From Candidatus Baltobacteraceae bacterium (lineage in GTDB: Bacteria > Vulcanimicrobiota > Vulcanimicrobiia > Vulcanimicrobiales > Vulcanimicrobiaceae), in the NCBI GenBank assembly GCA_036489885.1, contig DASXEW010000003.1:186001-250000 (forward strand): a DNA stretch of 64,000 nt. Direction: 5' to 3'. Below the pieces are notes generated by a model. The model did not search any database. It saw nothing but the letters and a program-made list of their open reading frames with translations, and was not told the origin of the DNA. Of the stretch, positions 1 through 64,000 are shown piece by piece (within the stretch, counting starts at the first letter, position 1; the number at the start of each line of letters is the position of its first letter). The translations under genes were made by a program, and so were the position numbers.

Positions 1-51
1 AGCTAATCGCCCGCGTTTTGCGCGGATGATCCTTCCGAATCGCGCCGCGCT

Positions 52-921
52 TTAACCTTCCGGAGCGCGAGAACGGATGGCGATGGCAACGCACGCAATG
101 ACGGCAAGCGCATAGACGAGATCGCGCGGCCTTACTGCCTCGCGAACGATCACGTGTGAGATTCCGATCGTGACGAGCGGCTGCAGCACGAGCAGCTGGC
201 TGATTCGAGCTGTACCTCCCAGCTGCATCCCCCTATACCACGCCATTGCACCGAGAAACATGCTGATTAGCGAGACCCAAGCAAAACCACCCCACGCAGC
301 CGGTGACACGTCGTGGGGCGGTGATTTAATCAGATCGATTCCCAGAGGGACGATAACGACGGGGATCATCAATAGCAGCGCCCACGACAGCGTTTTGTCG
401 GCGCCGAGCGTGTGCGAAAGGCGCGAACCTTCGACATACGCGATGCTCGTGCTGACGACGGCGGCTACGAAATAAAGGTCGGCCACGCCGAAACCGCCGC
501 CGGATGCGAAGACATACGCCGTAACGGCAATGAGCGCGCCGATGCAGCCGACCCAAAACATTGCGGGTGGACGTTCGTGGTTCCGAATGACTGCAAGCGC
601 AGCTGTCGCGGAGGGCGCGAAACCCGCAACGACGGCGCCATGAACGGATGATGCCGTCGCGAGACCGAGTGCCACGAACCATGGGTACCCTATCGCGAGA
701 CCGGCGCCGGTGACCGCGAGAACGGCGAGATCTCGCCAGGCGGGAACGCGGACGCGAGAGACGATCAACAACACCCCGCCGAGAGTGCCGGCGATGACGA
801 TGCGCCCCGCGGTTACGACAAACGGATCGAAGCCGGTTATCGCCAGCTTCGTGGCCGGAAACGTTCCACTGAAGGCGACGATCCCGATCATTCCAAGGAG
901 CACGCCGCCGCGAAGGTTCAC
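52..921 (-). CDS. EamA/DMT-family transporter
   Basis: The 289-residue product has about ten hydrophobic segments arranged as two similar halves (roughly residues 8-138 and 150-283). This is the usual EamA/drug-metabolite transporter plan and length. The family exports or imports small metabolites across the inner membrane; the substrate cannot be read from sequence. The GTG start overlaps the stop of the upstream acylphosphatase gene as GTGA, so the two are probably translationally coupled in one operon with the aldolase gene. Family assignment is firm, substrate unknown. Confidence 0.85.
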   Translation of the reverse strand: MNLRGGVLLGMIGIVAFSGTFPATKLAITGFDPFVVTAGRIVIAGTLGGVLLIVSRVRVPAWRDLAVLAVTGAGLAIGYPWFVALGLATASSVHGAVVAGFAPSATAALAVIRNHERPPAMFWVGCIGALIAVTAYVFASGGGFGVADLYFVAAVVSTSIAYVEGSRLSHTLGADKTLSWALLLMIPVVIVPLGIDLIKSPPHDVSPAAWGGFAWVSLISMFLGAMAWYRGMQLGGTARISQLLVLQPLVTIGISHVIVREAVRPRDLVYALAVIACVAIAIRSRAPEG

Positions 922-1190
922 CGCAAAACGCTAAATCCGCTGATGCCTCGCGCTTGGTCTTCGCGGCGCTCGACGCGATCGACATGCGCGCCGCTCGGCG
1001 GATCGCGCAGGACCGCGTCGATGAAATCGTTTACGGCATCGTCATCGCCCTCGACGTCGATTTCGACCGCGCCCGACGCCAAATTACGCACCGTTCCGGC
1101 GACCGGAAATCGCGCGGCGAGACGAATGACGGTATAACGAAAGCCGACTCCCTGGACGCGACCGTGCAGCTCGAGAACGATGCGCGCTAT
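918..1190 (-). CDS. acyP: Acylphosphatase
   Basis: The product hydrolyses acyl phosphates. The core GRVQGVGFR carries the catalytic Arg (about residue 18), and GTVRNL supplies the catalytic Asn (about residue 36). No ATG, GTG or TTG lies between the upstream aldolase stop and the conserved first strand. A start at ATA 1190, which overlaps the aldolase TAG, gives exactly 90 residues, the family's usual length. The alternative is an ATG at 1283, which adds 31 unlikely residues inside the aldolase gene. The end overlaps the next gene by GTGA. Function is clear; the start is inferred. Confidence 0.8.
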   Translation of the reverse strand: MARIVLELHGRVQGVGFRYTVIRLAARFPVAGTVRNLASGAVEIDVEGDDDAVNDFIDAVLRDPPSGAHVDRVERREDQARGISGFSVLR

Positions 1191-1957
1191 GCCTTGACCT
1201 CGGCGCGCGCACCCTTCGCAGCACGCAAAAGCATCCCGCTGTCGCCCGAATAGCCGACAAGCGTGTAGCCCATTGCAACGCAATCATTCGCAAACGCGGC
1301 GTCATGAATCTGAATGCCGGCATATTTGCCGTGCTTTTTCGCAATTTGCGGTATGAGAGCGATCGCTTCCTTATACTTCGCGCTCATCTTCGACCAGATA
1401 AGCGCCGGCTCACCCATTGTTAGGGCCAAATCGTTCGGTCCGACGAAGAGCAAATCGACGCCTTCGGTCGCTGCGATCGAATCTGCATTCTTGACGGCTT
1501 CGGGCGTTTCGATTTGCACCATCAGCATCGTTTCCTCGTTCGCACGCGGACGATATTCGGGCATCTCCGCTCCGAATGCGATCGGTGCGCGAATCCCGCC
1601 GCAGCTCCGATTTCCAAGCGGCGGATATTTTGCATCGGCGACGGCCGCTTTGGCTTGGGTCGAGTCGTTGACGACGGGGACGAGCGTACCGTACGCACCC
1701 ATATCGAGCACCTTCTGAATGAGCGACGATTCGTTCCATGTAACGCGTACGAATGGAACGCAACCCGCGGCCCGGCACGCGTTGATGAGATGGATAACGG
1801 CGCTACCGGCGATCGGACCGTGCTCGGTGTCGACCATCAGCCATTCGAATCCGGCGGCGGCCATGATTTCAGCAGACAGCGGGCTCTCGAAGGCGAGCCA
1901 CGAACCGACGCTTACGCCACCAGCCCGCAATTTGTTTCTTACTGTGTTTTCACGCAT
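1187..1957 (-). CDS. HpcH/HpaI-family aldolase
   Basis: This 256-residue protein resembles class II, metal-dependent 2-keto-3-deoxy acid aldolases, which split or form 2-oxo acids using pyruvate. Visible motifs are WLMVDTEHGP (catalytic His region), MVQIETPEA (metal-binding Glu) and LFVGPNDLA (metal-binding Asp region). The ATG at 1957 gives the usual family length; a longer reading frame upstream has no such motifs. It heads an operon with acylphosphatase and a DMT transporter. It is divergent from the glycosidase-like gene with only 10 bases between start codons, so the two promoters must lie within coding sequence. The exact substrate is unknown. Confidence 0.85.
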   Translation of the reverse strand: MRENTVRNKLRAGGVSVGSWLAFESPLSAEIMAAAGFEWLMVDTEHGPIAGSAVIHLINACRAAGCVPFVRVTWNESSLIQKVLDMGAYGTLVPVVNDSTQAKAAVADAKYPPLGNRSCGGIRAPIAFGAEMPEYRPRANEETMLMVQIETPEAVKNADSIAATEGVDLLFVGPNDLALTMGEPALIWSKMSAKYKEAIALIPQIAKKHGKYAGIQIHDAAFANDCVAMGYTLVGYSGDSGMLLRAAKGARAEVKA

Positions 1958-1967
1958 TACCCAAACT

Positions 1968-3974
1968 ATGCGTCTCCTGACGCCGTTCCTGTTTGCGACA
2001 GTTGTCGCTCCGGCCGCAGCCGCGACGTTGCCTGCTGTGCTCGCGCCGCCACCGCCGTTTCCGCGGATCGTCGCGCAATCGGTCCTCAGCGAGTTCGTAG
2101 CGCCCGGCGTCACGCGCGCCAACTATCGGCTCGCGACGGTAAACGGTCCACTTATCATCTCGGTCGTTGCGGTCGACACACACGACTCGACCGTGCGCCT
2201 CGCCGACGTCATCGCGAACGATCGCTTGGTCTCAGTGGGCGAAACAGTTTCAGCCATGGCGCTGCGCACGCACGCAATCGCCGGGATCAACGGCGACTAT
2301 TTCGATATCGGACAAACGAACCAGCCACTCGGAATTGTGGTGAGCGACGGCACACTCGTGCGCACGCCGAGCCGTCGCGTCGCACTTGACATCGGTCGCG
2401 ACGGAAGCGTTCACTTTGAACCGTTCAGCTTCAAAGGCACGGCGACGTTCAACGGGACGACGATACCGCTAACGGCGGTGAACGAATGGCCACCGCAAGG
2501 TGGCGCGTCGTTGCTCACCGCCGCGTTCGGGCCTCTTTCTGCGACGACGCAGGACATCACGCTCGTCTCACTCGGCGCACTCGGTGCTGCGAATGCACTC
2601 AGCGGGGACTATCGTGTGATCGGCGTTTATCCCGCGACGACCGGTCCGCTCGGAACACCGACGCTTGCACTCGGACCGGCCGCGCTCAAACTCACGCCGC
2701 CACCGCAACCGGGCGATACGGTCACGATTGCAGGCGACACCGCTCCACCGCTCGCGACGATTGCAACCGCAATCGGCGGCGGACCCGCATTGCTCGTCGA
2801 CGGAAAGCCGTACAGCGATCCGAATGCACCGGCACCGGAAGAACGCAATCGCCGTTTCCCTGTCTCAGGTGCAGCGCTCAGCGCGAACGGAACGTTGTAC
2901 TTGATTGCCGTCGACGGCCGCGATCCGTCGCTTTCGATCGGCCTCACGCGTCCGGAATTCGGTGCGTTGATGGTGGGCCTTGGCGCAAGCGACGGCATGG
3001 CATTTGATTCGGGTGGTTCATCGACGCTTGTCGCTCGGCGTCTCGGCGAAACCCTGACGAGTCTTCTCAACATGCCGTCGGACGGCAGCGAACGTCCCAT
3101 CGCCGACGGCCTCTTCGTTTATAGCGATGCCGCGCAGGGGCCGCCCGCGCGGCTCGCGCTCCAACCCTCACGCGTCGTCGCCGTGCGAGGCGCGCGCGTG
3201 CGCGTCACCGCCGCGATCACGGATGCAGCCGGACATCTGCTTGGACCCGCACCGAGTTTGACGATCGATGCAGAACGCTCGGAGACGCTGCCCGTGCGCA
3301 GCGGCGTGCTGCGCACCGAGCTTCCGATTGACGTCGTCGACCGCGTTGCGCGTCTCACAATTGGTCCGGCGCGTCCGAATCCGGATCCGAACGGAAGCAT
3401 CGAGCTAACCGCGGACGCATACGATGCATCCGGACGTCCGATCGCTACAAGCGGTGCAGTTCATTGGACTGCAGACGGCGGAACGTTCATCGAGCCCGGT
3501 CTTTTTCACGCCGGCCCGCGCGATGCAGTCGTGACCGCATCGGTTGGCGGCGTCAACGCAAAGACGACCGTTCGCGTGGGGCGTCACGAAGTTCCCGTGC
3601 CGGGTTTTTTGCCACTTGGGATTGCGCTCAACTACGATTTCACCGGCGGCACACGCATTGCGAGCGCGAACGGATCGTATGCCCTCCCCGGCGATCCGCT
3701 CAGCTTCACGATTGAAATCAACGGTGACGCGAGCGGCATCGGATTGCGCGCTGCATTCGTCAATGGTCTCGGCGAGCGAACCGCGCTCACGCTGGCGAAG
3801 CGCGTCGACTGGCGTGGGTGGCAGCGGCGCACGATCGTGATTCCGGGCTTAGTGAATCCACCGATTCACCTGGTCTCGCTCTACGCCGTCAATTCGCTCG
3901 GAACGCCTACGGTACACGCGGCCGGAAACATCGGCTTTCGCAATCCGACCGTTATTCTTCCGGGAACGCCGTGA
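1968..3974 (+). CDS. Secreted phosphodiester glycosidase (NAGPA-like) domain protein
   Basis: The 668-residue product starts with a signal peptide (MRLLTPFLFATVVAPAAAA). Residues about 60-400 resemble the phosphodiester glycosidase domain (PF09992, NAGPA-like), with AGINGDYFD and a late GMAFDSGGSSTLVAR segment typical of the fold. The C-terminal ~270 residues look like one or more beta-sandwich domains. It is therefore probably exported and acts on envelope or extracellular glycan phosphodiesters. The ATG at 1968 is chosen because the signal peptide begins there; 83 upstream in-frame codons overlap the divergent aldolase gene. It is coupled to the deacetylase gene by a GTGA overlap, suggesting joint action on polysaccharide. 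Confidence 0.8.
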   Translation: MRLLTPFLFATVVAPAAAATLPAVLAPPPPFPRIVAQSVLSEFVAPGVTRANYRLATVNGPLIISVVAVDTHDSTVRLADVIANDRLVSVGETVSAMALRTHAIAGINGDYFDIGQTNQPLGIVVSDGTLVRTPSRRVALDIGRDGSVHFEPFSFKGTATFNGTTIPLTAVNEWPPQGGASLLTAAFGPLSATTQDITLVSLGALGAANALSGDYRVIGVYPATTGPLGTPTLALGPAALKLTPPPQPGDTVTIAGDTAPPLATIATAIGGGPALLVDGKPYSDPNAPAPEERNRRFPVSGAALSANGTLYLIAVDGRDPSLSIGLTRPEFGALMVGLGASDGMAFDSGGSSTLVARRLGETLTSLLNMPSDGSERPIADGLFVYSDAAQGPPARLALQPSRVVAVRGARVRVTAAITDAAGHLLGPAPSLTIDAERSETLPVRSGVLRTELPIDVVDRVARLTIGPARPNPDPNGSIELTADAYDASGRPIATSGAVHWTADGGTFIEPGLFHAGPRDAVVTASVGGVNAKTTVRVGRHEVPVPGFLPLGIALNYDFTGGTRIASANGSYALPGDPLSFTIEINGDASGIGLRAAFVNGLGERTALTLAKRVDWRGWQRRTIVIPGLVNPPIHLVSLYAVNSLGTPTVHAAGNIGFRNPTVILPGTP

Positions 3975-4714
3975 AGCGCCGAGACGCGCTGGCAACGATT
4001 GCCTCCACCCTGATCGCTGCGTCACCGCATGCGGTGCGTGCAGAAGCGAGCGGCGTCCCGGTCTTCATGTATCATCACGTCAACAACACGATTCCGAGCA
4101 GTCCGCTCGCACTCGGTCTCACGTTGCCGACCGGATCATTCGAAGCGCAGCTGCGCTATCTCGCAAGCCACAAGATCGCGACGCTTACGGCCGGTGAGCT
4201 TGCCGACGCGCTCTCGCGCGACGAACATCCTACACGCACTGTCGTCCTCACGTTTGATGACGGATATGAAGACAGCTCCACCGTGATCGCGCCGCTCTTA
4301 GCGCGCTACGGCGCACGTGCAACATTCTTCGTCAATGCCGGAACGATCGAACACCGCAATCATTTGAGTTGGCGCGAGATGCGCGCGTTACGCGCGGCGG
4401 GCTGCGAAATCGGCGCGCATGGAATGCATCATCTCGATCTCTCGACGCTCGACCGCGATGGTCAGCTCCACGAGGCCGGCGATTGCGTCGCGCGCATTGA
4501 GCGCTTTCTCGGCGTGCGTCCGGTCAGCTACGCGTATGCGAGCGGCGCGTATAACAAGACGACGCTCGACGTGATGCGCGAGATCGGCATCCATTCGGCG
4601 TGGACCGAGCACGTGGCGCGGGCGAAAGACGTTCGCAATCCATATGAAATGCCACGTCTGCGCATTACGCGCGACATGACGGTCGATGGATTCGCGGCGC
4701 TGGTTAGCGGTTAG
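3971..4714 (+). CDS. Polysaccharide deacetylase (NodB homology domain), exported
   Basis: The 247-residue product has an N-terminal signal peptide of about 24 residues and then a carbohydrate esterase 4 domain. LTFDDGYED gives the catalytic Asp and metal-binding Asp (D96, D97), and H150-G-M-H-H154 corresponds to the metal-binding H-(S/T)-x-x-H motif with Gly at the second place. Such enzymes remove acetyl groups from peptidoglycan or other N-acetylglucosamine polymers. The GTG at 3971 overlaps the preceding stop as GTGA and gives a clean signal peptide. Its 3' end overlaps the convergent small gene by four bases. Confidence 0.88.
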   Translation: MKRRDALATIASTLIAASPHAVRAEASGVPVFMYHHVNNTIPSSPLALGLTLPTGSFEAQLRYLASHKIATLTAGELADALSRDEHPTRTVVLTFDDGYEDSSTVIAPLLARYGARATFFVNAGTIEHRNHLSWREMRALRAAGCEIGAHGMHHLDLSTLDRDGQLHEAGDCVARIERFLGVRPVSYAYASGAYNKTTLDVMREIGIHSAWTEHVARAKDVRNPYEMPRLRITRDMTVDGFAALVSG

Positions 4715-4863
4715 GCGAGGGCGTTGACGTTGTTGCCGACGCCGAGCGACTTCATCAGGATATCGACCTGAGCCGCCTGCAGGTTCTCGACGCCCTTGAG
4801 CACGGGAATCGCGACGGACGACGTTCCGTTGGCTGCAATCGAACTAACTGCACTGATATCCAT
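4711..4863 (-). CDS. YjfB-like putative motility small protein
   Basis: The predicted 50-residue product begins MDISAV, has a central PVLKGVENLQAAQVDILMKS helix and ends LGVGNNVNALA. This matches the layout of the YjfB family (PF14070, annotated putative motility protein, role unknown). The ATG at 4863 fits the family start. A GTG at 4926 overlapping the LCP stop (GTGA) would add 21 residues and couple the two genes, so the start is open. No flagellar gene is in the window, so the link to motility is only by family name. Confidence 0.6.
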   Translation of the reverse strand: MDISAVSSIAANGTSSVAIPVLKGVENLQAAQVDILMKSLGVGNNVNALA

Positions 4864-4922
4864 GATGTCTAACGCGTTCGGGAGCCCGGCGAGCCCTCCC
4901 CCATCGGGGGCCGTGCGGAGGG

Positions 4923-6212
4923 TCACTGTCTGGGAGCGGCTGTAGCGTAGTCCTTGCCGATAATGATCGTGACGTCGTGCTGGGCGGCGGAGACGTCGGC
5001 CAGGACCTGGGCGCTCGCCAGGTTCATGTCGCGCCGCAGGACGCCGTCAATCCCAGGGGGGGCGGTGGGCGCCAAGCGGATCACGGTGGTGGCGTACGAG
5101 GGTCTGTCGGCGCGAGAGACCGCGGCAATTGCGAAGCCTTCCTTGTGGAGGGCGGAGGCCAGGCTGGTGGCGAGACCGGGGACGCCGCTGCCGTTTTCAA
5201 CCCGCAGGCGGACCTTGCTCGGATCGAACTGCGGCTCGAAGAGGCTCGCGACGATCCTGGCTTTGGCAGGCTCATCCGGGATCAACATGTCGCCCGCGTA
5301 GCCGGTGGCGCGATCGCCGGTGAACGGGATTTGCGTCGTTTTGAGATTCGCGAGATTGAAGTTCGAGTAGGCGTTCGCAAGACTCAGCAGCTCTTGCGGC
5401 TTGAAGTTCGTCGCGACGTCGCGGCGGGTCACATCGACGAGATCGCGCAGATGAAAGACATCGTTGAGCTTGTCCTTTTCGAGCTTGGCAAGCACGACGC
5501 GAATGACTTGTTGCTGGCGCTTGATGCGGCACGGATCGCTGCACGCGTCGTGACGAAAGCGCATGTACGAGACGGCTTGCTCACCGTTCATGTGATAGAC
5601 TTTTCCGCCCGTGAAATGAATGTGCAGATGACCCCAACTGTCGTCGTAGTTCATCGTCTCATCGGGAACAACATCAACGCCGCCGATTGCATCGACCAAA
5701 TCTTTGGTCGCGGCGATGCGCAGGACCATATAGCGGTCGAAATAGCGGTTGGGCGCAACTTTCGGGAGTCCAAGCCAGGATCCGATGACGTTGTCGGCTT
5801 CGGTAATTCCGCCGTTCGAATACGCGGCGTTGATCTTGTCATCGTGACCGTCAAACGTTGCTTCCATGTCCCGGGGAACCGAGACGAGATGAATCTGCGA
5901 CGTTTTCAGATCGAGCGCGGCAACCATGATCGTGTCGCTACGCGCGTGCGCCGACGACGGCATGTCGATCTTCGTATAGTCGTAGTCGACGCCGAGCAGC
6001 AGCACCGCCAACCTGTCTTTGTTGAACAGTGACTCCGGCGCCGGAACAGCCAATGTCGCAGCTTGATGCACGAAGCGCGCGACGAGTGCTTCGCGTTCGC
6101 GTTCATCGATTCGCAGAATCGTTGTCGTCAGCACCAGGCCGGCGAGCACGGCTGCGATAAAACTTATGCCAAGTACACGAAATTTGGTGTGCTCAGCTAA
6201 TCCTCTGAACAT
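4923..6212 (-). CDS. LytR-CpsA-Psr (LCP) family cell-wall ligase with LytR C-terminal domain
   Basis: The 429-residue product has a short cytosolic N-terminus, one membrane segment (about 11-32) and an extracytoplasmic LCP domain (about 65-300). Conserved pieces are ARSDTIM, VSVPRD, KINAAYS and YMRFRHD followed by RIKRQQQ, the arginine and aspartate set that binds polyprenyl pyrophosphate. A LytR_C domain (about 335-425, starting RVENGSGVPG) follows. The family transfers undecaprenyl-linked polymers to peptidoglycan or other acceptors. The stop overlaps a possible GTG start of the YjfB-like gene. Confidence 0.9.
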   Translation of the reverse strand: MFRGLAEHTKFRVLGISFIAAVLAGLVLTTTILRIDEREREALVARFVHQAATLAVPAPESLFNKDRLAVLLLGVDYDYTKIDMPSSAHARSDTIMVAALDLKTSQIHLVSVPRDMEATFDGHDDKINAAYSNGGITEADNVIGSWLGLPKVAPNRYFDRYMVLRIAATKDLVDAIGGVDVVPDETMNYDDSWGHLHIHFTGGKVYHMNGEQAVSYMRFRHDACSDPCRIKRQQQVIRVVLAKLEKDKLNDVFHLRDLVDVTRRDVATNFKPQELLSLANAYSNFNLANLKTTQIPFTGDRATGYAGDMLIPDEPAKARIVASLFEPQFDPSKVRLRVENGSGVPGLATSLASALHKEGFAIAAVSRADRPSYATTVIRLAPTAPPGIDGVLRRDMNLASAQVLADVSAAQHDVTIIIGKDYATAAPRQ

Positions 6213-6256
6213 GCAGTCGCGCGAGTTCCGGCACGTCTTTGCCGGCCTCCTTTCGA

Positions 6257-6300
6257 CCTGGGAATTACCCAGGAAACGCGATTTCTACTAATGTAGATAC
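6257..6300 (+). promoter_or_regulatory. Two adjacent inverted repeats in a divergent promoter region, the second resembling a Cas12a crRNA repeat
   Basis: CCTGGG-AATTA-CCCAGG (6257-6273) is followed by TTTCTACTAATGTAGAT (6282-6298), whose TCTAC/GTAGA arms pair around a TAAT loop. A TACTAT hexamer at 6298-6303 could be a -10 element for the rightward gene, whose GTG lies 12 bases further on. The second repeat matches the stem of type V-A (Cas12a) direct repeats, but there is only one copy, no array and no cas gene. An operator or chance hairpin is more likely. Confidence 0.4.
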
Positions 6301-6314
6301 TATTAAAACGACGC

Positions 6315-6746
6315 GTGAGGAAACCGACGTTTGCCGCAGTCGCGGCACTGGCCCCGCTGATCCTTTTGCCGCTCCTTGCAGCGGCCGCGTCCGAGCATGC
6401 CAGTTTCACGAGCGGAGCCGTTCGCGAAACCTTCGTGGCGACGGCGAGCGGCGGGGTGGAATACGACGTCGTGCTCGACTCAGATCTCTCAGCAGTGAGA
6501 AAGCTTCGCAATGAGGCTCGCCGCCGTACGAACGCCTTCAAACACGGAAATTTCATTGACCCAACCAATCCTCACGGCGACCTGGTTCCGGGCTTGCGCG
6601 AGATGCGTCACCAATGGGGACGGCTGCACGTTCGCTGTGACGACCTTCCGAACGGTTCACGGATCCGCTATATGACGCGCGATCCCGTGATGGTCGAGGC
6701 GCTGCACCAATGGTTCGCCTCGCGCGTCGTCAATAAGATTCGCTAG
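6315..6746 (+). CDS. Hypothetical secreted protein
   Basis: The 143-residue product has a clear signal peptide (about residues 1-25, hydrophobic run ending LLAAAAS). The remaining ~118 residues are soluble, with a basic helix, RKLRNEARRRTNAFKHG, and a C-terminal strand-helix module ending with IRYMTRDPVMVEALHQW. The layout resembles small secreted proteins of unknown role, some misannotated as aspartate carbamoyltransferase; no catalytic motif is visible. The GTG at 6315 is the only start that gives a full signal peptide. No ribosome binding site precedes it. The end overlaps the convergent FkbM gene by four bases. Confidence 0.65.
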   Translation: MRKPTFAAVAALAPLILLPLLAAAASEHASFTSGAVRETFVATASGGVEYDVVLDSDLSAVRKLRNEARRRTNAFKHGNFIDPTNPHGDLVPGLREMRHQWGRLHVRCDDLPNGSRIRYMTRDPVMVEALHQWFASRVVNKIR

Positions 6747-7549
6747 CCGTCCTTGAATGGGTGCTCACTCGGATCGAGCACTTCGCTGAAACTCGGTCCT
6801 TGCGTTTCGAACGGCAGCTCTTTAGGAATACACAGCATGTTTGTCGTGACGATGTTCGGATACAGATTCTCGGCATTCTGCTTGAAGTTCGCGGGATTGT
6901 AGAGCGGCGTCACATGCCAAAACGCGCGGTAATTGAGCGCGTACAGTAACTCGATGAGCTCATGCGAGCGATCGATGCGATCGTTCTCGACGTACATTAC
7001 CGGACGGAATCGCGCGAGAAATTTGCGTCCGCCCTCGAGCACTTCGGCTTCCATCCCCTCGACGTCAACTTTTACGAGATCAGCCGCATGCACGTCGAGA
7101 TAGTCGTCGAGCATGATGCGCTCGACAGGCCGGCCTTCCTTGAATTCGGAAACTGCGATGCCGCCATAATTTGCTTCGACGGAATAATCGATCTCCGGAA
7201 TCAAGACCGAGCCGTGCGTCGACCCGAGCGCCGCGTGCACGCAATCGACGTTCGGCAAGTCGTTCAGCGCAACGTTCGCGTTCAGCACTTGAAAGATCGG
7301 GCGTTGCGGTTCGAATGCATACACGAAACCGCTCGCACCTACGTGCTTCGCCAGCGGGATCGTGTGGTCGCCGATGTTCGCGCCGAGATCGAAGATCGTG
7401 CTGCCCGGCGCGCTCAGTTGCCGCAACAGCTCGAGCTCGAACTCGTGAGCTTCGCCATATGCCTCAAGCGCTTTACCTATGTAAACGTCGTTCGGATTGT
7501 AGAGGAAGCGGCCGTAGCGTGTCTGAGTCAGACGGTTGATTTCACGCAC
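6743..7549 (-). CDS. FkbM-family SAM-dependent methyltransferase
   Basis: The 268-residue product shows the class I SAM-binding loop IFDLGANIGDHTIPLA (about 52-67), an acidic VYAFEPQ segment after strand 2, and the DLVKVDVEGMEAEVLEGG block (about 157-174) that defines the FkbM family. These enzymes O-methylate sugars or polyketide hydroxyls and often act on surface glycans. No glycan cluster is adjacent, so the acceptor is unknown. The length is usual for the family. Confidence 0.87.
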   Translation of the reverse strand: MREINRLTQTRYGRFLYNPNDVYIGKALEAYGEAHEFELELLRQLSAPGSTIFDLGANIGDHTIPLAKHVGASGFVYAFEPQRPIFQVLNANVALNDLPNVDCVHAALGSTHGSVLIPEIDYSVEANYGGIAVSEFKEGRPVERIMLDDYLDVHAADLVKVDVEGMEAEVLEGGRKFLARFRPVMYVENDRIDRSHELIELLYALNYRAFWHVTPLYNPANFKQNAENLYPNIVTTNMLCIPKELPFETQGPSFSEVLDPSEHPFKDG

Positions 7550-7572
7550 GCCGGGTAGTATTGGAGGCAGTC

Positions 7573-7998
7573 ATGCGCAGGTCCGCCAGCTTCGTTCTAA
7601 CCGTAGCAGCAGTCACCGTACTCGTCGCCGCGTGCGTGCCGGGCTCGGAAGTTCCGCCAATCAAGTCCCCGATCAGCGCGGAGCCGTTCCCTACGGCCAC
7701 CTCGACGGCGATGCTGGCCAATCCGAGCGCGATGACGATCAGTAAATCAGCGTATCCGTCCGGCGGTACGTCCTATCCCGGCGTGACGGTGTCGCAGCCT
7801 AGCGCGAGCGTCGCGCCCGTGGTCGTTACTGCGCAATCGACGTGCATTACAAACGGTAACATGAGCATTTTCAGCGCGACGCCGAACGGCAACGCAACAA
7901 CGGTGGAAGTTGAGCCGCTCGTCATCGGACAGTGCGTCATTCAGTTCGGCGGGCAGGACGGTGTTACGCTGCTGGTGCCGGTGACGATAACGAACTAG
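7573..7998 (+). CDS. Putative lipoprotein, hypothetical
   Basis: The 141-residue product has an N-terminal hydrophobic stretch ending in a lipobox-like VLVAAC with Cys at about residue 21, so it is probably lipid-anchored. The rest is rich in Ser, Thr, Pro and Val and resembles a short beta-sandwich: TCITNGNMSIFSATPNG, then QCVIQFGGQDG. The ATG at 7573 is preceded by GGAGG at 7563-7567; an in-frame TTG at 7561 is less likely. No function can be assigned. Confidence 0.65.
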   Translation: MRRSASFVLTVAAVTVLVAACVPGSEVPPIKSPISAEPFPTATSTAMLANPSAMTISKSAYPSGGTSYPGVTVSQPSASVAPVVVTAQSTCITNGNMSIFSATPNGNATTVEVEPLVIGQCVIQFGGQDGVTLLVPVTITN

Positions 7999-8666
7999 TT
8001 CAGAACGATTATTTCTTTGCCGTTCTCGTCGAACATGAAGCGCGTTGAAAAACGCTCTTCTTTTTTGCCGTCCGTTATCTTCGAGTGGATCGTAAGACGG
8101 TGCATGTTCTTGCCGCGCCACGGCGCGACGCCTCCATACTCGAATTGAACCAGCGGATGCGGCTTGTCTTCGAGCGGCGCGAGGCGGTGGCGCTTGACGA
8201 GCTCGGCGAAGAGCTTGTGCTGAAACGCCTGCGGTAGCATCCGCGCGACGTCATCCGTCTTGGGCTTGGCGGTTTCGAGCTGTTCTTGTGCTTTGTTTTT
8301 CTCCTGAACATCCTCGCCGGAGATGAAGCGCACAACAGCGTCCCAATCGTCAGCCGCGATGCCGACGAACTTCAACCCGTAGCACTCGACCGCTTTACCG
8401 TTGTGATTGACTTTGTTGTGCCAAACCGGAATGCAACGCATGTTGACGACACGCGTGTCGAGGGTGGCGCGTACGCTGTATTGCACATCGCCCGTCTCCT
8501 CTTGCGTGAGAATGCACATGCCCTCATCGCTGAGATCGACACCGATCGCGGGCCGCCACGTTTCGCCGTCGAGGCTATAGGCGGCTTTGTAGCCCTTTTT
8601 GACGCGCTCATGCTCGCGACGATTCGAGGCCTTGCCACCGAACAGTCCCATCAAGTTTGAAAGCAC
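7995..8666 (-). CDS. PilZ domain protein with conserved C-terminal region
   Basis: The 223-residue product has a PilZ c-di-GMP binding domain (about 15-120) with RREHERVK (the RxxxR motif) and DLSDEGM (the D/NxSxxG motif). The second half (about 140-223) is shared with the other PilZ protein at 21359-22009: both have a helical LP-F--L--EL segment, then EYGGV and a RF-T strand pair. It probably acts as a cytoplasmic c-di-GMP effector; the target is unknown. The start is GTG 8666; an internal ATG six codons later is possible. Confidence 0.8.
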   Translation of the reverse strand: MLSNLMGLFGGKASNRREHERVKKGYKAAYSLDGETWRPAIGVDLSDEGMCILTQEETGDVQYSVRATLDTRVVNMRCIPVWHNKVNHNGKAVECYGLKFVGIAADDWDAVVRFISGEDVQEKNKAQEQLETAKPKTDDVARMLPQAFQHKLFAELVKRHRLAPLEDKPHPLVQFEYGGVAPWRGKNMHRLTIHSKITDGKKEERFSTRFMFDENGKEIIVLN

Positions 8667-8760
8667 AAGCTACCTACTCTCAATAAGCAGAACCCGCAAC
8701 TGGAGACTACGACTCCCTTGGAGAGTTTTCCGCTGGGCGCTTGGTGGGAAAGGATCCAAC

Positions 8761-9150
8761 ATGCGTCCGCTTTTCGTTGCAATTTTCGCTTTTGCGCTGC
8801 TCGCCGGGGCGCTCGGCCTCTCCGGCCGTCGCGCCGTTGCCCAAATGCCGCCAGCGACGGCACCACCGGTCGCCTCGGTAATCACTGCCGGCTCCGCGAT
8901 CGAAGGCACGCTCACATCCGTCGGCGGCTCCGGCGCCGTTCTCCAAACGCCGAGCGGCCAGAGCGTGAACCTCGCGTTTCGGCCGCGCGGTTACCTGCTC
9001 GTCGATCCAAGCCCGCAAGCGCTATCGGCCGGAATGCGCGTTTTCGCGGTCGGTTTCGCGCGCACTGACGGGACCATCGACGTCGGCGAAATCGACGTTC
9101 TCGTTCCGACCAACTTATTGTTGGTAACCCCCGCGCCCGCTCAAACCTAA
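8761..9150 (+). CDS. Hypothetical secreted protein
   Basis: The 129-residue product has a signal peptide of about 28 residues (ending RRAVAQ) and a small beta-rich domain containing GTLTSVGGSGAVLQTPSG and VGEIDVLVPTN, which resembles an OB-like or DUF5666-type fold. The ATG at 8761 has AAAGGA 6-7 bases upstream, which decides the start against longer in-frame options. It is divergent from the PilZ gene. Function is unknown. Confidence 0.6.
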   Translation: MRPLFVAIFAFALLAGALGLSGRRAVAQMPPATAPPVASVITAGSAIEGTLTSVGGSGAVLQTPSGQSVNLAFRPRGYLLVDPSPQALSAGMRVFAVGFARTDGTIDVGEIDVLVPTNLLLVTPAPAQT

Positions 9151-9220
9151 AAAGTCTGCCCGAACGGCCCCGCTCCGAGGGTGACGCCGCTGGGTACTTT
9201 TTTGAGCGAGGACCTACTAC

Positions 9221-9844
9221 ATGCGAACGCGCCTGCTCCGCGCGCTGGCCGCGCCACTCCTTATTGCTACCCTTGGACTCGGCCGAAGCAGCATCGAGTG
9301 CGTGCCGCTGTTTGCTCAGTATGCATCCGAAGAACCCTCGTTACGCTCGTACAGCGTCCCGCTCCACGCGACGGTTGCGATCCACAAGCTATTCACGTTT
9401 CACGTGGGGATGGACGGCATGGCATATTTCCGCCGGCCGGACCGTTTCGCCGTTGACGTTCACGGAGTTCCGGAACGTTATCGCAAGACGTTTGCAAAAC
9501 TCGGGACGCCGAGAACGTGGCCTGAGTCGTACGATATGCAGGTCGTCGGCGTCGACGGAACGGGCGCCGGCCGCATCTACCATTTGCGCGGGACGCCATA
9601 TCATTCGTGCGAGGTCGATCATCTCGAAGCCGACGTCGGAAGCGGAAATGCGCCGGTCAAAGCGACGTGGTACATGCGCGATGGCGGAACGATCGCAGCG
9701 ACGATCGAGTTCACGAACGTCGGCACCTATTCGGTACCCAAGGCCGAGCACGCCGACATCGATTCCGGCGGCTTCAGAATCCACGCCGATCTCGAATTCG
9801 GCGACTATGAGGTCAACGGTCAGGTTTCGGACGCGCTCTTCTGA
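9221..9844 (+). CDS. Hypothetical secreted protein, possibly LolA/LppX-like fold
   Basis: The 207-residue product has an N-terminal signal peptide and then alternating strands, including FHVGMDGMAYFRRPDRFAVD, VVGVDGTG and VKATWYMRDGG. This is reminiscent of the half-barrel lipoprotein-carrier folds, but no diagnostic motif allows a firm call. It contains two cysteines in the mature part. It follows another secreted-protein gene in the same direction, and its 3' end overlaps the convergent methyltransferase gene by 32 bases. Confidence 0.55.
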   Translation: MRTRLLRALAAPLLIATLGLGRSSIECVPLFAQYASEEPSLRSYSVPLHATVAIHKLFTFHVGMDGMAYFRRPDRFAVDVHGVPERYRKTFAKLGTPRTWPESYDMQVVGVDGTGAGRIYHLRGTPYHSCEVDHLEADVGSGNAPVKATWYMRDGGTIAATIEFTNVGTYSVPKAEHADIDSGGFRIHADLEFGDYEVNGQVSDALF

Positions 9845-10457
9845 AGACTGCGGCGTAACTGAGCTCGCGCTCTAGCTCGAACGCACCGGTTGCTTCGACC
9901 GTCTCGCGCTCGACGGGTGTGTGATACAGCAAGGTAACTTCACGCGGCAGCGCGAGCATATGCTCGAGCACGCTTGCGAGAATGTTGGCGCGAAACGGAT
10001 TGTAGAGGTAGACGGCAAGATTCCCGCGCGGAAATTTGTACTCCGCAGCATCGGCGCGAATCAGGCGGATGTCATGGCATCGCAGCGCATCCGGCTCGAA
10101 TCGCGCAACGTTCTCGCGCGCGACCTCGTGAAGCGCTCCCGAGATCTCGACGCCCGCGACCATCTTGAACGGCCGGCGCGCAGCTAGCAAAACGACGCGC
10201 CCCATCCCCGATCCGATGTCAACGAACGTCGTCGCTTCAAGCGGCTGCGGGATCGCATCGAGCAACGCTTCGGCTTCACGAATCGGCGTTGGCTCGTAGT
10301 GCGTCGCAAATTCGAGACTCGGCCCGATCGCTTCGGGGTCGAGTGTGTTCAAGAAGATCAGCGCTTCGGTCGTGACGTGATTCTCGGCGTCGAAGCGTTG
10401 GCCGGCCCGGCGGCCGCTCGTGCGGAAACGCACGGGGCGGATATTCGTCCAACCCAT
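9813..10457 (-). CDS. Class I SAM-dependent methyltransferase
   Basis: The 214-residue product carries the SAM-binding loop FVDIGSGMGRVVLLAA, then an acidic VAGVEIS segment and NLAVYLYNPF in the place of motif IV. The layout suggests a small-molecule or protein methyltransferase of unknown target. The ATG at 10457 is chosen because homologous sequence begins just after it; a longer in-frame extension overlaps the divergent AIM24 gene and looks like a shadow. The two start codons are only 15 bases apart. Confidence 0.75.
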   Translation of the reverse strand: MGWTNIRPVRFRTSGRRAGQRFDAENHVTTEALIFLNTLDPEAIGPSLEFATHYEPTPIREAEALLDAIPQPLEATTFVDIGSGMGRVVLLAARRPFKMVAGVEISGALHEVARENVARFEPDALRCHDIRLIRADAAEYKFPRGNLAVYLYNPFRANILASVLEHMLALPREVTLLYHTPVERETVEATGAFELERELSYAAVFRRARPKPDR

Positions 10458-10472
10458 TGAATCACCGCCCGG

Positions 10473-11240
10473 ATGAAGTCGAAGATCACGGGTGATACGC
10501 TTCCGGTCCTCGAGATCGGACTCGAGCTCGGCGACATGATCATCGCCGAGCCCGGTGAGTTTTCTTGGATGACGCAAAACGTCGTCTTGAACACGACGCC
10601 GATGACGGCCGGCGCTAAGGGATTGTTCGGCGTGCTGGGGCGCGCGCTCTCCGGCGGCGGATTGTTCATGACGGAATATAGCGCGCAAGGGGGCCCCGGC
10701 TTGATCGCGTTTGCCGCGAAAGTTCCCGGACATATCCTCGAATTGCAAGTGCAGCCCGGACGCGGCTACATGATTCACCGGCATGGATTCTTGTGCGCAA
10801 CGAGCGGCCTCGAGCTGACGATGGGCTTTCAACGCTCGCTCGGTGCGGGAATTTTCGGTGGAAACGGTTTCGTCTTACAACGGCTCGGCGGCGCGTGCAC
10901 GGCGTGGGTCGAGCTCGGCGGCGCAATCGTCACCTACGATTTGGCGCCCGGTGAAACGCTGCAAGTTCATCCGGGCCACGTAGGGATGTTCGAAGAGAGC
11001 GTGAGCTTCGACGTTACGCTGCTGCCCGGAATTCGCAACATCTTTTTCGGCGGTGACGGGTTGTTCGTCGCACGGCTCACGGGGCCGGGGAAAGTTTGGC
11101 TGCAATCGTTGACGCTTCCGAATCTCGCGCACGCACTCGCACCGTACATCGGCGGTGGAGCTCAGACGTCAGGTTCGATTCAAAGTGGTATCGCCGGCGG
11201 GTTAGCCGGTAGTGTTCTGCGCGACTTCTTCGGCCGCTGA
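10473..11240 (+). CDS. AIM24/TIGR00266-family protein
   Basis: The 255-residue product has the AIM24-family beta-roll repeats: EPGEFSWM near residue 28, a glycine-rich segment ALSGGGLFMTEY, then repeated LxV-PG and GG-G motifs. Members are conserved from bacteria to mitochondria and remain poorly understood; some affect membrane or lipid organisation. The length and motif order match TIGR00266. No operon partner is evident; it is divergent from a methyltransferase gene. Confidence 0.82.
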   Translation: MKSKITGDTLPVLEIGLELGDMIIAEPGEFSWMTQNVVLNTTPMTAGAKGLFGVLGRALSGGGLFMTEYSAQGGPGLIAFAAKVPGHILELQVQPGRGYMIHRHGFLCATSGLELTMGFQRSLGAGIFGGNGFVLQRLGGACTAWVELGGAIVTYDLAPGETLQVHPGHVGMFEESVSFDVTLLPGIRNIFFGGDGLFVARLTGPGKVWLQSLTLPNLAHALAPYIGGGAQTSGSIQSGIAGGLAGSVLRDFFGR

Positions 11241-11447
11241 AACATATCGGGATCGTCGCCTCGAACGCGCGGGCCTGATTTCTTGATCGTGCGCTTTCGC
11301 TCCTGATCGACAAGGGCAACTCGGCGCTCCCCGTCCTGGATACGACTCGGTTGCTGGCCCGTGCCGCCCTGCGCCAGGCGGTTTAGGAGCCGCCTTCGTT
11401 CCTGGGAATAGCCTGGCACAATTTGGTGTCTTTACAGGTGTGATTTG

Positions 11448-11840
11448 ATGTGGTATGTAGCTGCTGTGAAGGATGCTGTTCGGGGTGATATCAGCGCCCA
11501 TGAGCACGCGATGGAGATCCCGATCGAGGACGTCGTGCGGGAACTCGTCGCTCTGCTCGGCGCGACCACGGTTGCCGTCATAGGCGGCGTCAAAGAGACA
11601 CGTGCTGTTACGCAATGGCTTAGCGGCCGATCGCCCCAACGACCACACGTCTTGCGGTTCGCGTTACAGCTCGGAACGATGATCGCGACTCAGGCGAATC
11701 ACGAGATGGCTCGCGCTTGGTTTCACGGTTCCAATCCGCAGCTCGGCGATGCAATCCCGATGATGGTGCTGCGAGATAGTGAGCTGCGTGATATCCAGAG
11801 CCTCTTGCTTGCGGCGGCCCGGTCATTCGCAGCCCGATAA
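11448..11840 (+). CDS. Orphan MbcA/ParS/Xre-type antitoxin-like protein
   Basis: The ~130-residue product has an N-terminal helical region with an HTH-like segment (TRAVTQWLSGRSPQRP) and a C-terminal MbcA/ParS (DUF2384) domain: MARAWFHGSNPQLGDAIPMMVL. It resembles the antitoxin at 43635-44027, which pairs with a RES toxin. Here no RES gene is adjacent: a STAS gene follows 84 bases later. It may be a solitary antitoxin left by a decayed module or a recruited regulator. The start is ATG 11448 (TTG 11445 is possible); there is no clear ribosome binding site. Confidence 0.65.
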   Translation: MWYVAAVKDAVRGDISAHEHAMEIPIEDVVRELVALLGATTVAVIGGVKETRAVTQWLSGRSPQRPHVLRFALQLGTMIATQANHEMARAWFHGSNPQLGDAIPMMVLRDSELRDIQSLLLAAARSFAAR

Positions 11841-11924
11841 ACACACCGTAAATCACGCCGAGGTACACGCAGGCTTTCGCCGCGTAAAGCGCACGCAAGA
11901 CGGTAGCTTGTTTCCCCGTCGCAT

Positions 11925-12296
11925 ATGCGTCAGCATGTGTGCGTGGTAGATCGCATCAACTACTCCACTTCGCCACTCGTAGTTATCCGTGAGACCCTGC
12001 CGAACGTGGAGGTCCTGCACGTCTTCGGCGATGCCGACATCGCAACGGCCTCCGAGCTCGAGAGCTCGATCAACGAGATCGACGGCTCTCTTCCGTTGAT
12101 CGTGGATCTCTCCGAATGCCGGTTTATCGATACGACCGCCATCTCGGTGCTGATCCGAGCCTTCAGGCGCCTCGGTGACAAGTTCCGGATTGTCGTCGCG
12201 CCGAAGAGCCACGTCGAACGTGTCCTCAATATCACCCATTTGCCGGCAATCATGTCGGTATCGACCAGCCTCGAAGAAGCTTTCAAAGTCGCTTAA
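11925..12296 (+). CDS. STAS domain protein, anti-sigma factor antagonist type
   Basis: The 123-residue product has the SpoIIAA/RsbV-like STAS core. LHVFGDADIATASELE is the first strand-helix unit, and LIVDLSECRFIDTTAISVL carries the phosphorylatable site, with Thr in place of the usual Ser after the FID. Such proteins bind RsbW-type kinases when dephosphorylated and free a sigma factor. The large protein at 17541-21176 carries both a SpoIIE phosphatase and an RsbW-like ATPase domain and could be a partner; that link is inference. Confidence 0.82.
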   Translation: MRQHVCVVDRINYSTSPLVVIRETLPNVEVLHVFGDADIATASELESSINEIDGSLPLIVDLSECRFIDTTAISVLIRAFRRLGDKFRIVVAPKSHVERVLNITHLPAIMSVSTSLEEAFKVA

Positions 12297-12993
12297 GCTT
12301 CTCGGCGGCGCGGTTTCTCTCGTCGTCCTAATCGGGCTCGCCGTGCAGGCGGCTGCAGCCGATCCGGACGTCATCGCGCTCGCGAACGGACGGCACCTCA
12401 TCGTCGTCCAACCCGACGTTCCGCCTGCGAAAGGCGTCGTGTTGCTCATTCCGGGCGGTACGACGTTGCTTAAGCTCGGGCCCAAAGGCCAGACGGATTC
12501 CTCGAACTTCGTAATTCGCACGCGTCCGTTTCTGCTTGCGAACGGCTACGCGATCGCCTACATGGACAATCCGTCCGACTTAGGCGAGGCAATCGGACGC
12601 CTGCGCGCGATGGCAAAACCGGTTATCATCGAAAGCACGAGTCGCGGAACGATCGTCGCTGGTTCGAATGCTGCGCGACTTGGCCCGAATGGACCCGATC
12701 TGCTGATCCTTACGTCGCCAGTCACCGTCGGAAACGATTCGTTGGCGCGGGTCGACGTTCACTCGATCACGATTCCTGCGCTCGTGGTCACCAACGATAA
12801 TGACACGTGCAGCGCCTCACCTCCGAACGGAGCGCGCGCCCTCGCGGAACGCCTTGGTTCCGCAACGATTTTGCATTTCTCCAGCTCGCAGCGGAGCGGG
12901 AGCGTCTGCGAACCGCTTTCACCGCACGGTTATCTTGGAATCGAAACCGACGTGATGCACCAGATCATCAACTGGATCGAGTCTCCGCGCTAG
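12220..12993 (+). CDS. Exported alpha/beta-hydrolase-like protein
   Basis: The product has a hydrophobic export segment (LLGGAVSLVVLIGLAVQAAAA) and an alpha/beta-hydrolase-like layout. VVLLIPGGTTLL suggests the oxyanion strand, IIESTSRGT the nucleophile elbow (Ser in STSRG), and a late PHGYLG segment supplies a possible His. The start is uncertain: no ATG, GTG or TTG lies between the STAS stop at 12296 and the export segment, so GTG 12220 (or ATG 12175), inside the STAS gene, must be used unless a rare codon is read. The substrate is unknown. Confidence 0.6.
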   Translation: MSSISPICRQSCRYRPASKKLSKSLKLLGGAVSLVVLIGLAVQAAAADPDVIALANGRHLIVVQPDVPPAKGVVLLIPGGTTLLKLGPKGQTDSSNFVIRTRPFLLANGYAIAYMDNPSDLGEAIGRLRAMAKPVIIESTSRGTIVAGSNAARLGPNGPDLLILTSPVTVGNDSLARVDVHSITIPALVVTNDNDTCSASPPNGARALAERLGSATILHFSSSQRSGSVCEPLSPHGYLGIETDVMHQIINWIESPR

Positions 12994-14162
12994 CGACCTG
13001 GCCAGCCCCGTTTTTCTAGTGCCGAATGGAGCCGTTCCAGATCGGCGTCGTCAACGTATGCCTGCGCACAGAAGCGAATCAACAGCGCACCCATCATGCT
13101 GTTCGAATTGACCTGAATCCGCTCGTCGGCCCAAAGCATCTCTTTGAGAGCTTCACCGTCGCCTTCTTCCGTTGCTCGGCGTTGCGGCAAAATAAAGGCT
13201 CGCATTGCGGCCGACATCTCGATCGGCGCGATCGGCTTCGCACCCAGAGTCTGAAGTAGCTGGGTGCCGCGCTCGACCAAAGCGTGGTTATGCCGCCGGA
13301 ATTTCTCAGCTCCGAGCTGGTTGAAAAACGCGATTGCCGCCGGAATGGCAAGCCATCCCGAGTTGTCACGCGTCCCGCAGTAATCGAACGAACGAGGAAA
13401 GCCCATTTCGATGAAATGACTCGTGAGAACGGGCCGCGTGATCGGCGCGACTGCCGGCGACGCGTAGAAGAACGCCGTTCCCTTAGGACCGTAGAGCCAC
13501 TTGTGCACGTTGCTCGTGTACCAATCCGGCTTCAGCTCGGCGACGTTCAGCGGAATTTGACCGACGGCATGCGCGCCGTCCACGTGCACGAGAATGCCGA
13601 GCGCGTGCAGATCCTCAATGATTTCGGCCAGCGGAAAGAGCAAAGCCGTCGGCGACGTGATGTGATCCACGATTGCGAGCTTGACGCGCTTGTTTGACGC
13701 GTCGCGATAGCGCTTACGGACGTCGTCCGGATTCGTCGGCATCGGAATTTGCACGACGTTCGGAATGGCGCCCGTCTCCTTACAACGCTGTTCGACCGCG
13801 AGACGAACGGCATTGTATTGATGGTTCGTGATCAGGATCTCGTCGCCGGGACGAAAATCGACCGACTGCAACACCGATTGCGTTCCGGTCGTCGCGTTCT
13901 CGACGAGCGCAACGTTGTCGGCGGAGACGCTGACGAACTCGGCGATCGCGGTGGCCGCCGAACGGACTGCCGTGACCCGATGCCGCGGAACGACGTCCTT
14001 CGTGAAGAACTCGTCGGGCTGCGTTTCCATCCAGGTTCGAATGCGCTCTTGTTCGCGCAACACGGGAATCGGACACGCCCCGAACGACCCGTGATTGAGG
14101 AACGCGCCATCCTCTTGCAGCAGAAATTGCGCGCGGAGCGTGCGTCCGAAACCTGATTCCAT
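12990..14162 (-). CDS. Class V aminotransferase family protein (isopenicillin-N epimerase-like)
   Basis: The 390-residue product is a fold-type I PLP enzyme. FLNHGSFGACP lies near the N-terminus, VENATTGTQSVL gives the phosphate-binding part, HVDGAHAVGQIP carries the Asp that pairs with the PLP nitrogen, and SNVHKWLYGPKG carries the Schiff-base Lys. The set matches the isopenicillin-N epimerase/cysteine desulfurase-like branch, which includes ergothioneine lyases; the real substrate is not known. ATG 14162 is chosen; TTG 14192 is an alternative. The gene overlaps the hydrolase 3' end by four bases. Confidence 0.83.
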   Translation of the reverse strand: MESGFGRTLRAQFLLQEDGAFLNHGSFGACPIPVLREQERIRTWMETQPDEFFTKDVVPRHRVTAVRSAATAIAEFVSVSADNVALVENATTGTQSVLQSVDFRPGDEILITNHQYNAVRLAVEQRCKETGAIPNVVQIPMPTNPDDVRKRYRDASNKRVKLAIVDHITSPTALLFPLAEIIEDLHALGILVHVDGAHAVGQIPLNVAELKPDWYTSNVHKWLYGPKGTAFFYASPAVAPITRPVLTSHFIEMGFPRSFDYCGTRDNSGWLAIPAAIAFFNQLGAEKFRRHNHALVERGTQLLQTLGAKPIAPIEMSAAMRAFILPQRRATEEGDGEALKEMLWADERIQVNSNSMMGALLIRFCAQAYVDDADLERLHSALEKRGWPGR

Positions 14163-14202
14163 TCGAGAGGCGCTTTTTGCGCTGCAGATCAATCTTCATG
14201 CC

Positions 14203-15105
14203 GTGCCCGAGCTTCCGGACGTCGCTGCATACATCACGGCGCTCGAGCCGCGTGTGATCGGTCAGCCGGTCGAGAGCACGGCGGTCGCGAGCGTCTCACT
14301 GCTGCGCACTGCGGATCCGCCGCTTGCGAGCGTCGTCGGAAAGACGGTGCGCAAGCTGCGGCGCATCGGCAAACGAATCGCATTCGGCCTCGACGACGAC
14401 CTTTGGCTCGTGTTGCATTTGATGATTGCGGGGCGCTTACACTGGCGTGCGCCGGGAACCAAGCTCGCAGGACGCAATCAGCTCGCCGCCTTTGGGTTTC
14501 CCGAAGGCACGCTCGTCCTGACGGAAGCCGGGAGCAAACGCCGGGCACAGTTACACGTACTACGCGGTACGGAGGCGGCAAACGTGCTCGACGCCGGCGG
14601 AATCGACGTCTTCGCAAGCGACCTCGCGACGTTCAAGGCTGCGATGACCGCCGAGAATCACACGCTCAAGCGCTCGCTGACCGATCCACGCATCCTCAGC
14701 GGAATCGGCAACGCGTATTCCGACGAGATACTGCACGCGGCGCACCTTTCGCCGATCGCCCAAACGCGCAAGCTCACGGACGCCGAGTGGAAACGTCTCT
14801 TCGAGGCGACGCGCGCAACGCTGCAACTGTGGATCGACCGGCTTCGCGAGGAAGTGAAGGGCGATTTCCCCGAACGCGTTACCGCATTTCGCGAAGACAT
14901 GGCGGTCCACGGACGGCACGGCAAACCATGTCCGCGATGCGGCAGCCCGGTACAGCGCATCAGTTACGCCGACAACGAGACGAATTATTGCGCGAAGTGT
15001 CAGACCGGCGGCGTGCTGCTCGCAGACCGGAGTCTCTCACGGCTTCTCAAAGGCGACTGGCCCAAGACGCTCACCGAACTCGAAGAGAAGTTTACATTGA
15101 AGTAA
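14203..15105 (+). CDS. Fpg/Nei-family DNA glycosylase
   Basis: The 300-residue product begins (V/M)PELPDVAAY, with the N-terminal Pro nucleophile and Glu of the Fpg/Nei family, followed by a helix-two-turn-helix region (ILSGIGNAYSDEIL). It ends with a zinc finger made of CPRCG and CAKC. It removes oxidised bases and cuts the abasic site. The GTG at 14203 is fixed by the need for Pro at position 2. A further ~28 residues after the zinc finger are unusual. It is divergent from the aminotransferase, 40 bases apart. Confidence 0.88.
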   Translation: MPELPDVAAYITALEPRVIGQPVESTAVASVSLLRTADPPLASVVGKTVRKLRRIGKRIAFGLDDDLWLVLHLMIAGRLHWRAPGTKLAGRNQLAAFGFPEGTLVLTEAGSKRRAQLHVLRGTEAANVLDAGGIDVFASDLATFKAAMTAENHTLKRSLTDPRILSGIGNAYSDEILHAAHLSPIAQTRKLTDAEWKRLFEATRATLQLWIDRLREEVKGDFPERVTAFREDMAVHGRHGKPCPRCGSPVQRISYADNETNYCAKCQTGGVLLADRSLSRLLKGDWPKTLTELEEKFTLK

Positions 15106-16386
15106 CTACAAGTGTACGGTCAAGACCGCGCTCTGCCCGGCGATTCCGTCGATCGTCGCTGTGCAATTTCCGCCTAATCCGAGCGCCGTCACGAGGAACG
15201 TTCCGGGCGACGTCTGCGAGACAGAGATCAGTCCCAAGCCGGAGCAGCTGGGTGCAGAGGGAATTGTGAACGTATTCGCAGCGTTACCGGTTTGCGTCGC
15301 GGTTACCGTACCGGTCGCAAGAATCGACAGCAGCGTTAAGACGTTCTGCGATAGCATCACCGGTCCGGGTGTCGGAGTCGGAGTCGGAGTCGGTGACGGT
15401 GTCGCGCCAGGAGGCGTTGGAGTCGGCGACGGCGTCGGAGTCGGTGTCGCCGTTGGCGTCGGTGAGGGTGTCGGCGTTGCAGTTGGTGTTGGTGAAGGTG
15501 TCGGCGTCGGCGAGGGCGTCGAACCTGGCGGAGTCGGCGTTGCCGTTGGAGTCGGCGTCGGGCTAGGCGTCGGCGCAGGCGGAGGCGTCGGATTGAGGAT
15601 GGCGCCGTTCGGATTGATCGTCGCAGGGACGATCGCGCTCGCTTGAACGCCGTTGACCTGCGCGTTGATGGTAACGGCACTCGAGAACGACGCACCGTTG
15701 TACGCGATCGGGATGGCGTTGGCGGGCCCGCCGATCATGGTGCCTGACGGTAACGTGAAAGTTCCCGTCCCGTCGGAATTCACGATCGTTACGGACGTCG
15801 AGAACGACCCGGGCAGCAAGATGATATTGCCGCCGGCGTCTTGAGCGACAACGCTCACCGTTCCACTCGACGATTGTCCCGCCGAAAACGTCCCGTAGAC
15901 GTTGACGGCCAATGATGCGATCGTCGCATTGACCGTGAGATTGACGACGAAACCTTGCCCGAACACGACCGCAACGGTACTCGTTGCGGTACCCAAGACG
16001 CTTCCCGTTCCGTTCGCACCATCATACAACGTTATCGTGATCGTGGGATTGCCGGCCGGTGCGTTGATCGGAATCGCGCAATTGCGTCCATTTGCCGCGA
16101 CCGTGCATAACGGCGACGTCGCCGAGAGGTCGGCGGTCGTCGTCGCAAGGTCAGTGACGGCAATCGTTCCCGACAGCACGGACGGTGAGACGAAGCGCGG
16201 GCGCCGGATCGATGCCGGCACGCTCGTCCCCGTCGGAATGAAAATCGTCGCGGTGCCTTTCGACGTCGACGACGACGCGGGCGTTCGTGATGCGCTCGAT
16301 GACGAGCCGCCGCCGCACCCGCTGGCAACAAATGCAATGACGGCAACGAGAGCGCCGAGTTGCCGTAATGTAATGCGCTGCATCAT
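15106..16386 (-). CDS. Surface lipoprotein with Pro/Thr/Ser-rich repeat stalk
   Basis: The 426-residue product starts with a lipoprotein signal ([13 protein letters not shown], Cys about 24) and a Ser-rich tether. About 240 residues of beta-sandwich-like sequence follow, then an ~80-residue stalk of PT/PS repeats (about 260-345), and a C-terminal domain with two cysteines (APSCSGLG and GNCTATIDG). The arrangement suggests a cell-surface protein whose C-terminal domain is held away from the membrane. The start ATGATG overlaps the FecR stop, so it is co-translated with the FecR protein upstream. Confidence 0.7.
15369..15593. repeat. Low-complexity Pro/Thr codon repeat
   Basis: On the plus strand this stretch is an imperfect array of GTCGGAGTCGG/GTCGGCGTTGG units. 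On the minus strand it encodes PT-, PS- and PTAT-repeats of the lipoprotein stalk. The unit length is irregular (6 to 18 bases) and there are no unique spacers, so it is a coding repeat rather than a CRISPR array. Length variation by slippage is likely. Confidence 0.85.
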
Positions 16387-17192
16387 CGTTTCGGCCGGGA
16401 CTGCAGATTAACGAGACCGCTCGACGTCGGGAGTGGCGTTGGACCGGCGCCGTGCTTGTCGACGAGGACGGCCCCAGCAGCTGCGGCGGCAGCGGCACCG
16501 AGAACCTGACCTGTCGCGTCATGCGGCGGTTCGAGCACTACGGGTGCGGCAGCACTCGGGTCGGTCGAGAGACCTGCCTCGGAAAAGCTCTGCAGAATCG
16601 AGCCGGTCGTGCTTACGGTACTGACGGCACCGGCGGACGTTACGACGAGAGTCTGTCCGCTTACGAGCGGATACGCGTTCGAACCAATGGTCACGACAAC
16701 GTCGTTTGGGCTGCAGGCAAGACACGAGATGACGTCGCCGTTCGTGGCGCTGGACGAGATGAGTCCGATCGTCCCGCGCACGGCTACATTTGAACTCGGA
16801 GTGACGAACGTGTAGTTCGATACCGCGCCTTTTGGATGCTTGACGTCGAACCGCAGCGTCCCGCCGGACTGAGGTATGCTGATCGTGGACGACGCATTTT
16901 CCGCCTGCCTGATCGCATTGACTTCGATTCGCGAGTTCGCGCCGATTCCGACTAGGGATGAATCCGGGAGCGTAAGGAGAGCGCGCGATCGCTGACCGAC
17001 GACGGCGAAGCTGCCGTCGGAAACGAGCTGCTCACCCGCAACCGCAACATATGGCGCACCAGCGGTTTGCGTATAACCGACCTCACCGGCAACGTGCCGG
17101 AGAACTGTACCAACTGCGGCGACTCCTTGCCGTGTGAAGCCAGTGGCCACAAAAAACGCAAGGAGCGCGACAAGAAATGCGACTTTCCTCAT
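16383..17192 (-). CDS. FecR domain protein, exported
   Basis: The 269-residue product has a signal peptide ([19 protein letters not shown]) and a FecR-like domain (about 35-160), with strands [31 protein letters not shown] and [14 protein letters not shown], the last being the conserved end of the domain. A C-terminal Ala-rich hydrophobic stretch follows ([18 protein letters not shown]). No sigma or anti-sigma factor is adjacent, so it is unlikely to be a classic FecI regulator; stand-alone exported FecR proteins are common. It is coupled to the repeat lipoprotein. Confidence 0.8.
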
Positions 17193-17540
17193 CGAGCGAT
17201 GGGAGCAATTTTCGAGCGCGCGCTCGGCTCCTTCGAACCGGCGGCAAAATGTGACGAGGGTTACCGCCGCGACGGTCTAGATCTCTAGTTTTATGTACGG
17301 TAGCGTGCATAGCGTTTTCAACGCATTGTGCGATGGGTCAAAATCTCTGCATCGACCGGCACGCAGTCGCCACCGGACACGAGACGACGGATACCGAATC
17401 CGGGAGTGCTTGCTTCGGCTTGCAAATCTGGATCGCGTACCGGAATCCGGCTCGCTTGCAATCGTCACGTTTCCCAAACCGCGCGCTGGTTCGGGATTTC
17501 CGCGGTAACGATGCGGTGTTGGCGTCCTGCGGGCTCTAAC
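17193..17540. other. Intergenic region, no supported gene
   Basis: About 350 bases lie between the FecR start and the hybrid kinase stop, both on the minus strand. Short open frames exist on both strands but lack start signals and recognisable products. On the minus strand TTGAAA followed after 18 bases by TACATA (about 17292-17321) could be the FecR promoter; this is weak. Confidence 0.4.
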
Positions 17541-20500
17541 TCAATAGGCTTTGCGAGGCACGGGAAGCACGACGCGCAATTCCGTGCCCGCATCGCTCGT
17601 TTGGTCGATGCTGACGTCCGCGGCAAGCGCTTTGATGAGAAACAATCCGCGGCCGCCATCGTCGAGTGTTTCGGGAAGCCGTGCGATGATGTAGCGTAAA
17701 CCGGGACCGCTATCGCGAATCGTGGCAACCGGCAGCTCATCCGACCAATCGATGCGAATCAGAACCAGACCTGGAGCGTGCTCGACCGTGTTGGCGAGGA
17801 TTTCGCCGAAGATCAGCTCGGCGACGTAGACCGATTCCATATCAGCAGCGTGCGCGTGAATGAATTTCGTTAGCTCGTGACGTGACGTTCGCGCCGTTTG
17901 CGCATCGCTGGAGTGGAAGCGCCATTCCTTAACGAGGCTCTCGGGATCGACCGGCAGCATCCTAGAATCAACGGTTCCGAACTGCGCCAAAAGGATCGCG
18001 ACGTCGTCGACGGGACGATTCTCACCAAGGACCGCTTTTTGAACGGCTACCGCCGGATGCGCAACGCTCGCGTTTCCAACGAGATCGCTCATTACGGAGC
18101 GCATCGTTTTCTCGGCACGTTCGATGTCGCGCGCAAACTCGGTAAGGCCGTCGGTGTATAGCACGAGCACCGCATCTCTCGTGATCGGCAAGCGGTGCAG
18201 CACGGTTTCCATCGTGTCGGCAATCCCAAGTGGAATTCCGCCCGCATCGAGCGGGCGAGCCGGCGCATCCCGCGTTTCGGCCAGAAAGGGAGCCGGATGG
18301 CCTGCAGAGGCGTACGACAGAACCTCGCAGCTGCGATCGATGATTCCAACGATCGCGGTAGCGAACGTCTCGGGATATTGAAAACGCGTAACCCGGTTTG
18401 CGTGCTTCAAGATTTCAGCCGGATCGGCACCGGTCAAAGCATATCCGATCATCGACTGCCGGATCGATGCAGCCGTTATGGATGCGCCGACACCGTGACC
18501 CGCTACGTCGCCGATCGAGATGAGGATGCTGCCATTGGGCAGTTGCACGGCGTCAAACCAATCGCCGCCGATGAGCGCATCCTTTTCGGCTGCCACGTAG
18601 ATCGCATCGAAGCGCACGTTGGCCGTGCGCGGAAGTCTGTCGGGCAAGAAGACGCTTTGCAGCGCTTCGGCGACCCGCTTCGATCCTTCCAACGCATGCT
18701 TCTGCGCATCGACGTCGACGTAGCTGCCGTACCAGCGGACGATGTTTCCGCAGTCGTCGCGATGCGCTTCGGCGCGCGTCAGGAACCAGCGATAGCGCCC
18801 GTCGCGGCCGCGCAATCGCAGCTCCATTTCGAATCGCGCGCCGGTCGCGAGCGAATGCGGCCACGCCTCCATGATCTTCGGCAAATCCTCGAGGTGCGGA
18901 ACGCCTTGCCATCCCCAACCGAGGGATTCTTCCGGATCGTGCCCTGTGTACGCGTACCAGCGATTGTTATACCAATCCACGTAGCCGTCGGGAGTCGCGC
19001 TCCACACGATGACGGGAACGGCTTCCGCGAACGTCCGAAATTGCTCTTCGGAAAGCTCCCACGCCCGTTGACGAATTTCTCCCGCGTTCAGGTTTGCGCG
19101 TACTCGCGCGCGCAGTTCCTCAGCGGAAAACGGTTTGGCGATGTAGTCATCCGCACCGATTGTAACACCTTCGAGAGCGTGTTCCGGCCCGGCGCGCGCC
19201 GAGAGCATGATGAACGGCGTCGTCGCAAGGTCCGGATCGGCGCGCACGGCTTTGAGTAGCTCAAAGCCGTCCATTTCCGGCATCATGACGTCACTGATGA
19301 TCGCGTCGAATCGCAGTTCGCGCGCGGCGTCGAGCGCTTCTACGCCGTTTCGAACTGCGGTCACGTCGTACTCGCGCGAGAGCAAGCGCGATACATAATC
19401 GCGCAAATCGCCGTTGTCATCCGCAAGAAGAATGCGCGACCGCTGTTTCGCGCCGGTGGCCGGTCCGGGCGGCGCGGACGTTTCCGCGGAACGCGTAATC
19501 GTCGAATCGACTTCAGCCAGGTACTGCTCTGCGATTTCGCCGGAGCGTAGGACGGCGGATGGCTCGTTCTCGACGGCCTCGGCATCAAGATGCGCGCTGC
19601 CGAATGGAACGCGCACGATGAACGTCGTGCCCTTGCGAAATTCGCTTTCAGCCTGGATCGATCCGCGGTGCAGATCGACGAGATCCTTCACGAGCGCCAA
19701 TCCGATGCCGCTGCCCTCGTGTGAGCGCGACGTCGTTGCGCGCACTCGTCGAAAACGTTCGAAGACGTGCGGCAGTTCACCGGCCGGAATTCCCACACCC
19801 GAATCGCTCACGCGCAGCTCGGCGTAACCGCGGGCGCGCCGCAACGAAACGCGGATCTCTCCCGCGAGCGTAAATTTCAGCGCGTTCGAGAGCAGATTGA
19901 GAACGATCTTCTCCCACATCGAACGGTCGACATAGACGGGACCGTCGAGCGCGACGTCGACGCGGTACTTCAACCCGGCGCTCTCAATCGCCGAGCGGAA
20001 GACGCTGCAGATCTCTTCCGTCAACGCGGCGAGATCGGTTTTGGCGTAGGTCGCTTCGGCTCTTCCGGCCTCGAGCCGCGAGAACTCCAGCAGCGTGTTG
20101 ACGAGCTTGAGCAGCCGCAGCGAATTGCGATACGCGGAGTCGACGAGTGGCTTTTCCCTGGCTCCAACGGTTTTCGAGAGATCGGAAAGCGGCCCGAGCA
20201 TCAGCGTCAGCGGGGTGCGAAACTCGTGGCTGACGTTGGAGAAGAACACGTTCTTCGCGCGATCGATTTCCGCCAGGGCCTCCGCGCGCCGGCGTTCTTC
20301 TTCGTGCACGCGCGCGCTCGCGATCGCGGAGCCGATCTGTGCCGCGACGAGTGCACAGAAATCAACGTAACGCTCATCGAACCGCATGATCGGACTGACG
20401 CCCGCGACGAGCACGCCGGTCGACTCGTTCCCGGCGCTGGATGGAATCGGCGTGCAAGCGCAAACGCCGAAAGAACTATCGACCAGTTCGACGGAGCCGG

Positions 20501-21176
20501 GCCGAAGCTTCGGATCGAATCTCCAACGCGCCGCATCTGCATCGTCTACGCCCGCGGATGCGGCAAGCTGAAAATTACCACTTTCGCCATCTTTCAGGTA
20601 GATGAACGAAAAGGGAACGTCGCGGCCGTGCCGCGCCATGTTATCGACTGCGAGCTGACACTGCTCGACGACCGTCTTGGCTTGCGTTGCGGCAGCCGCG
20701 AGGTCGCGCAGCAATCGCATGCGACGCTCGCCGATAACCTTCTCGGTCGTCTCTTGCACCGTCGCGAGCACGCCGCCGATTCCACTCTCGACGCTTTCAT
20801 CGAAGACCGGACTGTAGGCGACGCTGAAATGCGTCTCTTCCTCGAAGCCGTTGCGACGCAGGACAAGCTCGAGATCATCGCTGACCGACGGCGCCCCTCC
20901 GTGAAGTGGCTGATAGATGAGCGGGCCGATGACATCGAATATCTCATTCCAGCACTCGCGCGTTGGCTGTCCCAGCGCCCGGTCCGGATGCTTCGCTCCT
21001 AAAACTGGCCGGTAGGCATCGTTATAGATCTGGATGAGGTCTTCGCCCCACCACAGCAAGAGCCCAAAGCCGCAGGCGAGCACGTTTTCGACGGTGCTTC
21101 GAAGCGCCGGCGACCAGGTCGAGGTCGGGCCAAGCGGAGTCGATGCCCAGTCGAATTCGGCGACCCGCCGGGTCAT
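17541..21176 (-). CDS. Multidomain sensor: PAS, GAF, histidine kinase, receiver, PAS, SpoIIE phosphatase, RsbW-like ATPase
   Basis: The product has about 1,211 residues. The order is: N-terminal PAS-like domain (~1-130); GAF (~150-300); HisKA with FFSNVSHEFRTPLT (phospho-His near 317); HATPase with DSGVGIP and GSGIGLALV; receiver (ILLADDNGDLRDY, SDVMMPEMDG, KPFSAEEL); PAS with a PAC end; SpoIIE/PP2C phosphatase (GGDWFDAV, GDVAGHG, YTDGLTEF, DDVAILL); and a C-terminal RsbW-like ATPase (LIFGEILANTVEHAPG). It could sense a signal, phosphorylate itself and control a partner-switching sigma pathway. ATG 21176 is chosen over TTG 21197. It is cytoplasmic: no membrane segment is seen. Confidence 0.88.
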   Translation of the reverse strand: MTRRVAEFDWASTPLGPTSTWSPALRSTVENVLACGFGLLLWWGEDLIQIYNDAYRPVLGAKHPDRALGQPTRECWNEIFDVIGPLIYQPLHGGAPSVSDDLELVLRRNGFEEETHFSVAYSPVFDESVESGIGGVLATVQETTEKVIGERRMRLLRDLAAAATQAKTVVEQCQLAVDNMARHGRDVPFSFIYLKDGESGNFQLAASAGVDDADAARWRFDPKLRPGSVELVDSSFGVCACTPIPSSAGNESTGVLVAGVSPIMRFDERYVDFCALVAAQIGSAIASARVHEEERRRAEALAEIDRAKNVFFSNVSHEFRTPLTLMLGPLSDLSKTVGAREKPLVDSAYRNSLRLLKLVNTLLEFSRLEAGRAEATYAKTDLAALTEEICSVFRSAIESAGLKYRVDVALDGPVYVDRSMWEKIVLNLLSNALKFTLAGEIRVSLRRARGYAELRVSDSGVGIPAGELPHVFERFRRVRATTSRSHEGSGIGLALVKDLVDLHRGSIQAESEFRKGTTFIVRVPFGSAHLDAEAVENEPSAVLRSGEIAEQYLAEVDSTITRSAETSAPPGPATGAKQRSRILLADDNGDLRDYVSRLLSREYDVTAVRNGVEALDAARELRFDAIISDVMMPEMDGFELLKAVRADPDLATTPFIMLSARAGPEHALEGVTIGADDYIAKPFSAEELRARVRANLNAGEIRQRAWELSEEQFRTFAEAVPVIVWSATPDGYVDWYNNRWYAYTGHDPEESLGWGWQGVPHLEDLPKIMEAWPHSLATGARFEMELRLRGRDGRYRWFLTRAEAHRDDCGNIVRWYGSYVDVDAQKHALEGSKRVAEALQSVFLPDRLPRTANVRFDAIYVAAEKDALIGGDWFDAVQLPNGSILISIGDVAGHGVGASITAASIRQSMIGYALTGADPAEILKHANRVTRFQYPETFATAIVGIIDRSCEVLSYASAGHPAPFLAETRDAPARPLDAGGIPLGIADTMETVLHRLPITRDAVLVLYTDGLTEFARDIERAEKTMRSVMSDLVGNASVAHPAVAVQKAVLGENRPVDDVAILLAQFGTVDSRMLPVDPESLVKEWRFHSSDAQTARTSRHELTKFIHAHAADMESVYVAELIFGEILANTVEHAPGLVLIRIDWSDELPVATIRDSGPGLRYIIARLPETLDDGGRGLFLIKALAADVSIDQTSDAGTELRVVLPVPRKAY

Positions 21177-21329
21177 TTCCGGCGAAATCTGCCACAAGAC
21201 GGGCTTGTCGAGAAAACGCGACTCGCGAAGGACTGAAATAAGCCCCGGCCTCCCCTCACGGGAGTTACCCAGACGAAAGTCGGTTCTAAACTATCGCCGC
21301 GAGCACAGGCTTTACAAACCGTAAACGCT

Positions 21330-21357
21330 TATAATTGGGTTACCAGGGGGTGTAACC
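21330..21357 (+). promoter_or_regulatory. Likely promoter and ribosome binding site of the PilZ gene
   Basis: A perfect TATAAT lies at 21330-21335 with no good -35 at 16-18 bases. GGTTAC (21338-21343) and GTAACC (21352-21357) form an inverted repeat whose 8-base loop holds the AGGGGG ribosome binding site, 8 bases before the ATG at 21359. Transcription from this -10 would start near 21342, inside the left arm, so the repeat may act as a DNA operator rather than an RNA hairpin. Confidence 0.5.
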
Positions 21358-21358
21358 G

Positions 21359-22009
21359 ATGTTCGCAGCGCTTGTCGGCTGGTACACGGGATGCGAGCGC
21401 AATCGCAGACGGTTCCCTCGTGTCAAACGGGATTTCGACGTCGAGTACAGCTTAGACGGTACCCGTTGGATCTTCGCTCAGGGCGTCGACCTGAGCGGCG
21501 GCGGGATGTGCATGATCACACTATCGCCGATTCTGGCCGACGTCTTCGACGTGCGAATCGACCTCGGGGGCCAGCCGGTCGCCGTACGTTTGCGCAAGAT
21601 CTGGGGAACGACGACGCAGTATCGCGGCAAAGAGGCTCCGTATTACGGACTGCAATTCGAAAAAATTAACGCGCACGATTGGGACGCGGTAATCCGCTCC
21701 ATCACCGGACGTAGTTCAGCGCCGGTAACTCAACTCGAATCGATCCCGCTCGCGGAAACGGAAGCCAAGAATCTCTTGCCGCTGCAGTTTCGTGAACGAA
21801 TGCTCAGCGAGCTGCGGATCCGCTCGCGAATCGATCCGCAAAAACCGTTGCCCGTCGTCTACGAGTATGGGGGCGTGCTGACGGAAAACAGTCAACAGTT
21901 GCATCGCTTTACGGTTCGCTCCAGCATCAACGGCTACGCCGGATTGAAGCGCTTCACAACGCAGGTTTTGGTGCGCGACGACGATAGCGACGTAACGGTC
22001 CTCAGCTAA
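21359..22009 (+). CDS. PilZ domain protein with conserved C-terminal region (paralogue)
   Basis: The 216-residue product has RRRFPRVKRDFDVEYSLDG (RxxxR-type motif) and DLSGGGM (D/NxSxxG motif) of a PilZ domain (~15-115), so it should bind c-di-GMP. The second half (about 135-216) matches the protein at 7995-8666 in pattern: LLPLQFRERML, then VVYEYGGVL, HRFTVRS and RFTTQVLV. A strong AGGGGG ribosome binding site decides the ATG start. It is divergent from the large sensor gene, which may share its regulatory region. Confidence 0.82.
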   Translation: MFAALVGWYTGCERNRRRFPRVKRDFDVEYSLDGTRWIFAQGVDLSGGGMCMITLSPILADVFDVRIDLGGQPVAVRLRKIWGTTTQYRGKEAPYYGLQFEKINAHDWDAVIRSITGRSSAPVTQLESIPLAETEAKNLLPLQFRERMLSELRIRSRIDPQKPLPVVYEYGGVLTENSQQLHRFTVRSSINGYAGLKRFTTQVLVRDDDSDVTVLS

Positions 22010-22170
22010 CAAGAGGTCAATTTCGTCCAAAAGTCTTTTGAACGACCCGCATAACGCTTTCTGTGTTGATTCCCTCTCATGCGCCGCGAGGAACAATTCT
22101 CCAGGGACGACACCGCCGTGTTGGAGGCAAGCGGACGGTGTCGTCCTAATCTTTTCCATCCCATAAAGAC

Positions 22171-22974
22171 ATGACGGCACAATCGGACCCCAAGCCTGTC
22201 GATCTCGGATGCGGAGTGCACGTGCCAATCCGCTGGTCGGCGCTGTGTGTGCTCTACCGGTACGAGCCGTCCTTGCACACGTCGCGGCGCGTCGACGACA
22301 AGACGTTCAGCGCGCCGATGGTCGGACAAACACTCAGCGGCTCGTGGGAATTCCACGGCAAGCGGGGCGGCGCGACGGTAGATTCTCAAACGCTCGTCGC
22401 CGGTACGACCGGGCTTCACTTCGGTTGCAAGCACGAGAAGAATGCGTCCAATCCGGGTCACATCGCGTGTCTGCGACCCGGCGCACTCGATCCGGAAGAA
22501 CCGATGTTTGACGACCAGGTGATCAATCGGTTGCGCGTGCCGGATCTTTCGCGTTGCTTGACGATCGATTCGACGGACGAATTCGACTCGTTCATCTTTG
22601 AAGTCTTCGGTCACGTCTCGCGTGCTTCGCTCGACGGCGACCGCTCGCCTCAGCGATCTTTGCGCATTCAGCGCGCCAAGCGTTTCATCGAACAGCACGC
22701 CTTCGAGGACATCGCGCTCGGTGACATTGCGGCCAGTATCAACGTATCGCCCTTCACATGCTTGCGTCAGTTCAAAGCCTTGACCGGCGTAACGCCGCAC
22801 AGCTACCTGAGCCGGTTGCGCCTCACTCGCGCACAGCAATTGCTTAAAGACCACCGCTTGACGATTGGAGAAATCGGATCGCGCGTCGGAATACGCGATC
22901 GGTTCTATTTCACGCGCTGGTTCTCGAGAGAAGTCGGGATCTCACCGGGAAGGTATCGAAACCTCGGCAGTTGA
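22171..22974 (+). CDS. AraC-family transcriptional regulator
   Basis: The 267-residue product has an N-terminal AraC ligand-type region of about 160 residues with no clear cupin motif, and a C-terminal double helix-turn-helix. The first is FEDIALGDIAASINVSPF; the second is TIGEIGSRVGIRDRFYFTRW, followed by FSREVGISPGRYR, the family signature. It probably binds DNA near its own gene or neighbours. Its last 33 bases overlap the 3' end of the convergent acyltransferase gene. Confidence 0.87.
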   Translation: MTAQSDPKPVDLGCGVHVPIRWSALCVLYRYEPSLHTSRRVDDKTFSAPMVGQTLSGSWEFHGKRGGATVDSQTLVAGTTGLHFGCKHEKNASNPGHIACLRPGALDPEEPMFDDQVINRLRVPDLSRCLTIDSTDEFDSFIFEVFGHVSRASLDGDRSPQRSLRIQRAKRFIEQHAFEDIALGDIAASINVSPFTCLRQFKALTGVTPHSYLSRLRLTRAQQLLKDHRLTIGEIGSRVGIRDRFYFTRWFSREVGISPGRYRNLGS

Positions 22975-24201
22975 GATCGTCGGGACGATTTTCGGCCCGT
23001 CACCGGAGAGAATCCGGTTCTTCTTCCGCAAGAAGGGCCGCTCGATCCCGATGTGGATCGCATAACAAAACGGCAGTAAGACCAGCACCGTAGCGAGCAC
23101 GACGCCGGCGTACAACACGTCGGGATGCGCGGTGCCGAACGGACCGAAGACCATCGTGCCGACCTTCTGGATCGCATCGAGCGCGGTCGGATGGAACAAA
23201 TACCATCCGTACGAGAGCGCCGCCGCGACCACCATCGTACGCGACGATAGCAGCTGCGAAAGCGGGCGGCGCGAATCCGCAACCAGGAAGAGCAGAATGC
23301 TCGCAGCCCCGATCGCGGCGATCGTGTCGTCGACGGCGAGTATGCCCGAGGAGCCGATCCCTTCAACGAGCACCATGGAGAGCTGCAGGACGAAATAGAT
23401 TGCGATTCCGGCAATCGCTACACTGAGCACGACGCCGGCGTGCCGCCGCAGGAGCTCGCGCGACGCGTTTTCGCGGATGAGGACCTGCGCGATGATGCCG
23501 ACGGCAAACAACCCGGCCATTCCGGGGATGTTGCGAATTGCGACGACGACGTCGGCTGAATCCAAAGGATGAAAAACCGCGCCGGCTACGACGCGATACA
23601 CAATGCTCGCGAGAATGACGATGCTGAGCCCGCGGACGACGAACGCGATCCGCGCCTGGCGCGAATGTTTTGCGGTCTCGCGATACGCCCACCACGCCGC
23701 TAGCGGAAGCATGATGTAGAAACCGGCGTCAACCGCCATTGTCCAGAAGACCGGCGAAACCGAAACGACGGTCGATGAACGCAGATCGTTCAAGAACGTC
23801 AGATGCGAAATAACGTCCCAAGCATTGAGCGGAATCGCGTGCCGTTCGAACATGACGACAAAGATCGCGATCGTGATGACCGCGAACGCATATAGCGGAT
23901 AGATGCGCAAGAAGCGCGCCTCGGCGTAATGTAAGGACGACGGCACCTCGCGGTCACGATCGATGATGGCGCGAAGATACGGAACCGAGAGGAGAAAGCC
24001 GCTCAAAACGAAGAGCGCAGCAACACCGAGTCCTCCGCTTCCGAGCGAAAGTGCTACGACGAAGGCGGAACGCTCCGGCGAACGCAGGCCGACATGATCC
24101 AAAAAGACGAGCGCAATCGCAAGCGCGCGGATCCCGTCCGCGGGGCCGAAGTGGACTCCATCGGTAGTGCTGCGCACACATCTATCTTCGTTTTCCGCCA
24201 C
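22942..24201 (-). CDS. Acyltransferase 3 family membrane protein (OafA/YrhL-type)
   Basis: The 419-residue product has about ten membrane segments and the family N-terminus (GIRALAIALVFLDHVG, with the His in the first membrane helix), then SGFLLSVPYL and YAEARFLRIYPLYAF, typical of acyltransferase 3 proteins. These move acyl groups, usually acetyl, onto surface polysaccharides or lipids. No sugar cluster is adjacent, so the acceptor is not known. It starts at GTG 24201. Confidence 0.87.
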   Translation of the reverse strand: MAENEDRCVRSTTDGVHFGPADGIRALAIALVFLDHVGLRSPERSAFVVALSLGSGGLGVAALFVLSGFLLSVPYLRAIIDRDREVPSSLHYAEARFLRIYPLYAFAVITIAIFVVMFERHAIPLNAWDVISHLTFLNDLRSSTVVSVSPVFWTMAVDAGFYIMLPLAAWWAYRETAKHSRQARIAFVVRGLSIVILASIVYRVVAGAVFHPLDSADVVVAIRNIPGMAGLFAVGIIAQVLIRENASRELLRRHAGVVLSVAIAGIAIYFVLQLSMVLVEGIGSSGILAVDDTIAAIGAASILLFLVADSRRPLSQLLSSRTMVVAAALSYGWYLFHPTALDAIQKVGTMVFGPFGTAHPDVLYAGVVLATVLVLLPFCYAIHIGIERPFLRKKNRILSGDGPKIVPTISTAEVSIPSR

Positions 24202-24238
24202 GGGGCGGAGCGAGGGCCGTAAGTCCTAGTTTAGACGG

Positions 24239-24697
24239 CTAAAGGTCAGAGCCGCGTAACAGCGACTCCGATATGTGCTTGATCAGATCTTCCCGAGTGG
24301 CGCTTGCCAAGGTTTTTTTCGCTGCCGCAAATCGACCGGGTCCCGCAATCGCAGCCAAAGCGTTCAGAATCTCACTCATTTCAGCGTGCGAAAGTAATCG
24401 CTCGGGTTCGCATCCATGCGGACACGTCATGCCTTCGACGACTCCGAAAAACCGGCAAATCGCCGGCCGCTCCGCGTAGATCGTGCATCGGCCATTGCGG
24501 TCGAGCGCGCTGCACGCGAGCGGCGACGCGTCCGGTGCACGATCGACCTGTGCAGCGTGAGCCACGTGTTCGATCTCCGGCCGTTCCGCTTCCGTAAACG
24601 CACCGAGCTGAATGATCGCGCCGCAAAAATCCTGACATTTCTGCCGGCACTCGATCTTCGGAATGCGCGCGTAGAGCGCCGCCACTTCAGGATTCAA
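24239..24697 (-). CDS. YkgJ-family cysteine cluster protein
   Basis: The 152-residue product has the YkgJ/zinc- or iron-chelating pattern: IECRQKCQDFCG near the N-terminus, CSALDRNGRCTIYAERPAIC in the middle, then CPHGCEPE. The cysteines probably hold a metal or iron-sulfur site; the cellular role of the family is unknown. The start is TTG 24697 (TTG AAT CCT); the first cysteine lies only 17 residues on, so a later start would lose it. Confidence 0.78.
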   Translation of the reverse strand: MNPEVAALYARIPKIECRQKCQDFCGAIIQLGAFTEAERPEIEHVAHAAQVDRAPDASPLACSALDRNGRCTIYAERPAICRFFGVVEGMTCPHGCEPERLLSHAEMSEILNALAAIAGPGRFAAAKKTLASATREDLIKHISESLLRGSDL

Positions 24698-24740
24698 GAA
24701 TCAGCAACTTACCGTGCTAGCTTCAATTTCACGCAACTAC

Positions 24741-24768
24741 TTGACAATTAGTCGTTGACAACTATAAA
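24741..24768 (+). promoter_or_regulatory. Strong sigma70-type promoter giving a near-leaderless mRNA
   Basis: TTGACA (24741-24746) and TATAAA (24763-24768) are separated by 16 bases. The expected start of transcription is near 24775, and the ATG lies at 24778, so the transcript would have almost no 5' leader and no ribosome binding site. A second TTGACAACTA copy sits in the spacer, making a 14-base tandem repeat and a GTTG-A-CAAC inverted repeat that could be an operator. Confidence 0.7.
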
Positions 24769-24777
24769 ATTAGTTAT

Positions 24778-26928
24778 ATGTGGAAAGCGCTGTTCCGACG
24801 CGCGGGCCTTATCGTATTCGTAGCCGGCTTCCTTTGCACGACCACCTCGGCTGCAACGTTGCGCACCGACGTGCCGAAACTCAAGGCGAATGTCTCGCTC
24901 GACCCTGCCGCGAGCGTAAGCGTTTGGACCGAGAGCGTCAGCCTGCCGCTAACCTGGGACGTTCCGCATCAACGGGCCGCCGCAGATCCGACCGTCGTGC
25001 ACGTTGCAACCGACGGCAAGTTTCTGTACGTCCGTTTCGATGCGACGCAACGCACGCCGGTCGTCATCTCGCAGCAGAGCGACGATTTGGTCGCCGGCGG
25101 AAGCACCGGCGGCAACGGAAGCATCGCCTTTAACGACGATGCCGTTTGGGTAGATTTGTGGCCGACTGGTGCCGGCGGCTTTCAATATCAGTTTGAAGCG
25201 AACGCGAGCGGTTCGCACAACGAAGCGTCCACCGAAAACACCGCCTTCGCGCCGCGCTGGGAATCGCACGGCACAATCTACGATGGCGGCTACACCGTAA
25301 CGATGGCGATTCCGCTTGCTGTGATTCACGGCGTGCACAGCGGCGCGTGGCGCGCACAGTTCATTCGCTACGTTCGCAACACCGGTGCGGTGTACGTGTG
25401 GTCCTATGACAGTCTGCAGACGTCCCCCGACGATGCAGCACGCGCGGGCGTTCTCACGATGCCTGCCGCGACTACCACTGCAGCGAGGCCGGCGCCGCGG
25501 TTAGCTCCATATGCACTCGGATCGGTTGCGACCGCCGGAGCCGGTGGATCGACGTCGCGCGTCGGTGCCGACCTCTCCGTTCCGATCACGCAGACGTCGG
25601 CATTCTATTCGACGTTCCATCCGGACTATTCCAACGTCGAGCTCGATCAACAAACGATCGCGCCAACCATCGTGCAACGCGTGTACAGCGAAGTGCGGCC
25701 GTTCTTCACGCAAGCCGCGCCCTTTTACAACACCTTCGGCTGCAACGTATGCTTAGATCTCCACACCACGCTGTATACGCCGGCCATACCGACGCCATCG
25801 CAAGGTTATGCCTTTGAGGGCAAACAGGGCGACTTCGGATTTGCGGCATTCGATGCAATCGGGGACGCTCGTAACGATAGTGCGGCGGCGGTCGACTATA
25901 CGTCCTCAGACTCGCAATGGCACTCGGAGTTTCAGCACGTTGCCGCGGATCTTCCCGGCATTATCGATGATTCCAATGAGATTGGGCTCAACTGGAACAG
26001 CCTCAAGTATCTCAACGGATACGTCCGCTATGCGACCGACGCTGGGACGAACGTGCTGAACCCCTCGCAATCGTCTTCGATCGACGCAGGCTTCGGTTGG
26101 CAAAGTCCCACCTTCAATTTCAACGCCGCGCTAAAGAAGGTCGGAGCAGATTTCAACCCGGTCGACGGCTTCGATGCGCACCCGGACATTGCGGGTTACG
26201 GTTTCTACGCCGGTAAGATTTGGCTATTTTCCGGATCGAGTAAACTCGCGGCAATCGGTATCGGCGGCCTCTTGGACCGCTATCAAGGCACGCTGTACGG
26301 ACAATCGCAGAGCGATCAGATTCTTTCGCTTGACGTCCTTACGAAGAGCGCATGGGATTTCCAACTCTATACGGGTTCCGACTATTGGCGCTTCGGACAA
26401 ACGCTTACGCCGGTGTCACAGAACGCAGGCTTCAGCCTCATGTACCATAGCGGGCTGCAAGAGGGTCCGGGAAATTTCTGCTGCCCCAATCACGGCTCAT
26501 CGGCGTATCCAACCTGGCTTTATTACAACACCGGACGTTTCGGCGATGGCCGGCTCGACACGTGGCTGCGCACGACGACCATTCGGGTCGGCGACCGAGG
26601 CGCAATTTCGCTCGCCGTCGATGAGACCGCGCAATGGATGCCCGCGGTCCCGAACAACATTCAGTGGTTCGAGACCGCGTCGTACGCGTATCAGCTCAAC
26701 CGCGACTCTTCGTTTGCAATCGGCTTGCGCCGCGTCAACGGCACGCCGCCCGTACCAAACGGTGGCGGCAACTGCACCGGTACATGCTCCAACATATCCG
26801 TTGCATATCATCTCCGCCTGAAACGCGAAGAGATTTATATGGCCTACGGCGATCCGAACACGCTGGTTACGGTTCCGCAGGCCATCCTCAAAATTATTTT
26901 CTACGCCGGAAGCGGAAAAGGAGCGTAG
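24778..26928 (+). CDS. CBM9-like (DUF5916-type) outer-membrane protein
   Basis: The 716-residue product has a signal peptide (about 25 residues) and a carbohydrate-binding family 9-like domain (about 40-220) with WDVPHQRAAADPTVV, FLYVRFDATQ and AVWVDLWPTG. A long C-terminal part of alternating short strands with aromatic ends (about 240-716) resembles a beta-barrel of the DUF5916 kind. Two cysteine clusters occur (GCNVC and FCCPNHG). It is probably an outer-membrane protein, which argues for a two-membrane cell. Ligand unknown. Confidence 0.78.
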   Translation: MWKALFRRAGLIVFVAGFLCTTTSAATLRTDVPKLKANVSLDPAASVSVWTESVSLPLTWDVPHQRAAADPTVVHVATDGKFLYVRFDATQRTPVVISQQSDDLVAGGSTGGNGSIAFNDDAVWVDLWPTGAGGFQYQFEANASGSHNEASTENTAFAPRWESHGTIYDGGYTVTMAIPLAVIHGVHSGAWRAQFIRYVRNTGAVYVWSYDSLQTSPDDAARAGVLTMPAATTTAARPAPRLAPYALGSVATAGAGGSTSRVGADLSVPITQTSAFYSTFHPDYSNVELDQQTIAPTIVQRVYSEVRPFFTQAAPFYNTFGCNVCLDLHTTLYTPAIPTPSQGYAFEGKQGDFGFAAFDAIGDARNDSAAAVDYTSSDSQWHSEFQHVAADLPGIIDDSNEIGLNWNSLKYLNGYVRYATDAGTNVLNPSQSSSIDAGFGWQSPTFNFNAALKKVGADFNPVDGFDAHPDIAGYGFYAGKIWLFSGSSKLAAIGIGGLLDRYQGTLYGQSQSDQILSLDVLTKSAWDFQLYTGSDYWRFGQTLTPVSQNAGFSLMYHSGLQEGPGNFCCPNHGSSAYPTWLYYNTGRFGDGRLDTWLRTTTIRVGDRGAISLAVDETAQWMPAVPNNIQWFETASYAYQLNRDSSFAIGLRRVNGTPPVPNGGGNCTGTCSNISVAYHLRLKREEIYMAYGDPNTLVTVPQAILKIIFYAGSGKGA

Positions 26929-26934
26929 ATCGCG

Positions 26935-27792
26935 TTACGCAGCCGGCAAGACCTGATCCGCCCAAACGGTCATTTTGGTTAGTGTCGTCATTCCGAATGT
27001 CATGATCATTGGAACGTCGGCTGCGTCGCGTCCGCGTCCGACCACGATGTGCGCGATGCGTCGCTGGTTGTTGCGCGGGTCGAACGTCCACCAGCGCCCG
27101 GACAGATACACTTCCAGCCATGCACAAAAATCCATCGGCGCGTCCGGCGGCGTCACACCGATATCCGGAAGATAACCGAAGGCGTACCGCGCCGGTATGT
27201 TGAGCGCGCGGCAAAACGCGACCGCAAGATGTGTGAAGTCCCTGCATACGCCGGCACGTCGCTCGAAGGTTTCCGCTGCACTCGTCATCGCTGTGCTGCC
27301 GCCGTATTCAAACCGGATGTTTTGGTGCACCCAATCCGAGATTGCTTGAACGCGCGACCAACCCGGCTCAACGCCGCCGAACAGTTCCCACGCTTTATCC
27401 ACGAGCACGTCAGACGGGCAAAAACGGCTTGGGAGTAGATAGATCAACATCTCGTCAGAAAGTTCATGCGGGTCGATGTGCAGTGCTGACGGATCGGTCG
27501 CATCCACATCGCTCGACGTCGTCACGATCGCGTCGTAGCGCAACAGGACGTCGCCCTGTGAAAGAACGAGGCGCCGCACGTCGTTTCCGGCCGCGTCGAT
27601 GCCGTCCCGAAACGGCGTCTCGGGCTCGACGTCCCAATGCTCCTCTCCGATCGCGAGGCCGCTCTCCAGCTTGGGCTGCACCATCACGACTGCCGGCGTC
27701 GGTGCTCCACAACTCAATTCAAACTCGCACCCGACTCGGACGCGCACCCGCCCGCTCGCGCTTAAGTCCCGTTCGGCTTTTAGCGCCTCCAC
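26935..27792 (-). CDS. Transglutaminase-like cysteine protease-fold protein
   Basis: The 285-residue product has the N-terminal beta domain and the transglutaminase core. RRAGVCRDFTHLAVAFCRAL holds the catalytic Cys (C183 from GTG 27792), and WWTFDPRNN holds the Asp (D238). The position usually held by His reads MDFCAWLEVYL, so Cys223 replaces His. The long tail GRGRDAADVPMIMTFG is shared by this bacterial subfamily. GTG 27747 is an alternative start. Activity without the His is uncertain. Confidence 0.82.
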   Translation of the reverse strand: MEALKAERDLSASGRVRVRVGCEFELSCGAPTPAVVMVQPKLESGLAIGEEHWDVEPETPFRDGIDAAGNDVRRLVLSQGDVLLRYDAIVTTSSDVDATDPSALHIDPHELSDEMLIYLLPSRFCPSDVLVDKAWELFGGVEPGWSRVQAISDWVHQNIRFEYGGSTAMTSAAETFERRAGVCRDFTHLAVAFCRALNIPARYAFGYLPDIGVTPPDAPMDFCAWLEVYLSGRWWTFDPRNNQRRIAHIVVGRGRDAADVPMIMTFGMTTLTKMTVWADQVLPAA

Positions 27793-27844
27793 ACGGGCGT
27801 GTTTCCCCGATTCCTATCCAAGTGCATCCATGCAAATGGCCAAC

Positions 27845-28840
27845 TTAGAGCCAGCGCTTTATCTTGAACCAGGCCAGCAAGCCGGCGACTATTGCCACAT
27901 CCAGGAACATGCCGAAAAACGCGAATGGTTTTAGGCCGTCGATATGCGACACCATCCATCCGAAGTTCTGACCGAAAAAGCCGGTCACGAATGTTAGCGG
28001 AAGAAATATTGTTGCGATCACAGTGAGCTGCTTGACGACGTCGTTTTGACGCTGACTCTCGATACGAAATTGCATGTCGAGCGCTGCCCCGGCTGCATCG
28101 CGCGCCATTTCGAGTTCATCCAGCGCGCGTAGGGAGTGGTCGCGAATGTCGCGATAATACTCTACCTCTTGCCGCTTGAAGATATCATTCGGGGTGTGGA
28201 TGATAGCATTCAAAATTTCGCGCATCGGCGCGATCGAACGGCGCAGCCGCATCGAGTCGTTGCGGATAGCGAAGACTTCGCGAAGAAATTCCTGTGGCTC
28301 GTGATCGCCGGCGAAAAGCATCTCCTCGATTTCGGCAACCCTGCGGCCGAAGCCGTCGGCAACCTTCGAATATCCGTCAACCATCGTATCGAGGAGTAAG
28401 TAGACGAGAGCCGCACTTTCGTGCTTGATCTTTCCACCTTCCCGCAACCACCGGCGTTCGACTTCATCGAGCGGATACGGCGGAAAATGGCGGATCGTTA
28501 CGACATAACGATGTGAAGCAAAGATTGCAATCTCATGGGCGACAAAGTTTTCCGCGGTGCCGCTGATTCCGTGCGCTACTACCAGCCAATAATCGGTGTA
28601 CTCGTCTGCTTTCGGACGTTCGTGAGCTACGGTTGCATCTTCGAGCGCAAGCGGGTGAAAGCCAAATTCCATCTCCAGCATCTCGACGAGTTGCGGTGAT
28701 GGATCGACTAAATCGAGCCAAACATTAGCACCCGGCTGCTGGATAATTTGGTTGATCTCGCTCAGATCTTCGAGGGCGACTCCCGTCCCGCCATCCCTGA
28801 AGACAACGCAGCGCGGGGCTCCGTTCCTAACGTCCTCCAT
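27845..28840 (-). CDS. corA: CorA-family divalent cation transporter
   Basis: The 331-residue product has the long soluble N-terminal domain, a coiled-coil region and two C-terminal membrane helices, as in CorA. The signature normally GMN at the end of the first helix reads FFGQNFGW, a GQN variant. It ends FKIKRWL with the usual basic C-terminus. It probably transports Mg2+ (or a related ion) inward. It starts at ATG 28840 and lies 52 bases upstream of the transglutaminase gene in the same direction. Confidence 0.87.
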   Translation of the reverse strand: MEDVRNGAPRCVVFRDGGTGVALEDLSEINQIIQQPGANVWLDLVDPSPQLVEMLEMEFGFHPLALEDATVAHERPKADEYTDYWLVVAHGISGTAENFVAHEIAIFASHRYVVTIRHFPPYPLDEVERRWLREGGKIKHESAALVYLLLDTMVDGYSKVADGFGRRVAEIEEMLFAGDHEPQEFLREVFAIRNDSMRLRRSIAPMREILNAIIHTPNDIFKRQEVEYYRDIRDHSLRALDELEMARDAAGAALDMQFRIESQRQNDVVKQLTVIATIFLPLTFVTGFFGQNFGWMVSHIDGLKPFAFFGMFLDVAIVAGLLAWFKIKRWL

Positions 28841-28906
28841 TTCGCCTCCGTCAATGACGCGTCGTTATGCGCGCCCGCGCAAGCCGAACTTTCGGAACCT
28901 GCGGGA

Positions 28907-29131
28907 TTAAACCTTAGCGAGCGTACGCGAGCGAAGACGCCGCTTGTGAACGCCACACTTTTCCTTCATCGTCACTGCATCGGCGCCCTGACCGTGTGCC
29001 GTCGCCCCACAAGCGAACTTGAACGAGAACACGGGATGTTTGCGAACGAGCTGCGGGTCCAAAACGGCCTCGGTGAAGTCGCTGCCGTGTACTTCCAGGA
29101 CGCTTGATAACGTCGTTGTCTGCTTTTTCAT
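28907..29131 (-). CDS. Small hypothetical protein
   Basis: This frame starts at ATG 29131 and encodes 74 residues beginning MKKQTTTLSSVLEVHGSDF and ending in a basic tail. Third-position GC is in line with neighbouring genes. No domain or ribosome binding site is recognisable. It lies in the ~350-base gap between the divergent corA and exonuclease genes; if it is not real, that gap holds only promoters. Confidence 0.35.
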   Translation of the reverse strand: MKKQTTTLSSVLEVHGSDFTEAVLDPQLVRKHPVFSFKFACGATAHGQGADAVTMKEKCGVHKRRLRSRTLAKV

Positions 29132-29189
29132 TACTTTTGTAGTCTTTCGGAAAGGGCTGAATCGGCCTGCAACAGCGAAAAGGCGCGGC

Positions 29190-29975
29190 ATGATCGTACA
29201 TCTCGTCGACGGGACCTACGAGCTTTTCCGGCATTTCTATGGATTGCGCCGCTTTACCGGAGGCAGCGACCGGCCACTCGGCGCGGTTTCCGGCGTGGTC
29301 AATACCGTGCGGCAGATGATCGGCGAAGGCGCTACACATCTCGGCGTAGCCACGGATCACGTCATCGAGTCTTTCCGCAACGAGCTTTGGCCCGGGTATA
29401 AAACGGGAGATGGCATCGAACGCGCGCTCCGGGCACAGTTCGAGCCGCTCGAAGACGCGCTGCGCGCGATGGGAGTGACGGTGTGGGCGATGATCGAGCT
29501 CGAAGCCGACGACGCGCTGGCGTCAGCGGCCGCGATCGCTGCGCGCGATCCTCGCGTGCAGAAAGTCTGCATTTGGACACCGGATAAGGATCTCGCGCAG
29601 TGCGTGCGCGACGATCGTGTCGTGCAAATCGACCGAAGAAGCAAGACCATTCGTAACGCCGAGGGCGTGCGCGCAAAATTCGGAGTGGATCCGGAGTTGA
29701 TTCCCGACTACTTGGCGCTCGTCGGCGACTCCGCCGATGGCTATCCGGGCATCCGAGGGATCGGACCAAAAGGTGCAGTTTCTTTGCTGAGGCAGTACGG
29801 TGCGATCGAGCAATTCCCGCCGGAGATTCTCGGCGAGCAGCAGCGCTTGGCGCTCTTATTCAAGGATCTGGCCACGCTTCGTACCGATGCACCGCTCTTT
29901 GCGAGCGTCGACGAGTTAGAGTGGCACGGCCAATTGCCATCTCTGCCGGCGGAGCAGCAGCCACAGCACGATTGA
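29190..29975 (+). CDS. 5'-3' exonuclease (PIN/FEN family, Pol I N-terminal-like)
   Basis: The 261-residue product resembles the 5'-3' exonuclease domain of DNA polymerase I as a stand-alone protein: MIVHLVDGTYELF (first acidic residue), ELEADDALASAAAIA, WTPDKDLAQCV (Asp pair), and the helix-three-turn-helix GDSADGYPGIRGIGPKGA. It removes flaps or RNA primers during replication and repair. The ATG at 29190 aligns with the conserved first strand; the upstream in-frame extension has no motif. The last 60 bases overlap the convergent MFS gene. Confidence 0.85.
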   Translation: MIVHLVDGTYELFRHFYGLRRFTGGSDRPLGAVSGVVNTVRQMIGEGATHLGVATDHVIESFRNELWPGYKTGDGIERALRAQFEPLEDALRAMGVTVWAMIELEADDALASAAAIAARDPRVQKVCIWTPDKDLAQCVRDDRVVQIDRRSKTIRNAEGVRAKFGVDPELIPDYLALVGDSADGYPGIRGIGPKGAVSLLRQYGAIEQFPPEILGEQQRLALLFKDLATLRTDAPLFASVDELEWHGQLPSLPAEQQPQHD

Positions 29976-31145
29976 GCCATTCAGCAAATTCCACAGTACG
30001 CCGTTACCGAAAGCCGCGTTGTAGGATCCGGTGATATCGAAGATTACACCGGAGAGCCAGCCTCCGAGCGCCATGCCCGCGAGCGTTGCCATCATCGCGA
30101 TACCGACGCGCGCCCCGGCCTCGTTTGAGGGTAGATACTCGCGCACGATGATGGCGTAGCACGGTACGATGCCGCCTTGGAACAAGCCGAACAAGGCCGA
30201 AATCACGTAGAGCGAATTGAGGCCGTGAAAACCGAGATAAAGCAGCAGTGCGACACACTGCAAGACTGACCCGAGAAAAAGCGTCGCAAGTCCGCCCAAA
30301 CGATCGGCGATCCAGCCCGAACCGATCCGGCTCACGATCCCGAAGCCGAGCATGAGCGAAAGCATCTGGGCACCGCGGGAAACACCGTAGCCGAGATCAC
30401 CGCAGTACGCAACGATGTGCACTTGCGGCATCGACATCGCAACGCAGCAGCCGACACCTGCGAGCGCGAGCGCAGCTTGCAGGGCGTTCGGCGACAAACC
30501 TAGCTTTGCTTCCGAGCCGGCAGCGCCGTCGCGTCCTGCGGTTTCCGTTTGCGACGGCGGCTTACGACGCAGCGCGAGAGCAAGTGGCAGCATGGCGGCA
30601 ATGCAAAAGACGCCGATCCAAAAATGCGTCTCACGCCAACCGATGTTGCTGATGAAATGTTGCACAACGGGCGGCCAACTGGCGCCGGCCAGATAATTGC
30701 CGCACGCGCAAATGGCGACAGCGATCCCTCGGCGTCGCGCGAACCAATGCGAGATGTCTGCGAGCAGCGGCGCGAACGTCGCCGCACTGCCGACGCCTAT
30801 CATCGTGCCATGTGCGGCGGCGAAGAGCCAAAGGTTCGGTGCGCGGGACGCCGCGATATAGCCAAGCCCCAGCAATATCGTAGCGCCAACGATTGGCCGC
30901 ACGATGCCGAATCGATCGACAAGCCGGCCGATGACGATGCCGCCTAGCCCGAAGCCGATCATTGCAAACGTGTAGGGCAGTGCCGCCTCTGCGCGCGAGA
31001 CGCCGAACTCTGCTTGCACTGCAGGCAAGGCTACGATCACCGACCACATGCCGACTCCGCCGACCGTGCTGAGCAATACAGCGATGGCGAGACGCATCCA
31101 TGCGTAAGTTGACTCGACGTCGCTCCTCGCGGACGCAGTAGGCAT
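29916..31145 (-). CDS. Major facilitator superfamily transporter
   Basis: The 409-residue product has twelve predicted membrane helices in two halves. The loop between helices 2 and 3 reads GRLVDRFGIVRP, the MFS signature, with a second one, GWIADRLGG, in the C-terminal half. The pattern with an LNxxGW-like N-terminus suggests the oxalate/formate or monocarboxylate branch, but the substrate is uncertain. The start is ATG 31145. Confidence 0.85.
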   Translation of the reverse strand: MPTASARSDVESTYAWMRLAIAVLLSTVGGVGMWSVIVALPAVQAEFGVSRAEAALPYTFAMIGFGLGGIVIGRLVDRFGIVRPIVGATILLGLGYIAASRAPNLWLFAAAHGTMIGVGSAATFAPLLADISHWFARRRGIAVAICACGNYLAGASWPPVVQHFISNIGWRETHFWIGVFCIAAMLPLALALRRKPPSQTETAGRDGAAGSEAKLGLSPNALQAALALAGVGCCVAMSMPQVHIVAYCGDLGYGVSRGAQMLSLMLGFGIVSRIGSGWIADRLGGLATLFLGSVLQCVALLLYLGFHGLNSLYVISALFGLFQGGIVPCYAIIVREYLPSNEAGARVGIAMMATLAGMALGGWLSGVIFDITGSYNAAFGNGVLWNLLNGSIVLWLLLRRQRWQLAVPL

Positions 31146-31471
31146 ACAACCGCCACATTGTGCGTCTGTGTGCGCGTGCCTTTGCAGAGGAGTTCCTGCT
31201 TCCCACGCAAGCGCTGCAGAACGGAGTTACATTATGTTGAATTTTCTTCGCGTCGCTTTAGAGCGGCGCGCGACTTTTCACAATCGCTCCCCAAACCGCC
31301 GCCGACGCCGTTCGTAACGAATACGCTTGAGGCCAAAGTCGAAGCGACCTTTATGAAAGATCCTGGCTGTTCCGGAGGCGCAGGCGGACACGCTCGCCCA
31401 GCGATAACGTAAGGAACTCAAGGGCATGTACGTGCGCGATCACGACGTCGTGCCGATGAGAAGAATTGCGC
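31146..31471. other. Intergenic region, no supported gene
   Basis: This ~325-base stretch upstream of the MFS gene has only short broken frames. In one plus-strand frame the last ~25 codons run into the tRNA remnant and end in GIEPRT then stop. Integrase genes ending in a tRNA often look like this, so it may be old integrase debris, but nothing in it can be identified. Confidence 0.3.
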
Positions 31472-31518
31472 GACCTGACGGAATCGAACCGCGAACCTAG
31501 GGCTTAGGAGGCGCTCGC
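31472..31518 (-). pseudogene. tRNA-Arg(CCT) 3'-half remnant
   Basis: Read on the minus strand there is an anticodon loop CTCCTAA (anticodon CCT) with an imperfect stem, a T arm around GGTTCGATTCC, and an acceptor-like AGGTCGC. The D arm and 5' acceptor strand are missing, the T stem has a mismatch and no CCA follows. It therefore looks like the 3' half of a tRNA-Arg gene, of the kind left as an attachment-site scar by an integrated element. It is not expected to be functional. Confidence 0.5.
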
Positions 31519-31612
31519 CATATTTCTTCCGACACGATTCTTTGGGCAAACAACGTTTCTAGTCGACCAAACGTACTATTCTCTTAAAGGTATTTAAGAT
31601 AATAGACGCTAC

Positions 31613-31641
31613 TTGACTATGCGATTGTGACGTGTTACCGT
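31613..31641 (+). promoter_or_regulatory. Likely promoter of the sulfite reductase leader
   Basis: TTGACT (31613-31618) and TACCGT (31636-31641) are separated by 17 bases. Transcription would begin near 31648, about 20 bases before the leader-peptide ATG and 236 bases before the cysI start. Confidence 0.45.
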
Positions 31642-31667
31642 CGGTTGCAATGTTGAGCGTGTACGCG

Positions 31668-31709
31668 ATGATGATGTGTTGTATCTCGCCCCTGCGGGGA
31701 TCGGCGTAG
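31668..31709 (+). CDS. Cys-Cys leader peptide, putative cysteine attenuator
   Basis: A 13-codon frame encodes MMMCCISPLRGSA and stops at 31709. Two adjacent Cys codons (31677-31682) follow the starts. It lies 175 bases upstream of the sulfite reductase gene and 30 bases before a strong intrinsic terminator. Ribosome stalling at the Cys codons when charged tRNA-Cys is scarce could favour an alternative fold and read-through. Cysteine-rich leader peptides that control sulfur genes this way are known in mycobacteria; their presence here is inferred from sequence only. Confidence 0.6.
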   Translation: MMMCCISPLRGSA

Positions 31710-31739
31710 CGCTTAGACGCGTGCCCTGCATGGCTGCGT

Positions 31740-31780
31740 AGAGCCCTCGCCGATTCGGCGGGGGCTCTTCATTTTCTCTT
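31740..31780 (+). terminator. Intrinsic terminator in the sulfite reductase leader (attenuator)
   Basis: A 13-bp stem (31740-31752 with 31756-31768, one G-U pair, loop ATT) is followed by a U-rich TTCATTTTCTCTT. It sits between the leader peptide and cysI, so it would stop transcription before the gene unless disrupted. GGCT (31732-31735) can pair with AGCC (31742-31745), an alternative hairpin that would break the terminator's left arm. Confidence 0.75.
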
Positions 31781-31804
31781 CCCATCGAACAAGGAGAGAC
31801 AGTC

Positions 31805-31891
31805 ATGGAAGCGCCCGTTGCGACAACGCAGCACATCCCTCACTTAGCTATTGCCCGGGCCTACAATCGCATTACGGTGATCCATGAGTGA
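31805..31891 (+). CDS. 28-residue upstream ORF coupled to sulfite reductase
   Basis: This frame has a strong ribosome binding site (AAGGAGA at 31791-31797), begins ATG GAA GCG, encodes 28 residues (MEAPVATTQ...VIHE) and stops inside the cysI start region (cysI ATG at 31884, this stop at 31889-31891). The cysI ATG itself has no good ribosome binding site. The short frame could load ribosomes that then restart at cysI, or be a small protein; no domain is seen. Confidence 0.5.
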   Translation: MEAPVATTQHIPHLAIARAYNRITVIHE

Positions 31892-33587
31892 TCATCTGCT
31901 CGAACTCGGCGCCGGTGTCGGCAGCAAAGTTGAATCAGTAAAAGCCGAGAGCGACTTCTTACGTGGAACGATCGCGGAACAACTTCTTAACGACAGTCCT
32001 AACCTTTCGGAGTCCGACGCAAACCTTCTCAAGTTTCACGGGAGCTACCAGCAAGAGGATCGCGACCAGCGCCGAGCGCGTCGCGACGAGGGTTCCGGCA
32101 AAGCGTACCAGTTCATGATTCGCACGCGCGTGCCCGGTGGCGTTTTGTCCGCAGCGCAATACTTAGCCGAAGAAACACTCGCGGACAAATACGGCAACGG
32201 CACGCTGCGGATCACGACCCGACAAGGATTTCAGCATCACGGCGTCCTCAAGGGAGATTTGCGTAGTGCGATCGCCGAGATCAATTCCGCTGATCTCACG
32301 ACGCTTGCAGCCTGCGGGGACGTGAATCGCAACGTCATGACGTGCCCAGCACCGATCCGAACGTCCGCTGACGAAGCGATAGTAGAAATTGCGCAAGCAA
32401 TCGCGCGTCACCTGACCCCGGCAACGCGCGGTTACCGCGAGATTTGGGTCGACGGCGAACGCGTCGAACAAGCCACTCCCGACGTCGAACCGATTTATGG
32501 TCCGACGTATCTGCCGCGCAAATTCAAGATCGGCATCGCGCGGCCTGACGACAACTGCGTTGATGTCTATACGCAAGATATCGGTCTTGTCGCAGACGTG
32601 GAGGGTGAACGGCTCCTCGGATTTACGATACTCGTCGGTGGCGGCATGGGAATGACGCACGGCAAAACGGCGACGTATCCACGACTCGGTACATCACTTT
32701 GTTTCGCCGTTTCGGACGATGTCCTGGGGATCGTCGAGGCCATTGTCACGACGTATCGGGACTGGGGCGATCGCAACAACCGAAAGCATGCGCGCCTCAA
32801 ATACCTCGTCGAGGAGCGTGGCATCGCGTGGTTCCGCACGGAAGTGCAACGTCGCAGCGACATACCACTACGCGCGCCGCGGCCGGTCCGTTTAAGCGAG
32901 GTCGACGATCACCTTGGGTGGCAGCCGCAGCCCAACGGACGTTGGTGCTTCGGTCTATTCATCGAGAACGGCCGAATCAAAGACGACGAAACATCGGAAT
33001 TGCGGACGGCTCTGCGCACCGTCATCGACCGCTTCCGTCCGGGCGTGCACCTCACGGCGCAGCAGAATATCTTGCTGACGGATATCCTTGTACCAGATAT
33101 TCCTGAGCTGACGCGGCTCTTCGAATCGCATCGCGTCGCCATCGATCCGCGAAAGCTCGGCGCGCACCGGCACGCCATGGCGTGTCCTGCGCTACCAACG
33201 TGCGGCTTAGCTCTGACTGATGCTGAGCGCGTGCTCCCTGATGTCGTCGCAGCGATCGACGCCGAACTCGAACAGCTAGGTTTCGAGGATCGGCCGCTTA
33301 GTATTCGCATGACGGGATGCCCGAACGGTTGCGCTCGACCGTACATGGGCGACATCGGTTTCGTCGGACGGTCCAAGGATCTGTACGACATCTTTCTCGG
33401 CGGCGACTGGGCGAACACGCGACTGAACTGGCTCTTTGCGACAGGCATTCGCCTGAATGAACTTGCGTCGACGGTCGCGCCGCTCTTACGGCGATGGCAA
33501 CAAGAAGGTGAGGATGAGGAGAGTTTCGGCGATTTTTGTCATCGGCTCGGGCGCGAGGCACTTACCGCAGTGGCGGCGGCAAGCTAA
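31884..33587 (+). CDS. cysI: Sulfite reductase hemoprotein (CysI/Sir)
   Basis: The 567-residue product follows CysI through its length. ESDFLRGTIAEQL and LLKFHGSYQQEDRD open it, RITTRQGFQHHG and CGDVNRNVMTCPAP bind siroheme, ETYLPRK-like PTYLPRKFKIG follows, and ACPALPTCGLAL with MTGCPNGCARPY give the four cysteines of the 4Fe-4S/siroheme site. It reduces sulfite to sulfide for cysteine synthesis. A nitrite reductase role is less likely given the close CysI pattern. No CysJ flavoprotein is adjacent, so ferredoxin or a distant partner may donate electrons. Leader elements upstream suggest cysteine-dependent control. Confidence 0.9.
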   Translation: MSDHLLELGAGVGSKVESVKAESDFLRGTIAEQLLNDSPNLSESDANLLKFHGSYQQEDRDQRRARRDEGSGKAYQFMIRTRVPGGVLSAAQYLAEETLADKYGNGTLRITTRQGFQHHGVLKGDLRSAIAEINSADLTTLAACGDVNRNVMTCPAPIRTSADEAIVEIAQAIARHLTPATRGYREIWVDGERVEQATPDVEPIYGPTYLPRKFKIGIARPDDNCVDVYTQDIGLVADVEGERLLGFTILVGGGMGMTHGKTATYPRLGTSLCFAVSDDVLGIVEAIVTTYRDWGDRNNRKHARLKYLVEERGIAWFRTEVQRRSDIPLRAPRPVRLSEVDDHLGWQPQPNGRWCFGLFIENGRIKDDETSELRTALRTVIDRFRPGVHLTAQQNILLTDILVPDIPELTRLFESHRVAIDPRKLGAHRHAMACPALPTCGLALTDAERVLPDVVAAIDAELEQLGFEDRPLSIRMTGCPNGCARPYMGDIGFVGRSKDLYDIFLGGDWANTRLNWLFATGIRLNELASTVAPLLRRWQQEGEDEESFGDFCHRLGREALTAVAAAS

Positions 33588-33607
33588 CGGACGCGCATTA
33601 ACCAAAA

Positions 33608-33700
33608 ATGACGATAGAAGATTTCAGAAACCGTTTCTTTTCGGAACTAGCTCTGACGGCCTTGATCGTTGTTCTTGCTCTCGCGCTTAAGCGCAATTGA
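33608..33700 (+). CDS. Possible 30-residue membrane peptide
   Basis: The frame ATG 33608 to TGA 33700 encodes a short hydrophilic head and one hydrophobic helix (ELALTALIVVLALALKRN). It lies 21 bases after cysI in the same direction. There is no clear ribosome binding site, so it may be chance; the composition is like a single-span small membrane protein. Confidence 0.3.
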   Translation: MTIEDFRNRFFSELALTALIVVLALALKRN

Positions 33701-33739
33701 ACGCAGGCGTCGCAGACGTCTCTGCCGACTAATCACATT

Positions 33740-34150
33740 ATGAACGCGGGTTTCATTGCTACTTCTATCGCGACCGCGTTTACCATCATCGACCCAATCG
33801 GCATGATTCCGTTGACACTGGCCGCGACCGCGAGCGTCCCGCCGCAATCACGCGGCCGCACCATTGACCAAGCTGTTATAGTCGCGGCCATTGTTATTGC
33901 CGTCATGGGATTGCTCGGTCGCGCGATCCTGCACTATCTCGGCATCACGCTCCCTGCCTTCATGATTGCCGGTTTTGCAGCCGCTCTCGCCGCAACGTGG
34001 GCATGTATGCGCGCCGCGGCGGCTATCGTTGGACGCATCGGCAGCACGGGGATACACGTCGTCACGCGCCTACTCGGAATCATTCTGGCCGCGCTCGCGG
34101 TCCAGTTCGTTCTAAACGGTCTCGTTGCGACGCCGCTCTTCGCCCGATGA
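33740..34150 (+). CDS. MarC-family membrane protein, internally shortened
   Basis: The 136-residue product begins like MarC (FIATSIATAFTIIDPIGMIPL) and ends like MarC (GSTGIHVVTRLLGIILAALAVQFVLNGL), but family members are about 200 residues. The middle two or three membrane helices are missing between LPAFMIAGF and ATWACMRAAA. The frame is intact, so this is an in-frame internal deletion or a compact variant. The family's function is unclear. It overlaps the TRIC gene as ATGA. Confidence 0.7.
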   Translation: MNAGFIATSIATAFTIIDPIGMIPLTLAATASVPPQSRGRTIDQAVIVAAIVIAVMGLLGRAILHYLGITLPAFMIAGFAAALAATWACMRAAAAIVGRIGSTGIHVVTRLLGIILAALAVQFVLNGLVATPLFAR

Positions 34151-34749
34151 CTACGTCGATTTACGTCATGACGCTTGTCGGCGTGGTCGCATTCGCGGTT
34201 TCCGGCGTTATCGAAGCGCGGCGAAAACAGATGGACCTTGTGGGCATCAGCGCAGCCGCGTTTCTTACCGCGTTCGGCGGAGGAACGGTCCGCGACATCT
34301 TACTCGGACGTTATCCAATCTTTTGGGTGACCGAGCAGTCGTATGTTGCCTTCGTCTTGGCAATCGCGGTGGTCGCATTTTTTGTATCTCGTCGGGTGAC
34401 GCTCACGCCCAGCGCGATCGCCATTCCCGATGCGATTGGCCTGGGTGTTTTCAGCGCTACGGGAGCCCAGATTGCCGCCGATATGAACACGCCCGTCCTC
34501 ATCGCAATCGTTATGGGCGTCATCACCGGATCGGTTGGTGGCGTATTGCGCGATGTTGTCTGCAACGAGATTCCAACAATTTTCGCACGAACGCAGCTCT
34601 ACGCAACGTGCGCGGCGCTTGGCGCGATCGTCTATTTGGTAGCCAGAGCGATCGGCGCCGACACCCAGACCGGACTCATCGCCGGATCGCTCGCGACCAT
34701 CGCCCTACGCCTTGCCGCCATCCGGCTCAACCTTCGACTCCCGGCCTAA
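34147..34749 (+). CDS. Trimeric intracellular cation channel (TRIC/YadS, UPF0126) family protein
   Basis: The 200-residue product has about seven membrane helices as two repeats, each with a glycine-rich kinked segment: AFGGGTVRDILLGRYPIFWV and GVITGSVGGVLRDVVCNEIP. This is the bacterial TRIC signature. It probably conducts monovalent cations across the inner membrane. Its ATG overlaps the MarC stop, and bioA begins 2 bases after its stop, so it may be in the biotin operon. Confidence 0.85.
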   Translation: MTTSIYVMTLVGVVAFAVSGVIEARRKQMDLVGISAAAFLTAFGGGTVRDILLGRYPIFWVTEQSYVAFVLAIAVVAFFVSRRVTLTPSAIAIPDAIGLGVFSATGAQIAADMNTPVLIAIVMGVITGSVGGVLRDVVCNEIPTIFARTQLYATCAALGAIVYLVARAIGADTQTGLIAGSLATIALRLAAIRLNLRLPA

Positions 34750-34750
34750 C

Positions 34751-35974
34751 ATGGGACACATCTGGTTGCCGTTCACGCAAATGCGCGGGTTCGACATCGG
34801 GGAACGGACATTCGTGCGCGGCGAAGGGTGCACGCTCGTCGACGCTCACGGCAGACGCCTGTTCGATGCGATCTCCTCGGTATGGACGACGATTCATGGA
34901 CACGGACATCCGCACATCGTCGAGGCAATCGCACATCAGGCAGCGATACTCGATCATGCGACGACGCTTGGGGCGGCAAATCTGCCGGCGGTCGCGCTTG
35001 CCGAACAACTCGCCAAGCTCAGCGGATTCGATCGCGTGTTTTTCTCCTCCGACGGCGCCTCGGCCGTCGAAGTCGCGCTGAAAATGGCGCTCCAGTATTG
35101 GCAGAATATCGGCAAAGCGCATAGGCGGCGTTTCGCTCGTCTCACGAATGCTTACCACGGCGACACGGCGGGAGGTATGAGTGTCTCCGATATCGCGCTG
35201 TTTAAAGAACACTTTGCCCCTGTTCTTTTCGAAACGCTGCCGTACGAAGGCGCGAGCGACGTTCTCCAACGCGACGACCTTGCGGCTGTCATCATCGAGC
35301 CCGTCGTGCAGGCCGCGGCCGGCATGCACATCATTCCCACCCACCTCTACGAGCCGCTTCGCGCGCGCCGCGATCGACGACCGCTTCTTATCGTCGACGA
35401 GATTGCAACAGGCTTCGGACGAACCGGACCGATGTTCGCCTCTACGGATCTTGCGCTCGAACCCGACATTATGTGCGTGGGCAAAGGCCTCACCGGCGGC
35501 ACGCTGCCGCTCTCTGCAACCTTAACGCGCGAACACATCTACGAAAGCTTCCTCGGTGATTTCAACGAGGGACGACAGTTCTTCCACGGTCACTCGTACG
35601 CGGGAAATCCGATCGCGTGTGCGGCCGCGATCGCGTCGCTCGAGGTATTCGAGCGCGAGAACACGCTCGAGCACGCCTTGAATCTCGGCAGCGCGCTGGA
35701 TGTTGTCCTTCGTTCGCTTAGTAACCGGAGGAGCGTGCGCGAAATCCGTCGCGCCGGGCTAATGTGTGCGATCGAGCTGAATCCCGATGCGCTTCAAATC
35801 GAGCATCCGAAAAGCGTCGCCTGGGGTGTTGCCGACGCAATGTATGAACGCGGCCACTTTACGCGCCCTCTCGGAAATGCAATCCAACTCGTTCCGCCAC
35901 TCGCCTCGCGCGCGGAGGATTTGGTGGGTTTCGTGAAAGCTCTGAACGAGGTACTCGATGCCCACGAACACTGA
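34751..35974 (+). CDS. bioA: Adenosylmethionine-8-amino-7-oxononanoate aminotransferase
   Basis: The 407-residue fold-type I PLP aminotransferase makes 7,8-diaminopelargonic acid from 7-keto-8-aminopelargonic acid, usually with SAM as amino donor. Visible are IWLPFTQM at the N-terminus (bioA-specific), SSDGASAVEVALKMA, NAYHGDTAGGMSVS, IVDEIATGFGRTG and the Schiff-base Lys in CVGKGLTGG. The ATG at 34751 matches the family start. It heads the bioA-bioF-bioD-bioB block; its end overlaps bioF by 17 bases. Confidence 0.93.
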   Translation: MGHIWLPFTQMRGFDIGERTFVRGEGCTLVDAHGRRLFDAISSVWTTIHGHGHPHIVEAIAHQAAILDHATTLGAANLPAVALAEQLAKLSGFDRVFFSSDGASAVEVALKMALQYWQNIGKAHRRRFARLTNAYHGDTAGGMSVSDIALFKEHFAPVLFETLPYEGASDVLQRDDLAAVIIEPVVQAAAGMHIIPTHLYEPLRARRDRRPLLIVDEIATGFGRTGPMFASTDLALEPDIMCVGKGLTGGTLPLSATLTREHIYESFLGDFNEGRQFFHGHSYAGNPIACAAAIASLEVFERENTLEHALNLGSALDVVLRSLSNRRSVREIRRAGLMCAIELNPDALQIEHPKSVAWGVADAMYERGHFTRPLGNAIQLVPPLASRAEDLVGFVKALNEVLDAHEH

Positions 35975-37073
35975 GACAATCACATACCTGGATCGAATCG
36001 CGGATGAGCTCAGGAATCTCGAGCGGCAAGAGCTCCGGCGTGTCGTGCAACAGCAGAGCGCATTCGCTGAGGGCTCGCTGCTCGATTTCTCCTCAAACGA
36101 CTACCTCGGACTATCGCAACATCCCGATGTTGTTGCCGCCCTCAACGACGCAACGCGAGTCGGATCGGGTGGTTCGCGCCTACTCGCGGGCGCTCACAAC
36201 GCCCATCGACTGCTCGAAGAGGATCTTGCGTCGTTCGTTGGTCGCGAGAAAGCGCTCTTGTTTAGCTCCGGTTATCACGCAGCTCTCGGTGCAATCGGTG
36301 GCTTAGCGCGCGTCGTCGAGACCGGCTTTTCCGATCAGTTGAATCACGCATGTCTGATCGACGGCTTGCGTCTCACGAAACTCACGAAGACAATCTATCC
36401 GCATGCGACCCTTCCAAGAATGGGAGAGGCGAGCAAGCTGGTCCTAACGGAATCACTCTTCGGCATGGAGGGCGATGCCATTGACGTTGGAGCGATCGCC
36501 CGGTCTTTGCGACCAGACGACGTCCTGCTCATCGACGAAGCCCATGCGCTCGGAATTCTCGGCGAATTCGGCGGCGGTCTCGCCCACGGAATCGACGATC
36601 CCCGGGTCGTTGTCATCGGAACGCTGTCCAAAGCCTTCGGCGCGCACGGCGGATTCGTCGCAGGACCAAGACCGGTGATCGAATTCTTGCAGACCGTTGC
36701 CCGAACGTTCATCTTCGATACCGCACTCCCACCCGTACTTGCCGACGCCGCCCGAATCGCAGTCCGCCTCGCGAGGACTTACGACACGCAACGTGCGCAT
36801 CTGTTGCGCCTCGCAGGTGATCTCCGCCAACGCGTGCGCGCAATCGGTTTTCGAGTCCCCGACGGACTCGGACCGATCGTGAACATGATCGTCGGCGATC
36901 CGCGCGCCGCGCTGGAACTTTCGCGCCAACTCCGTGAGGCCGGCGTGAATGCTCCCGCGATACGTCCGCCGACGGTTCCGAATGGAACGTCTCGGATTCG
37001 CATCACGCTGCGGGCAACACATACCGAGTCCGATGTCGACCACCTCGTTGGCGCACTGAGGCGGGCGTTGTGA
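35958..37073 (+). CDS. bioF: 8-amino-7-oxononanoate synthase
   Basis: The 371-residue product condenses pimeloyl-ACP or -CoA with alanine. The alpha-oxoamine synthase motifs are FSSNDYLGLSQHP, GSGGSRLLAGAHN, DQLNHACLIDGLRL, IDEAHALGILG and LSKAFGAHGGFV (Schiff-base Lys). Length and order are normal. The gene overlaps bioA at its start and bioD at its end (GTGA), so the block is translationally coupled. Confidence 0.93.
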   Translation: MPTNTETITYLDRIADELRNLERQELRRVVQQQSAFAEGSLLDFSSNDYLGLSQHPDVVAALNDATRVGSGGSRLLAGAHNAHRLLEEDLASFVGREKALLFSSGYHAALGAIGGLARVVETGFSDQLNHACLIDGLRLTKLTKTIYPHATLPRMGEASKLVLTESLFGMEGDAIDVGAIARSLRPDDVLLIDEAHALGILGEFGGGLAHGIDDPRVVVIGTLSKAFGAHGGFVAGPRPVIEFLQTVARTFIFDTALPPVLADAARIAVRLARTYDTQRAHLLRLAGDLRQRVRAIGFRVPDGLGPIVNMIVGDPRAALELSRQLREAGVNAPAIRPPTVPNGTSRIRITLRATHTESDVDHLVGALRRAL

Positions 37074-37765
37074 GCATGCCGCGAATATACATAACGGGAA
37101 CCGACACGGATGTCGGCAAGACGCACGTTACTGCCGCTCTCGCGCTTGCATTGCGCCGTTCACTTCCTCTGAGCATTCCGGTTACGATCGTGAAGCCCGT
37201 ACAGACCGGCTGCGGACCGCTCGATTTGGGCGACGCTACGAAGGCTGCAGCGCTCGCCAACGCGCGACTCGACTCGGCGGTTGGCGCACAGGTGTTTTGC
37301 CGGGAGCTGCGCCGTTTCCGAAAAGCAAGCGACGGATATTCAGCGGCACTTGCTGAGGGTCTCGCCGTTCCGACCTCGACTGAGCTGGCGACGAAACTAC
37401 AATCGATTGAAGGCGCAATTGTCGTCGAGGGTTCCGGCGGCGCCGCCGTTCCGATTAACGAACATGAGACGATCAGTCACGTCGCGGCTCGTGCCGGACT
37501 GTCGGCACTTGTCGTCGTCGGATTGCGTCTCGGCTGCATCAATCATGCGTTGCTCACGGCGCGATATCTCGCCGATCTCGGCGTTTCCACGCTCGGCGCA
37601 GTTTTGATTGAACGCTGGGAGAAAACCGAACCATCGTATCGGGAAGAAGTAACGCGCGCTCTACACAATGTTGTCCCAATTATCTCCGTCATTCCGTACG
37701 ATCCAGCAGGATACGAATTAACGCGCGCCGCCCACGCTTTCGAAGAGGAGTTATGTCCAGTTTAG
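37070..37765 (+). CDS. bioD: Dethiobiotin synthetase
   Basis: The 231-residue product forms the ureido ring of dethiobiotin with ATP and CO2. The P-loop reads TGTDTDVGKTH, the substrate region VKPVQTGC, and the second motif VVEGSGGAAVPI. GTG 37070 overlaps the bioF stop; ATG 37076 two codons later is an alternative. The gene end overlaps the start of the broken bioB, which has GAGGAG before its ATG. Confidence 0.9.
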   Translation: MSMPRIYITGTDTDVGKTHVTAALALALRRSLPLSIPVTIVKPVQTGCGPLDLGDATKAAALANARLDSAVGAQVFCRELRRFRKASDGYSAALAEGLAVPTSTELATKLQSIEGAIVVEGSGGAAVPINEHETISHVAARAGLSALVVVGLRLGCINHALLTARYLADLGVSTLGAVLIERWEKTEPSYREEVTRALHNVVPIISVIPYDPAGYELTRAAHAFEEELCPV

Positions 37766-38036
37766 TTCCAGCCTCTGCCGCATTACTGCGCGAGTTCGCG
37801 GCTTGGCCGAACGACCGCACCGAGGATTGCTTTCGCTTGCTGGCAGCGTCCGCGACGCCGTAAGTGGCAAACGGATGTCGATCGAGGTCTTGCACAATGC
37901 GAAGAAAGGCGGGTGCTCTGAAGACTGTAGCTTCTGTTCGCAGGATGCCCGATACGCGACCGGTGTCGAGCCCGAGCAGTTAAGCACGGTCGAAGAGCTC
38001 CTTGAAGCTGCCCGCAATGCGCATGAGCGCATGTGA
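37753..38036 (+). pseudogene. bioB: Truncated and probably frameshifted biotin synthase
   Basis: The ATG at 37753 has a good ribosome binding site (GAGGAG), but its frame stops at about 37863. The recognisable BioB sequence is in another frame from TTG 37803: LLSLAGSVRDAVSG, NAKKGGCSEDCSFCSQDARY (radical-SAM CxxxCxxC) and EELLEAARNAHERM. That frame stops at 38036, after about 77 residues, where a normal BioB has 300-350. So the radical-SAM barrel and the later cluster ligands are lost. The break coincides with the left edge of accessory DNA. Confidence 0.85.
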
Positions 38037-38291
38037 AGCATTTCACCACCTTTGAGGGTAGATCCATCCGGCACCGTGTACCGGCGCTAAAATGATATCT
38101 TGACCCTATTTCTCTCGCCATCGAAAGCTGATTGACTGATCGAGATCGGAAGTCAACGCGTGAACGAAGTCGTTCTCGAACGGCGTCGCCGAAGGCCATT
38201 ATCTCGTTCAGGGGCAGCGATTCAAGCGCCACGTCCTCCGGATTCGACGTCGATCATGAAAACGGCTTCGTGAACGAACCGAGACTGAGTT
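38037..38291. other. Junction region of unknown origin
   Basis: Just after the bioB break there is a GC-poorer stretch containing CCGGCACCGTGTACCGG, an imperfect hairpin, and ATATCTTGACCC. It may be an insertion-sequence end, but no transposase or matching end is visible. Short frames on both strands have no recognisable product. Confidence 0.35.
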
Positions 38292-38645
38292 GTGCTACAA
38301 TGGAATGCCGTGCGAGACCACAAGGATTGGCGTCCATTCCTTGATCCCCAAGAAGCAGATTCGCCACCTTCCTGGTACGAGCTGAGCCAGAATGCTGCGC
38401 GCGATTCACGTCGACGATGGATGCAGCGTGCGCGACGTCGCAGTGCGCTCGCGCTGATCGGCATCGCCGGCATATTACTACTTCCCGGCACGTGGATGAC
38501 GCTCGGATTCTGCGCATTTGTTTATTTCGGAACGGGCGCTGGATGGGCGCTCGTAAAAGCGTGGGAAGCGCACATCGAGGTCGGTGAAGCCCGCGCATCT
38601 CTAACTGAAGACGCGTTTCAGACGGCTCCGAGCGGGAGCATGTGA
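38292..38645 (+). CDS. Hypothetical membrane protein
   Basis: The 117-residue frame (GTG start) has a basic segment (RDSRRRWMQRARRRS) and then two hydrophobic helices (ALIGIAGILLLPGTWMTLGF and a following AFVYFGTGAGWALV). It lies between the bioB break and the integrase fragment. No family is recognised, and there is no ribosome binding site. It may be part of decayed mobile DNA. Confidence 0.45.
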   Translation: MLQWNAVRDHKDWRPFLDPQEADSPPSWYELSQNAARDSRRRWMQRARRRSALALIGIAGILLLPGTWMTLGFCAFVYFGTGAGWALVKAWEAHIEVGEARASLTEDAFQTAPSGSM

Positions 38646-39091
38646 TTCACGGCGTCGATGTCCTTCTCGGCCTCGGACGCGACGAAGAAGCGTGGATATT
38701 TGATCGTGCCGATGCGCAACCGTGGAACCCGGGCGCCTTCTCGGTCGCATCCATGCGATTCGTCGTGCGCTCCGGCGTTCAGAAACTGCGCTTTCACGAT
38801 CTACGGCACTCGCACGCGACTCTTGCGCTCGCAGCAGGCACTGACTTGAAGACCATCTCTGCCGCGCTTGGTCACTCCGTCAGCGTCACCGCAAATACAT
38901 ACCTGCACGTCGTCGAAGCACTCCAGACGGAGCACGCGAGCCGCATCGACGGCATGCTACGCGGAGCGCTTGCTGAAGCGGCTTCGCGAAGCTCGGGCCC
39001 ACAGCGGGCCCACAAGCCAACTTCGATAACAAAAAAAGCCCGTAATAACGAGCTTTCTATGGTAGCGCCAACGGGAATCGAACCCGAATAA
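38642..39091 (+). CDS. Tyrosine recombinase/integrase, C-terminal fragment
   Basis: The 149-residue frame holds only the last part of a phage-type integrase: LRFHDLRHSHATLALAAG (HxxR), ISAALGHSVSVTANTYLHV (the GH and the nucleophile Tyr). The N-terminal arm- and core-binding domains and the first catalytic Arg are absent. The frame ends inside the 27-bp tRNA-Glu repeat (MVAPTGIEPE then stop), as often seen when an integrase gene abuts its attachment site. It is probably inactive. Confidence 0.72.
   Translation: MIHGVDVLLGLGRDEEAWIFDRADAQPWNPGAFSVASMRFVVRSGVQKLRFHDLRHSHATLALAAGTDLKTISAALGHSVSVTANTYLHVVEALQTEHASRIDGMLRGALAEAASRSSGPQRAHKPTSITKKARNNELSMVAPTGIEPE
39035..39056 (-). terminator. Intrinsic terminator next to the left tRNA-Glu repeat
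   Basis: On the minus strand AAAGC-T-CGT pairs with ACG-G-GCTTT around TATT, followed by a run of T. It lies 4 bases beyond the tRNA 3'-end repeat, where the terminator of the original tRNA-Glu gene would be. Confidence 0.6.
39060..39086 (-). repeat. Left copy of tRNA-Glu 3' end (putative attachment site)
   Basis: These 27 bases are identical to 44894-44920, the 3' end of tRNA-Glu including encoded CCA. Sequence after 39086 does not continue as a tRNA, so this is a partial duplicate, as expected for site-specific insertion at a tRNA. Confidence 0.85.
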
Positions 39092-39587
39092 CACTGTCGA
39101 TCCTTAACGACCGGTGTCGATTCTCGCCGGTTTCCACTCACGGATGTAGCAACACCTTGACGGTTTGAACCGACCCTTGTCGTTCCCTTACGACAGTGTC
39201 CGTGACCAATCGTGACCTTCTTCGGCAGCGCCAACGATCGTTCTGCTCGCTCTTGCGCTAAAGCGGGGACCGGGGAGCTCGCCTCTACTAAACGGCGGAA
39301 CGCTAGCTCCCGCGTTAGTGATGTCGCGTTATCGAGATGTCGCTACGCGAGCATCGCCACCTTCACAGGTCTCGGCTTCGTAAAAGACCGCCTCGGGTCA
39401 TAGCAGAACTAGTGATTAACTGTCGAAACATTCCTTTCGAAGAGCTTGCTTGTGCAGAGGCCCCTAACTGACGCGACGGCTGCCCTGCTTTCCTGCTGGC
39501 CCGCTAAGCGCGTATACGTTGCGATGTACATGCGATCAGTCATGAATACTAGTTCTTGTTCTAGTGCGAGCGCCTTGCCGTCTTGCG
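39092..39587. other. Island left arm, no supported gene
   Basis: About 500 bases inside the left repeat show only short frames without start signals or recognisable products. The paired CGTGACC motifs at 39201-39217 lie here. Confidence 0.4.
39198..39217 (+). repeat. Paired CGTGACC motif, possible integrase arm site
   Basis: CGTGACC occurs at 39201-39207 and 39211-39217 (10-base period), 112 bases inside the left repeat. A similar pair lies near the other end of the island, so these may be arm-type integrase binding sites. Confidence 0.35.
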
Positions 39588-39983
39588 TTAGTTCCGTAGC
39601 AGCGATCTCGCCGGCGGCGAAACGCCCGCACCCTCGGTGCTACGGAGAACCTTGTAATGCAACTGGTTCTGGCCAAGCACAGTCGTTGCAGATCGCAACG
39701 ATCCATGCGGCTGTCGAAGGATGAGAAGGTTAATATTCTCATGGAAGCCCCGGTCGGCGTGAGGCTGATAATAGGCCTCGATCGCGCCAGTGCGTAGAAG
39801 CGCTTCCGGCAGCCGAAAGTACGACCAACCCGGGGGGCTCAACATATCGTGGTTTTCAGCAAGACTTGGGAGACGTAACGCGAGGAATGCAATGAGCAGA
39901 AACACGAGGCCGTTGGCGAGTTGTCGGACCCCACAGGAAAAACACATCATGTGCTCCATGCTCTCTATTGGTACGATTATCAA
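39588..39983 (-). CDS. Hypothetical exported protein, possibly degraded
   Basis: The 131-residue frame has a hydrophobic segment near its start (LANGLVFLLIAFLALRLPSL) and then soluble sequence with SPPGWSYFRLPEALL and AYYQPHADRGFHENI. The last 30 residues look out of character and may come from a frameshift. Start choices are ATG 39983, 39959 or 39950. No family is recognised. Confidence 0.4.
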   Translation of the reverse strand: MIIVPIESMEHMMCFSCGVRQLANGLVFLLIAFLALRLPSLAENHDMLSPPGWSYFRLPEALLRTGAIEAYYQPHADRGFHENINLLILRQPHGSLRSATTVLGQNQLHYKVLRSTEGAGVSPPARSLLRN

Positions 39984-40055
39984 TCGTGTGCGGTGTTGAA
40001 TTCAAGTATCTCGACAACTGTCACGATCGTTGATTTCGCGACGTTCCCGTTTTGC

Positions 40056-40256
40056 TCAGTCATCCTTGACATACTTACGCTGCAATCGACGACCAACAGC
40101 ATTTCCGCCAGTGCCGCCACCTAATCCAGCGCAAATCCCCGTAATGATCTGCGATGGAACACTAAAATGCATATGGACGGCGGCCAAAAATCCGCCCACA
40201 AAACCTCCAAATGCGGGGCCAAGGGTGTAAAAGAGCACAACATGTTGTCTTAACAT
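40056..40256 (-). CDS. Small glycine-rich membrane protein
   Basis: The 66-residue product (ATG 40256) has a hydrophobic run with glycine-zipper spacing (LGPAFGGFVGGFLAAVHMHF) and a second, ICAGLGGGTGGNAVG, then a basic end. It starts 20 bases after the RHS fragment on the same strand. It could be an immunity protein for the RHS tip or a bacteriocin-like peptide; neither can be shown from sequence. Confidence 0.5.
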   Translation of the reverse strand: MLRQHVVLFYTLGPAFGGFVGGFLAAVHMHFSVPSQIITGICAGLGGGTGGNAVGRRLQRKYVKDD

Positions 40257-40275
40257 GCTAATCCTCACTTGCGGC

Positions 40276-41586
40276 CTAGCGGCCGACATTCCAGAGCATA
40301 ACATTCCCGCCGTAATTGAGGTAGTTACCGGTAATGTTGCCGACAGCGAAACCCAAAAGGCCACCTAGTGCAGATCCGTAAGTGACTCCGGCCGCCCCGA
40401 GAGCTGTAGCGCCGAAGACCGCCCCTGCAAAAGCACACGGCCCTCCACATATCGCCCCCCCGCCAACAGTACCGACAGCCGTACCAAGGTTACCAAATAT
40501 GAAACCCCCGACCATGGCCCCGACGTCGGATCCTATTGCATCACCGATATCCGCGGGGGACGCGTCCGAGGGATAGGCCGCGACAATAATAGGTGGGCTG
40601 GGGGGTGCGAGAAATTCGTTGTTAGATGCGTCTTGGCCAACGCTAACGCACCCGTTTACACATGGCCCCGGCGTACCTTTAAGGAATTCCACAGAAAATG
40701 CCCCCTTCGAACCTATTGAGCCTGGCGCGGCGTTCGGGAGCTGACTTGGACCCGTCACCACTGAGGACGTCGTTCCGGGACTCGCCGAAATGAGCGATCG
40801 CGTTGCGATATTCGAACCCGGAGATGTGACACTAAGTCCGAGCGGGTTTCGGCGAGCCGAGACGCCGCTTGGATCAATGTAGGCCAACCAATTGTTCTTG
40901 TGCCAGGTCGCAGGCGCACCTGAACCACCGCGCGACCGCAGCGTCGGTCCTGTCCATTGAGTCGTCACGGTGTCCCAGGCGCGAACGCCCTCGAACGTAG
41001 TAAACGCCGTCGCGAAACCGTCAGATCCGCTTGAAGTGATCGGGCCGAACGGGTTTGCATTGACGTACGTATTCGCATAGGTGGTCGACGACGGAGGCAG
41101 GCCAGCCTCGCAGCGCTGTGCATATGCATCCGGTGCGTTCCATCCGCCAAAGCCGCTAGCATTGTGACTAGAGACGACGGTCCCGGTCATATCGCGATCC
41201 CAGACTACCATCGCTCCCGTCGTCGGATTAATGTCGGCAAGCGTGTTGCCGCTCAAATCATTGACCTTAAAATCGTCCATGACGTTCGCCTGATGCCCTG
41301 ACGATGGTTGAAAAATCGTGTACATCAGATTTGGGCCGTCCCAGTGAAGAATTTCCATGTTGGTTGTTTGGAGATTTGAAATGTTCCACATCCGGCCAAA
41401 CGGTCCATAACCGTACACCTCGCCAGAGTTCCCTGACGTTGGGGCGGTCGGGAGGTTGCCAGCACAATCTGGCGGACCAGAGTTTGGAAATTGGCTTATA
41501 TTAACTCTCATAAGACGACTGCGAGCGTCATAGTTTCGCTGTAATTTCGGAGTAGAGCCGTTTGCGTTTACGCTACTTCCGGTCAT
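40276..41586 (-). CDS. RHS-family protein fragment with glycine-zipper C-terminal tip
   Basis: The 436-residue frame begins inside an RHS/YD repeat (YDLLGRMTGSS spans its start) and continues with YDARSRLMRV, GEVYGYGPFGRMWN, EILHWDG and a core-like AYIDPSG. A variable C-terminus of about 180 residues follows, with a long Gly/Ala zipper (GSDVGAMVGGFIFGNLG and on). RHS proteins are normally over 1,000 residues; the 5' part is lost and the frame is broken just upstream. The tip looks membrane-active rather than nuclease-like. Probably a toxin remnant or an orphan C-terminal module. Confidence 0.7.
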   Translation of the reverse strand: MTGSSVNANGSTPKLQRNYDARSRLMRVNISQFPNSGPPDCAGNLPTAPTSGNSGEVYGYGPFGRMWNISNLQTTNMEILHWDGPNLMYTIFQPSSGHQANVMDDFKVNDLSGNTLADINPTTGAMVVWDRDMTGTVVSSHNASGFGGWNAPDAYAQRCEAGLPPSSTTYANTYVNANPFGPITSSGSDGFATAFTTFEGVRAWDTVTTQWTGPTLRSRGGSGAPATWHKNNWLAYIDPSGVSARRNPLGLSVTSPGSNIATRSLISASPGTTSSVVTGPSQLPNAAPGSIGSKGAFSVEFLKGTPGPCVNGCVSVGQDASNNEFLAPPSPPIIVAAYPSDASPADIGDAIGSDVGAMVGGFIFGNLGTAVGTVGGGAICGGPCAFAGAVFGATALGAAGVTYGSALGGLLGFAVGNITGNYLNYGGNVMLWNVGR

Positions 41587-41774
41587 TCTGCCCAGAAGAT
41601 CGTAGGTATAGGTTCGAAGTCCGGACTGTCGCGTTTGTGATCTGCTGCGTCAAGCCTAAGTCAACTTCATCGTCGATTGCGCACCGTTCTATCGGCGGTT
41701 TGAAGCGTGTCGCAGGCCGATAGTCAAGTAGAACCAAAAGTCAACGTGCGCTAATGCTGTCGCACGAGGACGAG
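41587..41774 (-). pseudogene. Upstream RHS remnant and junction
   Basis: Minus-strand bases 41587-41650 still encode RHS spacer-like sequence (LTQQITNATVRT), but in a different frame from the YDLLGRM start of the fragment. An in-frame TGA and a frame shift separate them. The remaining ~120 bases to the nuclease gene show no feature except two nearby AAGTCAAC copies. Confidence 0.5.
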
Positions 41775-42548
41775 CTAGGCTTGGGGCGTTACGATGACAT
41801 GCACTCGAAATTTCCTATCGCCTATCGTGCGTTCCGCTGAGAGCTCATGTTCGACTGCTACGGCACTTCTGAACGCGCGGTTCGGATCGTAGATGAGCAC
41901 GAAAAGCACGTCGCACCGCGGATCCTTGCCGTAACGTTCGATTTTCGACGTGATGTCAGAGAACATGGTCGCCTTCCAATCCGTTTCGTCGCGAAAGACC
42001 TTCAGCTCGATGAGCCACTTTAGGCCATCCAAGACGAAATCTACGCGTCCGCCTTTGCCGCCTACTGTCGGGATTGGTTCTTCCGGCTTAACGGCCTTCG
42101 GATACCACATTTGCAAGAGAGCGCGCACAAAGTCTTGGAGATCGTATTCGTCCTTGACCTCAAACGGTAACCGTCCTCTATGTCGATGCTCAGCAGCTAG
42201 TTCCCGCAAGCCGCGAGGGATTGCTCGCAAGACGTCCGCGATATTTTCTTCCGCAAGAGTCGTTCTTTCACGGATCGCAGACTTGCGTTCTGGCTTTGCC
42301 TCATCCGCGGCAATTTTCCAAGGGAAAGCCGCCCCGCATGACTTGCAGAACTTCGGAATGGTAAAGCTACCGCGGCCCTCTGGTCCTGGAATGCCGGCTC
42401 CGCATGTGGCGCACGCGGTCACGGTTTTCGCTCCGCATCTCTTGCAGAAGTCCGCATTGTTTTCTGGAAATCTTCGCGAGTCGGTATTGATCATGTGGCC
42501 GGCGGCACACACAGCCATTGAGTCGTTTCGTGCGGGACGTTGATACAT
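41775..42548 (-). CDS. DUF2321-type zinc-finger plus PD-(D/E)XK nuclease-like protein
   Basis: The 257-residue product has an N-terminal zinc-binding region of the DUF2321 kind (~10-80) with FCKRCG, CATCG and FCKSCGAAFPW. Its C-terminal domain (~125-255) fits a PD-(D/E)XK nuclease: DEYDLQDFV (possible first Glu), GRVDFVLDGLKWLIELKVF with D170, E181 and K183, and a later VLFVLIYDP strand. The zinc part may recognise a target that the nuclease then cuts. Its ATG lies one base after the stop of the 91-residue zinc-ribbon gene, so they form a two-gene unit. A defence role is inferred from the island context. Confidence 0.7.
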   Translation of the reverse strand: MYQRPARNDSMAVCAAGHMINTDSRRFPENNADFCKRCGAKTVTACATCGAGIPGPEGRGSFTIPKFCKSCGAAFPWKIAADEAKPERKSAIRERTTLAEENIADVLRAIPRGLRELAAEHRHRGRLPFEVKDEYDLQDFVRALLQMWYPKAVKPEEPIPTVGGKGGRVDFVLDGLKWLIELKVFRDETDWKATMFSDITSKIERYGKDPRCDVLFVLIYDPNRAFRSAVAVEHELSAERTIGDRKFRVHVIVTPQA

Positions 42549-42549
42549 G

Positions 42550-42825
42550 CTACACGATTCTTACCGCATCCGGCCCGCGGCGTTCGACGTTCTGAAAGCC
42601 GGACTTCAGTCTCTCGACGTCGTCAGGTGAGCGAACTTCGATTTGCACGCCGCACTTGCACGAAATGACATAAACGGCCCGATCGTCGTAGTCGAACGGG
42701 ATTGATTCCTCATACGACGGCTTGCCGCTCTCTTCGAAGACGTTCGAGATCTGCGCTTCTCGAGCAACCGTCTGTTTGCATTTGGTGCACATGATGTCGT
42801 ACTCGAAACGAATTTGCGCGAACAT
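42550..42825 (-). CDS. Small zinc-ribbon (CpXC-like) protein
   Basis: The 91-residue product has CTKCKQ near residue 13 and ISCKCGV near residue 56, a likely single zinc-ribbon with an acidic inserted loop. It resembles CpXC-type domains but has no further motif. It is the first gene of a two-gene operon with the DUF2321-nuclease gene (1-base gap). A target-recognition or control role for the nuclease is possible; no direct evidence. Confidence 0.55.
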   Translation of the reverse strand: MFAQIRFEYDIMCTKCKQTVAREAQISNVFEESGKPSYEESIPFDYDDRAVYVISCKCGVQIEVRSPDDVERLKSGFQNVERRGPDAVRIV

Positions 42826-42918
42826 TGTTAGGTTCGGTCTATGGACCGATGCGGCCGCAGCTACCGGTTAAGGCTGGATCTTTGCGCACGTCGTGCAGGT
42901 GCGTCATTGTTAAGAACA

Positions 42919-43632
42919 CTATGGTTCCCAACCGAGTTCAGCTGCGACTGATACGATGTCCGCGTCATACGGAGTGAACTGGATCGGCGCATTGTTCTCG
43001 CAAATAACGTACCGCCCCTCAAAGAAGACAAAATTGATTCCGTCGTGACGGCTATCGCACGCGATCCCATCGGGCCGCTCACCGTCGAAGTCATTTCGCA
43101 TGAGAAATCCCGATATGGCACGGGTGATATCGAGATGTTGCGACGTCAGAGGTGACTTGTCGAATTGCCCGCGGTCGATCCCTAAACTACGGAGCCTTTG
43201 CGCTACAAATGCAATTCGGTCATGCAGCTGCATGCGTACGCCAGGGGAATTCAGATCGACAAGTCGAGCATCGTGCTCCAAGGTTGCACGCACTTTCGCC
43301 TTCTCGTAAATCGTTTGGGGCATACGACGTTGGCGAGTCGCGATCAAACCATCTCGAACGGCATCTATCGCGATAGCTGCTGCAAGAGCCTGATCATTGG
43401 CATCTTCGAGATCCAGCTCCGTAGGGGAGCTATGTACGTATTCATCATCACCCGCGATCCATGGAAGCACTACCTCAAAGATACACGTGCGAATGCTGCT
43501 CGCGCCGTAAAGGACAATCCGCCCTCGCTCTGGGTCATCAAAACGGCCGGAGCCGTCTTGATGCTCCAACGTCACACGCAGAGGATCTGCAAAGTAGCCA
43601 GCTCGCCAGAACGAGGTCACTGTAAGAGGCAA
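42919..43632 (-). CDS. RES-domain toxin (NAD+-targeting family)
   Basis: The 237-residue product has the RES-domain layout: FWRAGYFADPLRV (the Arg), GRFDDPERGRIVLYGASS, IFEVVLPW with the conserved Glu, and a late RPDGIACDSRHDG with the Ser. Known RES toxins break down NAD+ (for example MbcT-like) and arrest growth. It starts 2 bases after the antitoxin stop. At 237 residues it is longer than the shortest members but within range. Confidence 0.82.
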   Translation of the reverse strand: MPLTVTSFWRAGYFADPLRVTLEHQDGSGRFDDPERGRIVLYGASSIRTCIFEVVLPWIAGDDEYVHSSPTELDLEDANDQALAAAIAIDAVRDGLIATRQRRMPQTIYEKAKVRATLEHDARLVDLNSPGVRMQLHDRIAFVAQRLRSLGIDRGQFDKSPLTSQHLDITRAISGFLMRNDFDGERPDGIACDSRHDGINFVFFEGRYVICENNAPIQFTPYDADIVSVAAELGWEP

Positions 43633-43634
43633 AA

Positions 43635-44027
43635 TTACTCGCTCGCAAGATTCTCCACTGCGGTTAGCACTTTCTCAAAATCGCCATCCGCTAGTACGTC
43701 CGCCGGCATACGAAAACCGAGGACGGGGTTCTTCCCGCGAAACCATTGCTCGGCATTAATATCGCTCAGCCCTATCCCAACGAGTACTTTGAAGACCTGG
43801 AACGTCTCCCGCATGCGCTCTAGGCGAGCGCTCTTCGGAACGGCTTTCTTTAACCGCCACTTCGTTACGGTGTTGGGATTAGAAGTGCGCGTTACGCGTG
43901 CGACTGTCGGTCTCCCTAAGCGATCGGCTAGAAAGGCCGCAAGCGCATCGTACTCAAGCCGTGAGACTTCACTATATGCGTCCGTCAGAAGCTTTGCGAT
44001 CGGGGGATTTCGCGTCAGGGTGTGCAT
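43635..44027 (-). CDS. Xre/MbcA/ParS-type antitoxin
   Basis: The 130-residue product has an N-terminal HTH-like part (RPTVARVTRTSNPNTVTKWR) and a C-terminal DUF2384 domain (INAEQWFRGKNPVLGFRMPADVLADGDFEKVL), whose end usually plugs the toxin's NAD+ site. It is the first gene of the RES-Xre operon. The promoter upstream has a pair of AGATAGC repeats that may be its own binding site. Confidence 0.82.
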   Translation of the reverse strand: MHTLTRNPPIAKLLTDAYSEVSRLEYDALAAFLADRLGRPTVARVTRTSNPNTVTKWRLKKAVPKSARLERMRETFQVFKVLVGIGLSDINAEQWFRGKNPVLGFRMPADVLADGDFEKVLTAVENLASE

Positions 44028-44071
44028 GGTGGGAGCGCTCCAAAGTCGCTATGAAGGATGCCTTAAAAGAT

Positions 44072-44100
44072 ATAGTACTAGATAGCTGAGAAGATAGCAA
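44072..44100 (-). promoter_or_regulatory. Promoter of the RES-Xre operon with direct repeats
   Basis: On the minus strand TTGCTA (44095-44100) and TACTAT (44072-44077) are 17 bases apart. AGATAGC occurs at 44080-44086 and 44092-44098 (plus strand), 12 bases apart, inside the promoter: a likely autoregulatory operator. Confidence 0.6.
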
Positions 44101-44137
44101 CTTATTTCATGGCGAGGCAAGCCCCATGCGGGAGCTA

Positions 44138-44171
44138 TTGACATCGTTCTATCATATATGGAACATTGTTC
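44138..44171 (+). promoter_or_regulatory. Promoter/operator region of the XRE-GrlR gene
   Basis: TTGACA at 44138-44143 is a good -35; the -10 is unclear. GTTC (44146), GAAC (44161) and GTTC (44168) make two overlapping inverted repeats ending just before the ATG at 44175, as expected for an HTH repressor that controls its own gene. Confidence 0.4.
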
Positions 44172-44174
44172 GTA

Positions 44175-44756
44175 ATGAAGGCTTCTGATCTCAGGGCGTC
44201 TCTGCACAAGCTTGGCTTCTCGCAGGCTGATTTCGCTCGCTTGCTCGGCGTAACCTCACGAGCAGTATCCATGTGGCTGGGCGAGCAACGCGCGGTGCCG
44301 CCCCCGGTCGAGGCCTATCTCCGGCTGTTCACTGCGGCACCCGAGGCGACTCGTCTTGCCGAGGTTCAGCGTCTCAGCGAAAGCGAGTTAACTATGCGTG
44401 ATGGCATGTATGCCGTCGAGTATTACTCAAATGACACAGGCCAAACGCTGGTCGGATATGGTTTCGTGATCTTTGACGCCGGTAAGGTTTACGGCGGTGA
44501 TCCCTTCGGTGGAACCTACAATGGCGAGTACACGTTCGATCCCGCAACCGAGCTCGTGAATGTGAGAATCAAACTCACGTTTCCGCCCGGCGCGCAGGCC
44601 GTCTTCGGTGCTGGCCCCCCGTACGAATGGTCCGTTGAAGCCACAACTTCATTTCTACCGCAGACCACTGTCGGCAACGCACTCCTCGTGACAACTTTGG
44701 GGCAAACGGTCAATGTGTCATTCCGCTTTATCAGGCCGATGCCCGAGGCCGCGTAG
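44175..44756 (+). CDS. XRE-type HTH protein with GrlR-like C-terminal domain
   Basis: The 193-residue product has an N-terminal helix-turn-helix (SQADFARLLGVTSRAVSMWL) of the plant-type or Xre kind and a C-terminal domain beginning MRDGMYAVEYYSND and continuing VIFDAGKVYGGDPFGGTYNG. This resembles GrlR, the small beta-barrel that binds the activator GrlA in enteropathogens. Fusion of an HTH to a GrlR-like barrel suggests a regulator that senses a small ligand or partner. It is the last island gene before tRNA-Glu. ATG 44175 is preferred over TTG 44166. Confidence 0.65.
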   Translation: MKASDLRASLHKLGFSQADFARLLGVTSRAVSMWLGEQRAVPPPVEAYLRLFTAAPEATRLAEVQRLSESELTMRDGMYAVEYYSNDTGQTLVGYGFVIFDAGKVYGGDPFGGTYNGEYTFDPATELVNVRIKLTFPPGAQAVFGAGPPYEWSVEATTSFLPQTTVGNALLVTTLGQTVNVSFRFIRPMPEAA

Positions 44757-44814
44757 CGAGCATTAGCGCACGTACGAATGTCAGACGAAACATACGGCCG
44801 GTGCTTCGCGCGAA

Positions 44815-44836
44815 ATCCGTGACCATTCTTGTGACC
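44815..44836 (+). repeat. Paired GTGACC motif, possible integrase arm site
   Basis: CGTGACC (44818-44824) and TGTGACC (44830-44836) lie 58 bases inside the right repeat. They match the pair at 39201-39217 near the other end of the island. Confidence 0.35.
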
Positions 44837-44855
44837 AGCGCGATCTCTATATAGA

Positions 44856-44882
44856 AGAAACCCTCGTTCTATAAGGGTTTCT
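44856..44882 (-). terminator. Intrinsic terminator of tRNA-Glu
   Basis: A perfect 9-bp stem (44856-44864 with 44874-44882, 9-base loop) is followed on the minus strand by TCTATATA. It lies 11 bases beyond the tRNA 3' end and probably came with the island. Confidence 0.7.
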
Positions 44883-44893
44883 GATCGCTCACT

Positions 44894-44920
44894 TGGTAGC
44901 GCCAACGGGAATCGAACCCG
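44894..44920 (-). repeat. Right copy of the tRNA-Glu 3'-end repeat
   Basis: These are the last 27 bases of the intact tRNA-Glu gene, identical to 39060-39086. This copy restores the tRNA. Confidence 0.85.
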
Positions 44921-44968
44921 TCTTTTCGCCTTGAAAGGGCGATGTCCTAACCGATAGACGATGGCGCC
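44894..44968 (-). tRNA. tRNA-Glu(TTC)
   Basis: The 75-base gene folds as a full cloverleaf: acceptor GGCGCCA with TGGCGCT, D arm with TCGGTTAGGA, anticodon loop CTTTCAA (anticodon TTC), T arm GGGTTCGATTCCC, and an encoded CCA. It is the insertion site of the adjoining island. Confidence 0.95.
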
Positions 44969-45021
44969 ACGCTGGCCTCTGGGATTCTACCCGTTCGGCC
45001 AGCGTGGACGCAACACCTGAT

Positions 45022-45798
45022 CTACATATGCTGATTGCGCGTTCGGAAGGCCCATCCGGTGTGGAAGGGGCGACCACTCTCGAGGCGTCCTTGGATTTCG
45101 ACCCGATGCGGTCCGGACGGCAAGTCAAAGGTTGGAGTGAACTTGAAGTCGCGTGCGGAGACGTAGTAGCTATCCGCCGTGATCGTTCGCCCGTCGAGAC
45201 GAACCTGAATGCTGTCGGGACGGACGGCTTCCGGGAACGTCGCGCTGATTTGCGGACGCACGTCGTCAAGCATCGCGTCCGGAGGCGGAACGATCCGGAC
45301 GAGTGTCAATGATGTTGCCGGCGGAGGAGGCGGCGGTCCATTCGGGACAGGCGTTACCGCCATGTTCGGCGCCGCGTTCGGTTCGGTGATCGAGACCGTT
45401 TGATTGGAATCGTTGTAATTCACGATCGCACCGAGCGATTGCGCGATGAAGCGCAGCGGAACGAGCGTTCGTGCACCAACCAGGAACGGCGGACTGTCGA
45501 GAGCCTGTTGTTGTCCGTTCACAATCGCATTCGTGCTGCCGATGTTCAGCTGCACCGTTGTCGAACCGCGCGTCGCATTGATCTGTCCGTTGTCATAGAC
45601 GACCGACGCACCAAGGTGTTCGAAGACACCTCGCAACGGAACGTAGACGCGGCCAGCCCGTTCGACCGGCGGCTGATCGAATTGAATGGGTTGACCGTTT
45701 ACGCTAACGGTCACCGATGCGTTCTGGGCCAAGGCCGGCGAAATCGACGGCACCGTGAAGGCGAGAACGAGGGTGAGGAGAGTAAGCAGTTTATTCAT
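45022..45798 (-). CDS. Exported copper amine oxidase N-terminal-like (stalk) domain protein
   Basis: The 258-residue product has a signal peptide (ending SPALAQ) and two copies of the CAO-N-like fold: VSVNGQPIQFDQPPVERAGR with YVPLRGVFEHLGASV, and ALDSPPFLVGARTLVPLRFIAQSLGA. A Pro-rich linker (about 150-162) leads to a C-terminal Ig-like domain. Such proteins are secreted and wall- or surface-linked; they do not carry oxidase activity. The start is ATG 45798. Confidence 0.82.
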   Translation of the reverse strand: MNKLLTLLTLVLAFTVPSISPALAQNASVTVSVNGQPIQFDQPPVERAGRVYVPLRGVFEHLGASVVYDNGQINATRGSTTVQLNIGSTNAIVNGQQQALDSPPFLVGARTLVPLRFIAQSLGAIVNYNDSNQTVSITEPNAAPNMAVTPVPNGPPPPPPATSLTLVRIVPPPDAMLDDVRPQISATFPEAVRPDSIQVRLDGRTITADSYYVSARDFKFTPTFDLPSGPHRVEIQGRLESGRPFHTGWAFRTRNQHM

Positions 45799-45833
45799 CG
45801 TCTCGGATGAACGGTCACCACTATTCCCAGATT

Positions 45834-46922
45834 CTAAACGTCGAGCTTGCCGAGGATGTCGAGCCCCGCAATGACCGCGGGGGGACTGATGACTTCAAGC
45901 TCGAGCACGTGCCGCTTATTTTGATCCTCGCTCAAGAGTACGTCTTCATGGTGCATCTCGTCTGAGCCGGGAGCAAGCGTCACCGATTTTCCGTCCATCG
46001 ACGCAGAGATCGTTCCGCCAGTCCCTACGCTCCAGAGCGCCAAATATCGTCCAACGAACGGAACGCGCAGTTTCGCGCCGACGCGATCTGCGGCGCATAG
46101 CCGGTCGAAATATGCTGCGATCGGCTTCGTCGCGAGCGCATCTGCAAGCGGGCCGCCCATCCATCCGTCGCCCGTAAGCGCCGACACGTCGACTGAAAGT
46201 GCATCGCTGCATTCTCCAACGTTGAGCGCCGTCGGGAGCTCGCTCTCGGTTTTCAACGAATTCGGATGGAACATCGTGATCATCGATTGCGCGATATGCG
46301 AGCCGAATAGCGTGCCGCCGAGCGTCGTGTGATTTCCGTCCTCGCGCATGAGCGCGATCGGACGCCGTTCGTCCCAAGTGCGCCGCCCGGGCCAACGTTC
46401 GAACAGGATTACGGCGCCTTGTGCGATCAGTGATTCCGCAAGCGCAGCACCGTTGAAGGATGGTATGCCGTAGTACTCGGCGACGCTTTCCCATTTCGGT
46501 AGGACGCGATCGATCGCGCCGCTTGCAATCTGCGCAGGCGTGAAAAAGTAGACGAAGGCAAGTTCACGGTCAGGATCGTTGACGCGCAGCTGACGCACGA
46601 TCCCTTCAACGGCTTGTGAGATGCCTTCCGATGAAAACCGCGCATCTTCGATTGCAAACTCGACGATTACGAGATCGGCGTTCAAGTCGCGTACCGATTG
46701 CGTGCGGAACACCGCGCGTTCGCAACCGAATCCCGGTAACGCGCGCGTGGCCGTCTCGATGATCGCGCTCGAATATGTTCGCGTCAGCGTGCGCGCTAAC
46801 GACGCGAAATAGTAGCCGTCGTAGGTGAGACCACCGCCGAACGCAACGATTCGCGCCTCGTTACCCGAGCGCAAACGCTCTCCGAAACGCGAGAGACCCT
46901 TTCGGGCAGTTGAGAAACTCAT
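45834..46922 (-). CDS. SGNH/GDSL hydrolase-fold protein with altered nucleophile site
   Basis: The 362-residue product has SGNH blocks: block I IVAFGGGLTYDGYYF, where GxS is expected; a block III-like LVIVEFAIED; and block V EDGNHTTLGGTLFGS with the Asp-His pair. At the nucleophile position Gly stands where Ser is usual. A C-terminal ~130-residue beta-rich domain follows. It may be a carbohydrate esterase that has lost or moved its Ser. The start lies 16 bases from tRNA-Met. Confidence 0.65.
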   Translation of the reverse strand: MSFSTARKGLSRFGERLRSGNEARIVAFGGGLTYDGYYFASLARTLTRTYSSAIIETATRALPGFGCERAVFRTQSVRDLNADLVIVEFAIEDARFSSEGISQAVEGIVRQLRVNDPDRELAFVYFFTPAQIASGAIDRVLPKWESVAEYYGIPSFNGAALAESLIAQGAVILFERWPGRRTWDERRPIALMREDGNHTTLGGTLFGSHIAQSMITMFHPNSLKTESELPTALNVGECSDALSVDVSALTGDGWMGGPLADALATKPIAAYFDRLCAADRVGAKLRVPFVGRYLALWSVGTGGTISASMDGKSVTLAPGSDEMHHEDVLLSEDQNKRHVLELEVISPPAVIAGLDILGKLDV

Positions 46923-46938
46923 CTCACACGCAAAATTG

Positions 46939-47010
46939 TGGGCCTGGCTGGATTCGAACCAGCGCGCAACCAGTTATGAGCCGGCCGCTCTACCGCTGAG
47001 CTACAGGCCC
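46939..47010 (-). tRNA. tRNA-Met(CAT)
   Basis: The gene has acceptor GGGCCTG with CAGGCCC, a D arm with TAGCTCAGCGGTAGAGC, anticodon loop CTCATAA (anticodon CAT) and T arm CTGGTTCGAATCCAG. CCA is not encoded. It could be elongator tRNA-Met or the tRNA-Ile that is modified to read AUA; the sequence alone does not settle which. Confidence 0.9.
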
Positions 47011-47033
47011 GTTTCAGCGTGAACCGTGCATTT

Positions 47034-48808
<1,775 letters not shown>

Positions 48809-48827
48809 AGGGAAAAGCTCATACGGG

Positions 48828-49616
48828 ATGGGGAACGCGGACGCCTTCGCTGCAAACATAGCCGCCTCTGGGCTGCGACATTTCCGGCTTATCGAACATC
48901 ACCGGACAATACGCAGCACCAATGACGAAGCACAGCGGCGCCTCGGAGAGGCGTCCTCGGCCGGGCTCGTCATCGTCGCGGACGAGCAGTCCGGGGGCAA
49001 GGGACGCCGCGGTCGCACGTGGGTCGCGGCAGCGCACAGCGGCTTGCTCTTCACCGCCATCCTTCCGAAGCCGGTTGATGCCGGCGCTGCATGGTCGGTG
49101 ACATTCTGGGCCGGATTGCGCGTCGCGGACGCGCTTGCGCATTGGAACGTCGAGCCGGCGTTGCAGTGGCCTAACGATCTCTTGCTCGACGGCCGCAAGC
49201 TGTGCGGCATTCTGTGCGTTTCACGCATCGTTGCCGATCGGGCGACGCTGGGCTGCGGAATCGGCGTCAACGTGTATCGTCCGCGGAATCGCCCGGACCT
49301 CGATGAGATTATGCCGCCACCGATCTTTCTCGATGACGTTCGCGTCCTTGGCGAACGCGCGCGCGAGGAGCTGCTGGGTCAGATTTTGCGCGCGTTTGAA
49401 TCTCAGCTCGACGGGCTCCACAATCCCGCGTCGATCGCGCGCGAATGGGAGACGCGCGCGGGAGTCCCCGGCACGCGCTACCGATTCACGCTCGAAGACG
49501 GCGGTGAGGTCGAAGGCGAAGCGCTACGGCTCACCTCCGGCGGAGGACTCGTCATGCAAACCGCCTCGGGAGAGCGCGTCGTCGAATTAGCCGATCGCGT
49601 GCGCGTCGTGCGCTAG
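48828..49616 (+). CDS. birA: Biotin-[acetyl-CoA-carboxylase] ligase, monofunctional
   Basis: The 262-residue product attaches biotin to carboxylase carrier proteins. It has the catalytic domain STNDEAQRR, EQSGGKGRRGRTWVA (biotinyl-AMP loop), LQWPNDLLLDGRKLCGIL and a C-terminal SH3-like domain (GEVEGEALRLTSGGGL). The DNA-binding HTH of bifunctional BirA is missing, so it should not repress the bio operon. ATG 48828 is chosen over TTG 48777. Confidence 0.9.
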   Translation: MGNADAFAANIAASGLRHFRLIEHHRTIRSTNDEAQRRLGEASSAGLVIVADEQSGGKGRRGRTWVAAAHSGLLFTAILPKPVDAGAAWSVTFWAGLRVADALAHWNVEPALQWPNDLLLDGRKLCGILCVSRIVADRATLGCGIGVNVYRPRNRPDLDEIMPPPIFLDDVRVLGERAREELLGQILRAFESQLDGLHNPASIAREWETRAGVPGTRYRFTLEDGGEVEGEALRLTSGGGLVMQTASGERVVELADRVRVVR

Positions 49617-50161
49617 CGGCCAGCCTTGGCGCGCTTTTCGCAGGTGTCGCAAAGATTCGAGAGCCGATTGTCGGTCTCGAAGATCGAATCAGCGTGGTGC
49701 ATCGCACAACGCTGATTGAGACAATTTCGCAAACCGAGTGCGCGTCCCAGCGCTCGAACCGATTCTTTGAGCGTGCGCTGAAACAACATATTCTCATCGG
49801 CCGGTTCGCCATAGAATTCCGGCGTCAACCGGAATCGTGAGACGAGCGCGATGTGCGTCGTCGGATCGCCCTCGCCGAAGACGTAACGCGCTGATATGCG
49901 ATACAGATCGTAATCGGTGATTGAAAGAACGTATCCGTCGCGCGGCGGATATTTCGTCGCAATTTGCGTTGCAAGGGCACCCGTGAACAGCTGTCCACGT
50001 ACGCCGTTCAAAACATTTTTCGGAACGCGTAATGGAGCGCGTACGAGGAACGGTGCGAGGAAACGTTCTTCGAGACACAGGCCCAGACGGGTCACAAAAC
50101 CAGCATCGATCGAATTGACGGGGACGATGCTGATCGGTTCCTGCAAGTTACCGGGCCCCAC
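49613..50161 (-). CDS. Archaemetzincin-like protein lacking the zinc-binding histidines
   Basis: The 182-residue product follows archaemetzincin: ISIVPVNSIDAGFVTRL at the start, RVPKNVLNGVRGQLFTGAL, and the C-terminal cysteine set C147, C152, C171, C174. The catalytic segment, normally HExxHxxGxxHC, reads RALGRALGLRNC: all three His and the Glu are replaced (R136, A137, R140, N146). Zinc proteolysis is therefore not expected, while the structural cysteine site is kept. The start is taken as GTG 50161. Confidence 0.75.
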   Translation of the reverse strand: MGPGNLQEPISIVPVNSIDAGFVTRLGLCLEERFLAPFLVRAPLRVPKNVLNGVRGQLFTGALATQIATKYPPRDGYVLSITDYDLYRISARYVFGEGDPTTHIALVSRFRLTPEFYGEPADENMLFQRTLKESVRALGRALGLRNCLNQRCAMHHADSIFETDNRLSNLCDTCEKRAKAGR

Positions 50162-50221
50162 GTTATGCGCAGTTCTATCCGTCCCGAGGCAGGTCCTGGC
50201 CTTGACGAGAAGCGTCGGCGC

Positions 50222-50584
50222 GTGATCGTCGGGATCGGAATCGATTTGGCGGAGGTCGAGCGCTATCGCTTCGACGAGCGGCGGCGTGCCTGGTTCGCGC
50301 GCAAGATCTACACCGAAGAAGAGTGGGCATACGCGATGCGCAAGCGCCTGTGGCCGGAACGCTTGGCGGGCTTCTACGCCGCAAAGGAAGCGACGCGTAA
50401 AGCTTTCGGGCACGCGATCCCGTGGCGTTCCGTCGGCGTCTCGCATGAGGGGAGCGGGAAGCCGATCATTCGTCTGTACGGAAAAGCGGAACGCTTGATC
50501 GCTGCGCGCGAGATCTCGCGCATTCATTTGACGATCACGCACACGGCGACGATGGCCTCGGCCGTCGTCATCCTCGAACGATGA
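50222..50584 (+). CDS. acpS: Holo-[acyl-carrier-protein] synthase
   Basis: The 120-residue product adds phosphopantetheine to acyl carrier proteins. VGIGIDLAEVERY holds the metal-binding Asp, and FYAAKEATRKAFG the second acidic motif. It ends with THTATMASAVVIL. GTG 50222 gives the family start; an ATG at 50165 adds 19 residues with no similarity. Its stop overlaps the next gene as ATGA. Confidence 0.92.
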   Translation: MIVGIGIDLAEVERYRFDERRRAWFARKIYTEEEWAYAMRKRLWPERLAGFYAAKEATRKAFGHAIPWRSVGVSHEGSGKPIIRLYGKAERLIAAREISRIHLTITHTATMASAVVILER

Positions 50585-52095
50585 TCGTCTTCGACGCGGC
50601 GGGGATGCGTGCGTTCGACACGGAGCAGGTGGCGCATCGCGGCGAAGTCCCGTTGATGCGCGACGCGGGTACGGCAATCGCCACGCTCGTCCCGCGCTAT
50701 CGCCGTGACGGCAGCATCGTAGGAATCGCCGGGCCCGGAAACAATGGCGGCGATGTTTTTGCCGCGCTGGCGGTTCTGCCGCAAGCCTTCGAACGCATCA
50801 TTTATGCGCTGCCTGCGCAGCGAGAATCCGAAGCCCGAGCCGATGCCGTCGCGCGTGCGCGTGCGAGCGGCGTAGAGATTCGAGCAGTCGATAGCGCCGC
50901 CAAGCTGCGAGGGCTCGCCAACGCGGGGCTCATACTCGACGGATTGCTTGGGGTTGGCTCCCATCTGCCACTCAGCGAACCGATGAACAAGATCTCCGAA
51001 GCCATCAATGCATCGGGCGCGCCGGTACTTGCGATCGATTTGCCGAGCGGCGTCGATGCAAGCACGGGAGCCGTCGATCCGATAGCAGTCCGTGCCGATG
51101 CGACGGTCACGATCGGCGCGCTCAAGCTCGGCTTATTACTGGATCCCGGACGTGAATTAGCCGGCGATTTGTGGCTCGCACCGATCGGCTTCCCATCGAC
51201 CTATCAAGGCGTCGTGGCGCATTGTCTCTCGGACGCGGAATTTCGCGCGATCGTGCCGCAGCGGGCGCACAATACGGAAAAGCGCGAAGCCGGTGCGCCG
51301 CTAGTGCTCGCCGGCTCCGAGCAGTTTCCGGGTGCGGCCGTGTTGTGCGCACGTGCCGCGGCACGCACCGGTGCCGGCTACGTCACGGTCGCCGTTCCGC
51401 AAGCGGCGGCGGCGGCCGTCCGCGCGCATCTGCTCGAGCAAACGATCGTAACGTATGATCCTAGCGATGTCGGCGCATCCGTCGAAACAATCGTCGACAT
51501 CGCGCAGCGCTACGGATCGCTTGCGATCGGTCCGGGCTTGGGATTATCGGATGCGATGGGCTCGATCATGCGCGAAGTGATCAAGCGCGTTGATCTCCCG
51601 ACGGTGATCGACGCAACGGGGCTTTTTCATCTCGCCAAGCATCTCGACGTGCTGTATCGCAAGCGCGCCGTGCTTACGCCGCACGCCGGAGAGTTCGCGC
51701 GACTTTCAGGGAAGGGAACGGTGGCCGAAAGCGATCGCGTCTCGCGTTTGCGCGCCTTCGTCCAAGAACACGGCGTAACGACGTTGCTCAAAGGCCGCGC
51801 AACGCTCGTCTACGATGGCCTCACCCTACACGTGAACACGAGCGGAACGTCTGCGCTGGCGACTGCAGGAACCGGCGACGTGCTCACCGGCATGATCGGC
51901 ACGTTGCTCTCGCAAGGCGTCGAACCGGTTGACGCAGCGCGCGCTGCCGCGTATTGGCACGGTCTCGCCGGAACGCTCGCCGCGCAGAATCGTCCGATCG
52001 GCGTCGTCGCCGGCGACGTCATCGAAGAGTTAGCCGCCGCGTACGGTCATCACAGCGATGCAATCGCGACGCCACCTGTCGTGCGCGTCGCGTAG
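50581..52095 (+). CDS. nnr: Bifunctional NAD(P)HX epimerase/dehydratase
   Basis: The 504-residue product repairs hydrated NAD(P)H. The N-terminal epimerase half (~1-215) has GIAGPGNNGGDVF, and LDGLLGVGSHLPL with AIDLPSGVDA. The C-terminal dehydratase half (~225-500) has LAIGPGLGLSD, VIDATGLF, VLTPHAGEFARL and TAGTGDVLTGMIG. The fused form is common in bacteria. It overlaps acpS by 4 bases, a frequent pairing. Confidence 0.93.
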   Translation: MIVFDAAGMRAFDTEQVAHRGEVPLMRDAGTAIATLVPRYRRDGSIVGIAGPGNNGGDVFAALAVLPQAFERIIYALPAQRESEARADAVARARASGVEIRAVDSAAKLRGLANAGLILDGLLGVGSHLPLSEPMNKISEAINASGAPVLAIDLPSGVDASTGAVDPIAVRADATVTIGALKLGLLLDPGRELAGDLWLAPIGFPSTYQGVVAHCLSDAEFRAIVPQRAHNTEKREAGAPLVLAGSEQFPGAAVLCARAAARTGAGYVTVAVPQAAAAAVRAHLLEQTIVTYDPSDVGASVETIVDIAQRYGSLAIGPGLGLSDAMGSIMREVIKRVDLPTVIDATGLFHLAKHLDVLYRKRAVLTPHAGEFARLSGKGTVAESDRVSRLRAFVQEHGVTTLLKGRATLVYDGLTLHVNTSGTSALATAGTGDVLTGMIGTLLSQGVEPVDAARAAAYWHGLAGTLAAQNRPIGVVAGDVIEELAAAYGHHSDAIATPPVVRVA

Positions 52096-52136
52096 GGCTT
52101 GTGGTGGCGCCGTCCGTCGTGATAGAAGGATGTGAG

Positions 52137-58017
<5,881 letters not shown>

Positions 58018-58063
58018 GGCAATCTAGACCAAATCGAACTGCTGTTCGTTGCGGGTTTTTGTA

Positions 58064-58095
58064 TTGACAAAATTCGATGCAATCCTCAATATTGA
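58064..58095 (+). promoter_or_regulatory. Promoter/operator of the ars operon, giving a leaderless mRNA
   Basis: TTGACA (58064-58069) and CAATAT (58087-58092) are 17 bases apart; the predicted transcription start falls at about 58099, the A of the arsR ATG, so the message would be leaderless. TCAATATTGA (58086-58095) is a perfect palindrome over the -10 and is a likely ArsR site. Confidence 0.65.
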
Positions 58096-58098
58096 AAT

Positions 58099-58431
58099 AT
58101 GTCGATGCAACGTTGCTGCGGGCCGGTCAAAGTCGACCCCGCCGACCGGTCCGGAGAGGCCGCTCTGTTCAAAGCACTCGCCGACCCGCACCGTCTGACG
58201 ATCCTTGCGACCCTCGCCCAAGCCTCTGAACACGTCTGCGTTTGCGACTTCACCGCGGGACTTCCCTTAAACCAGCCGACCGTCTCGCACCATCTCCGCT
58301 TGCTGCGCGAAGCCGGGCTCGTGACCACGCAGCGGCGCGGCACCTGGATGTACTACCGCCTTACCGACGGTGCGCTCGATCGCGTCCAATCGGCGCTGCG
58401 CGCCACGCTTTCCGAAAAGGCTATCGCATGA
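58099..58431 (+). CDS. arsR: ArsR-family arsenical-responsive repressor
   Basis: The 110-residue winged-helix protein has ALFKALADPHRLTILATL, the metal-sensing EHVCVCDF (C47, C49) at the start of the recognition region, and PTVSHHLRLLREAGLV. A CC pair at residues 6-7 could be a further thiol ligand. Binding of As(III) should release DNA and induce the operon. The ATG sits at the predicted transcription start. Its end overlaps arsI as ATGA. Confidence 0.9.
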   Translation: MSMQRCCGPVKVDPADRSGEAALFKALADPHRLTILATLAQASEHVCVCDFTAGLPLNQPTVSHHLRLLREAGLVTTQRRGTWMYYRLTDGALDRVQSALRATLSEKAIA

Positions 58432-58820
58432 AAACGCACATCTCGCTACACACCGCCGATCTCGAGCGAAGTGTCGCCTTCTACATGACTCTGCTTGACA
58501 TTGCTCCGGCGAAACGCTTCGACGACTATGCGCTCTTCATCGCCGAGGAGCCGGGTCTCGAGCTCGCGCTCAACCGCGCGAAAACCGTCGCGAGCGCTAG
58601 CGACACGCACTACGGAATCGCAACAACGTCAACCGATGCAGTCGATGCGGCAGTCGCGCGATTGCAACGCGCCGGACTTTCGATCGACATCGAAGTCGAA
58701 GAAACATGCTGCTACGCAAAGCAAAACAAAGTTTGGACGCGCGATCCCGACGGACGCCGCTGGGAGACGTACGTCGTGCTCGAGGAAGCGGACGAGGCAA
58801 CGAGCTGTTGCTCGACCTAA
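58428..58820 (+). CDS. arsI: ArsI/CadI-family organoarsenical lyase
   Basis: The 130-residue VOC protein has the ArsI pattern: metal ligands His4, His61 and Glu113, and the vicinal Cys94-Cys95 in ETCCYAKQNKVW that bind trivalent methylarsenic. ArsI enzymes are Fe(II)-dependent dioxygenases that remove the methyl group from MAs(III). A CC pair near the C-terminus (TSCCST) is extra. It is between arsR and the channel-reductase gene in one tightly packed operon. Confidence 0.88.
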   Translation: MKTHISLHTADLERSVAFYMTLLDIAPAKRFDDYALFIAEEPGLELALNRAKTVASASDTHYGIATTSTDAVDAAVARLQRAGLSIDIEVEETCCYAKQNKVWTRDPDGRRWETYVVLEEADEATSCCST

Positions 58821-59914
58821 CACGTCGCGCCACGCTGGAAGGCGTGGGAACCGCGATTCTTCTTGCCGTGATCGTCGGCTCCGGAATAATGGCGCAGCGA
58901 CTGACGAACGATGCTAGTCTGTCGCTGCTTTGCAATGCCATCGCAACCGGTGGCGCGCTCGTCGCACTGATCGCGACGCTGCAACCCTTTACAGGCGCGC
59001 ACTTCAACCCGCTCGTTACGCTGAATGAAGCATTCAACCGTGAACGCGCATGGCGCGACGTCCTGCCATACTGTTTCGCGCAACTGGCCGGCGGCATCTG
59101 TGGGGTCGCTCTCGCCGATGTCATGTTCGGCAAGCCGATCACATTCTCGGAGCGCGCGCGCTCGTCGCCCGAAACATGCCTAGCCGAGGCCGTCGCAACG
59201 TTCGGACTATTGACGCTGATTTCGCTGTCGTCTCGGGCTCGAAGCGCGTGGATTCCTCTAACGGTGGGAAGCTACATTACGGCTGCGTATTGGTTCACGT
59301 CATCGACGTCGTTTGCGAACCCGGCCGTCACCGTGGCACGTTCGCTGTCGGATACATTCGCCGGGATTCGCCCTCCGGACGTTCCGGCATTTCTGGTCGC
59401 ACAGGCAATCGGAGCGGCGTTTAGTCTCGCCTTCGTCAAATGGAGCTTGCCGATGAAATCGGTTCTTTTCGTCTGCGTTCACAACAGCGCGCGCAGCCAA
59501 ATGGCCGAGGCGTTCGCAAATAGCCTCTGCGCCGGATCGATCACAGCCTACAGCGCCGGACTAGAGCCCGGAAGTTTGAATCCTATCGTGGTCGATGCGA
59601 TGCGTGAGAGCGGAATCGACATCTCGAAGAACGCGACCAAAGGCATCGACGATTTTAATGTTCTGGAACGCCGGTATGACTACGTCGTCACTGTGTGCGA
59701 TGAGGCGAGTTCCGAAAGTTGCCCCATCGTTCCCAGCTACGAGCAACGCGAACATTGGAGCTTCCCCGATCCGTCAACGTTTACCGGATCGCCGGAGCAG
59801 ATTCTGGAGCAAGTGCGCGACGTACGCGACGCCATTCGCGAACGGATCGGCAAATGGTGCGACACTCGCTGTCCCTCGACTACGACGCGCTCCGCGCACC
59901 TACGCTCGGCATGA
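58808..59914 (+). CDS. Aquaglyceroporin-arsenate reductase fusion (AqpS-ArsC)
   Basis: The 368-residue product joins a channel of the MIP family (~1-212) to a thioredoxin-type arsenate reductase (~216-345). The channel has NPL in HFNPLVT (first NPA box) and NPA in SFANPAVTVARS (second). The reductase has VLFVCVHNSARSQMAEAF (P-loop Cys223) and VCDEASSESC with WSFPDPS. Arsenate would be reduced at the channel mouth and arsenite let out by diffusion. The start is uncertain: TTG 58808 is likely, ATG 58706 overlaps arsI by 115 bases. No ArsB or Acr3 pump is nearby. Confidence 0.88.
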   Translation: MLDLTRRATLEGVGTAILLAVIVGSGIMAQRLTNDASLSLLCNAIATGGALVALIATLQPFTGAHFNPLVTLNEAFNRERAWRDVLPYCFAQLAGGICGVALADVMFGKPITFSERARSSPETCLAEAVATFGLLTLISLSSRARSAWIPLTVGSYITAAYWFTSSTSFANPAVTVARSLSDTFAGIRPPDVPAFLVAQAIGAAFSLAFVKWSLPMKSVLFVCVHNSARSQMAEAFANSLCAGSITAYSAGLEPGSLNPIVVDAMRESGIDISKNATKGIDDFNVLERRYDYVVTVCDEASSESCPIVPSYEQREHWSFPDPSTFTGSPEQILEQVRDVRDAIRERIGKWCDTRCPSTTTRSAHLRSA

Positions 59915-59921
59915 CAAGGAG

Positions 59922-60647
59922 TTAGACTGCTGTGGGGGGCTTCACTAAGGAATCGCGTAGCGCGAGATACTCGCCGACGACGACGAGCGTCACGTACGCC
60001 AAGACGAGCTGGACGACGATTGCCGCGACGATCGGGCCGATGAGCGGCACAAAGCTGAGCAGCGCCGCGACGAAGTGGCAAACGAACAGAATCACGGCGA
60101 TCATGACCGTCACGATCAACGTTGGCGCCACACGCCGCGCGGCGATCCGAAATGAGTCGCCCATCGCGGCAAAGCCGGGACGTTCGCCGATGATCGCGGC
60201 CGGAAACGTATACAAGAAGAAATAGAAGTAGAGCAGCACAGAGATGCCGAGGGTCGGAAACGCGAGAATCCCTGCGATGACGAACGCAATCACCAATCCG
60301 ACGAGAGCGATCAACGTGTTGGATGCGTCGCGCTCGAAGGCTTGGGTTCCATCGCGGAGCACTGTGCTTCCGCGCTGCCACGCTGCGCCCGCCATCCCGG
60401 TCATGTAGCACTGCGACAAGATGAAGCCGGCGACGTTCACGAGGACGAGCAACAGTCCGGCGGAGGCCCCCGACCACCATGACACATTGTAGGCGGCCAC
60501 GTACTCGCTGTGCGGAATCAAAAAATAATCGATGATCCCGAGAACGATTCCAATGACGATTCCGGGGACGATGATGATGCCGTTCTTCGTCAGCAAATCC
60601 CAGGAACGGCTGAACGTGCTCTCCACGTTCGGCGGAGGAGACTGCAT
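59922..60647 (-). CDS. Polytopic membrane protein of unknown function
   Basis: The 241-residue product has about six membrane helices, with SWDLLTKNGIIIVPGIVIG at the start and a conserved-looking GERPGFAAMGDSFRIAARR loop before the last helices. The layout resembles membrane domains of the DUF4013/GdpP-membrane type, but no signature is decisive. It starts at ATG 60647 and is the last gene of a minus-strand group after the HAD gene. Confidence 0.6.
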   Translation of the reverse strand: MQSPPPNVESTFSRSWDLLTKNGIIIVPGIVIGIVLGIIDYFLIPHSEYVAAYNVSWWSGASAGLLLVLVNVAGFILSQCYMTGMAGAAWQRGSTVLRDGTQAFERDASNTLIALVGLVIAFVIAGILAFPTLGISVLLYFYFFLYTFPAAIIGERPGFAAMGDSFRIAARRVAPTLIVTVMIAVILFVCHFVAALLSFVPLIGPIVAAIVVQLVLAYVTLVVVGEYLALRDSLVKPPTAV

Positions 60648-60671
60648 CGGTGCCCCTTTCGAGCGAACGGC

Positions 60672-61385
60672 CTACGGTAGCAGGACGGCGAGGACCTCTT
60701 GAATCCCCTTGACGCGTACGTCCGGCGCTTCGTTCGGTGGAACCGGTTCCGCATGCACGTCGATGTAAACCGTGAACAAGCCCGCGTCGCGCGCGCCGAC
60801 GATGTCGCGGAAGTAACGATCGCCAACCATTACGGCCCGCGACGGCGGCGTACCCAGCAGCTCGCACGCATGTAAAAAGATTTTCGGATCGGGCTTCACC
60901 ATGCCGACTTCATCGGCGCAAATCACCGCATCGAACGAGGCTGCGAGTCCGAGCAGCTCGAGCTTCTCGTAGTGTGTCTCCGCAAAGCCGTTCGTGATCA
61001 AACCCAGTTTCAATCCGCGGTTGCGCAGCGCATCGAGCAGCTCCAGCGTTCCGGGAAACGGTGTGTAGTACGAGCGCCGCCGCTCGCCGTAGCGGCGCGC
61101 AGCAGCCTTTGTCGTCGCATCGTCGTCGATGCCGACCGAACGCAACGCGGCGGACCAAAGCTCGTAGCGTGAATCGGCAATTGGCGTGTTGAGGTGCTCG
61201 GCGCTAAGGGCGCGCCAATAGCGCGACGTGTGCTCGATGTACGAGTCGAAGATCGCCTGCGCCGAAACCTTATGCGCTGCGCCGAGCTCTTCGGCGACGT
61301 CGCAGGCCGCAGACTGATACGCATGCGTGTCGTTGTGCAGGGTGTCGTCGAGATCGAAGACGACGGCTCCAAGGTCACGGATCAC
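60672..61385 (-). CDS. HAD-family hydrolase
   Basis: The 237-residue product has HAD motif I VVFDLDDTLH (D11, D13), motif II LGLITNGF, the conserved Lys in MVKPDPKIF, and motif IV MVGDRYFRDIVGA. The alpha-helical cap suggests a small phosphorylated metabolite as substrate, like YjjG/PynA or haloacid-type phosphatases. GTG 61385 overlaps the mannosidase stop as GTGA. Confidence 0.88.
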   Translation of the reverse strand: MIRDLGAVVFDLDDTLHNDTHAYQSAACDVAEELGAAHKVSAQAIFDSYIEHTSRYWRALSAEHLNTPIADSRYELWSAALRSVGIDDDATTKAAARRYGERRRSYYTPFPGTLELLDALRNRGLKLGLITNGFAETHYEKLELLGLAASFDAVICADEVGMVKPDPKIFLHACELLGTPPSRAVMVGDRYFRDIVGARDAGLFTVYIDVHAEPVPPNEAPDVRVKGIQEVLAVLLP

Positions 61386-63772
61386 AATCGTATTCGAAAC
61401 GTGCGAAGCTCGTACGGTTCCAATCCGGCGACGATTGCGCCGTCGTCAATGGCGACTTCGCGCTCGAGTGCGCGCTCACGAGCATCGCAGCTTTCGACGC
61501 TTCGCGGCCGTCCGCCAAAGCGAAGACGCATCCGGCGCGTGGCGCCGTCGCATTCACGCACGCGAACGATGATGCCGCCATCATCGTCGGCCGGTTTGCA
61601 GGCGACGACGAGCACGGCCGGATCCTCGCACGTGAAGAGCCGGACGCGCGGCGGATACGCGTACTCGCGCCATGCGTTCTCGAGTGCGCCGATTCCGAAC
61701 CCGGCCGCGAGCGGCGCCATCGCCCACGAAAGCCGGTGCTCGCCGCGATCGGCGTTCGGATCCGGCCAGAGCGGACTGCGCAACAGTGAGAGACCCACGT
61801 GCGTCCCGCCGCGACCGAGACCGCGACCGTTCCAGCCGTAGTTGTCGGTTGTGAGTAGCGCAAAACTGCCGTGCGGCCCATCGACGCGCGCAAACCGTTG
61901 GCCTGCGACTTCGAACTTTGCCTTCTCCGAATCGGTTTGCATCGACGTCGTACGATCGAGCGTGCCGTGCGGAGTCCCGAAGGTTACGTGTTGGGCTTCG
62001 ATTGCCAACCAATTCTCGACGCGCAAGAGGGTGCGCACTTCATCCCAGAGCACGGCGGCATCAGCGCGCAGATACGGTTCGTTCGCGCCCATCGATAACC
62101 GAATCACGACCGTCGAACCGCGAACGCGATAGCGAATAACGAGCGCGCCGTCCTCGATGTCGCTTCCTTCCGGGCGGACGCGCACTGGCCGCTTCACATA
62201 GGACGCGTCGATATTCCACGCCTCCCACTCTTTGGGACGGTCGATGTACGCGCGCAAGACGTTGGCGCCGGTCACGAGATTGGGTTCACCCGGCCGGTGG
62301 AGGGCGACGATCGTGCCGTCGCGGCGAACGCGCGCGTACACATGAGCGTTCTCGAACACGTACGCATCGTCGTCCTCGCGAGGGGCAAGCTCTGCGCTCA
62401 CCGCATTGATGTGCGCACGCGGCAAGAGCGAATAGGCTGCTTCCCGTACGCGCGCGCAGACGCGCCCGACGCGCCCGTAGTCTTGCTCGAGCTCACCGTA
62501 GACCGGCCCGATCGATGTCCCGCACACGACGTCGTGAAAGTCGCCGCGCAAGAGCGGCGGCCATGCATTGCGCAAATCTGCCGACAAGGGCGACGTAAGG
62601 TTCGAGGAGGCGCGGACCGCAACGCACCATGCCGTCAGCTCTTCTGCTTCGTCGAGCGCGGCTTCGAGTGAAAAGCGGTGCGCTTTGACGTCGTGATGCG
62701 TCGTCCAAACACCGCGATGCGTCTCGAGATAGAGCTCACCCTCGACGCGCGGCAACTGATCGGCGTGTGCGGCGACAGTTTCAAGCCACGCGCGGGCGGT
62801 CGTCCAGCGCCCGTGCCGTCCGGCTTCCTGTACGATTGCGTCGTTCGGTCCGCCGCCGCCGTCGCCGTATCCGACGACGAGCGCTTCGTGACGTTCGCGC
62901 GCTTTCGCCACGCGCTGCGGCGACGCGCCGCCTTCGTAACCATCTATGACTGCGCCGACGACGCCGGAACGATCCGGTCCCATCCACACGAACTGCGGAT
63001 GCGGCCACGGCGTCGTCTCGTTCCATTGCAGCTTCGCGGTGGCGAAAAACCGCACGCCCGCGTGCGCGAGCAACTGCGGCAACGTATTCGGAAATCCGAA
63101 TGTGTCGGGCAGCCACGCCACGCTCGGTACTATTCCAAAGCGTTCGTGCACGTAGTTCATCCCGTGGACGAGTTGACGCAAGAGCGTCTCGCCGCTCGGA
63201 ATGTTGCAATCGGTCTCAACCCAGGGCGCGGCGACGCTCGGATCGATTTGTCCATTGCGCACCGCCTCGCTGATGCGCGCAAAGAATTCCGGTTCGTCGT
63301 GCTCGACGTAGCCGTAGAGCGCCGGCTGGCTTTGTACGAAGACGTAATCAGGATAGCGCTCCACGAGATATAAGGCATTAGCGAACGTGCGGAGCGCTTT
63401 TCGTCTGCCTTCCGCGAACGTCCACAACCAGGCCAGATCAAGATGTGCGTGCGCGATCAGCGGAAGATCCTCCGGCGCTACGCTCGGGATGACAACGGGG
63501 GGATCAACAATCTCGATGCGATCCCGCGGCCGCTCAGCTTTGCGGCGCTGCATCAGCGTCCAGCGCGCGCCGGGACCGCTCGGCAGTCCATTCGTCGGAA
63601 GCGATGCCAGCTCGACGTCGAGCGTCACCGTTCGTTCGTTGCTCGACGCGGCGACCGCGATCGTGTCGTGTTCACGATCGAATGCGCCCACGATCACGCC
63701 GTCAACGCGCAGCAAGGCTCCGGTACGCGTTTGGTACCGGAGCCCGACTGGCTGCGCAGATGACGGCAGCAA
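61382..63772 (-). CDS. Glycoside hydrolase family 38 alpha-mannosidase-like protein
   Basis: The 796-residue product has the GH38 catalytic part: IAHAHLDLAWLWTFAEGRRK (H108, D112 zinc ligands), SVAWLPDTFGFPNTLPQLL with the nucleophile D223, and ETHRGVWTTHHDVK. The C-terminal beta domains follow. It has no signal peptide, so it is probably cytoplasmic and acts on alpha-mannosides or related sugars. The start is TTG 63772; upstream in-frame sequence to a TGA has no better start. It is coupled to the HAD gene. Confidence 0.88.
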   Translation of the reverse strand: MLPSSAQPVGLRYQTRTGALLRVDGVIVGAFDREHDTIAVAASSNERTVTLDVELASLPTNGLPSGPGARWTLMQRRKAERPRDRIEIVDPPVVIPSVAPEDLPLIAHAHLDLAWLWTFAEGRRKALRTFANALYLVERYPDYVFVQSQPALYGYVEHDEPEFFARISEAVRNGQIDPSVAAPWVETDCNIPSGETLLRQLVHGMNYVHERFGIVPSVAWLPDTFGFPNTLPQLLAHAGVRFFATAKLQWNETTPWPHPQFVWMGPDRSGVVGAVIDGYEGGASPQRVAKARERHEALVVGYGDGGGGPNDAIVQEAGRHGRWTTARAWLETVAAHADQLPRVEGELYLETHRGVWTTHHDVKAHRFSLEAALDEAEELTAWCVAVRASSNLTSPLSADLRNAWPPLLRGDFHDVVCGTSIGPVYGELEQDYGRVGRVCARVREAAYSLLPRAHINAVSAELAPREDDDAYVFENAHVYARVRRDGTIVALHRPGEPNLVTGANVLRAYIDRPKEWEAWNIDASYVKRPVRVRPEGSDIEDGALVIRYRVRGSTVVIRLSMGANEPYLRADAAVLWDEVRTLLRVENWLAIEAQHVTFGTPHGTLDRTTSMQTDSEKAKFEVAGQRFARVDGPHGSFALLTTDNYGWNGRGLGRGGTHVGLSLLRSPLWPDPNADRGEHRLSWAMAPLAAGFGIGALENAWREYAYPPRVRLFTCEDPAVLVVACKPADDDGGIIVRVRECDGATRRMRLRFGGRPRSVESCDARERALEREVAIDDGAIVAGLEPYELRTFRIRL

Positions 63773-63833
63773 ACCGCGAAGTTCGCAAACTCCGTCACGC
63801 CGCGCGGATTCGGCGAGACGCAGTGCGTGTGGT

Positions 63834-64000
63834 TTAGGCGGTGGAGTTCACTCCCGCAGGAACGGTCGACGTGAAGACCGTCGTTGCCGCGGCTTGCGCC
63901 GAGGCCTCTGCCGCTTGGGCTTGCTGCTGCTCTTCGGCCTGTTGGTCTTGAGCAGCTTGCTGTGCCGATGCGCTCGAAGCCGATTGCGTGTCGCTCGAGC
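63834..64000 (-). CDS. C-terminal end of a Gln/Ala-rich protein (partial)
   Basis: The window edge cuts this gene; 55 codons remain. The visible end is rich in Gln, Ala, Glu and Ser (QQAAQDQQAEEQQQAQAA) and closes with VFTSTVPAGVNSTA. It is likely a low-complexity or coiled tail. No family can be named from the fragment. It lies 61 bases upstream of the mannosidase start on the same strand. Confidence 0.55.
   Translation of the reverse strand, partial: SSDTQSASSASAQQAAQDQQAEEQQQAQAAEASAQAAATTVFTSTVPAGVNSTA

Follow-up and report, generated by a model that had tools for sequence, protein, structure and literature searches.

A predicted leaderless cysteine attenuator upstream of cysI and related leaders at sulfur genes of the Vulcanimicrobiota

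The window analyzed in this work is a stretch of 64,000 nucleotides from a Candidatus Baltobacteraceae bacterium (Vulcanimicrobiota), and it carries cysI, the gene for the hemoprotein subunit of assimilatory sulfite reductase, downstream of a short leader frame and an intrinsic terminator. The features of this region, all on the forward strand, are the following.

31613-31618, forward strand: -35 element TTGACT (sequence match)
31633-31641, forward strand: extended -10 element TGT-TACCGT, with the hexamer TACCGT at 31636-31641, 17 nt past the -35
31650-31709, forward strand: leader frame MLSVYAMMMCCISPLRGSA, 19 codons, open from ATG 31650, predicted to be leaderless
31677-31682, forward strand: adjacent Cys codons TGT TGT (codons 10-11 of 19), the proposed stall site
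31698-31709, forward strand: 5' strand of the predicted antiterminator, at the end of the leader frame, pairing with 31746-31756
31740-31768, forward strand: intrinsic terminator hairpin, 13-bp perfect stem, 3-nt loop, -25.8 kcal/mol
31746-31756, forward strand: 3' strand of the predicted antiterminator, part of the terminator 5' arm and loop
31769-31778, forward strand: U-rich tract TCATTTTCTC (by sequence)
31791-31798, forward strand: Shine-Dalgarno sequence AAGGAGAG of the frame 31805-31891, rated strong (by sequence)
31805-31891, forward strand: 28-codon frame, a cysH remnant overlapping the cysI start, with a longer form in a second copy
31884-33587, forward strand: cysI (NCBIfam PRK13504, E=4.5e-218)

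The preliminary description of this region, a short frame with two Cys codons, a 13-bp hairpin and cysI, held as to the positions of these elements, and cysI starts at 31884, downstream of both leader and terminator. The extent of the frame has changed: it had been placed at 31668-31709 as 13 codons, MMMCCISPLRGSA, and it likely begins 18 nt upstream, at ATG 31650, which gives 19 codons. This start is inferred from sequence alone, and it is favoured because of the promoter spacing and because a second copy of the leader differs by an in-frame indel of 3 nt. Since ATG 31650 lies just 8 nt past the end of the TACCGT hexamer, a leaderless transcript is predicted, that is, the leader mRNA probably begins at or near the first codon. 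A similar spacing is observed across the 35 leaders of this build that were collected in total: a TAnnnT hexamer, mostly with TG before it, is found 6-10 nt upstream of the start codon, and 30 of them have a TTGA or TTGC match in the -35 region.

Between the leader and cysI, the frame 31805-31891 is a deleted remnant of cysH, as revealed by comparison with the second copy and with the family loci L003 and L004; the CysH motif of these two loci is also present in the longer stub of the second copy (...NRIALTCSFGGPSGIVSLDVV...). The remnant overlaps the start of cysI, and translational coupling between them is possible. A profile search with PF01507 did not find a full CysH in the genome of this bacterium, the sole match being a CysD protein, nor was an AprA able to replace the missing CysH found above the cut-off; the region around the genome's own cysD (L052) has no leader according to our scan. 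A possible integration scar is found at 31468-31518, approximately 100 bp ahead of the promoter of cysI: a 3' tRNA gene fragment that matches a portion of another locus of the genome, tRNA-Arg(CCT), at 88% identity.

The genome carries a second cysI (G000:C4:32718-34418), whose protein is 90% identical to that encoded in the window and whose leader is MFSAHAIMMMCCISPLRGSA. When the two leaders are aligned, the end of the frame (42/42) and the terminator (39/39, 31740-31778) are identical, and the promoter (32/43), the spacer (24/30) and the cysH stub (60/84) have diverged; the sole indel inside the leader frame is that of 3 nt. Gene conversion could also preserve identity, but it would have to be restricted to just the frame end and the terminator. 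A transposase-like frame (L002:3630-3872, forward strand) is located just upstream of the promoter of this second copy, on the 120-kb contig C4. A third leader with a terminator, MNACCEKMACCMSPLLGSA (L131:4028-5171, reverse strand; G000:C1, around 260-261 kb), is located upstream of genes for a RimK-like ATP-grasp protein and a metallo-hydrolase, and its presence suggests a role for the ATP-grasp gene in cysteine or thiol metabolism. A pattern combining the Cys codons, an ATG and an extended -10 was run on the complete 3.48-Mb genome and gave four matches, three of which are leaders with terminators (the two cysI copies and the ATP-grasp gene); the same pattern read backwards gave no match in these 3.48 Mb.

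Eleven cysI loci of the family (L001-L011) were picked by a cysI protein search alone. At 10 of them, a Cys frame and a terminator precede cysI or a cysH-cysI operon and the alternative pairing recurs; this count includes L007, whose terminator (GCCGCCCATCAGGTGGCTTTTTT) is weaker, falls below the scan threshold and was accepted after reading it by eye. One of these loci, L003, comes from a genome of the window's family (G014), and is contained in a record of Candidatus Eremiobacterota (Vulcanimicrobiota), L020. The exception is L011, where the promoter is present and the leader and terminator are both absent, as if they had been lost together, which is a possibility. L008 and L011 are cysI loci of one genus and have the promoter in common, L011 being a natural deletion; the pair would offer a ready control for unattenuated expression.

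Part of the leader set was found by means of a TGTTGT pattern, and a terminator was never required. The genes behind the leaders are mostly cysI, cysH, sulfate-permease and sulfonate-uptake genes. The pattern scan of the family and the reading of neighbourhoods added leaders before genes for SsuA-type sulfonate-binding proteins (TIGR01728), SsuD-like monooxygenases (below the curated cut-off), transporter permeases, one SulP sulfate permease and FAD oxidoreductases. After almost every Cys frame a terminator is found, 16-48 nt past the leader stop codon. Five loci (L116, L117, L120, L122 and L123) are divergent pairs of sulfur genes in which each side has a Cys leader and a terminator of its own. 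In L004 a terminator and a leader containing codons for Thr, Met and Cys, MSSHATTMMYPHCCMHMQSAGEFVRRAR, precede a homoserine dehydrogenase gene (83-1396, reverse strand), and this arrangement could be a multi-amino-acid attenuator; the cysH frame of the same locus (genome G043) contains in-frame stop codons, and either a pseudogene or a sequence error is possible. Pattern matches in L128, L130, L132, L133 and L134, which have no terminator, were rejected as leaders.

The same build was also observed in other phyla. It precedes cysH-cysI in one record of the Phycisphaerae (L026, Planctomycetota) and cysI in one of the Anaerolineae (L045, Chloroflexota), where the TTGAC -35 is absent, and it lies upstream of cys operons in three Gemmatimonadota records (L025, L027 and L039). 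The last three encode related peptides (MIVRHT...CC...) that keep the Cys clusters and are followed by a strong terminator; reading of translated frames gave a cysC-, cysH- and sat-like gene order and then cysI.

The association of Cys codons with terminators was compared with that expected by chance. In 411 kb of family sequence, made up of loci partly picked by the Cys pattern without any terminator requirement, 39 short frames have the promoter and the spacing; a terminator follows 28 of the 30 with adjacent Cys codons and none of the nine without them (Fisher p 2.6e-7). Likewise, of the in-frame pattern matches, 24 of 25 are accompanied by a terminator where the cysI search gave a full match in the genome, and one of six in the remaining genomes (Fisher 2e-4); this is a manual count, and the cysI search did not cover all of the remaining genomes. 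The codon usage is also distinctive: in leaders found without the pattern, cysteine is encoded by TGT 40 times and by TGC 12 times, whereas eight genes of the window use TGT 10 times and TGC 31 times (p 4e-7).

An attenuator is expected to have a short leader frame with clustered codons for the end product of the pathway, an intrinsic terminator between this frame and the structural gene, and an antiterminator that excludes the terminator, is freed by a stalled ribosome and is masked by a ribosome at the stop codon. The window meets the first two of these criteria, cysteine being the end product. The terminator hairpin is followed directly 3' by TCATTTTC, and the U-tract is interrupted (TCATTTT), which is a point against the attenuator reading. 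As for the third, the RNA from 31692 to 31756 folded alone gives a long hairpin of -32.0 kcal/mol that includes the pairing of 31698-31709 with 31746-31756. In the equilibrium fold of the full RNA the terminator is still preferred; the model therefore requires the antiterminator to fold before the terminator does, as happens in classical attenuators. The preliminary description had proposed a different switch, the pairing of GGCT (31732-31735) with AGCC (31742-31745); these segments exist and can pair, but a role as the switch is unlikely, given that they form a hairpin of only 4 bp and about -4.9 kcal/mol, against -32.0 for the antiterminator at the frame end.

In 29 of the 35 leaders, the pairing between the segment downstream of the Cys codons and the terminator arm of the same leader is better than that of shuffled sequences (Stouffer z -7.0), and on average it is better than that with the segments of other leaders (mean swap rank 0.32; 35 leaders). 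The predicted sequestration of the terminator 5' arm over the 35 leaders is 0.77 with a ribosome at the Cys codons and 0.28 with a ribosome at the stop codon; with shuffled upstream sequence it is 0.54, and 34 of the 35 leaders exceed their own shuffles. For the window alone, the z of the antiterminator duplex is only about -2. The combined z-scores overstate the certainty, because the leaders are related, many come from few genomes (G019, G045) and they are not independent. The third criterion is thus met in the model predictions, with strong support for the set and moderate support for the window.

Taken together, we favour ribosome-mediated transcription attenuation by charged tRNA-Cys, to which we assign a probability of about 0.83; the evidence is only comparative, without transcript, ribosome or growth data. 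According to this model, RNA polymerase would begin transcription at ATG 31650 or slightly upstream of it, and a ribosome would load on the leaderless 5' end, a step that is itself inferred. With ample Cys-tRNA, the ribosome would reach the stop codon at 31707-31709 and cover the end of the frame, the hairpin 31740-31768 would form, and transcription would stop. When Cys-tRNA is short, the ribosome would halt at 31677-31682 and leave the RNA free from about 31692; the segment 31698-31709 could then pair with 31746-31756 before the 3' arm of the terminator exists, and transcription would continue into the cysH remnant and cysI. The sequence elements, their conservation and the predicted folds are shown; stalling, leaderless initiation, read-through and the response to cysteine are inferred. 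The earlier proposal of a cysteine-responsive attenuator ahead of sulfite reductase is supported in kind by the comparative test, and the cysteine response itself remains an inference.

An alternative is that these frames act by translational attenuation, the hairpin being a side feature or an element for RNA stability. In its favour, mycobacterial leaderless Cys frames upstream of sulfur genes have been described as acting through translation attenuation (PMC13236596, citing Canestrari 2020; PMC4633059), and the overlap of cysI with the cysH stub makes downstream translational coupling possible. Nonetheless, a terminator stands behind almost every Cys frame, and the Shine-Dalgarno sequence at 31791-31798 lies outside both alternative hairpins, so we consider this explanation unlikely. 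Still less support exists for the idea that the frame is a gene for a small Cys-rich metal- or redox-binding peptide, with an ordinary terminator and no control of cysI. A CxxC-like spacing does occur in some leaders, e.g. MSARCFVCPCPCCLAGNERALI, but the peptides have little in common except cysteine, that of the window has only two, most of the genes just downstream belong to sulfur assimilation, and the last part of the frame can base-pair with the terminator.

Sulfur genes are classic targets of riboswitches and T-boxes, and a riboswitch, a T-box or a protein-bound leader, in which the peptide frame would be incidental, could account for a region that is more folded than its shuffles (z -2.2). 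What the family conserves, however, is the Cys frame and the terminator, and no other common fold was seen; Rfam at the gathering score gave nothing except tRNAs in the window or in 20 related loci, and at a permissive E-value gave only chance matches on the leader. We regard this possibility as very improbable as well. Finally, two adjacent Cys codons are easily met in a short frame, and a chance frame ahead of a terminator could be invoked; this is contradicted by three full leaders among four genome-wide pattern matches, with none for the reversed pattern, and by the recurrence at 35 places, which practically rule it out.

Attenuation by a leader peptide is textbook knowledge for the trp, his and branched-chain genes. 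The leaders described here have in common with the classical attenuators (trp, his, ilv) a leader frame with regulatory codons, a terminator and an antiterminator, and differ from them in that cysteine is sensed and in the predicted leaderless start without a Shine-Dalgarno sequence. With the mycobacterial poly-Cys short ORFs (PMC4633059, doi 10.1111/mmi.14498) they share a Cys-rich frame and a position upstream of sulfur or cysteine genes, where the mycobacterial ORFs are thought to sense cysteine; the leaderless start of those ORFs would also be shared if the start predicted here, from a promoter-like -10 that ends 8 nt before ATG 31650, is correct. Mycobacterial Cys leader peptides lack a conserved terminator and have their Cys codons close to the stop codon (PMC1262725), and leaderless Cys frames of these bacteria have been described as translationally regulated (PMC13236596); in contrast, the frames described in this work have their Cys codons early or in the middle and are followed by an intrinsic terminator. 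The window does not meet the mycobacterial criterion of a Cys run near the stop without a terminator. The parallel with mycobacteria drawn in the preliminary description thus held only in part, since the mycobacterial cases lack a terminator (PMC1262725) and have been described as translational (PMC13236596).

Another related design is uORFC-8-2 of the Rhodobacterales cysS, a predicted case of ribosome-mediated transcription attenuation (PMC8632094), which has a start codon, two tandem Cys codons and a terminator with a U-run. It differs in gene and phylum, being restricted to positions ahead of cysteinyl-tRNA synthetase in a single alphaproteobacterial order, and also in fold, its Cys codons lying in the first stem; neither a leaderless start nor a sulfur regulon has been described for it (PMC8632094), and the leader in the window precedes cysI, not cysS. 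Cysteine attenuation is scarcely described: we found the mycobacterial cases, which are translational, and one predicted leader, that of cysS, and the open-licence literature that we searched contains no account of such leaders in Vulcanimicrobiota. On comparative grounds, what is likely to be new is a cysteine-specific, predicted leaderless attenuation with intrinsic terminators across a sulfur regulon. Similar leaders do precede other sulfur genes, where the preliminary description had suggested looking for them; its view of this leader as a compact independent example failed in part, as the leader is a member of a regulon and is not isolated.

The presence of many leaders of one design suggests a regulon governed by ribosome stalling; if their starts are truly leaderless, it also suggests a coupling of RNA polymerase to a ribosome loading straight onto the 5' end. 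The leader signature can also be used to place genes of unknown function, such as the ATP-grasp gene (G000:C1, around 260 kb), in cysteine or thiol metabolism. A bolder reading, which at present could as easily prove wrong as right, is that the leaderless Cys attenuator is the common control of a whole sulfur-starvation regulon (sulfate and sulfonate uptake, cysH and cysI) in Vulcanimicrobiota, its build being found in at least three other phyla as well, with the ribosome as the cysteine sensor of the regulon; in these bacteria the ribosome might even take the place of a dedicated transcription factor.
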